64,000 bases of DNA from Theocolax elegans. Lineage: Eukaryota > Arthropoda > Insecta > Hymenoptera > Cerocephalidae. The stretch spans positions 12,367,505 through 12,431,504 of the forward strand of contig CM047427.1 of NCBI GenBank assembly GCA_026168455.1, given 5' to 3'. Of this stretch, positions 1-64,000 are shown one piece after another (position 1 is the stretch's first letter; each line of letters starts with the position of its first letter). The translations under genes were made by a program, and so were the position numbers. The notes beneath the pieces are model-generated. The model made no database searches, was not told where the DNA came from, and saw nothing but the letters and a program-made list of their open reading frames with translations.

Positions 1-94
1 GCGGATAGATTTTTTATTCTCTATAAAGTACATTTGGTCCAATTAAAAAAAATAAGTAATATTATCAAAATTTTTAAAATATTAATTTTTCAAA

Positions 95-260
95 ATTCGA
101 AAATTCTTATCACACACACACACACATCCATACAAACATTTTCTAAAAACACGTGACTTCGACTCCTGACATGTTAAAACAAACTTATAACATGTTTTTA
201 GTGAGTCGAAGAAACATTATACTATTACAAAGCTTCCTCTATGAGGAAACAAAATAACAT
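95..260. repeat. Dispersed hairpin repeat, copy A
   Basis: This stretch is alignable with 20975-21345: both contain a CA-rich start, TTTTCTAAAAACACGTG, a TTATAAYATGTTTTT block and an ATTACAAAGCTTCCTCTA block. Copy A folds into nested inverted repeats: CTTCGACTC (157-165) with GAGTCGAAG (203-211), and inside it ACATGTT (169-175) with AACATGT (189-195). A further small palindrome, TTCCTC..GAGGAA, follows. No coding capacity is seen. It is a dispersed repeat of unknown class. Confidence 0.55.
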
Positions 261-1332
261 TAATAAATAACATTATAAAACAACTATTAATGGATAGGAT
301 TTTGTCAATAACAAATAAGTACATAAATTCGTAATGAAACTATATTTTTAAAGTTTTAATACATATTTTTACAACTTTTTATTACAGCTGTGAAAAGTGT
401 GCTAAAAAATTAAAAAAGAAAAACAAGACGATACATAAACACTTTAAAAAGCTTAAATTAACCTAAGATTCATTGTCACGAGTCACAAGAGTGTGTATAT
501 ATTATAATCAAGACATCAACGTCTTAACAAATACCTTCTCAAAACAAATCACTCAACTATGAAAGAACATTAGATATTTGACAAGTAAACTTATTATACT
601 AATTGAGTTAAATAAAGCTGATATACATTGCATAACGAAGAAGAAGAAAAGTTGAAAAAGAAAAGGTACGACAAAAGCCGAGAAGACAAAGTATAAGATG
701 CAGATCGAATTGTTTTCTTCGGTGACTATACACAAGAACGAAGTAAGAGAATGGAATGATTGTCAGCATTCGCCTACGGTCGATCAGTCGAGAATAAAGA
801 AAATAACGCGACCTCGGATTAGAGAAGGTCGACGACACCTTGCCGCAAATACACACTTTGTCGCTCAGTGTCAAGATCCTTGACTGCGAGAGGAAAGAAA
901 TAAAAAAAAAAAGAAATACGATTCCGGTGCCTTACGTAACAACATCACTGTGTGGAAAAGCGCGTTGGAAGAATAGGTTCAATAATCTCAAAACGATTAA
1001 GCTAACTGACACTTCCTATATACACTCTTGTTTACTATTTTATTTTTCTTTCCACAATTCCCGCATCACACTTGTTTTTCATTTCAATTTTCTTCTTTAT
1101 CAAACAATTGTTTTTACAGTTTCTTTAAAAATAAGAACAATCAAGGAAATTCGAATTAATAAATATTTTTTATCCATTTAATTGTTTATTAAAAGGGGAT
1201 GCCATTTCACTCGGAATTCTCTTTCCTTTTAAAATTTACAAAACAATAAACAACATTAGTATGAGTTAGGTTAGAAAGTAAGAAATCCATTTGCTGTGGC
1301 GTTTAAACGTAGTTTAAATTTTGAAGACCATA

Positions 1333-1571
1333 AGGTAAAAGACCCAGTAATTGGACATGTTCTAGTTGTTTGACAGAATCATTAATATCTATTATATAAA
1401 AATATAGGAAACAAATTCGACTATGAATACTGATTTAATTAAGTAACTTTTTGTTTTGCATAGTTTTTTTTCGGCTAGAAACAATTTTCTTAAAATAAAT
1501 ACTAAATTTTGGTGTTCAATTACTACATCATTTCGGTAAGGTTAAGTGTCCAATTACTGGGTCTTTTACCT
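1333..1571. mobile_element. MITE with 25-bp perfect TIRs and TA target duplication
   Basis: The ends are perfect inverted repeats: AGGTAAAAGACCCAGTAATT.. on the left and its complement ..TACTGGGTCTTTTACCT on the right. TA dinucleotides flank both sides (1331-1332 and 1572-1573). The element is 239 bp and has no ORF. TA duplication, short length and TIRs fit a non-autonomous Tc1/mariner-type element. Perfect identity of the arms suggests a fairly recent insertion. Confidence 0.8.
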
Positions 1572-3071
1572 TACATTATGTATAAAAAATATGATAAGAA
1601 GAGAGATACACTAATCTATAGATATTAGTAATTTATTGATTAGTTTCATTTTAAACTTTTTAATAGTGGTTGCTACAACCAATATTTGTAAGTTCATAAA
1701 AGTAAATTATAAACTCATAAAGTCCTACTGCAGGTAAATTTAGTGTGATTATGCTTAGTCACATATATTGGACAAATGACCATTTTAAATGTTTTATTTT
1801 CTACCAGTAATGTCACTGACTATAGTCTATAGTATTGAAAAATATTACGCAATAAGTTTAAAATTATAAAAGACTACATTATTAATAAATAATTAACACA
1901 TGTAATAAAAATAAAAAATTTAACGAGTATATGTAATTTGTCGATTTTATCCTTCACTGTTAGCGGATACGTGAAAAGAACGATGTTGACAATTAACGCA
2001 TACACAAATAAATAGAATTTATTTATTTACTGTGCCAACAATTTGTTCGGTTGGTTTATAGAACACTTTAGGTACATTACGCTCTTTACGAGAACATATC
2101 GCAAAGTTATATAAATAAAAAAATTTAATTTACAAACGCAAATTTATCATTTAATAATCTAAATTATTCTTCACATAAATGATAAGTTATTTTTATAAAT
2201 AATCCAATAATCTGTAAGATTACAATGTTAAAATCAATGATAACTCTTATTTATGTAATTTAATTTACATTTTAATGATATAGATTATAATATAAAATTT
2301 TCCCTTTAGACACTTTTAACTCTTAAGAGGATACTTTTCGAAACAATCGTTTTACTACTTTGCTTCAAGAAAAACAGTAATTTCTTGTAAAAAGTAACAG
2401 CGTAAATTATTGTTCTATATACAATAAAAATAAAAAGTCAAGGAAATAGAAAGTTTCGTACATCAATAACGAGCAATCGTCGTTGAATAAAACGTAAAAA
2501 AGAATTACTGTTTTTTTATAACTACTCAATTTGAGATAGAAGTTTCTTCGTTTTCGTCTCGAGTCCTTCAAAAAAAAAAAATATTTCAACAAAGCACGAC
2601 TTTGGATACTTCTTTAAAAACTAATTAAAGAATAATTTCAAAACTAAATCTATCAAGGGATTTGAGTTTTGATTCGACACCATTATTATAAGATTAAAAC
2701 TGTGTTTAAACTTTCCTACAGTTTCTTATAAACTGTAACCGCTTCAACTTAAATCAGCTAGGAATGAAGCTTTGTAACTGAAAAAAAAGAGAAGCTTACG
2801 ATCCATCCTTACCAAAACAAGTTGCGGATGTGTATGTGTGTGTGTGTGTGAACGTATATATATTAAAAAAGATTGAGGGAAAAAGTAAGTGAAAGTGTTA
2901 TACAAGCAGAAACCTATTATACGAGGATTTAATTTTTACTTGACCAGAAAAAACTTGAAATTTATAAAAAAAAAGGCACACAACTAGTTACGCGAGATAT
3001 AAATTTTACATTTAGACGTTGATGAAAATAGTATCTTGTTTTATCAAAGCGAAAAAAATTATATACGTTGT

Positions 3072-3616
3072 GCAGTATTTTCTGGTAGAAATCGGTTTTT
3101 TCTTCCATGTGGTGTATATAAATTAATGGACTTAAACGAGTTAGTTATTTTGACTTGTTAAAGTTCAACTGTAAGATTTTACGTTAGAATTCAACTTGAC
3201 AAATATTACGTTAATTATCCAATTTGTAGTAAATAGTCCCTATAGTAGGAATTAAAATAATCTTTTAAGGTATAAATTAGCCATTTATTAAAAAACATGA
3301 ATAGGAAAGAGCTCGTTATAGCCATTTCTTATTTTGAATAATTAAAATTAATGACTCTTTTACCAGGATTATTATTATTTTCATTTAGAAAACTAATAAT
3401 TTTTGGGTATTGCAGAAACTGTAATCCAAAAGTTATATTCGATTATCAATTTATAAATTTAAAAAATTCAGGTATGCCGTTTAAAATAAATACAAGGAAA
3501 AAAATTAAAAAAAATATCTTTCGTTTAAATTTTATAATTATTTAGCCAATTTCTGGTGAGAACTGTCCATATATTACGACCAAAAATTGTACAATTTCTA
3601 CCAGAATACGCAAATA
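3072..3616. mobile_element. Degenerate inverted-repeat element
   Basis: TATTTTCTGGTAGAAATCGG near 3077 is matched in inverted orientation by ATTTCTACCAGAATACGC near 3595, about 545 bp apart, with weaker inverted similarity just inside. It is probably an old non-autonomous DNA transposon. No clear target duplication is visible, so its limits are approximate. Confidence 0.35.
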
Positions 3617-6600
3617 AAGAAAAAAAGTTCTCAAAAAAATGAAACGAATGAATAAATAATAAACTGACAATGAAACTAATGCATGCATACGCATACATAT
3701 AAAATTTGTTCTCAATTATATGAAGTAAAGTGAAGTAAATACATTAACGCAAGGTATACCGAATTTATATACATTTCCTTTGGCGTTAAGATTACACAGT
3801 GTATCGAGAGTCTCTCCCGAACAGCAACCAATATAAATTTGCCTTGACTCTGCTCAGACGGTATAAAAGAAACGAAAAGAAAAGCCTCTCTTCCTCTCTC
3901 TTGCACAGGGGCAAAAACTCGCGTATATCCTTGGTCAAGCTAATTCATTTGAAATGGAAAGCGAGGCCTCTCGAGGCCTTCCTCGAAAGAATAAAAGCTC
4001 AAGAGAGAGAGAGAGAGAGAGACAAGAGTAGTCCAATCAACGTGCCGTGGTACTAAATCACTATTAAGTGTCACCGTGCGCGAGTCTAATTGACGAAGAG
4101 CGGTAATTATGGATCTGAAATTACATGGAATCCAACTGTGGGGGTAGAAATGTTTTTTCAAGATCAGATTTTTCTTCTTTTTCTTTTTATATCGATTCTT
4201 ATCTATATGCCCTTCAAATCTTTGATATTGCGATCAATAAGAATTTTTCAATGCGGGAAATGTCAGAAATTCGTGTGTATGTGGGTATGGATGAAAGTAT
4301 TATTTTTATGGCAGTATTCGTTTCTTTCGGTTAAATCGGGATTGTTTGCTCGCATTGTCGCAATGTCGATGTAACAGGTTTAAGTGGAAAATATCGGAGG
4401 TCACTTTTTTTTTCTTTTTAAGTTATTTAATGACTAAGCTCTAGGTTTTATAGTTTTCTTTGCAGTGCGTGTATGTGTGGGTGTGTTTGTGTACACCAAC
4501 ATACAGTTTTCTAAGCATACAGTGAAAAATGTAGATTTTTTTTTACTAAACTACGAAATTAGTGTTATTTACGAACATGTGACATTGCAATGTTTATCGA
4601 ATATATCGAATTGCAATATATCGAAAGTCAACGATCTCTATGCCAATATGTTTAGTTCTAAAGATTATTGCTGTATTTTATACGAATCTAACAAACACGC
4701 GTATCGCGTATTTTTCATTTGTAATAAATATTCTGTTTACGAAATAAAACTTATGTAAATGTAAATTGTAGCAACGATGCATTTATTATACTTGGTACTC
4801 AATCATTAGATGATTCGTAAAAAAAATGAAAATATCAGTTAGAAAGAAGTAACGAAGCGCGTAGTAACCAAATATTTATACGTACGAAATAAAAAGTCAC
4901 AAAACTCGATTAAAAACCAAAATATTATAGATTAATAATTCTAACGTATATCAACAAGTTAAATTATCATTTAAATTAATTAAAAGAAAAAGAAGAACTA
5001 CATGTTTAATCAAATAATTCGATAGACATTAACCTCGGAGTACATCGTAAACGGAGATACAAAATAATGTTGTAAAGGAAAATAGTCCGCGTGAACAGTT
5101 AACGCGTATATACTGAAAATTTAGCCGAGGTATACGCGCTAATTAAACTTTTCGGTTAGCTCGGCTCTCATCATAATCAGTCGGTATACTCGTCGTTATC
5201 AACAAGCTTCCTCTATATCTCTCTCCCTCTTTCCCTCAATTCGACATCATGATTTACCGAGAGCAAATGTTTGCCCATAATTCTGTGGGTACGGAAACAG
5301 AGCCTGTACGGCGATATCTTCCAACAAAGGTAATAAAAAGGCGATGTGTCGGAGAAGAGAGAGAAAGAGAGGAAGACATCCTAACAACTCCCTGGATTTA
5401 AATGCTCTCAACGAGCAAATCCTTGATAATAATCCTGTTAATCTACGTGTTCAACCAAGACTCGACCTAATGATACTACCTGCATTTCGTACGCTTCGTC
5501 TGATGGAATTTCTTCCAGAGATTTTTCATTTTCACGGATTGCTGGGAATTAAATACATTTTTAAATTTCCTTTTTTTGTGATTGACGAGTTGTTTTTTAA
5601 TAATGACAGAGATTGATGTTTTTCTGTTTTTCTGTTTTTTTTTAGAGAAACTGAGAGAATTGGTGATGTAGGTCATTGAATTTTGTCGAAATTCGGCAAA
5701 GTTCCACATTCTGCCTATCGATTTTTATTACGTATGTATAAGAAAATTCAATTGATTTGTTTCGCGATGTGTTAACATTTACAAGTTGATATATTGAATA
5801 TTTTATTACGATTTTTATTGAATTACTATCCAGACAATTAAATCTTTTACTTTAACGATAAAATTCAAATTAGTATTCAATTTTTTTTAAATATCTTGTA
5901 TAAATAATATCTAAAAATTATAAAAATCACGTTTGAAATCACTATTTTGACAATTACACGTCAAAATTGCAAATAGCACGAAGTATTAGGACAAACTACT
6001 TTAGATTACTTGATAAAAAGCGATTTCTCAAATTTCATCAAAATCGATGACCCACATAACCAAAACTTTCCTATTTAGTGCAGATATACACGTTATTAAT
6101 TCAGTAAGAAAATGCATTACCCCGGTTACCAGTAAGTTTAAATGTACTTTAACATTTTATTTGAATAAATATTAACACAATTTTTAAAGTGTAATGTAAA
6201 GAAATGACGATTTTGAATTATCACTTTCCCTGCATTGCCAGCGTGTGTGTATATATTAAGAAAAATAATAATAATGTAGAAGAATGTTAGTGTTTTATAA
6301 GCACCGATGAAACAGTGAGAGTTTAGGTTCGTTGAACTTGTAATTGACACCTCTTGTCATAATTCGAGCTGAACGCTTACTCGTTGCGAAATATCTAGCG
6401 TGACAAATTTTTGTATCTGTAATCGATTATGCAAAGTGAACTAAAATTTGAACTAAAAAATCTTGTATACTAAAAACCCATGATAATTTTTAAGCGCGTA
6501 TATGATTAATTATTTAAACAACCTTCTGTACATCGAGAAATGCATCAAGTTAAAATACATTCGTATCGAATGTTTTGTAGCATCTAAAAACCGCGAGTCA

Positions 6601-6863
6601 CAGGAATTGCCGTACGCGCATATATATAGAAACCGAGTGAACGAGAGAGTCAGCGAAATTCAGACGCAAAAGTGACGATAAAAAAAGAGAGAGAAAAGAA
6701 AAGAAAAGAATCATATATATATATATATGTATATCGACATGTAAAAGCCCAAGTTGAAAGAAAAATAAAAGTCCATAGTCGGAGTCTCGAGACGACGCGC
6801 GCGCGCGAAACCGGATTACCCAGGCTCTCTCGCGCATGACGCCATGAGTGAGTATGTATATAC

Positions 6864-7062
6864 CTTTGAGCAAGTAAGCGGCGAGCATCATGTCCTTAAG
6901 CTGCTGGAGGTAAAGGCCGCCGAGTTGGCTCGTGAAATTTCCAGGTACACCGCCCCCTAAACCGTAGATGTTACTCAGCTGATGTAGCGCCAAGAGCTGA
7001 CACAAATTATGATCTTCTTTGTCGCCTAGAAGATCGCATACTTTACATCGATGCTTCGTCAT
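6864..7062 (-). CDS. Probable first coding exon of an unidentified gene
   Basis: Reading on the minus strand, ATG at 7062 opens a frame beginning MTKHRCKVCDLLGDKEDHNL. It runs 66 codons and stops at a good 5' splice site, CTCAAAG|GTATAT (exon end 6864, phase 1). Codon choice and GC content are distinctly above the surrounding DNA, and the frame degenerates into low complexity immediately past the donor, as expected at an exon end. The N-terminus has a C-x2-C pair (residues 6 and 9), then H19 and C21, which could form a small zinc-binding site. The rest is Leu/Gly-rich, ending LKDMMLAAYLLK. No signal peptide is visible. The sequence upstream is purine-rich (5'UTR-like). I could not recognise the family. 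No following exon is identifiable at lower coordinates, so the next intron probably leaves the window. It could be an alternative first exon of a long-intron regulatory gene. Confidence 0.6.
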
Positions 7063-7599
7063 TTTTCCTTCTTACTTTCTTCTTCTTTTTTTCTTTCTTT
7101 CTAGGCACTAAGATTTATCCGCACTTTGTATTTACGCTCAACAATTAATTATTTTATTTTTGGGTAACTATATTTGTATAATATGTATGTATAATATATA
7201 CACGTAGAAGGCTTTGTTATTTCACTATTTCGGCACACGTTGACACTGAACGATCATCACACTGGTTTATATCACAACGATTATACTTTAATAATTATAT
7301 AGCACTGTGTAAGAGAGTCACGTTTTTCTATTTCTTCTTTTTTTTCGATGTAGAATAGAAAAATTTGCAGTTTGATTTTAGTTTGTGCGTCTGTATTAAG
7401 ATTAGCTCTTTTCGTTTGAATTCACAGCGAAATTACGTAACTGATAGAGAACAAAAAGTTTGTTTTAATTTATTTTACTAATCTTATTATCTTTAATTAA
7501 TAAACTGAGGCGATTTCGACAGTTCGAAGTCTTAAAAAAAGTAAATACATATACTTATGAAATATCGAAAGAATATTCTCTTAATTTCGATAAAGCGTA

Positions 7600-7870
7600 T
7601 TGATTACAATACCTATAAAATCGTATCGTGCACACCAAAAGTTTGATCGAAGCCGCAAATTTTTCCAGTCTCGTGTGCACCGTTAACGGAGGAACTTCAC
7701 TAGTCGTTTCCTTCTTCCATTTAAAACTGAACAATAGTAACCGAAATGATTTTCATCGTCGAAGGATTCCAAACGTCCACGAGAGACGGCGTCATTGTTA
7801 TCAAGCTCTAGGCCGGTCAACTTTTCTTGAGGTACACGTATGTATACCTATACACTCGCGATAGGAACTT
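7600..7870. other. GC-richer stretch upstream of the 7.06-kb start codon
   Basis: Between the minus-strand start codon at 7062 and about 8.07 kb the composition rises above the background. It could contain 5'UTR or promoter sequence for the minus-strand exon. I see no defined core-promoter motif that I would trust. Confidence 0.2.
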
Positions 7871-7879
7871 TCGACCGAT

Positions 7880-8068
7880 TCAAAAAGTCCTGATGGCTGG
7901 CGCCGATGAGGACGATTCCTTGTCCTCTTCGTCCTCCTCGCATTCGCCGCTTTTGGCAAATATCCCGGATAGCATTGCTTTCATTTCTCTTTGGATATCC
8001 AAGCTCTTGCTTTTTCTTCGAGCTCGTTCATCGTTTGATTCTTTAATTTTTTTGTTACGTACAAACAA
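7880..8068 (-). CDS. Possible short acidic coding segment, uncertain
   Basis: A minus-strand frame of 62 codons starts at ATG 8068 and ends at TGA. Its C-terminal half is rich in Glu, Asp and Ser (..GECEEDEEDKESSSSAPA..) after a Lys/Arg-rich segment. Codon use is more GC-rich than nearby spurious ORFs. An alternative 3' splice site, ATTAAAG|AATC, lies just inside it, so it might be a terminal exon. I recognise no domain, and composition alone could produce it. Low confidence. Confidence 0.25.
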   Translation of the reverse strand: MFVRNKKIKESNDERARRKSKSLDIQREMKAMLSGIFAKSGECEEDEEDKESSSSAPAIRTF

Positions 8069-8172
8069 GATGTAAGAGGTTATTAATTATTTGTCGAATA
8101 AAAAAATATATAGATGTAGGCGTGTAAGCTGAGTTAGCATAGGTTATTGAAAGATGTTAGCATTTTGAGAGG

Positions 8173-8680
8173 TATATTAAGAGGGTGCAGGTTATTGTTT
8201 AAATCCTGAAATTAATAATAAGTTAAAATTGTATAAAAAATAAAGTGTAAAAAATATTTGACAGAAGCTTCATTTATAAGTTTCATTTAAAATTGCCAGA
8301 AAAGTCCCAGAAACCCATTTGTTGCAGTACATAATCCAAACATTCCCTAGAAGTCATTTGTTGCAAAAATCCAGTTGGAACTGCTAAGCCAAAAATAAAA
8401 TTTGCAAAACTTTTTTAGTTGCTCATTTTATTGTGCAATAATAAGTAATTTTATTCAAATGTTTAATGAAAATTAATAATAAACAATTAAAAAACTAAAA
8501 TATTGTAAATTTTGATTTTTGGTTTAGCAATCTCAAGGATTATTTAGATAGCTTACCACAACTAATAGGTTTCTGTACCTTGTATGAAAATTTCTGTCAA
8601 ATATTTTTTACCGCTTTATAGCATTTTTAATGACTTTTACTTGTTTCAATATTCACTCAGTATCCTCCCCTCTTAATATA
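8173..8680. mobile_element. Inverted-repeat transposon relic with TTAA at both ends
   Basis: The outer ends are TATATTAAGAGGG (8173-8185) and CCCTCTTAATATA (8668-8680), a 13-bp perfect inverted repeat. A second inner pair, GTAAAAAATATTTGACAGAA near 8248 and its complement near 8600, confirms a long imperfect arm structure. No ORF. The TTAA next to GAGGG on each side may be a piggyBac/Kolobok-type TTAA target duplication; a TA duplication is the alternative. Confidence 0.65.
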
Positions 8681-11600
8681 ATACGAAAATTTTTAAAAGT
8701 ACGGTATTATTTATTAGTTTTTCTAAATAAAACGAGAAAATCGTTATAAAAAGAAGATACGAGGCTTTATATTTACCATAACTAAAATCAGACTACTATT
8801 AAATTCATACGTTCGCGTAATAAAATAGGATGAAATACCATTTAATTTCTGGTATAAAATTATTTACTTGGTTATTCTCATTTCTATGTGTATGCCTTTA
8901 AAATCTCATACGAAGAAACAAGCTGAAATTTCTTTATCTCTATTCATGATATTTCGCACTAAAAAAAGGTTATGCATGCCAGTCTAGAACCACCTGTTCC
9001 CATTAGCTTCGCCCTTCATAGTAATATAAAGCGCACTTCGCTAAATGAAATGGATATTAAACGAAAAATTTAAATTCCACCTCAAATCCTACTTATACTT
9101 CCTTCTCCTATATACATTTTTTTTTCTTTTTCTTCGTGAGTTTGGAAAATTTCAAAGCTTAATTAATTTGTCAAATAAAAAATTTATTGCGATCAAATGT
9201 TTACAATCTCAATTTTATTACGTGAGATTTTGATGAATTATGATTTTAACTTTTACTTGGAAATTTCGAACGTTATATTTTCTTTAATATAATACTAATT
9301 GATTAATTAATTAAACGAGTAATCAACATCATTTTAGATATTTACGCAAAGTTTGAACGCGAGGCGCTTCAAAATTTATAGTTTTAAAACGTCAAAAATG
9401 TTTGTCGTGCATACTGTATATTTACAAAGAATCTCTTTGAGAGGAAAATCTGTTAAAGTATGTATAGAAACTTTATGTATTATTCAATAATTTATTTCGA
9501 AAGAGGTAAAGTTTTAAAGTTATCGAATACAATATGTTTACCGAACAAATTGGTTTCCAAACACAATCCCGTTGTAAGTGATTTATTTATTTATAATAAA
9601 ATTTGCTAATTATAATTTTCGAATATGTTAAATAAATAATCTAACCGAGTATTATTATAATGCGACATGTTTCATTAAAATTTCCTATACTTATATAGTA
9701 AAAATCAATCAAACGTTGCATAAATAAATTTAATTTTAGAACGAAGCGTCTCGTTCTTCGTACCGTATACAGAAATCTCATACGTTATTATCAATAATAC
9801 AATTTCTTTCCATATTATTAATCACTAATGACTGAAACTTTCTCAACGCAAACGTCTCGATAACAAAAATAAAAAAAAACGTAAGAAGAAAATTACGTTA
9901 AATTACTAAATCCAAGTTTGATTACCCAGAGCGGAATAACGAAGAGTCGACCTAGTTCAAAGAAGTAAGAATCAAATTTTAATCACGCTAGTGTTCATTT
10001 TTCTTGAATCAAACCTAAATCCTACATGTATATAATAGACTGGACTACTTCCAAAAAGCAATCCGAACAATTTTTTTTTTCATTTTCAGATGTACAATCT
10101 ATTTTTACAAGAGCAATGCAGATTCCTTTTCAAGTGCATAAAACAGAAGAAAGATAGAGGCCAATCGTAGGAAGGAAGAGGAAAAACCATATAGAAGATT
10201 AGAGGACACGATTTTCCCTACGTATATTCCCTCTCTCTTTCCCTCTCCATCTCTCTCTCTCTCTCCGTGTGTTGGCTTGGCGGTTTTATCAAGCGCACGT
10301 GTCGCGACTGCCGAGAGTCAGATAACCTCATGGTGGAGAGAGGCTTTATTATAACCCGCATTAAACTGCGGATGTACACACATCTACGGACCCGAAATAA
10401 CCGATATGTACCTGTGAAATTCTCCTTTGTCTCGAGTGCATAAATACGATACGTTCACTTTTGTTCTCGCGCAACGCACCGTTCGATCGAGTTTCTTTAT
10501 TTTTAAGCTTTCATTTTTAATCCTCGTATCCGTATTTTTATAACAACGTTCATTTTTATTTAGAAAGATAAATTATACATTTTGCTTTGGGAATGCATCT
10601 ATTTTTCGTTGGTGGTTAATTATTTTAGTTGTAAAAACATCATTATATAAGTGTTATTGGAACACAATTTTCAAAGCACAATTCGTAGCTACATCCTAAA
10701 TATTGTAAGATTAGAATAGCTTTTAAGGGTATGAGAAGAAAATATTGTTTAAACAATAAACTTGTGATATTAAAAAAAACATACTCTAAACTTTACCAAC
10801 TAAACATATTCAAACGAATAATAAGCAAGAGAATAACGTCATAAACTGCAAAGTTAATTACAGCAAGACGTTTCGAGTAAAAACTACATAATTAAATGAT
10901 AATACCCAGAGAGTACTCTCGCTAGACTAAATAAAATCTCCTACACTGCGAATTAAAGACCGTTGACAAAAAAAAGAACGAGGAACAAGAGAGTACAAAT
11001 AGTTTTAAACGAAGAGAAAATTCAAAGAATCGAGTGCGATGACAATGGACGATTAAGATGGCATAGCTCACTGCATCGTTCATCGGTTCGCAAACAGAGG
11101 AAAAGATAAACGGGTGCATCAAAATTCACGTGCATGTCATCACATTGAAAAAAAATTGAATACGACTTCGAGGGCAACAAATAGGATGACAACAATAGAC
11201 GATCAAGATGGCAGTTGTCATCACCCTTCTTTTTTTTACGAACGAATCGCGATTATTGTTCTCGCGACGTTGTGTGCCAAGGATTCACCATTATTGAATT
11301 TACCTTCGCGCGTACGTATTTTTATTAATCGGTTAAATTAAACAAGATAGGATATGGTACATATTTCACTTTCTCAAATTTAGAGAACATATATTGATAA
11401 TAATAATGGACCAAAGGGTAAAACTGGTTTCACGTCTTATTTTGACTAATTTTTAGTACACACACAACTTGCTTGTACGTTATAGGAAGGCGCATGTACT
11501 TACATCATGGATGCATATGATAAACAACATAATTCCATTCAAATAAGATTCGTTGGATTTAAGTGCACACTTCTGGTCTCATGAATATACTCGATACACG

Positions 11601-12989
11601 CTGGCTTTCGTTATATCTACTTTTTTTTTATTGCGCAGACAAACAAGAAATGTGGTAGCCACGTTTGTATCACTACACGTGTGCGCGTGCGTGTGTATAC
11701 AAATATATATATATAGTTATAAATTATTTGAATAATTCTATAATAATTTCGTATAGCTTCTTTTTTCTCTCTTTATTATCGATGTGTATGCATTCGCGTT
11801 AAACTCGAACCATTTCAAATGGAAATGCATTGCTAAAAGCGTGGTGTGTATACAAACGCGTTTCACATTTGATAGTTTATTATTATATATACGAGAGAAG
11901 AAAAAAAGTATTAAATTGAACGGAGATTAAAGTTTAATTCGAATATTAGCGTTATGCAAATACACCTGATATACAAATCATTGGCATGTTGGTTTTAAAC
12001 AGTAAGTTTTATTAGTAACTTGTTTTCCAATTATATTTAATTTATATATATATACAAACGGGAATAGAGGTTATTGAGAATCATTAATACTAGATTAGGA
12101 AATATATAGAAGTATCAATATTTTCATGAATGTTTAACACATTTTTAAAACAACCCTGATAGATATTTAAATACCAGAAGTAGATAGTAAAAATTGTTAA
12201 TAAGCAGTGCACGATAAAAAGTTGTTTGACCCACTTAAAAATGACGATATTCTCAAAAACTCAAAAATGAAATTTTAATCGCTATCAAATTGTATATATT
12301 ACATTAACATATATGCTATGTCTATCTCATCATTGCGTATAAATGAAAACTCAAAAATATTTTAAGGTTTCTTTTTCAGATTCCGATAAACATTTCCAGT
12401 ATCGGTTTGGTTTTTAATGTTATTCATGCTCGTATTAGTTTCAATTGAGGAATTAATTAAACCTTATGCTACCAATTATTTATTTATAAAATACCGACAT
12501 TAGACGAGTATAATAAAACATCGAACAAACGAAACCTTAATTCCGACACAACCTCATCCTTTGTCACTATGCGCACATAAACGCAATTTTCTATCGATGA
12601 CAGGGTAAACATTACTTTCCAATAAATTTTACATTATTGTTTACCATGAGTAACAAGGTAAACTTTATTAGAAATTATTCTCCGTGTATCATAGAAACTA
12701 GTCACCCGTAGCAAAAATATATTTGAAATATTACAAAAAATATATTTTTATTTTCTACGAAAATCGAAGAATTTTTAACTAATAATCACAAATAAACTTA
12801 TTATCGATAATACAAGATAAATAATAACAGTGTATTATTTTGAAACACACCTTAATTTACGACAAAATTAATCTGTTAATTACGAAACCCTCGTTGTTTA
12901 AATCACAGCGTTATATATATATATATATTGTAATTCATATACTTATATAAATTAAGCGTCAAACAATAACTAAGCGATTACGTAATGAC

Positions 12990-13036
<47 letters not shown>

Positions 13037-14300
13037 GTATTGAGTTTTTACCTAAGCTAATTTTACGTTTTAATTTGTTATGTATACTACCGTACGACTT
13101 CTCGATAATTTTTAATACACGCATATAAGCGACTACCCTGCGACGACGTTACTTTATTTTTTGTCGGTAATGTATACCAGTTATTTATGATCTTTATGGA
13201 GAGGTACAGGTATTGACGGGTTAAGTACACCTGTAATATGCATGGAACTTTCTAAGTGCTCGAGTGAATGGATGAACAAATGTTTGGTATAAACAAGTTG
13301 TCGTATCCCCAATTCTTTGATGAATATATTTTTAATAATTTACACCGATTATTACCGATTATTCAAATGGTTTCTGGTGTTAGTTCTCGAATTTGGTTAG
13401 AATGAAAAATTACTCAAAACTTAGTCACTACATTTTTTCAGAGGAGAAACACTTAAGTTACGTTTGCGGGCATATAATTTTACTTTTTTCTGTGTAATAT
13501 TCAACTTGTTCTCAGTTTTGTCTCCATAGAAGAAATTTTTGCCTTCAAGAAAATTTAGAGCACGGGTAATGTATTATACACGATAAAGCAGACACATTTT
13601 CTTACATGCTTCTTCACGACGTCCAAGTTAATTTGAGGGTTGATGAATATAAATATGCTCTTATAGATCCATCGCAAATATTAAAAATTCGAAAAATCAT
13701 TTGAATAAAAATAAGATATGCAGAAGGTGAATGTATAGTTACGCAGTGGCGATGGCGCGTCGAAATTAGCTCGTTCCTTACCGAATATGACGTCCGTTGA
13801 ATTTCGTGTAAACAACAAGGCGCTCAGCCGCACGCGAAACCGTCAAATCAGCACGAAGTTCCGGCGATAAGCCCTTAGCACTTCTCTTCTCCCACCCTTC
13901 TCCTCTCACTCTCTCTCTCTCTCTCTTTCTTTCTCTCTCACTGAGCAATTTTGGTCCTAAGCGCAAGCGAGTCCGGTTATTACTACAAAACGTTACGCGC
14001 ACTTTATTGAGGAATTTTCATTTTACACCTGGATTATCGATTTTATTCTCCATATGCCAGTGTACACGTGTATTGTATACGCCAATTTTCTTTATTGCCA
14101 ATCGATTTATGCATACGCACGTACACCTGCATAATTGCGCATTTTTAAAATTTAGCTTCGATTTAATAACGTAAATCCTTTCGCATTTTGAAAATAAAGT
14201 ACTCGGTTAAATTGTGATGTCAAAAGTTAACGTAATATTTTGTTTTATACATACTCAGAAAATAGTATAATATTAAGTGTTACCATAGTTTTAAGTAAAG
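8681..14300. other. Non-coding stretch with simple repeats
   Basis: No credible exon is seen. The stretch holds CT repeats near 10250, AT repeats near 12910 and a (GA)n tract at 12993-13034. Short frames here (for example at 10922-11122 and 11114-11341) overlap each other on opposite strands and look like chance. Confidence 0.55.
12993..13034. repeat. (GA)n microsatellite
   Basis: About 21 uninterrupted AG dinucleotides. Perfect and long, so likely polymorphic. Confidence 0.95.
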
Positions 14301-14311
14301 AAAACACACAT

Positions 14312-14430
14312 TGTCAAAATCCAAAAAATTATTAGAAAATGCACTAAAATTTGGAAGAAAATTTATAATTTTGCCTAAAATATCAACGTAATATTTATCA
14401 TAAATTACAGTAATTTATTGGATTTTGACA
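14312..14430. mobile_element. Short inverted-repeat element, MITE-like
   Basis: TGTCAAAATCCAA at 14312 pairs with TTGGATTTTGACA ending at 14430, with extended partial pairing inwards. The same internal motif (CTGCCGAAATCCAAAAAACT and its inverse) occurs in the MITE at 21059-21289, so this is probably the core of a diverged relative. Outer ends were not resolved. Confidence 0.5.
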
Positions 14431-14450
14431 GGTAGTGACTTTATTCAATA

Positions 14451-14736
14451 CACTGCAAAAAATAGATTTATGATCTAAGCGGAATTCTTTTTAAATATAG
14501 CTCAAGAAGAAAATATGTTTGCTTGAGTGTGATTCTTCTATAATCAAACGGATTCTTCTATAATTGAGCGGAATTTCTTTTTGTAATAAATGAAATACTG
14601 CAACTCAAAAAGATCAGTATTCTAAAAACAATCAGATTCTTGATTCTAAAGGAATCGCACTGGACCAACCGCATTTTCTTCTTGAGACATATTTAAGAAG
14701 AATTCCACTTAGATCAAAAATCTATTTTTTTCAGTA
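14451..14736. mobile_element. MITE with long (about 65 bp) TIRs, TA target duplication
   Basis: The left end CACTGCAAAAAATAGATTTA is matched on the opposite strand at the right end by TACTGAAAAAAATAGATTTT. Pairing continues through ..GGAATTCTTNTTAAATAT..CTCAAGAAGAAAAT for about 65 bp. TA flanks both sides (14449-14450, 14737-14738). 286 bp, non-coding. Fits a foldback Tc1/mariner-like MITE. Confidence 0.8.
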
Positions 14737-14739
14737 TAA

Positions 14740-17700
14740 AGATTATGATAATTTTTAATACGATATTTTTGTCCATGTATCATTATTGTTCTTCCATCCG
14801 TGATTAATTAAATTTTCTAATTTTATACGACGAATATAAATCACTAAATATATATATATGTAAATATATATATGTTATATTAATTTTCCAATTATAGCGT
14901 GAAAATTAAATGCTTTTATTACGAGTAATCTACTTCAAGTTGAAAATTACATTTTCTATAAGAAAATCGTCGCTACGACGTCATTTGCATTAAAGTAACC
15001 GTCAAAACGGCACGATTTTCTTCGTGAATTTAAATGAGAATAAACTTAAGATAATGAAAAAAATCAGGAAAAAATTGTACACTCATTGTTATTTACTCTT
15101 TTCTTTTATAATTTCTCGATGAACGAACCTTTTAACGTTAGCCACGAAAAAAATTTTGAACAACAAAAACTTAAAATCGTTTTTCTTTTTATAAACACAA
15201 ATAATCCAATCCACTTGATATTAATTTTACATATACTTCTTAAAACTTGAAGTTATCTAAAAACAATTAAAAAAAAACACTGGAAAATTTTTATTTTTAG
15301 TATACTAGAAAAAAAAAATATGAAAACAAAATCGTTGAGTGATTGAAATTTAATTTTTGTTTTATTTGAAAACTATTGCACTCCATTTCAGTGATATTGT
15401 ATGAAATTAGTTTAAAAAAAGAAACAGTATCGAAATATTTTTGTTGTGTGCGATAAAGCAAACAATGTTTTTTTTATATACGTATACACCGGATATGTAA
15501 CTAACGAAAAGAAAAACATTATTTTTTTTTCCACGCTAACCTATCGGAAGTGAATTCGCGTAGCATTCCAGGCATATTCTCTCTTCATAAACACGTTTTT
15601 ATTGTTTCATCACACGTTTAATACTTTAATAGTCGTTAAATCGCTGGTGATGTGATTCACGGGCTTGAAAGATGATTTATAATTCATTGCGATTCCCTTA
15701 TTTCTTTGTAATGTCGAACAGGATATTTGGTATGACAAAAAGAAATTCACTAATGATTTTTATATATAAGTATATAACAAATTATTTAAACGAAAACATT
15801 TCCTTGGGGATGTTGATATTTCACTAACGTTTTCCGTCAAAGGCGAGGTTAAATTCGCCAAAACCACGGACGCTAAATATTATATCTTTATATTTTTAGT
15901 GCGTATCCGTGCGCACTCTCAAGAGATGTAAAGTGATACTAATTATCTTTAAAGCGTTTATTTCTACACACAAAAGAAACTATTATAAATGTTGTAAAAA
16001 CACAAGCAATCATCTAATAATGTATAGTCGAACCCAAGTGAAAGAAAATCTGATATTTATCGAAGTAAATAAAAATTCTCTTTATTTTTCGGAATCGCAA
16101 GGTAAAGCGATTCTTAATCTACACAAAGAAATCAAATAAGCTCAGATATTGCTTGTTCGAACGAGTAATGTTCACTCAAAGAGAAAAAGCTCTAGCTGTT
16201 CAGCTACGAGGCATTAAAAATTCTTTTAAAACTAGAATACCTTTAAAAAAGGGGGTAGGACTCTTTTGTAAACGCGACGTGCACGCGCAAGCGGAGCTCA
16301 CGCAAAAAAACTGCTTTTCAAAATGAATGGCTAAAGCTCTTACATAATAATTTCTGGTATGAAAATAATCTTATATATAGGTGAACGAAATTCATGTAAA
16401 AAACTGACGATTATTGCACATCAAACTCGATAAAATATTTTAGTAAAATTAAATATCACACTCGCAAAAATATAAAATTCATAAATCGATAATAATCACA
16501 TAATAAATATTGATTAATATTTATTACAAAAGCTGTCGAAAATTTAAAATAACTTGTACTTATAATCATATAAAATGATGTAGTTACCCGTAGATAAAAA
16601 AAAATGTTGCGCGTTAAATTCTGATTAACGAAATTTTAAAGTAAAAATTTTACATGTCGTTAAACGTATTTACCAATCAAAGCATATAGGAAGTTATTTA
16701 AAAATCACTTAAAAATCTTACGTAACGGAGAGCGTAGTTTTTTTTTACACTCTATACAAAACTAAGCATTGCGTTTTGGTTGCTGCCACCCATGTTTTTT
16801 TTCTTCCACGAATTTTGTCAGTAACTTCCGCAGAGGAAACCAGATACCATTTAAAGAAAACGTAAATGATCAGTTCTCACGTACACGGTACGTATATATG
16901 TATATATATATATATACATCAGGGATTGCGATCAGTCGATGATGTCATCTCCATCGAACGAGAAACGCTCTAATCGAAACGTCGCCGAAGCGAAACGTTC
17001 CTCGTAAAAATATATATCGAGTATACACAATACTAAGTTTTGAAAAAAGTATTTTCGAATAAATGTGTGTGCCATGTAATTAAGAATTAAATGTTTCAAT
17101 AAAAACAGAGAGAAATAAAGGACAACGTGAAGGTGAAGCGTAAACGTAGTGATAAAATTAGATACTTTTGAGAAACGAGAGCAACACTCGGACCATAAAC
17201 CAAATAGACAGAGAGTGAGAGAGCAAGAGAGAACCGAAAGTAATGAAGAAGCAGCAGCAACTCTCTCGACGGTTGTATAACCGTAACAACGACGCGGTAC
17301 CTACAATCGTTTAAAAACAAATAATTACTCAGTAGCTAGTCCCAAGCGGGTAGAAAAGAAACAATTGACATCGAGCAAACTCGCGGTACCGCAATTGCCA
17401 GCAATTCAGAAAACTCGGTGACGAAAAAAACCAAAGAATACCAACAAACATCATTTGCCTTCCGTGTACTACAATCCTCAATAATGTCGATAGAGTATAT
17501 AGGAATAACAAGATAATTAACTGATTAATTAGCTTACGAAAATTCGATACTCGGTTCTTCATCTCTTGATGCTTTTGAAAAGAAACTCCTGCTATTGATG
17601 TAATTCTTGGAAGGACCACCTGTTACGTTTCAATCTAATCTCACATTTGATTTTCCACCCACGTCGATTTGTACCTTACTCTTTTTCAATAAGAAAATTC

Positions 17701-19440
17701 TTTCTCATGTTCTTCGCGCAACGATTTTACAATTCTCCTTTTTTTTCCTTCTTTATCGCGATTCTTTACATCTTCAAACAACAACAACAATATGAAAATA
17801 ATACGACAATAGCTTGACATTTCGTAACGCGTAATAATTTTCAACGTTCATTGTATTTGGTACGAATTTAAATTGACTTTAAATGCTATTTTTTTTTCTC
17901 TCGGTGCACGTTAATTTTGCGAACGCTTTTTTTTTATGTGCGCGACGAGTAACATACATGATGAATTACCATTAATTATTTTCATACGTGCAAACGAAAG
18001 GAAAATCTTTTACGTTTCTGACTAATACTCGGTAACGAGAAAATAATCTAAAATAATAAATTGTAGGTGAAGACTAATATAAAGTTTCGAAGCGCGGTGC
18101 AAGTGAATGTGTTTACACGGGATACAACTCTCTGATTCTCATAATACAGTCCCCTACTATACAACTTCATAACTAATCTTAAGTTTATCCCCCTAGAGTA
18201 ACGCTTGCATGTATTCTACAACCCGCACAAGAATTGATGACAAATATTAAACATAAGTATCTTCTATTAAGGATGTACACTTGTGATTAAGAATTTGCAT
18301 TTGACCAAAATCACGGATTTTAATCTGCAGAGAAGATTATGATTACGTGAACAGTGGACGTCGCTATGAACAACGATTATCACCTAAATTATTGACTATT
18401 TAGAAATAATCGTTATTTAATATATTCTTAGGATTATAAACGATCTTTATATACTGAGTTTCACTGTTGAAATTTTTACGCTAAATGTTGTAATAACTTT
18501 GTAAGTTTATTCGGATTTATTTCGTTAACGAAACATACTTTAAAATTTAGAAAATTAATAATTTATGATGCCAACAAACTTTTATATAATTTTTTTTAGT
18601 CGATATAGCTGTAATACAACTATGTTAATTAATTATGATATTCTATACCCAGATCTTTTAGGATCACACACTTACCGCAGGGTATCTTTTTAGGATTCAC
18701 TTCATCGAATAGCCTGATCCACTTAAGTCAAAATTATAATAGATACTTAAAATCTTTATTTTCGCATTTGTATATTATGCGACAATTTTTCCAATGTATT
18801 TTTATTACAATATTTTTAAATTTTGTTCCATTTAAGTGGATTAGAACTATGTTGCATTGTTACCATTAAAATTTTAGCATATTCGATTAAATAATTCGGG
18901 ATTAACATATAGTTACTAATTAACGTACGTTATGTTACAAATAAATCAACTTAAAGATTTTAAAATAATAAAGAAATTTTTAAGGTAGTAAATGCTTTAT
19001 AAATCAATAATTGTTTATAAAATATTTCTAAATTTTAACTCAGGTCTGCCCCCTTAAGTAAGCTATAGTGAAATGCAGAAAAATTAATGAAGAATCTTTC
19101 AATTTATCTTTTGATTTAATATTTATTCTCGTACACATTGAAATAAAGTTAATTATCGTCTTTAAAATTGATTATCTTATTAAACGTAATATGAATACTA
19201 AAATTTGAATTAATTGCGTGGTAAAATATTCTGAAATGAATACACATTTCCATCCATTATTGCGTAATAATTTGTAACCTTCTAAGGACATTTAATACGT
19301 TTTGTGTTGCAAAATTTCGCGTTGCATGTTTTTTAAATTCATGCACGATAAATTATTATTTTCGGATATAGGAAAATTCACATGTATTATCGGTTTAACT
19401 ATTAGTTTTAATGCTTACGAATAACCCGTAAAAGGAAAGG
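14740..19440. other. Non-coding stretch
   Basis: AT-rich DNA with poly-A/T runs and an AT repeat near 16895-16920. Apparent frames around 15909 and 17096-17795 lack splice context and have biased composition. No gene called. Confidence 0.5.
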
Positions 19441-19445
19441 TTTCC

Positions 19446-19690
19446 GTGTCTGTTCTGCTCGATAGGAGAGAGAGAGAAGCTAGATTCTCAAGGTCAAACT
19501 CGTTTAATAGGGCGACATCTAATTGCGCGGCTCCGAGCTCTGGTTACTACGCATCTGCCATCGTATACACGTGTTTTTCGCGATTCTCGCTCGAGAAAAA
19601 CTCTCGACGCGCCCGAGATAGGTATTACGTCACGAGCGTCGCACGTGTGTTTGCTGAGATAACGAATTCAACTGATGGGAAGTGGGAGAA
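19446..19690. promoter_or_regulatory. GC-rich island with CRE-like site and E-box
   Basis: A 250-bp island with frequent CpG stands out from the AT-rich background. It contains TTACGTCA (19625-19632, a CRE/AP-1-like variant) and CACGTG (19642-19647, an E-box). Candidate promoter or enhancer. The frame across it is probably compositional. Confidence 0.3.
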
Positions 19691-20974
19691 AAAGAAAGAA
19701 AAGGTATACTCAGGTAAACAACAATATTTTTTTTCGTACTGTATATTTTATATTTTGGTTACGTATTATCACCAAAATTTTTGTATGAAAAGATATGGAA
19801 GAACGCTGACATGAAAAATAAATTGACGTTACTTTTATATCGAAAGCTTGACAGGTATATAGATATATACTTTTGATACAAAATTTGAATTTTTGAATTT
19901 TTTAACCTTAGTTCCCTATTATCTTTTTTTGAAAGTACGGCATAATTAAGAATTTATTAAGATGATATAAATATAGGAGTGTATACCCAGTTTTTCTAAT
20001 TTTTCTTGTCGAAATTACAATAATCATTAAAAATATTAGTTGAATTCCTTTGACTTCTATATAATACTTTTACCGACCTTGTCTATTTTTACTGGTATAG
20101 GACCTATAATCCTTATTAAAACTAAACAATAAACCATAATTTATAGGTTGACTGACATTTTTACACTTACGCTTACCAATCTCGTCGTTTTACTAATTAA
20201 TCAAAAGTAGTGAAAACGAGAAACATAAACTCGACTTTAGAAGGTTCAAAATGTATTTAGTTCGCGATTTGAATACTATTTTTTCTCTCGTAAAACGGGA
20301 TTTTTCTTTCCTTTTCAGGACACCGATCTAAGATCTAGAACAAAGCTCGTAAACATGTATAAACTGTAGCGTACTAGCTTAAAGGCATTATGAATAATTT
20401 TGATGCTCTTAAAACGATGTTTTTGGTTTTTACAAAAGTTATTTATTCCTGCATTGTGCGAGTTATGAACTTTTATTTTCCAACTCTTTTACACGACGGT
20501 TTATCTTAAATCAGAAAGTTTTTTTCCTTCATTACTTAAGTAAAATTATTTATACGTCGAGTAATAATTTTACATTGTTTCTAGCGTAACTTTTTGATTT
20601 TTACGAGGCACGTATCTAATTGTTACGTTATTAATTGCACGATGAAGAAATTAAGAAAAAAAAAGGAAGTTTATTATCATAGTGTATGAAAAAGCAATCG
20701 TACTTTATACTATCTTTAATATTGAGTGAAAATATCTCTACCGTTGATATCGATTGTATTCGTAGCGATAAAAAGGAACGAAACACGATTTATTATTAAA
20801 ATTGACTATTTCTTTCTGCGAAAATTGTTTGGTATCGTAGACATAAGAGTTTTCGTAATTATCACCAATGCGAATGAAAAAAAATCAAAAATTGGCTATA
20901 AAATAAATCTATATAGATCCAAATATAATCATAGACAGAGACAACAATATCGATAAAATAATTTTAAAAATTCA

Positions 20975-21345
20975 CACACACAATTCATACAGATATTTTC
21001 TAAAAACACGTGGTTTGAACTTTAGATATGTTAAGCATACTTATAATATGTTTTTCTACACGGGGAGAAAAATTTCAATAAATTTTACTAAACTTTCACT
21101 CACCACGGTAACAGACTGCCGAAATCCAAAAAACTATAGTGAACTTTTAGTAAAAATTAGAAGAATTTTGTTAAAAACTGCTAGAAAGTTTAGTAAAAAT
21201 TGATAAAAAGTTCAATAATTGTTTGGGTTTTGGCAGTCGCTTAGCGCATTAATGAAAGTTTAGTATTTAGTAAAAATTTTCTCTCCCTGTAGCAAACAAT
21301 AAAATTTGATTATTACAAAGCTTCCTCTACGAGGAAGCAATTATA
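20975..21345. repeat. Dispersed hairpin repeat, copy B, split by a MITE
   Basis: The left and right parts align with 95-260. The match is interrupted precisely by the element at 21059-21289. It retains CTTCCTCTACGAGGAAG, a perfect 7-bp hairpin with a 3-nt loop, near 21320. Confidence 0.55.
21059..21289. mobile_element. MITE nested in a repeat, TA target duplication
   Basis: The ends are CACGGGGAGAAAAATTT (left) and the inverse of CAGGGAGAGAAAATTTT (right), flanked by TA at 21057-21058 and 21290-21291. An inner inverted repeat around ..CTGCCRAAAYCCAAA.. is present. The related repeat at 95-260 lacks the insertion and serves as an approximate empty site. 231 bp, non-coding. Confidence 0.8.
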
Positions 21346-22605
21346 ATTTCGTCAACGAAATGATACTTTATTAGTTTACAGGTATTTCGTACGAAATGAA
21401 TAAATATACGATGAAAATTCTACATTGACGAGGTAAAATACTCTCGATTTAAAACCGCATAAAATAAAAGTCAATTTCTTATAATGTATTCACACCTGTC
21501 CATCCGCTTAATATTCATCAATATCCATCAATAATTCGGAAGTGCTGAATAATTTGATGGGATTATGTATTCGTTATTTTTTTTTATTTTTATCATTTCA
21601 TGACTTATTACTCAAAATCGCGTGAACATATATAAAAATATAAATGATTTTCACTTTTAAATTCGTTTATAAATTAACTGTCGGAGTTGCGCGATGACAC
21701 TTTAACCTAATAAATCACACATCGAACGCGATTGTATATTGAACGATCGATAATAGCCTATCCGAACTTCTTGTTATTATTTATCACGCAAATATGAAGA
21801 GATCTTCGTATTTAATCTACCTATAGCTCATCATTATTATAAATAATACCAACCGAAATATATTATCTAAGTGAATAAAGTACACACACATATATAAATA
21901 ACTGCGAGAACGCAATCGATCTCATAAATTTAAAGTGCCCGCAGAAACATGAAAAATGTCAGGAAGAAGAAGAGGAAGAAGAAGAAGAAGTAGAAGAAGA
22001 AGTATAAACCTTACTCAAAATCCATATTAAGTCATTCGGTAGAAGTGTACGAATCGAATCAATCGACTCTCCGTTATATCCAAGACTAAAATCGGATTTC
22101 CAAATACTGTGAGTCTCAAAGCGGAAAATCAACCGACGTCGCGCAAAGTCAAACAGCCCGTCGCGCACGTGTCCCAGGGGAACTTATAGCTTGTCTGAGC
22201 GAACGTCAAAAGCGGCGCGCGAGGAAAAATGTCAGGAACCTCGAGAAACCAGTGGAACGAATCTCACACTTCTCGAAGAGCCTCGCTGCACCATCTAAAT
22301 TGGCCAAATTAAACGTGGACGATTACTTTAGAGAATTCTCTGTTCTCGAAATTTGACATATAATACCCAGTTTCCTTTCTTGTGACTACTTTACACAATA
22401 ATTTTTTTTTTAAATCTTACAAATTAGTGTTCCTCGATATACAATATATAATATTTCATTACGATTTGATGTGATGCAAAAGTAATGAATCAAAACAATT
22501 TGATACTTGCGATAAATGCTGATTGGATTTTTAACGATCTATTATTTATCAATCTAAGAATCATTAATTAACAAAATGAAAATTAACCGATTACGCGTAA
22601 CATTG

Positions 22606-22855
22606 CACTGAGAGAAGAACGTGATGTTAAAAATAACTACGTTTTATCGTAACGTAATGATACACTTATAGATTACCGCAATTTTTGTTATATTTATGTT
22701 TCAAATAACATAATATTATACTTATACATTTTATACATTATACATTTTATACTTTATACATTTTAATCATTGCTATAAAACACGATAAAAATTACGATAG
22801 TCTAAGTATATCTTTACGTTACTGCAAAATATCTTAATTATTAATACACCAATTT
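22606..22855. mobile_element. MITE-like inverted repeat (family with 48045-48244)
   Basis: The left arm ..ATCGTAACGTAATGATACACTT..CCGCAATTTTTG pairs with a right arm that reads in inverse ..GCAGTAACGTAAAGATATACTT..ATCGTAATTTTTA. The inverse of the right arm is also similar to the right arm of 48045-48244 (GTAGTAACGTGGATATG..ATCGTAATTTTTATT). Outer ends are diverged and no certain target duplication is seen. Confidence 0.6.
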
Positions 22856-22859
22856 TACA

Positions 22860-24640
22860 AATTTATAAATTACGCAAAAATAATTTGTAAACAGGTTTTT
22901 AATGAGATATTAAATATATATATACGAATTAATAAAATCGTTGAAAGACCGTAATTATATCGAGGCAATGGTGAATTTCCAATCGTTTTTCTCGGAGTAT
23001 ACAATCTATTTTGATTCGTATTCCAACATCTATTTACGACGCGTTTTTCCTCAAGCTTCAGTTTCCGCATAGCAGATATTCTTTTCAGCTCGCTCGTTTC
23101 AATCAATGATGAACATAGTACCATAGTAGAGACAAGATTAAATATATCAAAATGATTACACTTTTTCCTACTGCTAGTAGGACATGTTGAAAATTTGTTT
23201 TTCGTATTACAACTTGTATACGTTTTTCTTTTGATAAGAGTGAAATAACCTACACTTAAATTTCCTGAATGAATGTTGGTCATGTATAAGCTTTAAGGAT
23301 GATCCCGGCGTTTCTCTACTGGGTTTACAGGTGATTTTACTCGGTCAGGAGATTCCTATCGAGCGAGGTTAGGTTTGTCGCGTTCAATCGTCAAACTTGC
23401 AACTTGCAACGTCTACGCCCTGCTTATTCCTTATATACTCTTGGTATACACCCGACCTTGATATCGCGTGTTTTATACGTCTACTTCCACGTCGTGCATT
23501 GCATTTTATATTATTTTCAATTTACCGCACACGAAAAACTATAGCGTAACCTAAAATGCGTCAAATATCATTTTATTCTCTTTCACTCTTACCATAAAGT
23601 TATTCTAAAACATCAAATGTCTTATTTATACGTCTCATTGAACGAAGTTAATCGATTTTAGCGAATACAACTACTATACGGAATGTACATATCGATCCGT
23701 CTCGTCAATTAGCTTAATTTAACCATTTTTATCTACTACTACCACAACCATTCGCATCGCGAGTTGCTTAATCATTATGACCAAACAGTATATACGCATT
23801 TATATATACATATACACCTATGTACATGTATATGTACATATGCATGTATGTATGTTTATATATATATATAGAGGTGTAACGATGACTAGCTTAAAGAGTT
23901 ACGATATAGATCGCGTGAAAATTTCGAGCCGGCAATGCGTTGTAACCGCATCGATTTTGATCGTCGATCAAAACGAAATCAAATGCACTGTACGCGTTTC
24001 GCACGTCTGAAGGGTCAATTAGCTTATACACCTCAAAAGTATATATCCGTTTTTCCTGGCGCTCCGGTCAATTTACCCGCGTAACCTAAATACTTCACTT
24101 TACAAATTCACGGATAAATCCTCTCTAAACGTATTTTTAAGATATTTATAACAATTTTTTTAGTCGTTACACTGGTTTGACATATACGCATTGAAACGAT
24201 ATTCTTCTATATATACCGTGGTATTCAATCGTATACAATATTTCTAAATGACAAACAAACATTTTATTAGATTATTTTTTTATTTGACGTATATATACAT
24301 TGTTTTCTCGTTTGAAATGTATTTATACTTTTATTTTGAGTCACAAAGATTTTTAAGCTACACGGCTATAAACAAGAATGACTAAACTGTATAAGCCGAT
24401 CGATAAATAATTTTTTAACGAGTTAAATTCAGTTTAAACGTTGACAATACAGTATAATTGTGTATCAACGTAATTTTGTATTGTCAAAACAATAATGATC
24501 TTATTAAACTTGTATAACAGTCACTGTGTCACATAAATAAGAAATTTCACATTTCAAAAAAAAAGAACTCGCACCAATTTCATTTTTCACTTGACATACA
24601 CAGTTTCATCAGATAAAAATGTTTCGAAGCTCGGTAATCG
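22860..24640. other. Non-coding stretch with AT/CA repeats
   Basis: The 137-codon minus frame at 22870-23283 has no recognisable domain and no splice logic and is treated as chance. TATA/CATA repeats lie near 23800-23870. A small hairpin lies at 24441-24487. Confidence 0.45.
24441..24487. repeat. Short hairpin
   Basis: TTGACAATACA pairs with TGTATTGTCAA (11-bp arms, about 25-nt loop). Possibly the core of an old MITE: a similar GACAATACAGTATA motif occurs inside the element at 40705-40943. Confidence 0.5.
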
Positions 24641-24674
24641 AATACGAATTACACTGAAAAATCGGCGCAAGCTC

Positions 24675-24688
24675 GGGGGGGGGGGGGG
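24675..24688. repeat. Poly-G run
   Basis: Fourteen consecutive G residues, a possible G-quadruplex or a sequencing-sensitive site. Confidence 0.9.
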
Positions 24689-25139
24689 AGAAAAAAGCCC
24701 TCACCACCAAAGAGTATAAATCATAACCTGAAAAACCATCACGTAAGTATACACCGGGAAGTTGGGCGCGCGCGTACGCGCGTGATACGTGTACGTGGAT
24801 TTACACACCACCTAAATTTGAGAACGAAAACTGGTAAGAATCCAACGTGTCCCGCGTCACACCGAAATTTTCGCACTTACTAAAAATAGATCGAAATATC
24901 CGAAGCGAATATTATTATGAAAATTGTAAGTTGTTACAATGGAAAAAAAAAAGCTTGTGAGTGTGGAATGTGCGAGAAGAGGAGCGTACAGGCGATAGAG
25001 CTTAGAAAATTAAAAAAAATAATAACGCTAGATAGATTTATGTAAGTAGGTGTACATACGGCACGCGAGAGCTTTATTACACCAACGTCGTTTATAGATA
25101 TGTATATATATAAAAAAAAGTGTATTTTATTTTCCTCTT

Positions 25140-25560
25140 TAACCGGGTCGCGCGCGCGTGCCAGCGCGGACGAGCCTCGGGATCCGACTGAGCATAGCGC
25201 CTCCCTCTTAAACTCGTGAATCTGCCAGTAGCTCTCTTCCCCTTCCCCCCACTTTTTCACGAAAGGAGGAGGAAGAGGAAGAGGAGGAGGAGGAGAAGGA
25301 GGAGGTGAGCTGGTAGGGGTGACGTCAACTCTCGAAGAGTGTGAGTATTATGACCGTCACTCCGTCTACCTCTCTCTCCCTCCCTTTCACGGTCTTTTTG
25401 CTGCGCTCGGGGTTGGGCGCCAGGTATAGCTGCGGAGGCGCCCCGCAATCTTGTTTTTACTATTGACACGAAGTAGTCCATTACACCGGTGGGTCTTTTT
25501 ACCAGGAGCTTCGTCGAGGGTAATTAGCGATGGCTAAAGCCAAAAATCCGTGATGCGGTG
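25140..25560. promoter_or_regulatory. GC/CpG island with perfect CRE
   Basis: A strongly GC-rich segment with CGCGCGCG near its left edge, a purine tract (25262-25306), and TGACGTCA at 25320-25327. It has the look of a promoter/5'UTR or enhancer. A minus-strand frame begins at ATG 25481 but soon becomes repetitive (Arg/Glu then Leu runs), so I do not call a CDS. Confidence 0.4.
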
Positions 25561-27865
25561 GAAAGGTGGAGTTACGTTTCTTTTCGAACACGATGCTGCT
25601 GACTTTGTTGATTGAAATGTTTTAAGGGACTTTTTTTCATTTTACAAGAAAGGAGCACATCGTTCATTTTGTTATTGATATGTAATTATTGATATTACAA
25701 CTACATTTCTCATTTGACAAAATACGACTTAGAATTTTATTAATCTTAATTTTTCGTTTTTAGATTATTTTTAATAGTTCTGAAGCAGCAAATATATCTA
25801 TAAAGCGAGAAAGTCGTGTGGTCTACAGTAAATCGATTAAAAATTAAAATTTTAATATAGAACTTAGAAACTTAAAGCAATCAAATCTTCTAAAGTTTCT
25901 TTATTAACGAAGAAAGAATTTTCAAAACTATGCTCACGAAAAAAATTGTTTCTTTAAATATACATTCCTATTCGTTAAATAAATGTATATTCAACCAATA
26001 AACGTACTCCGAACGGAAGAAAATTTGCAAAGCACGCAAGATGATATCGTTTAACCGATAAAATTCAGTAATATTTGATCCAATATTCTGAACGTATTCG
26101 TATATTTTTTTTCCAAACTGGCTGCATTATGTTTTATGATTTCAAATGATATTTGCAAGTGAAATTTATACATATTTTTTTGGTATATTACAAAATAAAT
26201 CTTGCGTTAACGCGTGTCGATATTTGAAAGTCCGTGTGCGACAAGCATTAAGCAAAATTTACGAAAAAAAAAGTTCAAAGGTAAAATTATGTTTACGGCG
26301 AAATAAAACTTTCTTTTAGTTAAGATTTTACTTCTAATAAAACTTCGGTATTTACGTATATAGTGAAATTAAATTATGCGCCAACCTTGTTGAATATTAA
26401 AAGTTTTATCGCGTTAAATAAAGTATAGTAAAAAGCAAATAGTATATAGAATTCTCGAAGGATAATAATATACAGTTGTGTAAATTAACAACATTTTCAA
26501 TAACTAATTAAAATGATTACGACTTCTAATTATCTATATTAAGACGAATTTATTATAAATAAGCGAGAAATGTAGATTAGTTATAAACCTTTTTATGCAA
26601 AGGCTCCTACATTTTCGAAAAATTTAATTAAGTAGTTTAAGTTAAAGAAAAAATATCGCAGCATCTCGAACAGGGATTGTAGAATTTTAATTAAAAACGT
26701 CAAAACCATTTGTTCTTAATTACAAAACATCTTAAATAAACGTAGAAACAAAAGAATTTAAGATTATGGCTTTGTCCATCAATTACTTATAGCTGTTAAA
26801 AGGTACATAAAAGAGCGGAAGATAAGTATCATAAAAAAATTGGAGGTCGATCGATGATCGTGCATAGGTTTGATCACGCGTATATTTATCGTATGATCCA
26901 AATTCATTGGGGCTAGCGAGCATTCGAGCGTGAGTTAATTACGCATTAGATTGTGTGCACACAAAGAATTAATAAGCGTATTGGTATTTGAATCCTCGAG
27001 TTGACGATCATCGTTTAGCCCATATAGTTATCCTAATAAACCGATTTAATCGAGTGTGTTCAAGTTATCAAATAAAAAAACTGATCCGAGGTACTCACAG
27101 TAACGAATTTAAATAATATTTAAAATGTTCAGTTAGTATTTAGTTTAACGATAAAATTTGTTAAAAACGTGTCAGTATGTCGGTAGAAAAATTCTTTTTT
27201 CTTCACATTTTCCACGATTAATAAAAAGAGCAAGATCGCAAGTGTGTATATACTTGGATATTTTAAGTTAAGCTGTAGACAAAAGGAAAACAAAGAAACA
27301 ATGTTAAAAGTATGAAAATATATATTATCACAATTAAACATTCGTAATTGATTTGTTAGAGTTTGAGTCGTCTGCCTTTACGCTACGCGTAAGTAGGTCA
27401 ATTTCATGCATGCGATCACACATGCACAAAATATTTTCCAACCACGTCACGATCCCACACATACGCACATACGTCCATGGATGCATATATACACCCGCGT
27501 TATTAAAATAATGATCATCAATGTATATATGAGCTGGAAATTTAATGGGACTCCAAAATTGATTGGTTACGTGAAAGTGAAACAATAATTGCTTCACCTC
27601 CGATATCAAAAATAACATTTATTTTTTTTCTGTTTATTAATGTTTGCCTTTGTCAATCCTAAATTCTACGTATTCATATATTATCTATTTCCTGATTCGT
27701 TATGACACGTAGAAAGAAAATAGAGCTAATAATAAAACGTTGTTGTATCGAAATTTCAATTAATTTTAGTATTGTATATCGATGTAACAAGTTTAAGGAA
27801 CCATTAATACCAGAAATTAGTCACTTGTTTCATATTTTTTATATGTAATAATAATTATTAATGTA
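25561..27865. other. Non-coding stretch
   Basis: AT-rich DNA with nothing I can support as a gene, RNA or defined element. Minus frames at 27129-27618 are short and compositionally spurious. Confidence 0.5.
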
Positions 27866-27869
27866 CTTA

Positions 27870-28238
27870 GGGAGTAAAATAGGCGTTTATTCCCCGGATG
27901 AAAGTTGCTTTTTCCTCGCTTTAGCTTTTGGCAGTATTTCATTCAAGGATATAATCGCCTTTTACTCCCGAACTGTGCATATAAAATTTTTCACTCTGAT
28001 CATTTAAAAAGTCATTTTTTGCAATAACAATTTATTTTTTTTAATTTCTAAATTTTTTCAATATTGTAAATTTTTTTGAAACATTTACTTTAATATAACA
28101 AATTTAATGTTCTATGTATATAAAAAGTGGAGTAAAGTGAGTCTAGGGGAGATTAAGTGATCGAAGGAATAAAATGCAATTTTACTCCGCTCGTAGAGGT
28201 TAATAAAATAGTCTTTTTAGATGATCAGGGTGAAAAAG
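27870..28238. mobile_element. Composite inverted-repeat element
   Basis: Two independent inverted-repeat pairs sit side by side. GGGAGTAAAATAGGCG (27870) pairs with CGCCTTTTACTCCC (ends 27969), with about 40 bp of imperfect pairing. TTTTTCACTCTGATCATTTA (from 27987) pairs with the region 28211-28238 reading GTCTTTTTAGATGATCAGGG. A third TGGAGTAAAG / ATTTTACTCC pair lies between them. No ORF. Probably a decayed or nested foldback element. Confidence 0.5.
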
Positions 28239-28249
28239 AAATTTATTAT

Positions 28250-31200
28250 TTGCTGTTTTATTAAAATGTCGCTTCATCAGTTTCTACCGCACACGTTTTA
28301 AATTTTCTTTGTGAACCTTTTCACATTTTTAATTTAACATTTTGAAGATAATAGACTGTAGTGAAACAAATACATGCATCAATTTCCCTTCAAGAATTTA
28401 AAGTACTATGTTATAGAAAACAATCTTTACGTTGTCAAAAATCAACTTTCAAATGGTATATCCTAATATAACAAGTTACGATTTTTCCAGTTCTTCAAAA
28501 TGATCTATTTTAGCAAATACTTATCGTAAATTACAAAAAATTACTTATCGTAAAAACTAATAATATTGAATATATAACGTTAAATATAACTTTGTTAGTA
28601 AATTTTTCCTAGAATCTGTCCATCAAGTTCAAAAGCTTAATAAACAATATGGTAACCACGGTAACATTCACTTTTTCATTCAAAAGTCTAAAATAACCAA
28701 GAGATGTCCAATGGTTTCAAGATTACAATTAGCTTGAATATTAATAAAAAGTTATTCAAGTTGAAAGAATCACAAAAAATCACAATTATGGAAATTTTAT
28801 ACATTGCGAAATACGTTTATACACACCCACTCATCCATCCACCTACAATAAAGTAAACAATATATTGCAAAATATACACAAATTAAAATTAAACTAATAA
28901 AGGATTGATTTATTACATCTTTAAGCTAAATCTCCAACATCTTAGAGATACTTATTGACTTTCTCGATAATTGAGGGGTACGTTTCTTACGCACAAAGCG
29001 GTTCGGAAAGGTAGCGCATTTCACATAACTACGTGAACTGATCAACTAAAAGAATTATCCTTGAAAGGATAAAACAAAATTGACTATACAACAGTAATTT
29101 ACAGACTTTTGTTTAATAATAAGTATAGACCGAACGAAGGTACTTATTAAACGGCAATACTTTTAATACAGGGATATAATTAGTTTAAAATTGACATAGT
29201 CCACACAAACACGCAATAATTGACGATTTAAAAAGTTAGGGGTATAATAATATTAATATCTTTTTCATATTAGTTACTTACGCATGTTAAAAGGTACGGT
29301 ACCCTTTTTTATTAATTTAGAATTGATGAAATCGTACTCACCTGAAACAAAAGAAAATACATATAATGAACACTGATGTATATATATTACGTATGTGTAC
29401 AATACACAAAATTAAAATGGAATTCTAATCAATTTATGTAAATTTTAAGACGTTTCCGAATTGTATAATAACAACTCAAAATTGTCTTAAGATTTACATA
29501 AATTGATTTGAATTTCGACTCAATTTTCCAAATGTATGCAAGTGTTTGTAAAACTACTTTGGTAATAATAATAAGTATTGTAATTTACGGGCATTTCTGT
29601 ATTACATGCGCTAAATTACTACGGTTCAATTTTATTTATAGAAGCAAAAACTGTATTAATTCACATAGATATTCAAATTTAGGAAAATATTGAATTCTTC
29701 GATTTGCCAATAATAACATGATAAACGTATTCAACATTATTCATCATCTTTTGGCGTCTACAGTGTATTACTATATAGTGTGTAATAAAATTAATCTTAA
29801 TGTACTTAAGTTTGCGGTTATTTATCATTCTGTTACATTTTAAGGATAATCTGATATAAAATTTGTGAAACACATTTTCTTAAATAATCGTGATGATGTA
29901 TAATGCTTCATCTTACATTCGACGTTTTTAGGTCAAGGTTAGAAATTGTGTGTAGCTAAACGCCGTGACCAATGGTACCAACGAGTGTTTCCTTTGATTA
30001 ATTTGCACGTCACCGTGTATTCGATGTATACATATTTAGTTCACATTTCGATGAATACACTATGAACCCTAGCAGAGATTTAAGCATTTATCAAACGTTT
30101 TTTAGGTAAAAACTAGCCGTTCAACCAAAAATAATCAACGAATCAGTAATTAATGGCCGAAACATGGTTTTAATTAACTTTAAAATGCTCAATTTCTTAT
30201 ACTAGAGAAAATGAATGTAGTTTAGTTGAAGTGCAGACCTAAAAATTTAATGAACGTGTGTATTCTTACTTTTTTAAATGTTATATTTAGAAACAACTAT
30301 CATTTTGAATCTTGACCGACCCGGAACCGATTAGTCTTGGTTTTATTATGTAAATGTATTTTTTGCACATACTTATTGAAATCAATGATTTTAGTGATTT
30401 CAATGGAATGAATTTGAAGAAATAATATTTAATTAGCATTTATTTAAATTAAGTTAACTTTGTTAAAATAAATAATTTTTATTTTAATTTAAGAATGCCA
30501 TTATTTATTTACTTATTTATTTCTATCGAATATTATGTTATACATATAAGTAAACATATTTTGGTCGAATCATTAAATATTTTAGTGCATTCAAAGCAAA
30601 TATTTTGAAAGACAATAGTTAATTGAATTATCAATAAACCTTTATTTCAATAAAGTAAAATAAAAAGTACTTAAAATAAATACTCTGTTTTTATTTGTTG
30701 ACGATATATTCAAGAAGTCTCTTGGTACTTAACGTCATCGATTAATTTTTTCAATTTTTAAATTCAACTAAATACTTCTTTTGTATCATTCAAGTATAAT
30801 TCACGAATATTGTTCAGATTTTTAATTTTATATATATTTTAGTTATAATTTTCGGGATTTCGAGGGCAGAACTCAGTAATTTACTAATTTGCGTATTAGA
30901 TCGCGTTAAATCACTAAAATATTCATTTACTTCGATTGAATAGTGTGTCAAGTATATGCAAGTAAATGACTAAATTATGTTTCCCGCGTGTACTAACAAC
31001 TTGAAAACGATTAAGAGAAATCATCAAAATCATTAAGAGAGTTAGTTAAAATAACAGAAAGAAGTTTACAGTAAATAAAACATTGTAACGCAGCATCAAA
31101 TCACCTAAACGATCACATTTTTCTTTTACAACAACAAGGAGAAAAAGCGCTCATCCTCGACCATTACTCGGAAACGATAGAAAGCAACAGTTTCTCGATA

Positions 31201-33870
31201 ATCTCAACACTGTACAATAATATATATCTTCTGCTTACAACCAATCAATAAAAAAGCAGAGTTAATACAAACAAAAAGAAGAAAATTTAGCAACAATTGA
31301 TAATCAAAGTGAAAATAAATAGTAAATATTGTTCGTAGAAGACGTTTCGCGCACCTCTTTAATTACGAGGAAGAAGTGAAAATCGCACAAACGTCTCGCT
31401 CCTTCGTTTTTTTTTCCTCCTCGTGGATGCGCTAGGCCGTTATCGTAAACAGCTGCGCCGATAAAAGTAACTGTAATAATCGCGCTCGCTCGCGAGAGTC
31501 CCGAGCAACTATATACCAGCGCATTTTCTTTTCCCTACGTAAGGTCCAACACAACAGGGCTTTTATGTGTACGAACGGCATTCCAACCGAGATTCAATGT
31601 AATATCGATGTACGATGGGTAAGCTTTTTGAATATATTTTACCAAAAGAGAATGTAGACGCTCGTTGATGCGTACCGTTCAATTTAACGTCCAAAAAGTA
31701 GATTTGTGAATTGAAAATCTGTTCGATAACGAATGACAAATTAATTCGAAAAGTAAAAGAAGGGAGTAAGACCATAAAATCAATTTCCATACAGTGTTGT
31801 GAATTTATTCTATATCCGAATAAGACGGTATATAGGCAAAAGGTAAGAAGTTACCGTCGAGAAAATTGAAAGCAAAACTCGAAAAAACATATATAACTTT
31901 CATGATCGGAATTGAACGAAAGAAATAGTAACCATTTTCCAAAGGTACAGTAGGATCGACGGTTTAAAAAATCGACAGTACCCGTCCAATTTGACAGGAA
32001 ATATGCCACACGGAGGTTCGCTCTTCATCTTTATATATTCGATGCCCTTTCGAGGGACTTGCCTGGAAAAACGATAAACCCGATAGACATGGGTATACGT
32101 GCATTTTCTTACTCTATTTGTAAAGAGGTAAAGTAAAAACTCGGAGCAAAGCAGACTAGGAGAATATATTTGTGTATAACTCGATATTCATAGAAAATAA
32201 TAAATATTTTTCTCCGATGAATAGCAAATTTAAGCGTGACTCTTTTTTGGCAACTCCTAGAAACAACTTTGTGATAGTATACGTAATTTGTATACATTTA
32301 TCGAGTAAATTTCTTTTAAGTTATTTAGTGCCTTTTTGTTATCGGTAAAACAATAATATTTTTATTTTAATAAAGAATCATACAATTTTAAAATGAATCT
32401 ATTCTCCATTAAGTTTCTTAGTTTATAGTTGCGTATTCATAAAAAAATGTATAGAAAGAATTATTAGAATTATTTTGCGTGATAAATCATGCTATTCAAC
32501 ATCTGAAAAAAAGAAACTTTTAAAATATTAAAAGTATTTGCATAAATTATTAATATTATTAATTAATCAAGATTGTCAACTATATAACACAAGCTTTGAT
32601 ACCTAGAGAGAGATTTTTTAGTAAAAATTACCACGACAAGCACGGTAAACGTGGGACGCATCAACTGTTTGTCAATAATTAACCTAAAAAGTCATAGTAT
32701 TTCTGAAATAAGATCGTCACAACTTTTTCACTTCCATCACGATCATATTTAAGTCGCTAAATAAGAAAAAAACGACTTGAGTAAAAACAAGAATTCATAA
32801 CTCAAAAGTGTATCAAACAACTATTTGTGCAAGAAAGAAAAGACAATGAGAAGTAACTGATTTTATTATCACAAGTGTATGTATGTATGTGTGAATATAC
32901 ATTTACGTCTACAAAGTTCCTCTTTTTCATAGAATAAACTTGACGTTTCCTTATATGTGCGCTGTAAGTTCCAGACGAACGTGGAGAAGGAGGAATACGT
33001 AACTTTAGCTTCTTCGATTCCTAAGTTTCTCAATCGCATACAAGATCCGTTAAAGTGCTTAAAGCAGAGATTTACTATAAGAGAACGAATTTTCACGTAA
33101 ATTTTCTTTGAACAAACCGAGGATTCAAATTGTTTACTCTAATTCACTTACTGTATTAGATACAATGTAAATTGACCAAATACTGTTGTTTTCTGGTATA
33201 GTTTCACTTTACGTGGTTATACAATTTACATTTGAATCTTTTAATCGAGTAAGCGAAAAAAGTTTTCGACCATTTGTTATAATTACATATCCTATATTGG
33301 AGATTTAATTAATGTGGACTAATTTAAATATTTTAATTAAACCACTATAATTTTCTTATGCACTTAGTAAGTTTACACTCTTATTTAAATACTTGCATAA
33401 TGATATTAATTAAGTATAAATCAATTTTAGTTTTCCTATATACTAATAAGAAAACTTGTCTTTAGAATTAATCAAATTTCTACGGTTTGCTCGACTACAT
33501 TGCATTAAAGTGTATATATAAATGAATTTAGCATGACATTAAAATGAATAATCAATTCTCAAACCACACAATCTATCCATCATGTAAAATCGCTACCAAG
33601 AAAGATCTATCCATAGTAAAACGCTGAAATCACTTAATAATGCATAACCAAATATATTTCGATATTCTTATCTTATTGACCTGTAATGAACTACATAGTT
33701 ACATCTTATTCGACACGCTACGTAATAGAAATCATCTTAAAATTTAAAAGAAAAAATATTTAGTGTATTAATTAGATATTCGATTCTGTACAGGGGCCTA
33801 AAATACAACTGCCGCTGAATAATTAACAAATACGCTTATACACATTGTAAAAGGTTAATATCTCATTTGA
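28250..33870. other. Non-coding stretch with one hairpin
   Basis: No gene called. It contains the hairpin at 29421-29514 and a modest CpG-rich patch near 31430-31510 (..ATCGCGCTCGCTCGCGAG..). Frames at 31563-31790, 32109-32297 and 32869-33096 lack supporting splice sites or domains. Confidence 0.5.
29421..29514. ncRNA. 94-nt hairpin, candidate pre-miRNA or small foldback repeat
   Basis: Arm 29421-29451 and arm 29484-29514 are complementary over 31 bp with two mismatches, separated by a 32-nt AT-rich loop. Size and near-perfect pairing are compatible with a miRNA precursor or siRNA-producing hairpin. A tiny MITE core is equally possible. The sequence alone does not show transcription. Confidence 0.3.
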
Positions 33871-33879
33871 ATGACGAAA

Positions 33880-34400
33880 GGACGCGAAGAGAGCAATAGA
33901 GAGAGAGAGAGAGAGAGAGAGAGTGAGAAAGGAAGTGCAAAATAAGAAGTTTCGCGCGACACACAAGTTGAATTAGAATCCCCATCAATTCAGTCGGCGG
34001 TAGCCAAAATTAATCGCGCGAAAGGAGACGAGGCGCCGTTGAGGCGAATCGACGCAAGGCCGTATAGTAACACGCGCCTTTTTCCTATATACGTGGCGAG
34101 CGCGAAACTACCACGTCAGTACCCCTCCCCCCGTCCTCCTCCTCCCCCCATCCCTCTTTTTGCACCTAATACGAGAGGCGCTGGCATCGCGTTGAATAAC
34201 TTTTTTTCTTTCTCTCTCCGTTGTAGCTATCTCATCGCTCCTCTCGAGTTTATCGAGCTACACGGGCTACTCGCTCTCACGTCCCTTCGAACCTACGATT
34301 GACTACTTTCGAGCGACGTTGGATTACCAAGTGGACCTCGCTGTGATTTGTTGGCGCTGATTCGAAACTTGTTCGCGCGAATAAAAAATGTGAAGATTTT
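33880..34400. promoter_or_regulatory. GC-rich island with GA microsatellite
   Basis: Starts with (GA)n at about 33896-33922, then CpG-rich DNA (..ATTAATCGCGCGAAAGG.., ..GAGGCGCCGTTGAGGCG..) and a C/T-rich tract near 34120-34160. Candidate regulatory region just outside the Helentron-like element. The 87-codon plus frame over it looks compositional. Confidence 0.3.
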
Positions 34401-34497
34401 TAAATTGAGCTTTTAACTAATATTTCTCGCGTGATAAAGTTTCGATAATTGTTTGGCTTTATTATTAATAAGGTCTTGATAAAATGTTTCATTCCGC

Positions 34498-34516
34498 AAA
34501 TTTTTAGGCACGACCG
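34498..34516 (+). repeat. 5' asymmetric terminal inverted repeat
   Basis: AAATTTTTAGGCACGACCG; its inverted partner is 40061-40080 (one indel and one mismatch). Confidence 0.65.
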
Positions 34517-34637
34517 CTACACGGGAGAGCCTTATATTTTCATCATCGCAAAATGTGTGATGCATCAAAATATACTAGATAATAGTTTGTAAGAGAAATT
34601 TATGTGTATTAGAATTCATTTAAGGCCCTCCCTAAAA

Positions 34638-34665
34638 TGTATGTATGGATGTATGTATGTATGTA
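34638..34665 (+). repeat. GTAT microsatellite near the element's 5' end
   Basis: Imperfect GTATGTATG.. run followed by ATAACTCAGTCAA..ACCGATTTAGCTGA, a layout resembling the 5' subterminal region of insect Helitrons. Confidence 0.8.
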
Positions 34666-34860
34666 ATCATGTATCAAAGATAACTCAGTCAATTTTTTAC
34701 CGATTTAGCTGAGATTCACAGGGTAACTTCGTCATAATGTAATTAGATAATGGTCCTATTTTCAGATATATAGCACTGAAACACTTTAAGTTATGGCATT
34801 ATTTTTAATTCCTTAGAAACGGTTTTGTAGCATTATCTTGAAATGTATTAATTCTACATA

Positions 34861-35491
34861 AAAACTTTATACGGACGAAATGTTCGTCTCAAAATAACAA
34901 AACTTTTTCCTATTGTACACTTAACGCTCAAAACAATATTTTCGAAGATAAACATAGAAAAACGGTCAAAATAACGAAAAAAGCACAAAAAAACACGTTT
35001 TTTCGCAATAAAACAAAATGTATTGTTTTTACTGAAAAACTTTTAATGAACGAAATGTTCGTCCCAAAACAACAAAACTTTTTCCTATTGTACATTTAAC
35101 GTTCAAAACAATATTTTCGAAGATAAACATAGAAAAACGGTCAAAATAATGAAAAAAGCACAAAAAAACACGTTTATTCGCAATAAAACAAAATGTATTG
35201 TTTTTACTGAAAAACTTTTAATGAACGAAATGTTCGTCTCAAAATAACAAAACTTTTTCCTATTGTACACTTAACGCTCAAAACAATATTTCCGAAGATA
35301 AACATAGAAAAACGGTCACAATAATGAAAAAAGCACCAAAAAACACGTTTTTTCGCAATAAAACGAAATGTATTGTTTTTACTGAAAAACTTTTAATGAA
35401 CGAAATGTTCGTCTCAAAATAACAAAACTTTTTCCTATTGTACACTTAACGCTCAAAACAATATTTTCGAAGATAAACATAGAAAAACGGT
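34861..35491 (+). repeat. 175-bp tandem repeat, about 3.6 copies
   Basis: The motif ACGAAATGTTCGTC recurs with starts near 34875, 35050, 35225 and 35400, exactly 175 bp apart. Whole units are nearly identical, with a few substitutions. Each unit carries the small palindrome ACGAA-ATG-TTCGT. Central tandem repeats of this size are known in Helentron-associated elements and can seed satellites. Confidence 0.9.
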
Positions 35492-35573
35492 TAGTGTAAT
35501 CAAAAAAATATGAAAAAACGTTAAAAATTTGACTTCTATTGTATAATTATTGTTGATATAACATCATTTTCTT

Positions 35574-35751
35574 CTATCAGTATATGTTATATGTAAGTCT
35601 TTAATATCTTTCTCCGGTTCATCATTTTCGTCATCAGATAAATTGCTACCATCTTGTAAATCAGGTCCAACTATTTCAGAAATATAGTCAAGTGACGCCT
35701 TAACCGCCAATTTTTCAGTCTTTCTTGAAGTGTGAAATTTTGTACGGCATT
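35574..35751 (-). pseudogene. Exon-like acidic ORF of unknown origin
   Basis: After a good minus-strand acceptor (AATTAATTTTAG|AATGCC, exon start 35751) an open frame of about 58 codons runs to TGA at 35574-35576. It begins with a Cys/Lys/Arg-rich segment (CRTKFHTSRKTEKLAVKA..) and ends in an acidic tail (..SDDENDEPEKD..). Composition and conservation of the frame look like real exon sequence in a background of decayed fragments. I do not recognise it. The first part is faintly like the end of a double-stranded RNA-binding domain, but that is weak. Confidence 0.35.
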
Positions 35752-35875
35752 CTAAAATTAATTATATTTATGTAAAAATGAAAAATAAAATATTGAAATT
35801 ATTATTATTGTTACTAAAAATGATTCCTATCTAATATTTTTGTTTTGAAGGCGTATTTTTTTGAAATTCAGGTAC

Positions 35876-35924
35876 CCAACTGGTATGACTTTGTCATTGA
35901 AATGCACTACACTTTCATGCTCAT
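35876..35924 (-). pseudogene. Short exon-like fragment, unidentified
   Basis: Minus-strand acceptor ATTTTAAAG|ATGAGC at 35924 opens EHESVVHFNDKVIPVG.. up to a possible donor TTGG|GTACCT. Its phase does not match the downstream fragment at 35751, so the two may not belong together. Could be another captured exon. Confidence 0.25.
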
Positions 35925-36003
35925 CTTTAAAATAAGTTAATTATTTTACAATTATTTTTCAAAAAGTAAAAAATTATTTTCTTTTATGCTATAATAAAAA
36001 CTT

Positions 36004-36905
36004 ACATTACAATACTTTTGATGTACAAAGGACAATTTAAACAAATGTTTTATACTCTCCATCTCCTTCTCCAAAAATGTTTAAGCCATACTTTTCTTTC
36101 TAAAAAAATAATATATGTATGTATAAAATAATATACCTGTTAATAGACAATTAGATTGTAATCTATCTTAAGATTTGTTAATAATATATTTTAATATAAC
36201 AATTTCAAAGTATAAATTTTATTTGTACCGTAAATTACAATTTCTATCTAAAAATTCTGAATAGATATCTTATGTAAATAAATGCACGTACCACTTTTAT
36301 AATTTTTCGCTGTTTCCACTTGAAAATCTTTATAAAGTTGTGGTCTGCATTTGTGTTCTATACCGTAATTATAAAATCAAAACAGACACTTAAACCCATT
36401 ACAATATCCTTCACATACATCTTCATAAGCTATTGTCCTAAACTCTTCGTACATAGTGCAATTGAAATTCTCCTTTAAGAAAAATAACCAAAATTGGAAG
36501 AGTGTGTTCACCTCACAACTTCTCTATACCAAGTTGTTTACGCTCTGAAATAAAAAGAGATTCCATGAATTCTAAAGTGAATGACTTTATCTAAATTTTA
36601 TAAATAATAAATATAATAACATGATTAATATCAACATGATTTCTTTAGCTAAGAAAAGAAAACATTATAATAATCATCATCACATCAAGAATTTATAACT
36701 TATAGTTACAAAAAGTAAATTCAAGGTTTTTTAATATCTTACCTATTAAACAACGTAAATGATATTTATGATACACTTGTTGAGTGAAACCGTTTACTTT
36801 TAAAAACGAATGACTAGGATGTTGGAACGTTGGCAATGATGGCGGAGCACCACCGTAACTATACTGCCTAAGAACCCTTCGTTTGAACTTGTATCAGCAC
36901 TACTT
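36004..36905 (-). pseudogene. LARP1: LARP1 DM15-region pseudogene fragment (three decayed exons)
   Basis: Exon A (36905-36743) follows an acceptor TTTACAG and ends at donor ATAG|GTAAGA. It encodes PTFQHPSHSFLKVNGFTQQ.. then VYHKYHLRCLI, the start of the La-related protein 1 DM15 (HEAT-like, cap-binding) region. A frameshift lies upstream, between SADTSSNEG and YGGAPPSLP. Exon B (36544-36292) joins in phase (ERKQLGI..) and continues ..NTLFQFWLFFLKENFN.., ..MYEEFRTIAYED.. and YKDFQVETAKNYKSG before donor G|GTACGT. It contains a frameshift before the NTLF segment and a TGA at 36377-36379 where LARP1 has Arg (CLF*FYNYG). Exon C (36099 to about 36004) retains scrambled pieces of the third repeat (..WLKHFW.., ..KHLFKLS..). 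Intron positions are kept, so it came from genomic DNA, not from mRNA. It lies inside the Helentron-like element and is non-functional. Confidence 0.8.
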
Positions 36906-37159
36906 CTGTAAATATAAAATAAAAAGAAAATCCTATTATTCTTGTATTAGAAAATAAAGCTAAATATTCAAAAAAGTAAAAAATATCACATTAAATAATA
37001 AAAGTTGTTAGAAGATAACACATTAAACATCAGTTAATGGATTGAAAATCTTAATGATGTTCGCAAAACACTTTAATTAATATTGCATAATTACATAATT
37101 TAACAATTGTTATATATGTTAAATAAATAAAAATTATACTGTGCTTAAATTATAAATTT

Positions 37160-38640
37160 TATAAGCTTATTTCAAAATTAATATCTAAGTAATTTATATA
37201 TTTACCCTGAATATGTTCTCGGTCTTAATAATTATAAGTGTCATTCTTTTAAATTATTGTATTTATTATTACTTAGTAAGAACTTTAATAGTAAAATAAT
37301 AAATACAACATTAAATGCAAATTTAATGTAATTTAAAATAAATTAAAAAATGTAATAATAAAATGTTACAAACCATTAATGTATACCAGATCAACCTTGA
37401 GAAAGATTAAACATCGCCAAAACTATCCCAATACAAAACAAGAGGCTCGTGGTTATTGTTAAATTGAACCATTATTCTTCCACTCACTACCATTGTTACT
37501 CTTTTGAATTAAAATTCACTAGTAGGTGAATTACTCCTATAATTCATAATTATCTTATATAAATTATCTTTAAATTTAATTCTAATGTATTCTATACAAT
37601 TTAAAATATAAAATGTAAAAAAATATATAAATATTACTTAATTATTGACAACTTACGACAACTTAATATTTTCAAAAATAAATAAAATATAAATCTTATT
37701 CAATAAATAAATTAACTAAATAATAAATAAAAATTATTTACCATCCAAAAATAGTTATTATTCTATTATTTTCAAACACTGCCAACATTGGACAAATACT
37801 GGACAAGAGCTTCTGCTATTTTGTAATGCTCACTTAACTTTATATTAGAATAACTAATATCATACAGTAAAACATCATGAAAATACATAATGTATATACA
37901 TAATTTTATTTCAAAATTAATATCTAAGTAAATTATATATATTTACCCTGAATATGTTCTCGGTCTTAATAATTATAAGTGCCGTTCTTTTAAATTATTG
38001 TATTTATTATTACATAATAAGAACTTTAATAGTAAAATAATAAATACAACATTAAATGCAAACTTAATGTAATTTAAAATAAATTAAAAAATGTAATAAT
38101 AATGTAATAAAAATGTCACAAACCGTTAATGTATACCAGATCAACCTTGAGAAAGATTAAACATCGCCAAAACTATCCCAATACAAAACAAGAGGCTCGT
38201 GGTTATTGTTGAATTGAACCATTATTGTTCGACTGTCTACCATTGTTACTCTTGTATTAAAACTGACTAGTAGGTGAATTACTCCTATAATTCATAATTA
38301 TCTTATATAAGTTATCTTTAAATTTAATTATAAAGTATTCTACAATTTAAAACATAAATAAAATGTAAAAAAATAAATATTACTTAGTTATTGACAACTT
38401 ACGGCAACTTAATATTTTCAAAAATAAATAAAATATAAATCTTATTCAATAAATAAATTAACTAAATAATAAATAAAAATTATTTACCATCCAAAAATAG
38501 TTATTATTCTATTATTTTCAAACACTGCCAACATTGGACAAATACTGGACGAGAGCTTCTGCTATTTTGTAATGCTCACTTAACTTTATATTAGAATAAC
38601 TAATATCATACAGTAAAACTACATGAAAATCATATAAAAA
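37160..38640. repeat. Tandem duplication, two units of about 740 bp
   Basis: 37160-37895 and 37905-38640 align at an offset of 739-746 bp with few substitutions and small indels. Both contain TTACCCTGAATATGTTCTCG, CCAGATCAACCTTGAGAAAG and CCAACATTGGACAAATACTG. On the minus strand each has an exon-like segment with an Asn-rich frame (SNNGRQSNNNGSIQQ in the right copy, then a stop) that could come from the disordered part of LARP1 preceding DM15. That identity is only a guess. Confidence 0.85.
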
Positions 38641-39326
38641 CTATGTGTACATAATGTATATACATAATTTTATATACACAATAAAATAAATAAACTAACT
38701 ATCCCTTATATTTATTGTCCGTTTAAATAGTGCCATCAGCGCCATCATACACACATAAGAATAATGTATATCGCATTTTATGTAACCCGCGTCCCGTATC
38801 CAAATTTGAATTTCAAATGTTTTTAATTTTTTTACAAAAATATTTATTTATAACAATTCTCTTTTTTTATTTATTTTTTAATACAAAAAATCGAATAAAA
38901 AAAGGAATTATAATAAAAAATTTCAATTATTAAAAAAAACTAATATTTTTATAACAAAATTTGATATAAAAAAATTAAAAACAGTAAAAAATATTTACCA
39001 CACACAAAAATAAAATTTTGAAAATAATCGAAACGTCAAATTATTCTAAAATTTTAAATTAAAATTTAATATAATTTTTAAATAAAATTGAACAAAAAAC
39101 TTTGTTCTTAAACTTGAAAAATTTGGACTTGAACGTTAAATAAACATAACGAATTTATTGTGTCCGCGAATTATAAGAATATATTGATTTTATATTACTT
39201 AAATATATTTGTCTCTTCAAATATTATAATTACTTTCTTCTTAATTTATTTAATTAATAAAAAAAAGAAATGATTAACGTTTACATGTTATTAATAACAT
39301 TGTAATTTAAAATAGAAGTTAATAAT

Positions 39327-39720
39327 TCACGCTTCATGTACATATTTCAATTTATGACTTTGTTCACTGAGTTTTTCACTTGACAAATTCATCAATTTAA
39401 ACATAAAGTACATATAAGTACCATACACTACTCTAAATATACTACCAAAGAAGGCACCCGATAACACATCTTTGGGACATAAATTAAATTTATATAATGC
39501 TCCAGTAACCATTCCACCAGCTGCATAATAAAAAAAACAAAGCTTCATACAAATGAATTTCTTAAAAAATTAACAAATTTAAACAATATACATGAATGCT
39601 GCTCTATATCGAATAAATAAATTAATTATATTGTTTCATATAGACTAATTTAAATTACACAATATTTTATCACATTTACTTACCTATACTGTCCAAACTA
39701 TACGTCCCATTAATATTGTT
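39327..39720 (-). pseudogene. TIMMDC1: TIMMDC1-like (RPII140-upstream gene) 3' fragment
   Basis: The terminal exon (39520-39327) follows a textbook acceptor (TTTTTTTTATTATGCAG|CTGG) and reads GGMVTGALYKFNLCPKDVL.. to a stop, with a Gly-rich GxxxG-like membrane segment typical of Tim17/22/23-family proteins. The upstream exon ends at 39684 with donor TATAG|GTAAGT and joins in the right phase to give ..NGTYSLDSIAGGMVTG... This resembles TIMMDC1, a mitochondrial inner-membrane factor for complex I assembly. Going further upstream the frame meets TGA at 39721-39723 and no acceptor rescues it, while related coding continues in another frame (IFGETIL). The rest of the gene is missing. I read it as a captured or duplicated fragment inside the Helentron-like element, with the last exon still open. 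Confidence 0.6.
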
Positions 39721-40060
39721 TCACCAAATATTCTTTAGAAGGAACATTAATGTAAAAAAAATAAACTATACGGTTTTATATAAACATATGTAAATTATGT
39801 ACATATGTATTTTTTTAATCACGTTACCTCTTCTTTCAAAAATGTGTTTCCTATTACTTCTTTCTTGCCAAATATTTTTTTTTTAAATTTTTGAGATATT
39901 TAAGGAACAACACTTTTCTCTTCAATATATTGATATTCAGAATATTAGAATTATATCTAAAATTTAACATCTATAAATACATCTGAAATGTATTATTAGA
40001 ACATATATATGTATATGATATTATTATTATTATTTTATATAATAATAAGCGAGCTATATT

Positions 40061-40173
40061 CGGTCGTGCCTTATAAATTTCTGTTCTCAGGCGCAGTCTG
40101 AGAACAGAAACTTGCGCGCGAAGCGCGCGGGGGTTGGAGCGCGGCAGCGCGCAGGGGGGCTCGGCCCACCTAG
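40061..40173 (+). repeat. 3' terminal structure of the Helentron-like element
   Basis: In order: the inverted copy of the 5' repeat (40061-40080); a hairpin with 13-bp arms and a 7-nt loop (40078-40090 with 40098-40110, TTCTGTTCTCAG/CTGAGAACAGAA); GCGCGCGAAGCGCGC; then GGGGGGCTCGGCCCACC, which can fold with one mismatch, ending CTAG at 40170-40173 before TTT. A GC-rich hairpin directly before CTRR is the rolling-circle transposon 3' signal. Confidence 0.65.
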
Positions 40174-41847
40174 TTTGTTCTGTATAACTGTTACTGATGG
40201 TGGTTTAAAATCGACGGTCGTTCAACTTCATTATCATTACGCGTCAAATGACATTCAATCTTGGTAATTGACAGTAACGCGTGCATATTACGTCAATTCA
40301 ATTTTGTTTCATTGTAGTCAAACTCTTCACTCACATATTATTTACTATTCCAACCGTTTTTAACCGTTTTACAATGAATTTAACGTACACCATAAAACAT
40401 ATAATTTTAAAAGAATGTGAACAATTTCATAAGTAAAAATATATTGGTCAATTAATTTGCAGAAATAACTCGAATAAAAACATTATTACTGGAATAAAAT
40501 TACTTAGAACAAATATTTTCCCAGAGCTTACATCATTAGTTCATTTTCTCTTTTATCTACAGTTACACGCAGGCCGAACATCATTTTTTTGTTTCCTCGT
40601 GAATGACCATGATTTCTTACTTTGAAATAAACACTTGAAATTGTAACAATGCTATTTGAAGTTAATATTCGAACACGATAAGGAGATAAATAAAAGTATT
40701 TCTACATTAACAAAATTATTTTATTCAAAATTATTACATTGTTTATTGATTAATATAAAAACAATCAGAAAAAATAATACTATATTGTAAAGTCAAATTG
40801 ACTATATTTGTTATATAACAAAAATGATGTATTGTTTATTAATATGACAATACAGTATACTCATTTTTGTATTGCAAAAGTCTATTTATTCTGTAATAAA
40901 CAATATACTAATTTTTGATTTTGATAAAATATTTTCCTCCGTGTATACGTGTTATTTTTTAATTTAAAAAAAATATTGTCCTGCCAACTTGATAGACGTA
41001 TACAAATATATAAAATCAACCCTTAATTAGTTCAATTTATAGTTATACAATGTATACAATTAAAATATTTGTCTACGAAAGTATTACTTTTCAAAAGATT
41101 TGATTTTGATCATCGTGTATTGTTCGCAATTAGCCATTGTATAAAATGTATTCATTGTGTGCATGAAATATCGGGGTGGCATACCTCGTGGTTACCGACC
41201 GAGGAAAGTAATTAAATGTTTACAGTTATTTAACAAAATCTGCTATTTTATGAAAACTCCATATATAAAGAAAACACTAAGCAATTCAATATTACGTCAT
41301 CATTGTGTAAGTTAGTAAATTAAAGAAACCGTCAAAAAAGCTTACGCGAAAAATTATGTATAATTTCAGTGCGAACATTTTTGATAGTGGAATTGAAATG
41401 TAAGCTTTAAATTTTGCAGAAAAATAAACGATTCATAAATTTGATGCTTATGCATATGGTAGACTTGTTGTATAGACATATCTTATTATTATTTATTGCG
41501 ATATAGCTGTTGATGGATAAACAAAATTAAATGGCCGGTAAACGATACGTTTCTCGTGTTGGAGTCTCCATTTCAACCACTTTGGAAATGCAAATACATC
41601 TTGCTGTGTATCTCCATGTAAATATTGCATTATTAAGATTCTGATGCTTCCGACTAGTAGCTCCATGTCAACCTTACAACACCAATATTATCATTGCAAC
41701 ACGATCGAAGGAAACTAATTAAAACATTAATAGATAATTACGATCTCTAATTTTCAACCGAGTCGTAAACGTCGTGAGCAACCAATACAAATCTCATTGC
41801 GTGTAATTAGTCTCAATCTAACTAACGACATTCCCTTTGGATCCCCA
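40174..41847. other. Non-coding stretch between the two large elements
   Basis: AT-rich flanking DNA with a MITE at 40705-40943. No exon found. Confidence 0.5.
40705..40943. mobile_element. Diverged MITE, TA target duplication (CACGGAG family)
   Basis: The right end in inverse is CACGGAGGAAAATATTTTAT; the left end CATTAACAAAATTATTTTAT is its diverged partner. TA flanks both (40703-40704, 40944-40945). The inner arms also pair (..ACATTGTTTATTGATTAATA with its inverse). 239 bp. The right end matches the element at 48982-49221. Confidence 0.65.
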
Positions 41848-42290
41848 CTCTCTTAAATTAAAATAGTAAAACTTTTACTATTTTCGATAGTCAAGACAGT
41901 TTTTACTTTTTAAAAAGTGTATAATTTACTATTTTAGTAAGTAACACATGTATTTACTATTATAATGGTTATTATAAACTATTTCAGTTGTAAAAGTTAT
42001 TTTTCACCAATATATTAGTGATACATTTACTATTCACAAAATTAAAAATTTTTGCTTTTAATAAGTAAACTAAATTTACAATCTAAATAGTTCATATTGA
42101 CTATTATAATTAGTGAACAATTGGTTAACATTAAACAAGTTAATGTTTTACTAATAAATTAGTACTTCATTTTACTATTTTTAGTAAAACATCTGGAATT
42201 CACTAATATATAGTAAGATTCCACTTGAAAAATAGTAAAAAACCACTTTTTTTATGGTAGTAAGCTACGACCACTATTTAAATAGTGACT
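41848..42290 (+). repeat. Left TIR and subterminal AATAGTAAA array
   Basis: At least ten TTTACTATT or AATAGTAAA motifs in both orientations lie in about 440 bp, e.g. near 41863, 41872, 41935, 42025, 42172 and 42232. The array ends at a CpG-rich promoter-like patch (CCCGCGCGCATTATAAGCAC, 42311-42330). Confidence 0.8.
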
Positions 42291-42310
42291 GTTTCCCGCT
42301 CTTTCTAATC

Positions 42311-42336
42311 CCGCGCGCATTATAAGCACGTGAGTC
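42311..42336 (+). promoter_or_regulatory. Putative core promoter of the SAMD3-like gene
   Basis: CCCGCGCG is followed by ATTATAAGC (TATA-like) and CACGTG (E-box), about 65-80 bp before the first ATG. A CpG-rich spot in an AT-rich element, well placed for transcription start, but unproven. Confidence 0.35.
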
Positions 42337-42392
42337 GCGATCCAGTGAAATTCAGATTATCATCGGACAATTATTCTACAACACAAGGCATC

Positions 42393-45300
42393 ATGGATGA
42401 ATATATAAAATTAAGAACTCCAGACCAATTATGTAATAAATTAGATAATATTATCGATTCGACGACTCTCCAAATACTTAAAGGTATGTTAAGAATTATT
42501 TATTTGAAGTTATAGGTTATGTTGCTAAGCATATGTATTAGAGTTATACATACAGCACAACATATTCAGTTTATTGTTGCTTATACTATTTTATTTAATA
42601 TTACTAGTACATATTGTTAACTATAAGCAACAACAATTAATTTGTGCAATAATTGTGGCAAAACATTCTTTGTTAGTTTTATACAGAAATTATGTGTTTA
42701 TCAAATTTTCTAATAATAGTTTAAAGTTGTACTATTTGCATAAATTATTAATAAATAATGATTAATATTGCGTTTTCTAATCCTTTCTACTATAATCAAT
42801 TGTTTACAACAGTTAATTTGAACAATAATAACTGCATGGCGTGCTTTATTGATTTATAATTGCATTTTGATCGGTCAAATTCTTGAATAATAATTCTTTA
42901 AAATATCTAATAATTTTACTAGTATTTATTCTATATGTACAAATACTTCTAATATTAATTAGCCTAATCCAGTTATTAAAACTATTTATTTTATAAAATA
43001 ATATTAATTTTATACATGTTTCTAACGACAAGTTTGGGTATAGCTGTACTATTGGCAACATTTATTAATGAATAATAATTAATATTGTTTAGTTTAATTT
43101 TTCTTACTATAATCAACCATTTACAACAGTTAGTTTGAACAATAATAACTGCATGGCGTGCTTTACTGATTTTCAATTGCATATTTATCTGTCAAATTTA
43201 CAAATAATAACAATTTTCAGTATCTGATAGTTTTAGTAGCATTTATTGTATATATATACAAATACTTATAATATTAATATGACTATTGTAGTTATTAAAA
43301 CTATTTTTCTATCAAATAATATAAATTTTATGCATGTTTATACTCTAACATATATATATATAAATAATTTGAGAAAATGAGATTTGAATAAGGGGAGATG
43401 TATATTAAAGCTTTGAGGATTGCATATTTCATTTTTAGTTTGTTGTATTAATAGGTGCAGTTACTTTTGCTTATTAATGATATAATAATAATTATTAAAT
43501 TTATTTATTTATCTAATAATTATTTATTTTAATTGTAAACTAACTCTTTTTAAGTATTACCTCAAGCCAGCGTAGACAGCTCTTCAAGCACTTTTTTTGC
43601 TTATTGTACTCTAACTTAATGAAATTTTATTCAATTAAAGTCTAATTAGGCTCAAATTAAAGATATTTGAATTCCCTACAAAGTGTATTAATCAGAATAT
43701 ATAATATTTGGGTGACAAAAAAGTTGGCTAAAAAGATATCTCATTTTTTTGGAAATTATGAAAAAAATAATAACATTTTTTTAAAAATTCTTAAAAGAGC
43801 AAAGACAGGCAAGTTTTTAGATGAGCATAGACGTGCCCTTGTTCGATTGGTAATAGCCGAACTTATCGCCACACACAATGGCAATCAGTAAGTTAAAAAT
43901 TTATTTGTAGTAAATGTGTGTATACGCACAGGCATTGACTTTTCAGACATATATTATTACATATTTAGCGCATTAATATTAATATCTCAAATAATTCTTT
44001 TAGTTATATGTCTCATGATGCATTAGAAGCTTTAGCAAGAGCAATAGTTACAGAATTTCCACTTTTAAAACACCCTCGTTCTGAATGTCCTTATGTTAGT
44101 AAACGTTTATTATTTACTATATATTTATTTTTATTTGTATTACTCGATCTTCAGTGCAATATTACTTACATTTTAGTCTCATTACTATGTTCGTAATGGA
44201 GGATTTCTTTGGTATCGATTAACCGCTGAGCGAAAAAAATTAGATGTAAATAAAAAAAAGTATAAGATATCAGTATCAAAGAAAAGAAAATTGTCAGATG
44301 GCGATGCGGTCATACCTCCTTCTGATACATTGATCTCTGATGAGGAGTTGACGGAAAAGGTATACGTTATAAGTAATAAAATTGTCAAATAATTATTGCT
44401 TAATTTTTAAGAAAATTCTACACTCGTAAATCCGGTTTCAGTAATTAATTATTGTTTACCCAGATTAATTTATTGAAATTTAAGTTTCCTTCGGAACAAA
44501 ATAAAAATGAAATATTTAAAGTTATGCAAGAATTATTCACAAGTAGAAGAACATGGATCGAAACGGAAACTCCATCGGTTGATGAAATTATTAACAAATA
44601 TCCTCGTTTGACAAGTTACAATGGTCAACTGGTAATTTTTCTTTTTTACAAAAATTTGTTATAAATTATTGTAAATAAAGCTTCATTGTTACATATTATT
44701 TTGTTACAGATTGATCAAGAATTTGAAAGTATGTATCCAAATAAAGGGGATAATTTTATAACAAAGTTTGTTTCGAATTATGAAACAAAAATATTAAAAT
44801 ACGCAGAACTATCGAAACCGTATTTGTTAACTAAATATAATCACTATGAACATGGTAAATAAATACTTATTTTATTTAATTGGAAATAGCTATTTACAGT
44901 TTAAAAGAGTTAAAAGCTCCGCTTGCTTGTATATTTCTAACTGTCTATTAACTCTGCTATAAAATGTTAAATATGTTTTTAAAATCTTATTTTTCATACA
45001 ACTAATTTTTTTAATTTTGAAATACAGTATCTTACTTAAAACTTTTGAGAAATTAACAAATTATTTTGAATTCTAGAAACATTGAAGGCTCTATTGATTT
45101 TGATTGAACTTCTTCCGGTTTCCAATGCTATAAAGTATTCTTCGAAGAAAGGAGAAAAGTGCAAAAAACCTCGACAACTTCTGGAAAGTGCGCACAAATG
45201 CATAATAGAATTTATTCCAGTTAGTGAATTCGTATATGTATTATTTTATGTATTTTATTATTATGTATTTTTTCAATTAGTGCATATTTTTTATAGGAAG

Positions 45301-45641
45301 TTCAAAGTTTACAAGCATTTGTCGACCAAAAGAGGAAGACTGCAGATGGACCAGTACAACCGTATCTAATTGCAGTCAAAGGCACAAGAACTAATTTTTT
45401 TATTCAAGGCGATAACTGGACTTTACAGCGCGATAACAACTTCGAAATTACTAACGCATTCGATTTATTATTTAAATTTTTCTACGTTTTTAATCTGGAA
45501 TTTCCAGTTCAATTAAAAAACTTTTTTCATTTCATGCAGTGCTATGTTTACGATTTATCAAAATTGTTAACATCAAGCACAGTTTCTTCTTTTTATATAA
45601 ATTTAAATTCTATTGCAAATGCATCAGATACTGATGAGTGA
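42393..45641 (+). CDS. Multi-exon SAMD3-like uncharacterised protein (about 450 aa)
   Basis: I reconstruct exons 42393-42483 (MDEYIKLRTPDQL.., donor AAAG|GTATGT), 43696-43887, 44004-44094, 44177-44359, 44464-44631, 44710-44854, 45077-45219 and 45297-45641 (ends ..ASDTDE, TGA). From 43696 onward every GT/AG junction is in phase and there is no internal stop. The link from exon 1 is unsettled: donor phase 1 does not fit the 43662/43683/43695 acceptors, which need phase 2. Either donor GGTAT|GTTAAG is used or a short exon exists (an in-phase candidate follows an acceptor near 43554). Recognisable segments are LDEHRRALVRLVIAELI, the AIVTEFPLLK and NGGFLWYRLTAERKKL blocks, a basic KKRKLSDGD patch, and RRTWIETETPSVDEIINKYP then IDQEFESMYP. 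This layout resembles the C-terminal portion of SAMD3-like proteins, widespread and unstudied in ants and cnidarians. No SAM domain, transposase triad, signal peptide or membrane segment is seen. Function unknown. Confidence 0.75.
42780..43360 (+). repeat. 317-bp tandem duplication inside intron 1
   Basis: About 42780-43085 and 43097-43360 align at an offset of 317 bp; ACAATAATAACTGCATGGCG occurs in both. Divergence is moderate, so it is older than the 54.7-kb duplication. Confidence 0.8.
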
Positions 45642-45829
45642 ATAGTAGTAGTAATCTAAGCAAAGAAGAAATATTTAAACATTTATTATTTTTAATATTA
45701 TATTATATTTAATATTTTAATGCATTTAATATTATATTTTATTTAATATTATATATTATATGTTTTTTGTTTAAATATACAGTTTTGAAACAAACAAGTA
45801 AATATTTACTTTTAACCTCGTAGAAATAT

Positions 45830-46107
45830 ATTATATCATGCGGGGATGTTTTACTATTTGAATTAGAAAATATCAACCTTATGAAATAGTAAGTATAAAC
45901 TTACTTCCCAATTAGTGCATACATACTATTTAAATCAGTGAGTTCTCACTGTTTCAAATAGTAAACATCACACTTTTTATGTAGTAAAAAATTTTGCTAA
46001 ATGAAATAGTAAATAATTACTAATTCATAGTTGCATACTTTTTACAAACTGAATTAGTAAATATTTACTATTAAACAGTTGTTTTTTACTATTTTAATTT
46101 AAGAGAG
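45830..46107 (+). repeat. Right subterminal array and TIR
   Basis: AATAGTAA motifs occur near 45885, 45957, 46008, 46063 and at the terminal repeat itself, mirroring the left end. Confidence 0.8.
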
Positions 46108-47449
46108 CATAGTCGTAATATTACAAACATCGTGTAGTTTGGTCGCATTTACTCATCGAGACCAGATTCACGCGATTAGAACCTCGAAGACGCCGTCTAA
46201 GCGATTCTGCGATTACACGATACTCTCTCTCTCTCTCTCTCACACACACATTCTCTCTCTTCTTCGTCTATTCAGGAATGTGTGTAAACGTACCAAGTGA
46301 ATTCGGAGGAGCTTCTATTAGCGCAACACTGAATATTCTAGGATATAAATAATAAAGGAATTGATCGTTTGAATTGTGGGTGTTATAAGACGGACAAAAC
46401 GACGTATATAATTTTCGAATAAAGGGAGTTATGCTGAAATTTCGTTTAATTGTGTAAATATCTTGAAAACTATGAGCGACTCAGCAAATTGGATAAAATT
46501 TAATATTGCTGATTCAACAAGCTTCGTCAGGTCATATTTCGTCGGTTTCAAAATAAAAAGATAATCAATTTTATCAAGTATACTTTGATTCGAAGAGTGT
46601 TAAAAACTATCTTTTTCTATCAGTTTGCTATTATGTGAATAAATATTTGAAAAATGTAGAATCATTAACATTTATTTCACTATTACCTACCACTTAAATA
46701 AATTTCAATATTTTAAACACAAATATTGAGGTAAAAGAGAATAACATGTGAAGAATATTTTACTTCAAAATGTATTATTGTAGAAGAAAGTTAAGAGTCT
46801 AATTTCCTTCTAATGCCAATCTAGAATGCATCGAAATTTTTGTTTTAAAAGCGCAGTAATTGGTATTTTTAAAATAAAAGACAGTAAATATACTGCTTTT
46901 CCATAATTTATCATATATTTTTAATTAAAATAATTTTTTCGTCTCTATTTACTCGGTCTATAAGTTTTGAGTATTACATCCTGCTAAGATGTAGAAAAAG
47001 CACAGTAATAAATAACTACATTCTTTCGGTACGAATTTAGTATAAAATGAATTGTTGCTAATACAAAAAAAAGTTTGCTGAAATATATAGATAATACTCA
47101 ATGCAATCAAGAAAGTTAGAGAAATTATTAAAAAAAAATTTTTAATTGAAAATGAAGTAGCGATACCAATTGTTCCGATTACCATCCCTGAAGAAGAGAA
47201 GCTGATATTGACATACACCGGTAGATTATGAAGGAATTTGAGACAAACACAATCTTATCTCATCTCCTCGAAACCCACAAACTTTCGAAAATCCCACGAA
47301 ACAGGATAACAGTTTTTATCAATCCTATAGAGACTACGATGATATAATACAGGTATAAGAAAAAATCGCGATAAGAAGAGGCTAATCATCGTCCTAAAAC
47401 CACAATGTAAAGGAAGATTGCTTTAGACCGATATTCCATAAGGTATGCA
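46108..47449. other. Non-coding stretch with CT repeat
   Basis: A CT/CA microsatellite at about 46223-46260, then AT-rich DNA. No gene supported. Confidence 0.5.
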
Positions 47450-47950
47450 GCGCATTGAATTCATTGGCCTAATTCGCCAAGTCGTTAACTAGATCAGCCG
47501 ACTCGAGATTAAAGCTCGATTGGACAGGGCTTGACTCACACCTACGTAGCCCCGACCCCACCCCGGCCACCCGCTCACGTACACACGCACGCGAAGTATC
47601 GGGATGCACAAGCGAATCCGGCCAACAGGTAATGGATCAAGAAACTTCTCTTGAGGCTGTACCCCTCATGGGAGATCGTTTCGAGTCGGTTACATAAATC
47701 AAACCTCGCATAATGGACACTTCCGAAAAGCGCGAGAGCTGCCTGCTTCGATGAATATAGCTGTGAGTTGAAATTAATTGCGAACGACGTCGCTACATTT
47801 TGTGGCTTGACAGATTTACCCCTTATGGAGGTTTGATTAACCGACATCCAGCTACCCACCTCGATTCTTCTTGTGTATATGTACACCCTCGCCCGCGCGC
47901 CCACCCACACACACACGCGCGCGCGCGCCAGCGCATACACACGTATACTC
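47450..47950. promoter_or_regulatory. GC-richer island with CG/CA repeats
   Basis: Includes CACCTACGTAGCCCCGACC (47541-47559) and an alternating CACACGCGCGCG tract near 47905-47935. Opposed frames on both strands are products of the repeat. Possible regulatory island. Confidence 0.25.
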
Positions 47951-48044
47951 TTGTTGTTTATTCATCCTTTGTTTCAAAATTGTCCTCTTAAACTTCACAG
48001 TTCCTAAAATTGTATATATATACGTATTCTTATTTTAGACGACG

Positions 48045-48244
48045 CATTGAGAAAAATTTTCAATTAAAAATTTTTATATTCTGTAGTATCGAGTAATAAT
48101 TTGTAGTGAATATTAAAATGTATACAGTAATTTTTAACACGATCACAATAAAATTTACTAAAAAAAATAATAAAAATTACGATAATCCGACATATCCACG
48201 TTACTACAGATTGTAACAATATTTAATAGAATTTTTTCTTAGTG
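48045..48244. mobile_element. MITE-like inverted repeat (family with 22606-22855)
   Basis: The left end CATTGAGAAAAATTTTCAATT pairs with the right end, which in inverse reads CACTAAGAAAAAATTCTATT. Inner arms around GTAGTATCGAG../GTAGTAACGTGG also pair. TA follows the right end; the left flank is CG, so the target duplication is degraded. Confidence 0.6.
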
Positions 48245-48981
48245 TACGAAAGAATAACCCGTAGAACAATTATTAGTATATCGTTATTTATTTAGCGTAT
48301 TTTATTAGTTTTTGTATAGTTGTAAAACAATTATAAATCAAGATTAGACATGTTTTTCGAAATTTCTTTTCATATAATGGTTTTTAAATAATAATAATAA
48401 CAGTAAGACAATAAGAAACCCCTTTTTTCACTGATGATACGCAAACGTTTCAATCAATATATGATATACATTTAATGCTTAATCTAATAAAAAAATAGTA
48501 GGCAAAGTTTTATTCTCTTTATAAATGGTAATTGCATTATGAATTAATTAAGTAGAGTTACAGGTCAAATACAATTCAATTAAAGTAAGCTTTTTTTTAC
48601 TTAAACCAGGATTACGAAGGAAGCTGCTTATTGTATTTAAACACGATGAAATAATAACGTTGATCAGTGTAAACAATTAAAAAAAGAAAGCATTCTATTA
48701 ACTAGTAACAAACTTGCATTAGATGAAAACAACTGCAGTTAAAAGTAAAAGTAAGATATTACAATAAATGCAAACGTTTTACTGATTTAAAAATTTTTTT
48801 TAAAAAGTAAACTCGCTTTAAAACTATACTTTTTATAATACACTTATATACACAGGAAAATGTACCAATTTCTACAGATTGAAATAACCCTATAAACGGG
48901 TTTTAAATACTTTTTTTTAACTTTTGTTAAATTTATAAATCAAAGCCATTTTGTCTTTAAGACTGGTACTTGCAATATATT

Positions 48982-49221
48982 CACGGAGAAAAATGTTCGA
49001 TTAAAAATGACTATACTTTTTTGGAAAGGCAGGACAAACTGTCAGAATAAGAAAAAATTGTTATAGATATAGTAAAATTTAATAGAAGTTGCTATCAAAA
49101 ATTAGTATATATGTATATTAAATTTTACCATATACAGTATAGCAATGTTTTCTCATTCTGGCAGTTTCTCCTGCCTTTCCTAAAGAGTATAGTAATTTTT
49201 AATCGAACATTTTCCTCCGTG
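48982..49221. mobile_element. Foldback MITE with about 85-bp TIRs (CACGGAG family)
   Basis: The left arm starts CACGGAGAAAAATGTTCGAT and the inverse of the right arm starts CACGGAGGAAAATGTTCGAT. Pairing continues through ..GGAAAGGCAGGA.AAACTG.CAGAAT.. for about 85 bp. TA follows the right end and TT precedes the left. 240 bp. The 94-codon frame nearby merely reads through its right arm. Confidence 0.8.
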
Positions 49222-50515
49222 TATAAAACAATTATTTTTGCTACATTTTTTAATGATTTTTACATAAAGCGCTATAAAAATCGCATAATGTTAAAGTGTA
49301 TAAATTCTGCGTATGAGAAAGTCCGTGTCCATGCATCATTCAAGACTTGTCGAAATCTCTTAAAACTTGTTTTCTATAATATAACTATTTGCTAATTGTA
49401 TTTATAACGTGAATTTTACAGGCATATAATATTGTGTTTTTTATTAATGTCGAATGCGCTATATAAAAAAATCCAATATAAATATATAGATTCGTAGTAA
49501 TTGATGGATTAACCTTCTATAAAAATTGAAAAAGATTGTATGTAATATAAGTGGCATATCATCGTTTCTAAACGATTTAAATAAAAGACTTTAAATTAGC
49601 TCGACTACTTACAAGTACAATAACTCTACTTTCTTATACGCATATCTCATTTCTTATATGAATTATTTTGTTTCACGATAAACTATTATAGTAGACAATA
49701 GTTGCAGAGTATTACTAGAATTGAAGATTATAAATAATTTGAAGTTGATAAAATGCATTAAATTTTATTTGAATAAAGTGGATAATAGTATCTTATATAA
49801 CATTAATATTAGATACCATTTTTATATAATATAAGCAATAGTATAAAGAAAATAAAAGAAAACGTAGTCTATTGTCGTAAATATGTATAGACTTGAACAT
49901 TTTCCTTTTATAATATATTTTATTATATATATATAAGTACTTTTATAAGTATAATACGCATTGTACATAATTCATTTCAAAAAGTTTGTAAAAATTCAAA
50001 GTTTGTCAATGTGTTGAAACAGATAATTAGAAAACATCTGCTTAAACTTGTCTATACTAATCTTAATTCGATTATTAAATCGTAACGCAGTGCACGAACG
50101 TATAGTAAGAAGCTTAACGACCATAGCACCACCTCTGCTCAATATCGCAAGATATCATCGCAGCAATTCGATCTCGAAGTACATCGAACGATTCGGAAAC
50201 GTTATCGATACGCGTATACCACTGAAATTCCGTAATTAACTCAGAGACAAACGAAGTAATAATTTTCACGAATCAGTAACAATAAACCTTCTGGATCGGG
50301 TTAGCTGGAATTTCGCAGTGTGATGCACGATCCAAACATCATGTATAAGCGCGCTCGCGAAAATCCGTGGTAATTCATAATTAGCTCAACCATACCCGAT
50401 GAGTAATGAACGTGAACCCCTAGGTGAAAAAAATAAGGTAATGCATTTTCCACTAGCTCTCTGCTCTTCACGTTAACGATTTCATCGAGTTTGCCGGTTT
50501 GTTCGCAACTCCGAT

Positions 50516-50555
50516 CTCTCTCTCTCTCTCTCTCTCTTTCTCCCCCCCCCCCCTC
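50516..50555. repeat. CT repeat followed by poly-C
   Basis: (TC)n then TTTCTCC and a run of about 11 C. Confidence 0.9.
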
Positions 50556-53500
50556 CTTTCTATCATTATAGCTTAATGGATATAAGCGTAACCCGCATGT
50601 AAAAAAAACCCAAAAACCTCAACTGATTCAGATTATACAAGGTATTTTTATCGACTCGCAAACGCGTACGTATCAATTCCGTTAAACGAATAATCCATTT
50701 ACGGGGATTTCCGCTTCTCGTGCGGTATCCTACATATGTATACGTTTGTGTTATTGATAGATAAATCGAAGCAATAAAATAACCGATGTTTAATAGTTTG
50801 ATGGTTCTTTTTTTCCTCGCGAGGATTCCGTGTATTATACCGGATTCTTCGTGTTTTTCATTCGTATAAATTCTAGCATCGCGACAATGAGTCGTTAATG
50901 ACTAGAGGAGGAAATAATAGCTTTCCTTCGTTACCTTCTTTTTTTTTCTTTCGATTTTATTCACTTTGCTTTTTCTACTCCAACAATCTTTAGCTCTCTT
51001 GTTTTTCCGTATTTCTTTTTTCCTTCGATGATGATCGGGTATTGGGTTTCAGTTGAATGTGACGTAATCATCTTACTTGGATAGGAAAAATGTAAGTGCG
51101 ATATACATTTATCTTTGATTTTTAAACAGGGAAAATGCGTTCTATATAATTTTAACATATTCTCTTATCGTATAACTCAATGCAATTTGTTTATAACTTA
51201 AAAAAAAATTATTTAAATATGTTTAAAAAAAATTAATTTATACAAATAGTGGAAATCAAAACATTTTTTATTAACCATAAATAGAACATTTGACCGAAAA
51301 CATCCGTTTACCTAACCTTGCAATCGTCAAATTCCAGTGTGTGTACATCATTTATACAAAGTGAAGATTTGATCAGATTATACGCGTAAATAAATAAAAT
51401 CGTTACAGTTACTTTATACGGTGGGTTTATATATACGTACAGCTGTTTCAAACTAATCTATACTTCAAGTGAATAATCTATCTTAAATAATGAATGCGGT
51501 TTTCAATTCTGTATCGAGGTCGAATATTTATTTGTTAAATAACTACGATCTTCGGATGAAAATTAAGTTGAAATCTCTCTTGCTGCAAGTTAATTAACGT
51601 TTCATACCCTTAATTAGGTTTAAAATGAATGTAATTTATTGGCAATAATAAACCTGTATGAAACGTGAATAATTAAATTATCGGCAATTGTTTAAGACTC
51701 GGATATCAAATAAACATTGATTAATTCAAACATGCACGCGAATACAATTAATTAACCGTTTACCGCGTACTCAAAAAAGTATATTCCCACCGGATAATTA
51801 AATCGTAACGATCACTTAAAGATCATTACCGAATAAATAATACAGTTAATAAAAATAGAGAAGCAAACAAACAATTTGAATTGACGCAGTGAAAGAGGAC
51901 AAAATGTTAACCACCGGGGAACAATTTGTAACGGATCAATTATCGATAAAAGAATTCATGAATACGAATAATGAATTAAAGTAAAAAATTAAAGTCTCGA
52001 AGGAGAGGAAGTGGCGAGAGGGAGAATCCGGAATGAAAACCAAAAAAGGAACAGAGTGTGTGTGTATATACATATATATGTATAATCTTCCTAGTGAGCA
52101 AATGGAACTGAAACGAAAATCAAATCACGAAGCGGAGGGGGGGAAAAAACCTGGAGAAGAAGCAAAGTTGATATGCAAAATGAGGAGAGCGTGGAAAAAT
52201 TGCTAGAAAGCGAAGCGCACAAATATAACGAGAGAAGACGCAAATGGAGCGAGAAGCAAATCTACCCGGTAAAGAAAGAAGCGAAAGGAACAAAAAAATG
52301 TGTATATATATACGTATAAAAGCTACGTAATTTATTGATTCTCAAGGTTTCAGAATCTTTTTCATTTAGTATAGTGTATTTATTAAAAATCTTTGCTTAC
52401 AATTAATATTGGATGCATTTTCTGCATGTTATACGTACAAAAAATCACATAAAATCTTTATACAATTGTGTTTGTTCTAATTACATTTAAATTATAGATT
52501 TATGCATGCAAACATTTTATGAATTGATATAATAATACGAGGTCAAATGAAGTCTGATTTATTATTTATATATAATTGGATTAAAGAAGGTTGGCAAATT
52601 TATTCTCAAGAAAGGATGTTGGTTGTATACCGACGATACTGAAGTGACTATAAATATGTAAAAAAATATATAATTATAAATAAAGGAAATATATAATTAA
52701 AGGAAATATACTTATATAAATAAAGGAAATATTAAACCCAATCAATAGTTAAGATTTTCTACCCTTTAAATTATTAATAATTATTAAAATTTAAGCCAAA
52801 CCACGGAGACGTTACTCGTTGTTACGATGTAATATATGATTATGCATATTTTCAAGGCAATTGGTATATTAATTTACGAGATTAAGTGTTTTTGAATATT
52901 TTTAGATATCACTGCAGTTTGACTTAAATTTTTAAAACGATTAAAATCGATGATTGGTAGTTACACCGTACGAATCATCTTGAAACTTTGCACAACCGAA
53001 GATTGCATCTTAACAAAGAGCAATCTCATAGTGATTTTTCTTAATTGTTTCTATCAAATATTAATTATAGCTAATACTTCGCATTGAGTAAATGACTCGG
53101 AATCTGACATAACGTCCTATTAAAACGATGTGACAACCAAATAACAGGGGCTATCTTTCAAAACCCGAAATTTGAAATTAATTGTAAGTAAATTACCAAT
53201 GAATAATCACTTCTTTTGTTATGAATTAAATATAAAATAAAAAGTTCAAAAGCATTTGCAGTTGATATTAGAACATGTAAACGATCGTCACAATAAGATC
53301 TTTCGACCAAAATTTCTGGGTTCAACACCTTCTAAATAAATTACTTATTCAACTAGTTTAAACTGTTTGTAAGATTGATCATCACTGAAAGCTTGAAATT
53401 AATAGTCTATTAGATATTCAATTGGCTAACTTCAACTAAAAGTATCAATCAAACTTAACTGGGTAATTATATGATTCAGTTTCCTCAAGAATATGGTCAA

Positions 53501-53629
53501 TCCACGATCGAGAAACGTATAGTTGCCAATAAAAATCCGAATGAAAGGTATAATGGAATAACCCAAGGGAAGATTAAGACCGTATTCTCAACGCAATCGA
53601 GAGCAAAGGGTATGTATATAGGTGGATAG

Positions 53630-53688
53630 GGAGGAAGAAGAGGAGAAGGAGTAAGAGTTAGGGGAAAGGGGAGGGGGGGGGGGGGGGT
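53630..53688. repeat. Purine tract ending in a poly-G run
   Basis: GGAAGAAGAGGAGAAGGAG.. leading into GGGGAGGGGGGG..; possible triplex or quadruplex-forming DNA. Confidence 0.85.
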
Positions 53689-54730
53689 GCGTGAAACCAA
53701 GCGGGAGACAGAAATGCTAACAATATGCGTCCATTTCATGTTCTGGAGCAAAGCTGCCATAGAGGCTGCGCACGATTAATATATATATATACGCGAGCAT
53801 TCGGAACTATTATAGATCATTGAATTGCAGATGCCCGACGGGGGTAAAGGCTATTGAATTAATGTTAACGCGAGCACTCGCAAACCCGTCGACGTCGGTG
53901 TTTGACTTTCCTCGTTGTACAAAACCACACCGTCTTTATGTATGTATAGCGCTTTTCTTCTCCTACAAACCGAGCACGACTCTCGTTTTACCTTGAGCCA
54001 ACGTCACAGAGGGGGAAAACTCCCTTGGTAACCCAACTAGCATTTTTCGACACAATTAGACCCAAAATTCCTCGAGGATCCAATTGCTTGCTCGCTCGAT
54101 GTAACGTTAAGCTTGTTTCGAGATCATTTTTATTACTCCTTTCTTCCTCTCTTTTGTGGACTTGAACGTCGATTTATAAATAATGCATATACATCACGGC
54201 TTTTCCAATGCAAAGTATTGATTTTATTGCTGCGTACGCCAATTGCAATTGAGGAATCCAATTTGTTTCAGTTAAAATATTCAGTTGATTATCGATTTTT
54301 GTATTATTAACGCACGCCTACATTTTATTATCGTCGAAGTAAAGCAATTATAACAACATTTATTAATACTGATAGAAGCTGCTCGACTGTAAAATTTATC
54401 AAACGTTATTAGATGTTTACTTTTACGAATCATTTTATTTCGCAAACGTTTTGCTTTATTTATATAATTAACAATTTATTTATATTGCACATGATATGTA
54501 TTTACACAGATGATTTACGCGAGTATTATTATATTTTTTCCGCGATATTTTGAAACAGTTTTTCTTGCTCGAAATTTCAATGCTTGAAATTGGATAGAAA
54601 ATAGTAATTCTTTTTTGACTATTTTCTGGACATTTAATGGGAGGAACGCAACCTCAATACATGCAAATTATATTTCCGAAATTCATAAAGATAAGTTTCG
54701 CTTTGAAAACTTTAGTATGTATGAAAATAA

Positions 54731-55805
54731 ATGTAATTTTTAAAGATTAGAACTAAATTCAATCTCCATTTATACATTTATAAATTAAAAAATATCTTCA
54801 TACGCGACAAAATTTGGACTTTAGTCCAATAATTAGCTAGAAAGTGAGAGAAAAAGTGTTTCATCGGAGGAATAAAAATGGACATATTTTCTGCTCACTC
54901 TTTTAAAACAATATGTATCGTGACAGTAAATTGCCGAGTTCGACTATAGCTAATTCACTATTTCTTGAACTATTTCATTGGGTAATATATTGATGAAACA
55001 ATTTCCAAGAACCACCGACAACTTGGTCAAGCTAAAGGTTTTGAGATGCAATGTGACAGGTTGCTCGGTAATTTTGAATTCGTTATGAACGGTTATACAT
55101 GCCTCGTACTGTGGAACATTTAAATGTGTTTCAAAATTAAGTTAAACTATATGATTTATATACTTTAAAGCTTCGGAATTGTATATCTTTATATGGATTG
55201 TTAGAGAAACGTTATTGTAAGCGCGATGCTGAAAACATCACCAAGTTTTAAACTACTATAGTGATTCATCGACTTTGACATTTACCGAGTTTCAGTAATC
55301 TTTAGTTGACACATCGTTGAAAAGTAAATGTAATTTTTAAAGATTAGAACTAAATTCAATCTCCATTTATACATTTATAAATTAAAAAATATCTTCATAC
55401 GCGACAAAATTTGGACTTTAGTCCAATAATTAGCTAGAAAGTGAGAGAAAAAGTGTTTCATCGGAGGAATAAAAATGGACATATTTTCTGCTCACTCAAC
55501 TTGGTCAAGCTAAAGGTTTTGAGATGCAATGTGACAGGTTGCTCGGTAATTTTGAATTCGTTATGAACGGTTATACATGCCTCGTACTGTGGAACATTTA
55601 AATGTGTTTCAAAATTAAGTTAAACTATATGATTTATATACTTTAAAGCTTCGGAATTGTATATCTTTATATGGATTGTTAGAGAAACGTTATTGTAAGC
55701 GCGATGCTGAAAACATCACCAAGTTTTAAACTACTATACTGATTCATCGACTTTGACATTTACCGAGTTTCAGTAATCTTTAGGTTGACACATCGTTGAA
55801 AAGTA
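54731..55805. repeat. Young tandem duplication with an internal 119-bp difference
   Basis: 54731-54900 recurs at 55328-55497 (offset 597) and 55021-55325 recurs at 55499-55805 (offset 478). The segment 54901-55019 is absent from the second unit. The copies differ at only a few bases (for example TACTATAGTG versus TACTATACTG), so the event is recent. No coding content. Confidence 0.9.
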
Positions 55806-57500
55806 GATGTTACTTCTTATTGTTTTAGTTCTTACTCATTTAAATTAGAAAATCAACAAATTTATGAAAGTAACACCTAAATTTAAAATATATTTTCGGT
55901 CATAATAGCTTAGAGATAAAATTTGATTCTATTTTTATCAGTTTTCTTCACCCAATGGTCCTATAACGGTACACATTTATTAATTATTAAACAAATTAGG
56001 ATCTCTACTGAATTTTTTAAAGCTTAAAAGTAGATTGATACTTAATATATGTTTCGAAAAATAGTATATACACAATGAAATTTGGATTTCATCCATTTCA
56101 TAAGCCAGCTAAATATTTTTCTCCCCAAGCGTAAAATTCGATTTTTTAGGGTTCCTATAGTTGACAATAGCATCATAAAATTTTTTAGTTGAATTATTAA
56201 TAAATATTAATTTATTGTATGACAGTTACACTTATGTAATTAATTTATTTAATTACAAATAACCAATTAGTTTTCGGTCTGAGGGTGTGTTCAGTATTTT
56301 AATGCAAACGTTAAGTGTGATTTAACGCTGAAATTTTGTTGATAAGTACGGTTTAACGCTAAAATTTGTCATTAATTTCGATTTAATACTTGCGTTAAAA
56401 ATACTCAATAGATACTCTATATAAAGATTACATAAATTTTAAACCTTATCATATACTTACAAAATTGACGCGCACAATTATAATTTCGATGTATAATTGA
56501 ACTTACCTGAAACAAAAAGAAAATTACAATGATAAGTATTAAATTTATTAAAATGTTCGATATAAATAAATGATTATTAATGAGCAGTATATGTTAATAT
56601 AAAATAATTAAACGAAATTCTCCCTTTTCCCTCCAACCCCTAAAGTTTGCCGAATAACAAGTACATTTATGGGTCTTCTTCGTGGATTGCGTTACATTGA
56701 TATTCCCGTGAAACAATACGCTTTAGCGATTCCGGTTTTTCTTGAAACAGATCGTTACTACCCTATCTCGTGACGCGAAGAAACTTCACGAAATATAAGA
56801 AACGTTTTATATCGGACAATAACAAAATTTAATGAGATTCCTATTGCACATTACTTTGTCGTTATAAAAATTTCAACCATTTCCGTACCGTAACGTATGC
56901 GAATAAACTGAAAAGAAGAGTTAATTCGTTAACAAATGATGGAAGTAAAAATAAGTTGGAGCTACAGCGATGAAGAATATATACTTAACTAACTACTTTT
57001 ATTATATAGGTCGTAAATAATTTTTATTATTATTTCCATATTTCATTCGTACATGGATCGCTTAATACATTCGACAGTTTCGTTGTCGATTCGCACGCTC
57101 ACACGAATTTCGAGTAAAAATATAATTTTCATAAGGCGAGTATAAACGATCGATTGTACATTTATACCACCGCTCGTTCTAAGATCAGAGGAGTACAAAC
57201 GTAGACAAATGCTCCTCGAACAATTCGTGCCTTCTTTCAAATTTTTAACGATCGAGATGTACAGACGTACACACACACATATCAATGTGTGTATAATAAA
57301 AAGGAAGGTAGGTACACCGACATAAATAATCGAGGACTCTTCACAATAACCTTTTCTAAATTTACGTATATATTCGTTTGGTTCGTCACCGGATTCTGAG
57401 TTACAAAGCGTCAACGGAAAATAACAAAATCTAAATTAAAACGATTCCACTGTGAATTTTGAGAAAGGAAAAATAACGTTGTATATATATATATATATAT
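55806..57500. other. Non-coding stretch with one MITE
   Basis: Contains the small inverted repeat 56281-56417. The 123-codon minus frame at 57043-57414 shows no domain or splice sites and is treated as chance. Confidence 0.45.
56281..56417. mobile_element. Small MITE-like foldback
   Basis: The left arm GAGGGTGTGTTCAGTATTTT (56281) pairs with a right arm whose inverse reads GAGTATCTATTGAGTATTTT, and pairing continues to the centre (..AACGCAA../TTAACGCTGAAATTT). 137 bp; no clear target duplication. Confidence 0.55.
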
Positions 57501-57814
57501 AAAGCGAAAAGTGGCAGGTTAAACTAATCCATGCGATGGTAAACGAAAGATTATCGCGTTAGATGCAAAGCCGAGATAAAAAGAGAAGATTAAACTAGAT
57601 GTATACGTACGCGGAAAAGGCATTTCCCATACGTATATTATACGAGTAAACGGGTTAACCAAGGGAGAAGGACGAGTGTAAAATAGCGAATTTTAAAAGC
57701 GGTTCCCACGCCACCCCCAGGGGGCTTTTCGTGTATAAAGACGAGTTAAGGCTCAAGGTCAATGCGGTGTACACTCGGATATCTATCCACGTGTCGCTCG
57801 TTCACGGTCTTCTG

Positions 57815-57861
<47 letters not shown>

Positions 57862-58040
57862 CCGGTGTAATAAAGAGAATGCGCGCAGGACGCCTCAAAT
57901 ACGTCCTGCGTACTAGTGGTAGTAGTAGTACTCTCTATCCCTCTCATCCGGTTGGTTTCCTATACCTAGGGGTAAGAGCTAAAATTTCCCCTTGGATGAC
58001 GTCATCGACGCCGCGACGTAGATTCGCGAAGGCTATGTGA
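57480..58040. promoter_or_regulatory. GC-richer island with (CT)n and perfect CRE
   Basis: Contains GTTCCCACGCCACCCCCAGG (57702-57721), (CT)n at about 57819-57859, and TGACGTCA at 57997-58004 followed by CGACGCCGCGACG. Candidate promoter or enhancer. Both frames across it read through the CT repeat and are not called. Confidence 0.35.
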
Positions 58041-58049
58041 ATATGTACG

Positions 58050-59760
58050 CACGTGTTGTTTATGCATCTCTACCACTGCTACTGCGTAACTCTCGTTAAT
58101 ATTTTTTTATTTTATCTTTACAACTTTTCTTTCTTTCATTTTTGTTCTTTTTTTATTCTTTTAATTTGTCACTGATCGTAGTATTGCGTAAGACTAACTT
58201 ACGTTGTAACCGTTCTAGAGTTTTAATATGAAATTTATGGTAAAAGTTGATGTTTGCAAGTATACATCGTAATTAATTTTTGACAATAGAGTAATGTCTA
58301 TTTACCGTGTTTAGTGTCCGAAATGCAACAAACGGTATTCTATTAAGTGTATTATTTTTGTATGAATATTTTATTTAACGGATTAATCCACTTTTATTAA
58401 ATATTTCAAAAAAGTTTGACGATATTTCTGTGTGTCAAAAACGCATAATTGTAAAGTAATTGTTGAATATAAATAAATGATTTGATAAGCACTTAAAAAA
58501 CTAACGAAAATGAGATATGTTAACTTCAGCACGCGAGAAAAAAATTTCAATTTCAAATATTTTCGATAGTATTTCTCCCACGCATCCAAACAAAGAACTT
58601 ATCTAAGATAACCTTAAAATGTATCTGTTCCTACATTTCGAGATAAATAAAATCCGATTTTCGAGCATAGACGGAGATGAAAGGAAAGAAAATTTTTTTT
58701 TATTCAATTGATACTATCGTTTGAAATTTTCGCAGTAAATAATATTTGGTGTCGTCAATGCTTGTGAATTCTGCAGTCTAAAATTTACGGAAAATGGATT
58801 AAGATAATTATTGTTAATTATCTATCAAATAAAGTTTGGATTAAAAAATGGATTGATTCACGATGTACAAGTAACTATAAAAGTTAGGTTATCTATCAAA
58901 ATTCAAAAAGCATCAATAGAGTGTCTATTTGACTATAGTAAAATTGTTTTAATAGGATCGGAGATACAGATAACTACATTTCACCATAATTGGCCAAATA
59001 TTGTCCAATAACCTAATATTCTAAAACATAGTAAATTTATTAACTATTAAGTCACCATGGCATATTTTCTTTAAAAATTTTTAGCATGCTGGTAGCACAA
59101 TTTTTTGTTGCAACAAATAATTCATCAATGAGATTAAATTTTTGTAGTTCTACGAAAGTTTTCCATAATTTAATATACAATTCATTGATTTACGCAATCA
59201 ACGGATTTTGTATCATTAAATTGTGTATATATACTTATACAAATTTATTTTTTAACATTTTTAGATATTTATAAAAGAACATTTATGAAACAATATTCAA
59301 TTAACAATTTTCTGTCACAGTTATCAATAATACTCCAAACTCTAAACGATTAAAAATCGAAACAACTTTTAAAATGATATGAATATCATTACTACTTGAT
59401 ATCTAATTAGGATAAAATTTTTGACAATTCGAGTACCATTCGTAAATTTCCCAAAAAGTTCTTAATAGTTAATACTGTCGATTTTAATTAAAAATTATTG
59501 TATAAAATTTTGAACTACTTTATTTTTAGTTAAAAAACAAAATAAGTAACGATCGAGAATAACGATTACTAATTAACAATACTTATCTACATTGTTCGCA
59601 CAGAGTACAAACTTCAATAAAGAAAAGAAATTAGGTAGTAGTACCAAAGATTTTCAAGTAAAACGCCGAGCTTTCAAATCTCTAACCAACTCAACAAAGA
59701 TCGAGCCAACTTTGCGTAATAGTCTCAAGATTCTCAACGCTCATCTCAATAGACAATGCA
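58050..59760. other. Non-coding stretch
   Basis: AT-rich DNA with no supported feature. Confidence 0.5.
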
Positions 59761-59765
59761 CCTTG

Positions 59766-59830
59766 CTATTGTGCACCGGTCGGAGGCGCCTGAGGCACAT
59801 TGTCAGCCGGTGTGCGTAGAGCACCTGCCG
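59766..59830 (-). CDS. Possible short terminal coding exon
   Basis: On the minus strand an acceptor-like CGAAATTTAG (exon start 59830) precedes AGALRTPADNVPQAPPTGAQ and a TAG stop. The 65-bp segment is much more GC-rich than its surroundings and Pro/Ala-rich, as expected for a coding C-terminus. The polypyrimidine tract is weak and no partner exon is identified. Unknown family. Confidence 0.25.
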
Positions 59831-60619
59831 CTAAATTTCGAGAAATCGCTTCTTCTTCTTATTCTCTGTTTCTTTTTTTTCTTCATTCGAGTTTGTCTCT
59901 CTAGGTGGGCCTTTATTAACCCGTCACGTAATTTTTATTTTTCTCTTATCCGAAATTCAGACTTCGAAAATTGGTAGTTTAGCGCGCGCGCATCGGTTCT
60001 GCCGTAATTACTACAGATGCGGGTAAATCTATAAGATTCCGCACGAAACGGATTTGATATTTCGAGATTCCTTTTTTCACTCAGTTTGAAATATATACTC
60101 GAGGTTTGAAATATTCTTCAAATTTTACGTACGCATGCTTGAACGAATAGCTGTATGTATCATTTTACTTATCGCGAGATTGACATTATAAGTATGTACA
60201 CTTCGTGAATAACACGAGAATCAAGCTATGCGTAAAGTTGCAACTTCAGCGTAATCGCAAAAGCTTTGAAATTCCATGAGAAGCATATTAAGTGAATATG
60301 AAGACTTCTACACTCTTATAAACTATTTGTCGATTTCTTTTAAAGTAAACATTAATAATAGATAATCCGACTCACTAATTATCAAAATGTAATCTCTAAA
60401 TTCAATCGTATGGTATAAAGAGAGAGGAAGATACTAATATTATCAAGTCAAAACTAAAATTGACAAAATTATCCTGTATTATATAAAATAATTGGTTAAT
60501 CCAAGCAAGCGAAATGTAGAAATTCATTAACCGGATAGCTCGAGAGTATTCGCGTTAAACCACACGAAGAAGAGAAGTCGTGGAAAGTAAGAGAATTCTC
60601 CGGTTATATGTACAAGAAC

Positions 60620-60650
<31 letters not shown>

Positions 60651-61190
60651 TTGTAGAAACCGGATGCAATGGAAGCGAGCGACCGATAAGCAGTCGCGCC
60701 GTTGGAATAACGTATACGCTTTTCCGCTGATAGATACCGCTTTTCAGCTTTGCTCTTTTATAATACACGCTCAGATAAAACGCGACGTTTTCTCTATAAT
60801 ATCACTTGCTAGATTTTTCGGTTGCAAGTTTATTTTTGAATTATTAGTCAGGTGAGGTTTTACCCCTTTTTTGTGGAAGAGAAAATAACCTAAAGATCTG
60901 CGTATTTATTTTTGTATATACCTTTTACGGGGTTTGTGTTTAAGTGAATTCACGTTGAGTGTGACGATCATAGAAAGTTATTTGAGAAGAATTCAATGTA
61001 TGTTTTTCGTTTATTTTATGCTTAAACATTCTAACTTCTTTAAAGTGTAAACATTGACGCCCGAAAGTAAAATCATTGAGACACTCGTAGATATTTTACT
61101 CTCTTTGGACCAAAATTAAGGAAATAAGATGTTTTTCGTTTAAAATTGGCCAAATTGTAGTCAAATTATATTTTTGAAAAGAACAAACTT
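59831..61190. other. Non-coding stretch
   Basis: Includes CGCGCGCG near 59983-59990 and a (GA)n repeat at about 60619-60650. No gene supported. Confidence 0.45.
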
Positions 61191-61195
61191 CAAAG

Positions 61196-61464
61196 GTTTT
61201 ACTTTACAAAAGTAAAATGGATTTCAAAAGTGAAAAAATAAGGATATTACTACTTTTGAATAGAGTTCGAAGTCACTGGTTGGCAAAAGCATGAAATTTC
61301 GTTCCGACTTTTGCAAAAACAGAAAGAAGATAATTTCTACTATTAAAAGCACAAAATGGCGAGATTTTATAACTACAAACTTTATACTTTTCATAAAACC
61401 AAAATTTTCATAACCCATTTTTTAAAATGTGGTACGAAATGTTATACTTTTGTAAAGTAGAAAC
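61196..61464. mobile_element. Inverted-repeat element, MITE-like
   Basis: GTTTTACTTTACAAAAGTA (61196-61214) pairs with TATACTTTTGTAAAGTAGAAAC (61443-61464). The 269-bp unit has ACTTTTG motifs inside in both orientations. No clear target duplication. Confidence 0.45.
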
Positions 61465-61469
61465 TACAA

Positions 61470-63871
61470 TCTTCATATACATTTTATAGTGTAAAAAATG
61501 CAAAATTTCTAGTTTTTTGTATAAATTTTTATATTTCAGAGTTCAAAGCGTAGATTCTTCTACTTATCTAGAAAGGTTTAAAAAGGCAAGAGTCTTCAAA
61601 TTTATAACAAAATAAGTAAATGAAGTTATTTAAATGTTCTATTGATTATCAAAGTGAATTCGTTTTAGTAAATACACTTATACTCAATGATGTACAAATA
61701 TACTTTCGTTAAAACAATTATAATTTTAAATTGGCGAGTTATTTAGGTCGACGAGATTAATTATTGAAAACGATTGGAAAATCGCGAAATTAAGAAAAAA
61801 AAACATATATATTGGATAAAGTAAAGTTAAAATAAAATTATCGCAAGATCGGCAGGGTATTGCGAAGAATCTGTTTTGGAAACGCTACAAATAAATTATT
61901 AATAAAAATTGTTCAGACATGCAATGAAATATGTATAGTGTTTTAAACGTGCTGATACCGTCAACAAAAAATTAAAACTCGAATGACAAGTGGTTAATTT
62001 CTCACGTACAAGAAATTTTAAAATATTTTATTATACAGTGTTGAAAATTGCACCTATTTAACAAACGATAATCCGGATACGGTTGTCAAAAATAATTTTC
62101 AATTACCAATCATCTGGCGGGTATGGAGTAATTTGTACAATGCGCTTACAAATTATTACAATTCGTGGGAAATACCGTGTACCCAATAACTGTCTCTCGA
62201 AGAGTAAACATTGACACAGCGGGTCTTATCTTTCATCCATTAAAAAAGAAAAGAGAGAAAAAGAACGTCAGTATACGCGGAAAAATGCCAACGATCTATC
62301 CGCGTATACCAACTGGAAATTCCAAGTCGATCGATTTTCCTCCCCTAGCGCAGTTTGAAATTTTCTGAATCATCGTCGCTTTTAAGCGGTGCTTTTAAAA
62401 GGCGCCCGTCTGCGTTTAATTTCGACCTAATGCACGCACACACACACACACTGTGCACTGACACACATACTCACGCTAAATGAAAGGCACACAGTCTTAG
62501 GAAACATTAGCTTATTGAATAAGAATTTCCTCGGACTCCCTTGCGTTTTGCATACAATTAAACTATCCTTTTAAAACGATGAGAAACTTTTTGAGGTTAA
62601 TTGGAGATTTTAAACCGAGTGGCCATGAAATTATTAGCGGCTCAAAGGATTTAACGACTCGTGTGCGAAATGAATTGAAAGCTGTGTTGTACGTTTTGCA
62701 TTTGATATTGTCGAAAGAGAGATAGCGAAGCAAAGCACAAAGCTTTTACCAAAAGTATCGTTCAATTTTTTTTTACGTTCTCAGTTTTGCTCTAATTTTC
62801 GCCAGACGTTTTCCTTTCACGATGATATAAAAACACCCGCGATATTAGGACTCGATGATTAATTTTTTTAAAACGTTGTTTCAGAAAATTTTTCAAGAAA
62901 ATACGTATAACTATTTTTGCATTATAATAATTCACAATACTCGATATTGCAAGCTATTTTAAAAATAATATTTTTGATAGCACTGAGCTTTCTTAGATTA
63001 TAATACCAAATATACTTAAAATATATTTTCCATTTTATTTTTAATCCATTTCAGAATAATGGAAGAATATTATTCAAAATAATAAGGCGTATCGATTTTC
63101 AATTTCGTTCAGAAAAGTTTTGAGGGTGTATTTCAATTGACGCGTAAAAATAACTATAGAAAATATTATACGCAAATAACAATATAATTAATAAATAAAA
63201 AATTGTTATATTCGCTCGTCGGAGGAATATGTAGGTCGCGTGCATCGAAATTAAATTGAAATAATCATATCTATAGCGTGGGATGGTAATAATTTATAAT
63301 ACATTCGAATAATTTATTTTATCAATATTTTAACACACTATTTTCCGTGTATAGTATCATCGACGAGAGTTAATATTTTCTTGTCGTTTACTGAAATCCT
63401 GTGGAAAAACAAAGGTGAGAAACGAATAACTTTCGTTGTAATGTAGATGGACATAAGGTGAGTTTCGTTACACGTACACTAATACACACACACGCGCGCG
63501 CACACACCAACTATTCAAGAAGAATGATCGTTATTATGCCCTTTTGAACTACTGTATAACCGATGTTTAACGTTTCCTCTTTTACGTCTCTCGGACGTCC
63601 TAGTGTACGTAACCCGTTTATTATACACACGCACAAAAGAAAAACCCTTCGTCAAAGTTGTGTGCGAATCGATTAAATTGCAAACGTCTCGATGTATAAC
63701 CGTTGACCTTTGATTTTTACTACAACAATTGTATAACCTGAATATATACACGGGAGACAGGCACACGTATACATTCAACGTTATATCGGAAAGTTTACCT
63801 GAAATTTTTATCGCAATAACATTCGAGAGAACCACTTGGACCGTGTCGTTTGACACAATAAATAACTTTTT

Positions 63872-63905
<34 letters not shown>

Positions 63906-64000
63906 GGCTGTGTATACGTGTTGGTTAGATATCACGATTCGAATGTATCGAATTTACACAAAATAAAGAGGAATTTGTTTGTTGTACCTTTATCAATTTA
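61470..64000. other. Non-coding stretch to window end
   Basis: CA repeats near 62435-62450 and 63485-63507, CT repeat at about 63876-63904. The minus frame at 63515-63856 has no recognisable domain. Confidence 0.45.

Follow-up and report, generated by a model that had tools for sequence, protein, structure and literature searches.

A SAMD3-like gene as the probable second gene of a RAG1-fold DNA transposon in Theocolax elegans

Background

RAG/ProtoRAG transposons make 5-bp target duplications, end in CACAGTG and carry a RAG2-like second gene. Transib elements also make 5-bp duplications and hold a single gene. The CMC group makes duplications of 2-3 bp, has subterminal repeats and encodes a transposase of the wider RAG1/Transib class; its CACTA branch has a CACTA-type terminus. 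According to one report, PIF/Harbinger elements (PHIS, including ISL2EU) mostly have two genes, a DDE transposase and a second ORF of unknown role, which is of the Myb/SANT or YqaJ kind, and ISL2EU makes AT duplications (PMC4482050). Searches of the open-access literature on 2-bp duplications and EnSpm found no papers.

SAMD3-like genes are a scattered, uncharacterised family that is oddly expanded in some animals. Among the open-access papers listed for SAMD3 and SAM domains, no link between SAMD3 and transposons is apparent from the listings; two of them concern SAMD9 (PMC11346364) and a zebrafish expression list (PMC7037442).

The window analyzed here is a 64,000-nucleotide stretch of Theocolax elegans DNA (contig CM047427.1). 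An earlier note had described within it a TIR-bounded element whose only gene is intact, spliced and SAMD3-like, proposing that such genes spread as transposon cargo or encode the mobility protein of an undescribed superfamily. The evidence below makes it very probable that this element arose by internal deletion from a two-gene, RAG1-fold cut-and-paste transposon with the SAMD3-like gene in second place, and that it is non-autonomous and moved in trans.

The element and its family

The inverted termini of the window element (Table 1) are indeed perfect, with 100% complementarity over 24 bp, and a search of the window at up to 3 mismatches returns two matches, against a mean of 0.00 in 100 shuffles. 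The subterminal motif arrays proposed for both ends are also borne out: TAGTAAA occurs 9 times in 453 bp at the left end and 7 times in 328 bp at the right, that is, 16 times in 781 bp versus 4 times in the 3,380 bp between. The 2-bp CA duplication that flanks the element was missing from the earlier note.

Table 1. Features of the SAMD3-like element, with positions counted along the window
Feature	Position	Strand	Basis or remark
Whole element, family A, 4,260 bp	41848..46107	+	very probable internal-deletion derivative of a ~11.3-kb two-gene DNA transposon
Target duplication left, CA	41846..41847	.	read from sequence
Target duplication right, CA	46108..46109	.	read from sequence
Left TIR, 24 bp, CTCTCTTAAATTAAAATAGTAAAA	41848..41871	+	pairing with right end, pattern scans
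Right TIR, 24 bp	46084..46107	-	pairing with left end, pattern scans
Left subterminal array, TAGTAAA / TTTACTA motifs	41872..42300	.	motif counts
Right subterminal motif array	45780..46083	.	motif counts
~317-bp repeat, two copies, inside large intron	42722..43350	.	copy comparison
Predicted exon 1, ATG, 30 codons, GT donor	42393..42483	+	found in L015 too
Putative deletion junction	43783..43784	.	6,693 bp there in L015+L056
SAMD3-like exon 2, 5' part apparently deleted	43800..43887	+	acceptor weak, predicted only
SAMD3-like exon 3	44004..44094	+	splice-junction reading
SAMD3-like exon 4	44177..44359	+	splice-junction reading
SAMD3-like exon 5	44464..44631	+	splice-junction reading
SAMD3-like exon 6	44710..44854	+	splice-junction reading
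SAMD3-like exon 7	45077..45219	+	splice-junction reading
SAMD3-like last exon with stop	45297..45641	+	strongest matches to divergent paralogs

Searching the 658-Mb host genome with the left 400 bp of the element identified 13 loci, the window included, which correspond to 12 elements and one fragment (one of the 14 rows returned is a second match within the same element). Seven are near-full (the window copy, L011, L012, L013, L014, L016 and L017), measure 4,260 or 4,573-4,577 bp and are mutually 99.6-99.9% identical over aligned bases; the length difference is one ~317-bp intron-repeat unit, present as one extra in the 4.57-kb copies and in L015 relative to the window. Window bases 43077-44519 are missing from three copies of 3.1 kb (L009, L010 and L018); of the rest, L019 is damaged and shorter, L015 exceeds the near-full length, and L020 is a 152-bp fragment. 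All 12 loci besides the window copy were retrieved, and other TIR-bounded copies among them enclose the same SAMD3-like gene.

A matching 2-bp duplication (CA, TA, AA, AA, TA, TA, TG and TA) flanks eight of the nine copies in which both ends are readable, while in the ninth, L013, the flanking dinucleotides do not match; damage affects the right end in L017, L019 and L015. The shared left end and these duplications support the claim of a mobile, TIR-bounded element, and inverted termini, dispersed copies and a duplication of fixed length together mark a cut-and-paste transposon. A genome-wide scan with the TIR pattern at up to 2 mismatches gave 26 matches, with none for the reversed control, and all 18 exact matches are ends of known elements (10 of the 12 from the left-end search). 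CTCTCT/AGAGAG is present at both ends of eight of the 12 copies and at one end of three more; L015 begins with CTATCT and its right end is altered.

Three other arrangements were rejected. Insertion without duplication, of the Spy type, conflicts with the 2-bp duplications in 8/9 copies, and a TTAA duplication with CTCTC/GAGAG outside it by chance conflicts with the recurrence of CTCTCT/AGAGAG. As for an autonomous partner with identical termini, the scan holds no further element at 0 mismatches, and the left end of L015 is one base off.

The near-full copies differ at 30 variable sites; all but one are singletons, and L017 contributes three from its damaged end. This pattern points to a recent burst. 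The SAMD3-like frame is open in six of the seven, with a 1-bp loss in L016. No selection on this frame is shown by the distribution of variable sites (7 of 1,254 coding versus 23 of 3,006 other sites; P = 0.55).

The gene in the window copy

The frame of the window gene runs on the plus strand from 43696, stop-free through GT-AG junctions, until the stop at 45641, in keeping with the single spliced gene described before. Its exon count was put too high, at about nine: seven are supported from 43696/43800 on, and an eighth, beginning at the ATG at 42393, is in frame with the rest solely via a weak AG at 43798-43799. The exon 2 coding sequence that the window has in common with the longest copy starts at about 43785.

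A Pfam scan found no SAM domain in the window protein and nothing near a cut-off (best E 0.15-0.22). A 421-residue version, which includes 34 residues of intron and junction sequence, matched nothing in the PDB with E of 10 or less and had no relatives at E 1e-3 among 6,494 candidates; the four relatives found later were over the length limit (3/4) or low-scoring (1/4). The viral contigs searched also held no relative of the window protein. Among ten other frames of the element, nine had no Pfam match and one reached E 0.054, under its cut-off. The last SAMD3-like exon folded alone gave a pLDDT of 46.8, which speaks neither for nor against its being a transposase. The SAMD3-like name is tentative: related loci carry a SAM domain and the window protein has none, and its C-terminal part is presumed to resemble that of SAMD3.

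A longer copy and a related family

In a genome protein search, the SAMD3-like exons of L015 are displaced downstream by about 7 kb compared with the other copies; the search, in which 100 of 163 candidates were scored, gave at least 126 exon matches with E of 1 or less. L015 and L056, read together, match bases 1-1936 of the window element (with one extra intron-repeat unit in this segment), continue with 6,693 extra bases, and then match bases 1937-4241 at 99.91%. No N of L015 falls within the element, and L056 is free of Ns.

The extra segment contains a transposase-like gene, a nested insertion, a SAM-like exon and upstream SAMD3-like exon sequence. On the same strand as the SAMD3-like gene, it encodes a protein that shares 52% identity, over 696 residues, with an 850-residue ORF of family C, described below, and its SAM-like exon is 44% identical to that of family C over 34 residues (E 1e-8). 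It also holds the 5' part of the exon that is cut short in the window copy, with a continuous frame, and from the shared exon on the SAMD3-like exons are stop-free. The transposase-like gene is broken by a ~1.5-kb insertion near codon 50 and a frame change near codon 154. The L015 copy no longer looks mobile because its left terminus carries one change and its right terminus is altered. No working source of family A transposase was seen, the sole transposase-bearing copy found being this broken one.

Three divergent SAMD3-like loci with near-equal matches at 35-37% identity appear to form one family, C, and of these two (L053 and L054, 99.8% identical to each other) were read. Both end at the right in ...TTCACTAATTCATTTTTAGAGAG followed by TA. 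Family B, of 1.75 kb, shares this right terminus (93.5% over the last 247 bp) and has TA on both sides in the two copies examined. In L054, a Pfam SAM_1 domain (2.4e-5; 25 bits, cut-off 23) lies upstream of the SAMD3-like exons, and ahead of it an open 850-residue ORF spans L055 into L054; L053 has frame breaks in both genes. Family C was read up to 100 Ns in L053, short of its left end, and as far as read its gene order appears to be transposase, SAM, SAMD3-like. The genome protein search also identified 12 further SAMD3-like loci with E < 1e-3 beyond those fetched.

The linked transposase and its homologues

The 850-residue ORF had no match to Pfam or PDB sequences at E up to 10. Its homologues number 64 at a threshold of E 1e-3, and those named come from Microplitis, Cotesia, Monomorium, Eretmocerus, Belonocnema and Trichogramma, and from Planococcus, Chrysoperla, Culicoides and the sea cucumber Holothuria. 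Structure prediction was made for one of these, P0002, which comes from outside the host genome and is 53% identical to the family C ORF. Its predicted fold is RAG1-like and of the DDE/RNase-H transposase kind, and the 50 rows in a second look at its Foldseek matches are entries for RAG1, BbRAGL, Transib, the P element and BAH domains; the absence of other transposase kinds from these rows excludes nothing. On this model, the linked ORF is predicted to have two N-terminal zinc-finger-like parts, an RNase-H-like core and a C-terminal BAH-like domain. The invariant D/E residues are found in the RAG1-like protein of family C and in the broken one of L015; D312, D408 and E667 are candidate counterparts of the RAG1 DDE triad. 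This protein would be the transposase.

The window protein matches four of the 64 homologues: P0041 (Holothuria, 1,215 aa; window residues 31-390, E 2e-28), P0037 (Eretmocerus, 1,381 aa; residues 16-417, E 4e-21), P0056 (Holothuria, E 3e-14) and P0062 (Trichogramma, E 2e-5). In all four, the SAMD3-like part comes after the ORF-like part. The Chrysoperla protein P0033 is matched by the family C SAM exon at 2e-6, and by the window protein at E 0.26 only. A SAMD3-like part was not seen in the remaining homologues, among which the length limits favour ORF-sized proteins. The joined gene models may be true fusions or merged neighbours. The same order in family C and in the Holothuria and Eretmocerus models points to an old association.

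Origin and role of the SAMD3-like gene

The SAMD3-like gene is read as a second gene, and the window copy as a deletion derivative, because L015+L056 and family C carry a RAG1-like protein ahead of the SAMD3-like part. We infer that the 6,693-bp difference is a loss from the window copy and not a gain by L015. Such a loss at 43783/43784 would have removed the 5' part of exon 2 together with the SAM domain, so at its 5' end the gene is not the intact one that had been claimed. The left breakpoint lies inside a ~113-bp inverted repeat of 80% identity, which is a possible cause of the deletion. In the parent element, predicted exon 1 may have belonged to either gene. The short form, whose first exon would join via a weak predicted acceptor and whose SAM part is gone, may still yield a useful product.

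A complete transposon would thus carry two genes in the same orientation, the RAG1-fold transposase first and the SAM-domain, SAMD3-like gene second. The window copy would have kept both ends but shed the transposase gene along with the portion of the second gene that codes for the SAM domain. RAG1-fold transposase from some complete copy would recognize the CTCTCT ends and subterminal motifs, excise the element and insert it at cuts staggered by 2 bp. Passive but with its ends kept, the window copy would then have been multiplied very recently by transposase made elsewhere; movement would be in trans. The SAMD3-like protein probably partners the transposase, and a helper role in end-binding, complex assembly or chromatin would fit.

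SAMD3-like genes here do travel with transposons, as the TIR-bounded family A copies enclosing one demonstrate. Chance cargo, the first of the earlier proposals, is opposed by the separate RAG1-like protein that precedes the SAMD3-like part in L015+L056 and family C. One form of this reading, that the gene is a host passenger captured once and without a role in transposition, is unlikely but has points in its favour: the 3.1-kb copies move without a complete SAMD3-like gene, which is therefore not needed in cis, and the frame gives no signal of selection. Against it, the order of transposase, SAM and SAMD3-like part recurs in family C, at 35-37% identity, and in the Holothuria and Eretmocerus models. 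Such old linkage suggests that the SAMD3-like gene matters to the element.

It is very improbable that the 4.3-kb form is ancestral and that L015 arose by insertion of a second, transposase-carrying transposon. In its favour, the extra bases start and stop within the element and hold a nested insertion, most of which forms an inverted repeat; against it, they also supply the SAM-like exon and the missing 5' part of the truncated exon in the window copy, with the frame running on, and the gene order of family C agrees as far as it was read. Least credible is the other earlier proposal, a SAMD3-like transposase of an undescribed superfamily with the longer copy a composite, for although the SAMD3-like gene is the sole one recognized in the seven near-full copies, and the other frames came no nearer to Pfam than the match at E 0.054, a RAG1-like-fold protein with invariant D/E residues is encoded ahead of it in family C and, broken, in L015, a RAG1-like protein also comes first in other animals' gene models, and the window gene is without its 5' part.

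The preferred reading, a deleted copy of a two-gene RAG1-fold transposon, offers a simple explanation for the abundance of SAMD3-like genes in some animals: many would belong to transposons, and would need masking when genomes are annotated or gene families studied. A broader and more tentative reading is that animal SAMD3-like proteins, vertebrate SAMD3 among them, could be helper proteins of an old RAG1-fold superfamily whose transposase bears a BAH domain and makes 2-bp duplications. If so, SAMD3 would join RAG1/RAG2 as another host gene derived from a RAG1-class transposon, its ancestor being the partner gene rather than the enzyme gene, and helper-only short forms could spread on their own account. 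The element adds a two-gene RAG1/Transib relative to the question of how RAG1 gained a partner protein, and its young, near-identical family opens the ends, duplications and helper function to direct test.

Comparison with known systems

In fold, the linked transposase, as modelled on its homologue, resembles RAG1 and RAG-like proteins (ProtoRAG, BbRAGL), with which it shares a RAG1-like core. Unlike RAG/ProtoRAG, family A has 2-bp rather than 5-bp duplications and CTCTCT rather than CACAGTG termini, the transposase bears a C-terminal BAH-like domain, and the second gene is SAM/SAMD3-like. In family C that gene has SAM_1, and its C-terminal part in the window is without a Pfam match near cut-off. 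The likeness to SAMD3 and SAMD3-like proteins lies in a SAM domain that precedes the shared C-terminal part in family C and L015. Transib has 5-bp duplications and one gene, whereas 2-bp duplications and two genes are found here.

Short duplications and subterminal repeat arrays are shared with CMC elements (CACTA/EnSpm, Mirage, Chapaev). For the transposase, the likeness is one of motif order judged by eye alone, and no CACTA Pfam match exists for the ORF because it matched no Pfam model at E up to 10. The CTCTCT termini differ from the CACTA type, and the second gene is unlike those known from CACTA elements. With PIF/Harbinger the element shares the two-gene plan of a transposase and a second ORF, but its duplications are CA, TG, AA and TA, and the second ORF is SAM/SAMD3-like. 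The superfamily may already be named in Repbase or Dfam. By predicted fold, the element would belong to the RAG1/Transib class, yet its 2-bp duplications and its CTCTCT ends distinguish it from RAG/ProtoRAG and from Transib alike.

Element structure and nested insertions

In L015, the longer family-A copy carrying a putative RAG1-like transposase gene and a SAMD3-like gene, an inverted repeat roughly 113 bp long straddles the left breakpoint of the deletion that probably produced the short form found in the window. An insertion breaks the transposase gene of L015; it is an inverted repeat (92%) across almost its full length, and part of it recurs to the left of the element. Elsewhere in the host genome, the 3.1-kb family-A copy L010 lies within another, more divergent gene for this type of transposase. 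This gene lies on the opposite strand and is interrupted at about codon 352-383, and protein comparison gave 29% and 20% identity for its two flanking parts.

Related elements and further repeats

The short relatives comprise family B (1.75 kb), in which a SAMD3-like protein match is absent, as well as fragments a few hundred bp long. Their ends are of the CTCTCT or CTCACT type, and their subterminal array is of the same kind as that of the window element. A protein search of the host genome also revealed at least 12 more, divergent SAMD3-like loci (E < 1e-3; 100 of 163 candidates scored). Within the window, the twice-repeated unit sits in a stretch with about 21% GC and a strong C excess. The two direct duplications interleave inside 1.1 kb.

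Coordinates of the repeats, related copies and gene parts
Feature	Location	Details
Inverted repeat	L015:4199-4311
Insertion	L015:5157-6573
Recurring part of insertion	L015:51-678
Gene parts flanking L010 copy	L010:1134-1949; L010:5159-6124
Short relatives	L047:2001-3793; L049:2001-3753; L052:2001-2387; L051:about 494-848
Divergent SAMD3-like loci (examples)	G000:C3:47211239-47212346; C1:29187859-29188966; C7:54605847-54607098
Tandem array	window 34841-35491	175-bp unit, 3.7 copies, 94% matches
Twice-repeated unit	window 37161-38687	about 740-750 bp, pieces 83-95% identical
Two direct duplications	window 54724-55783	177 bp at 99%; 287 bp at 100%
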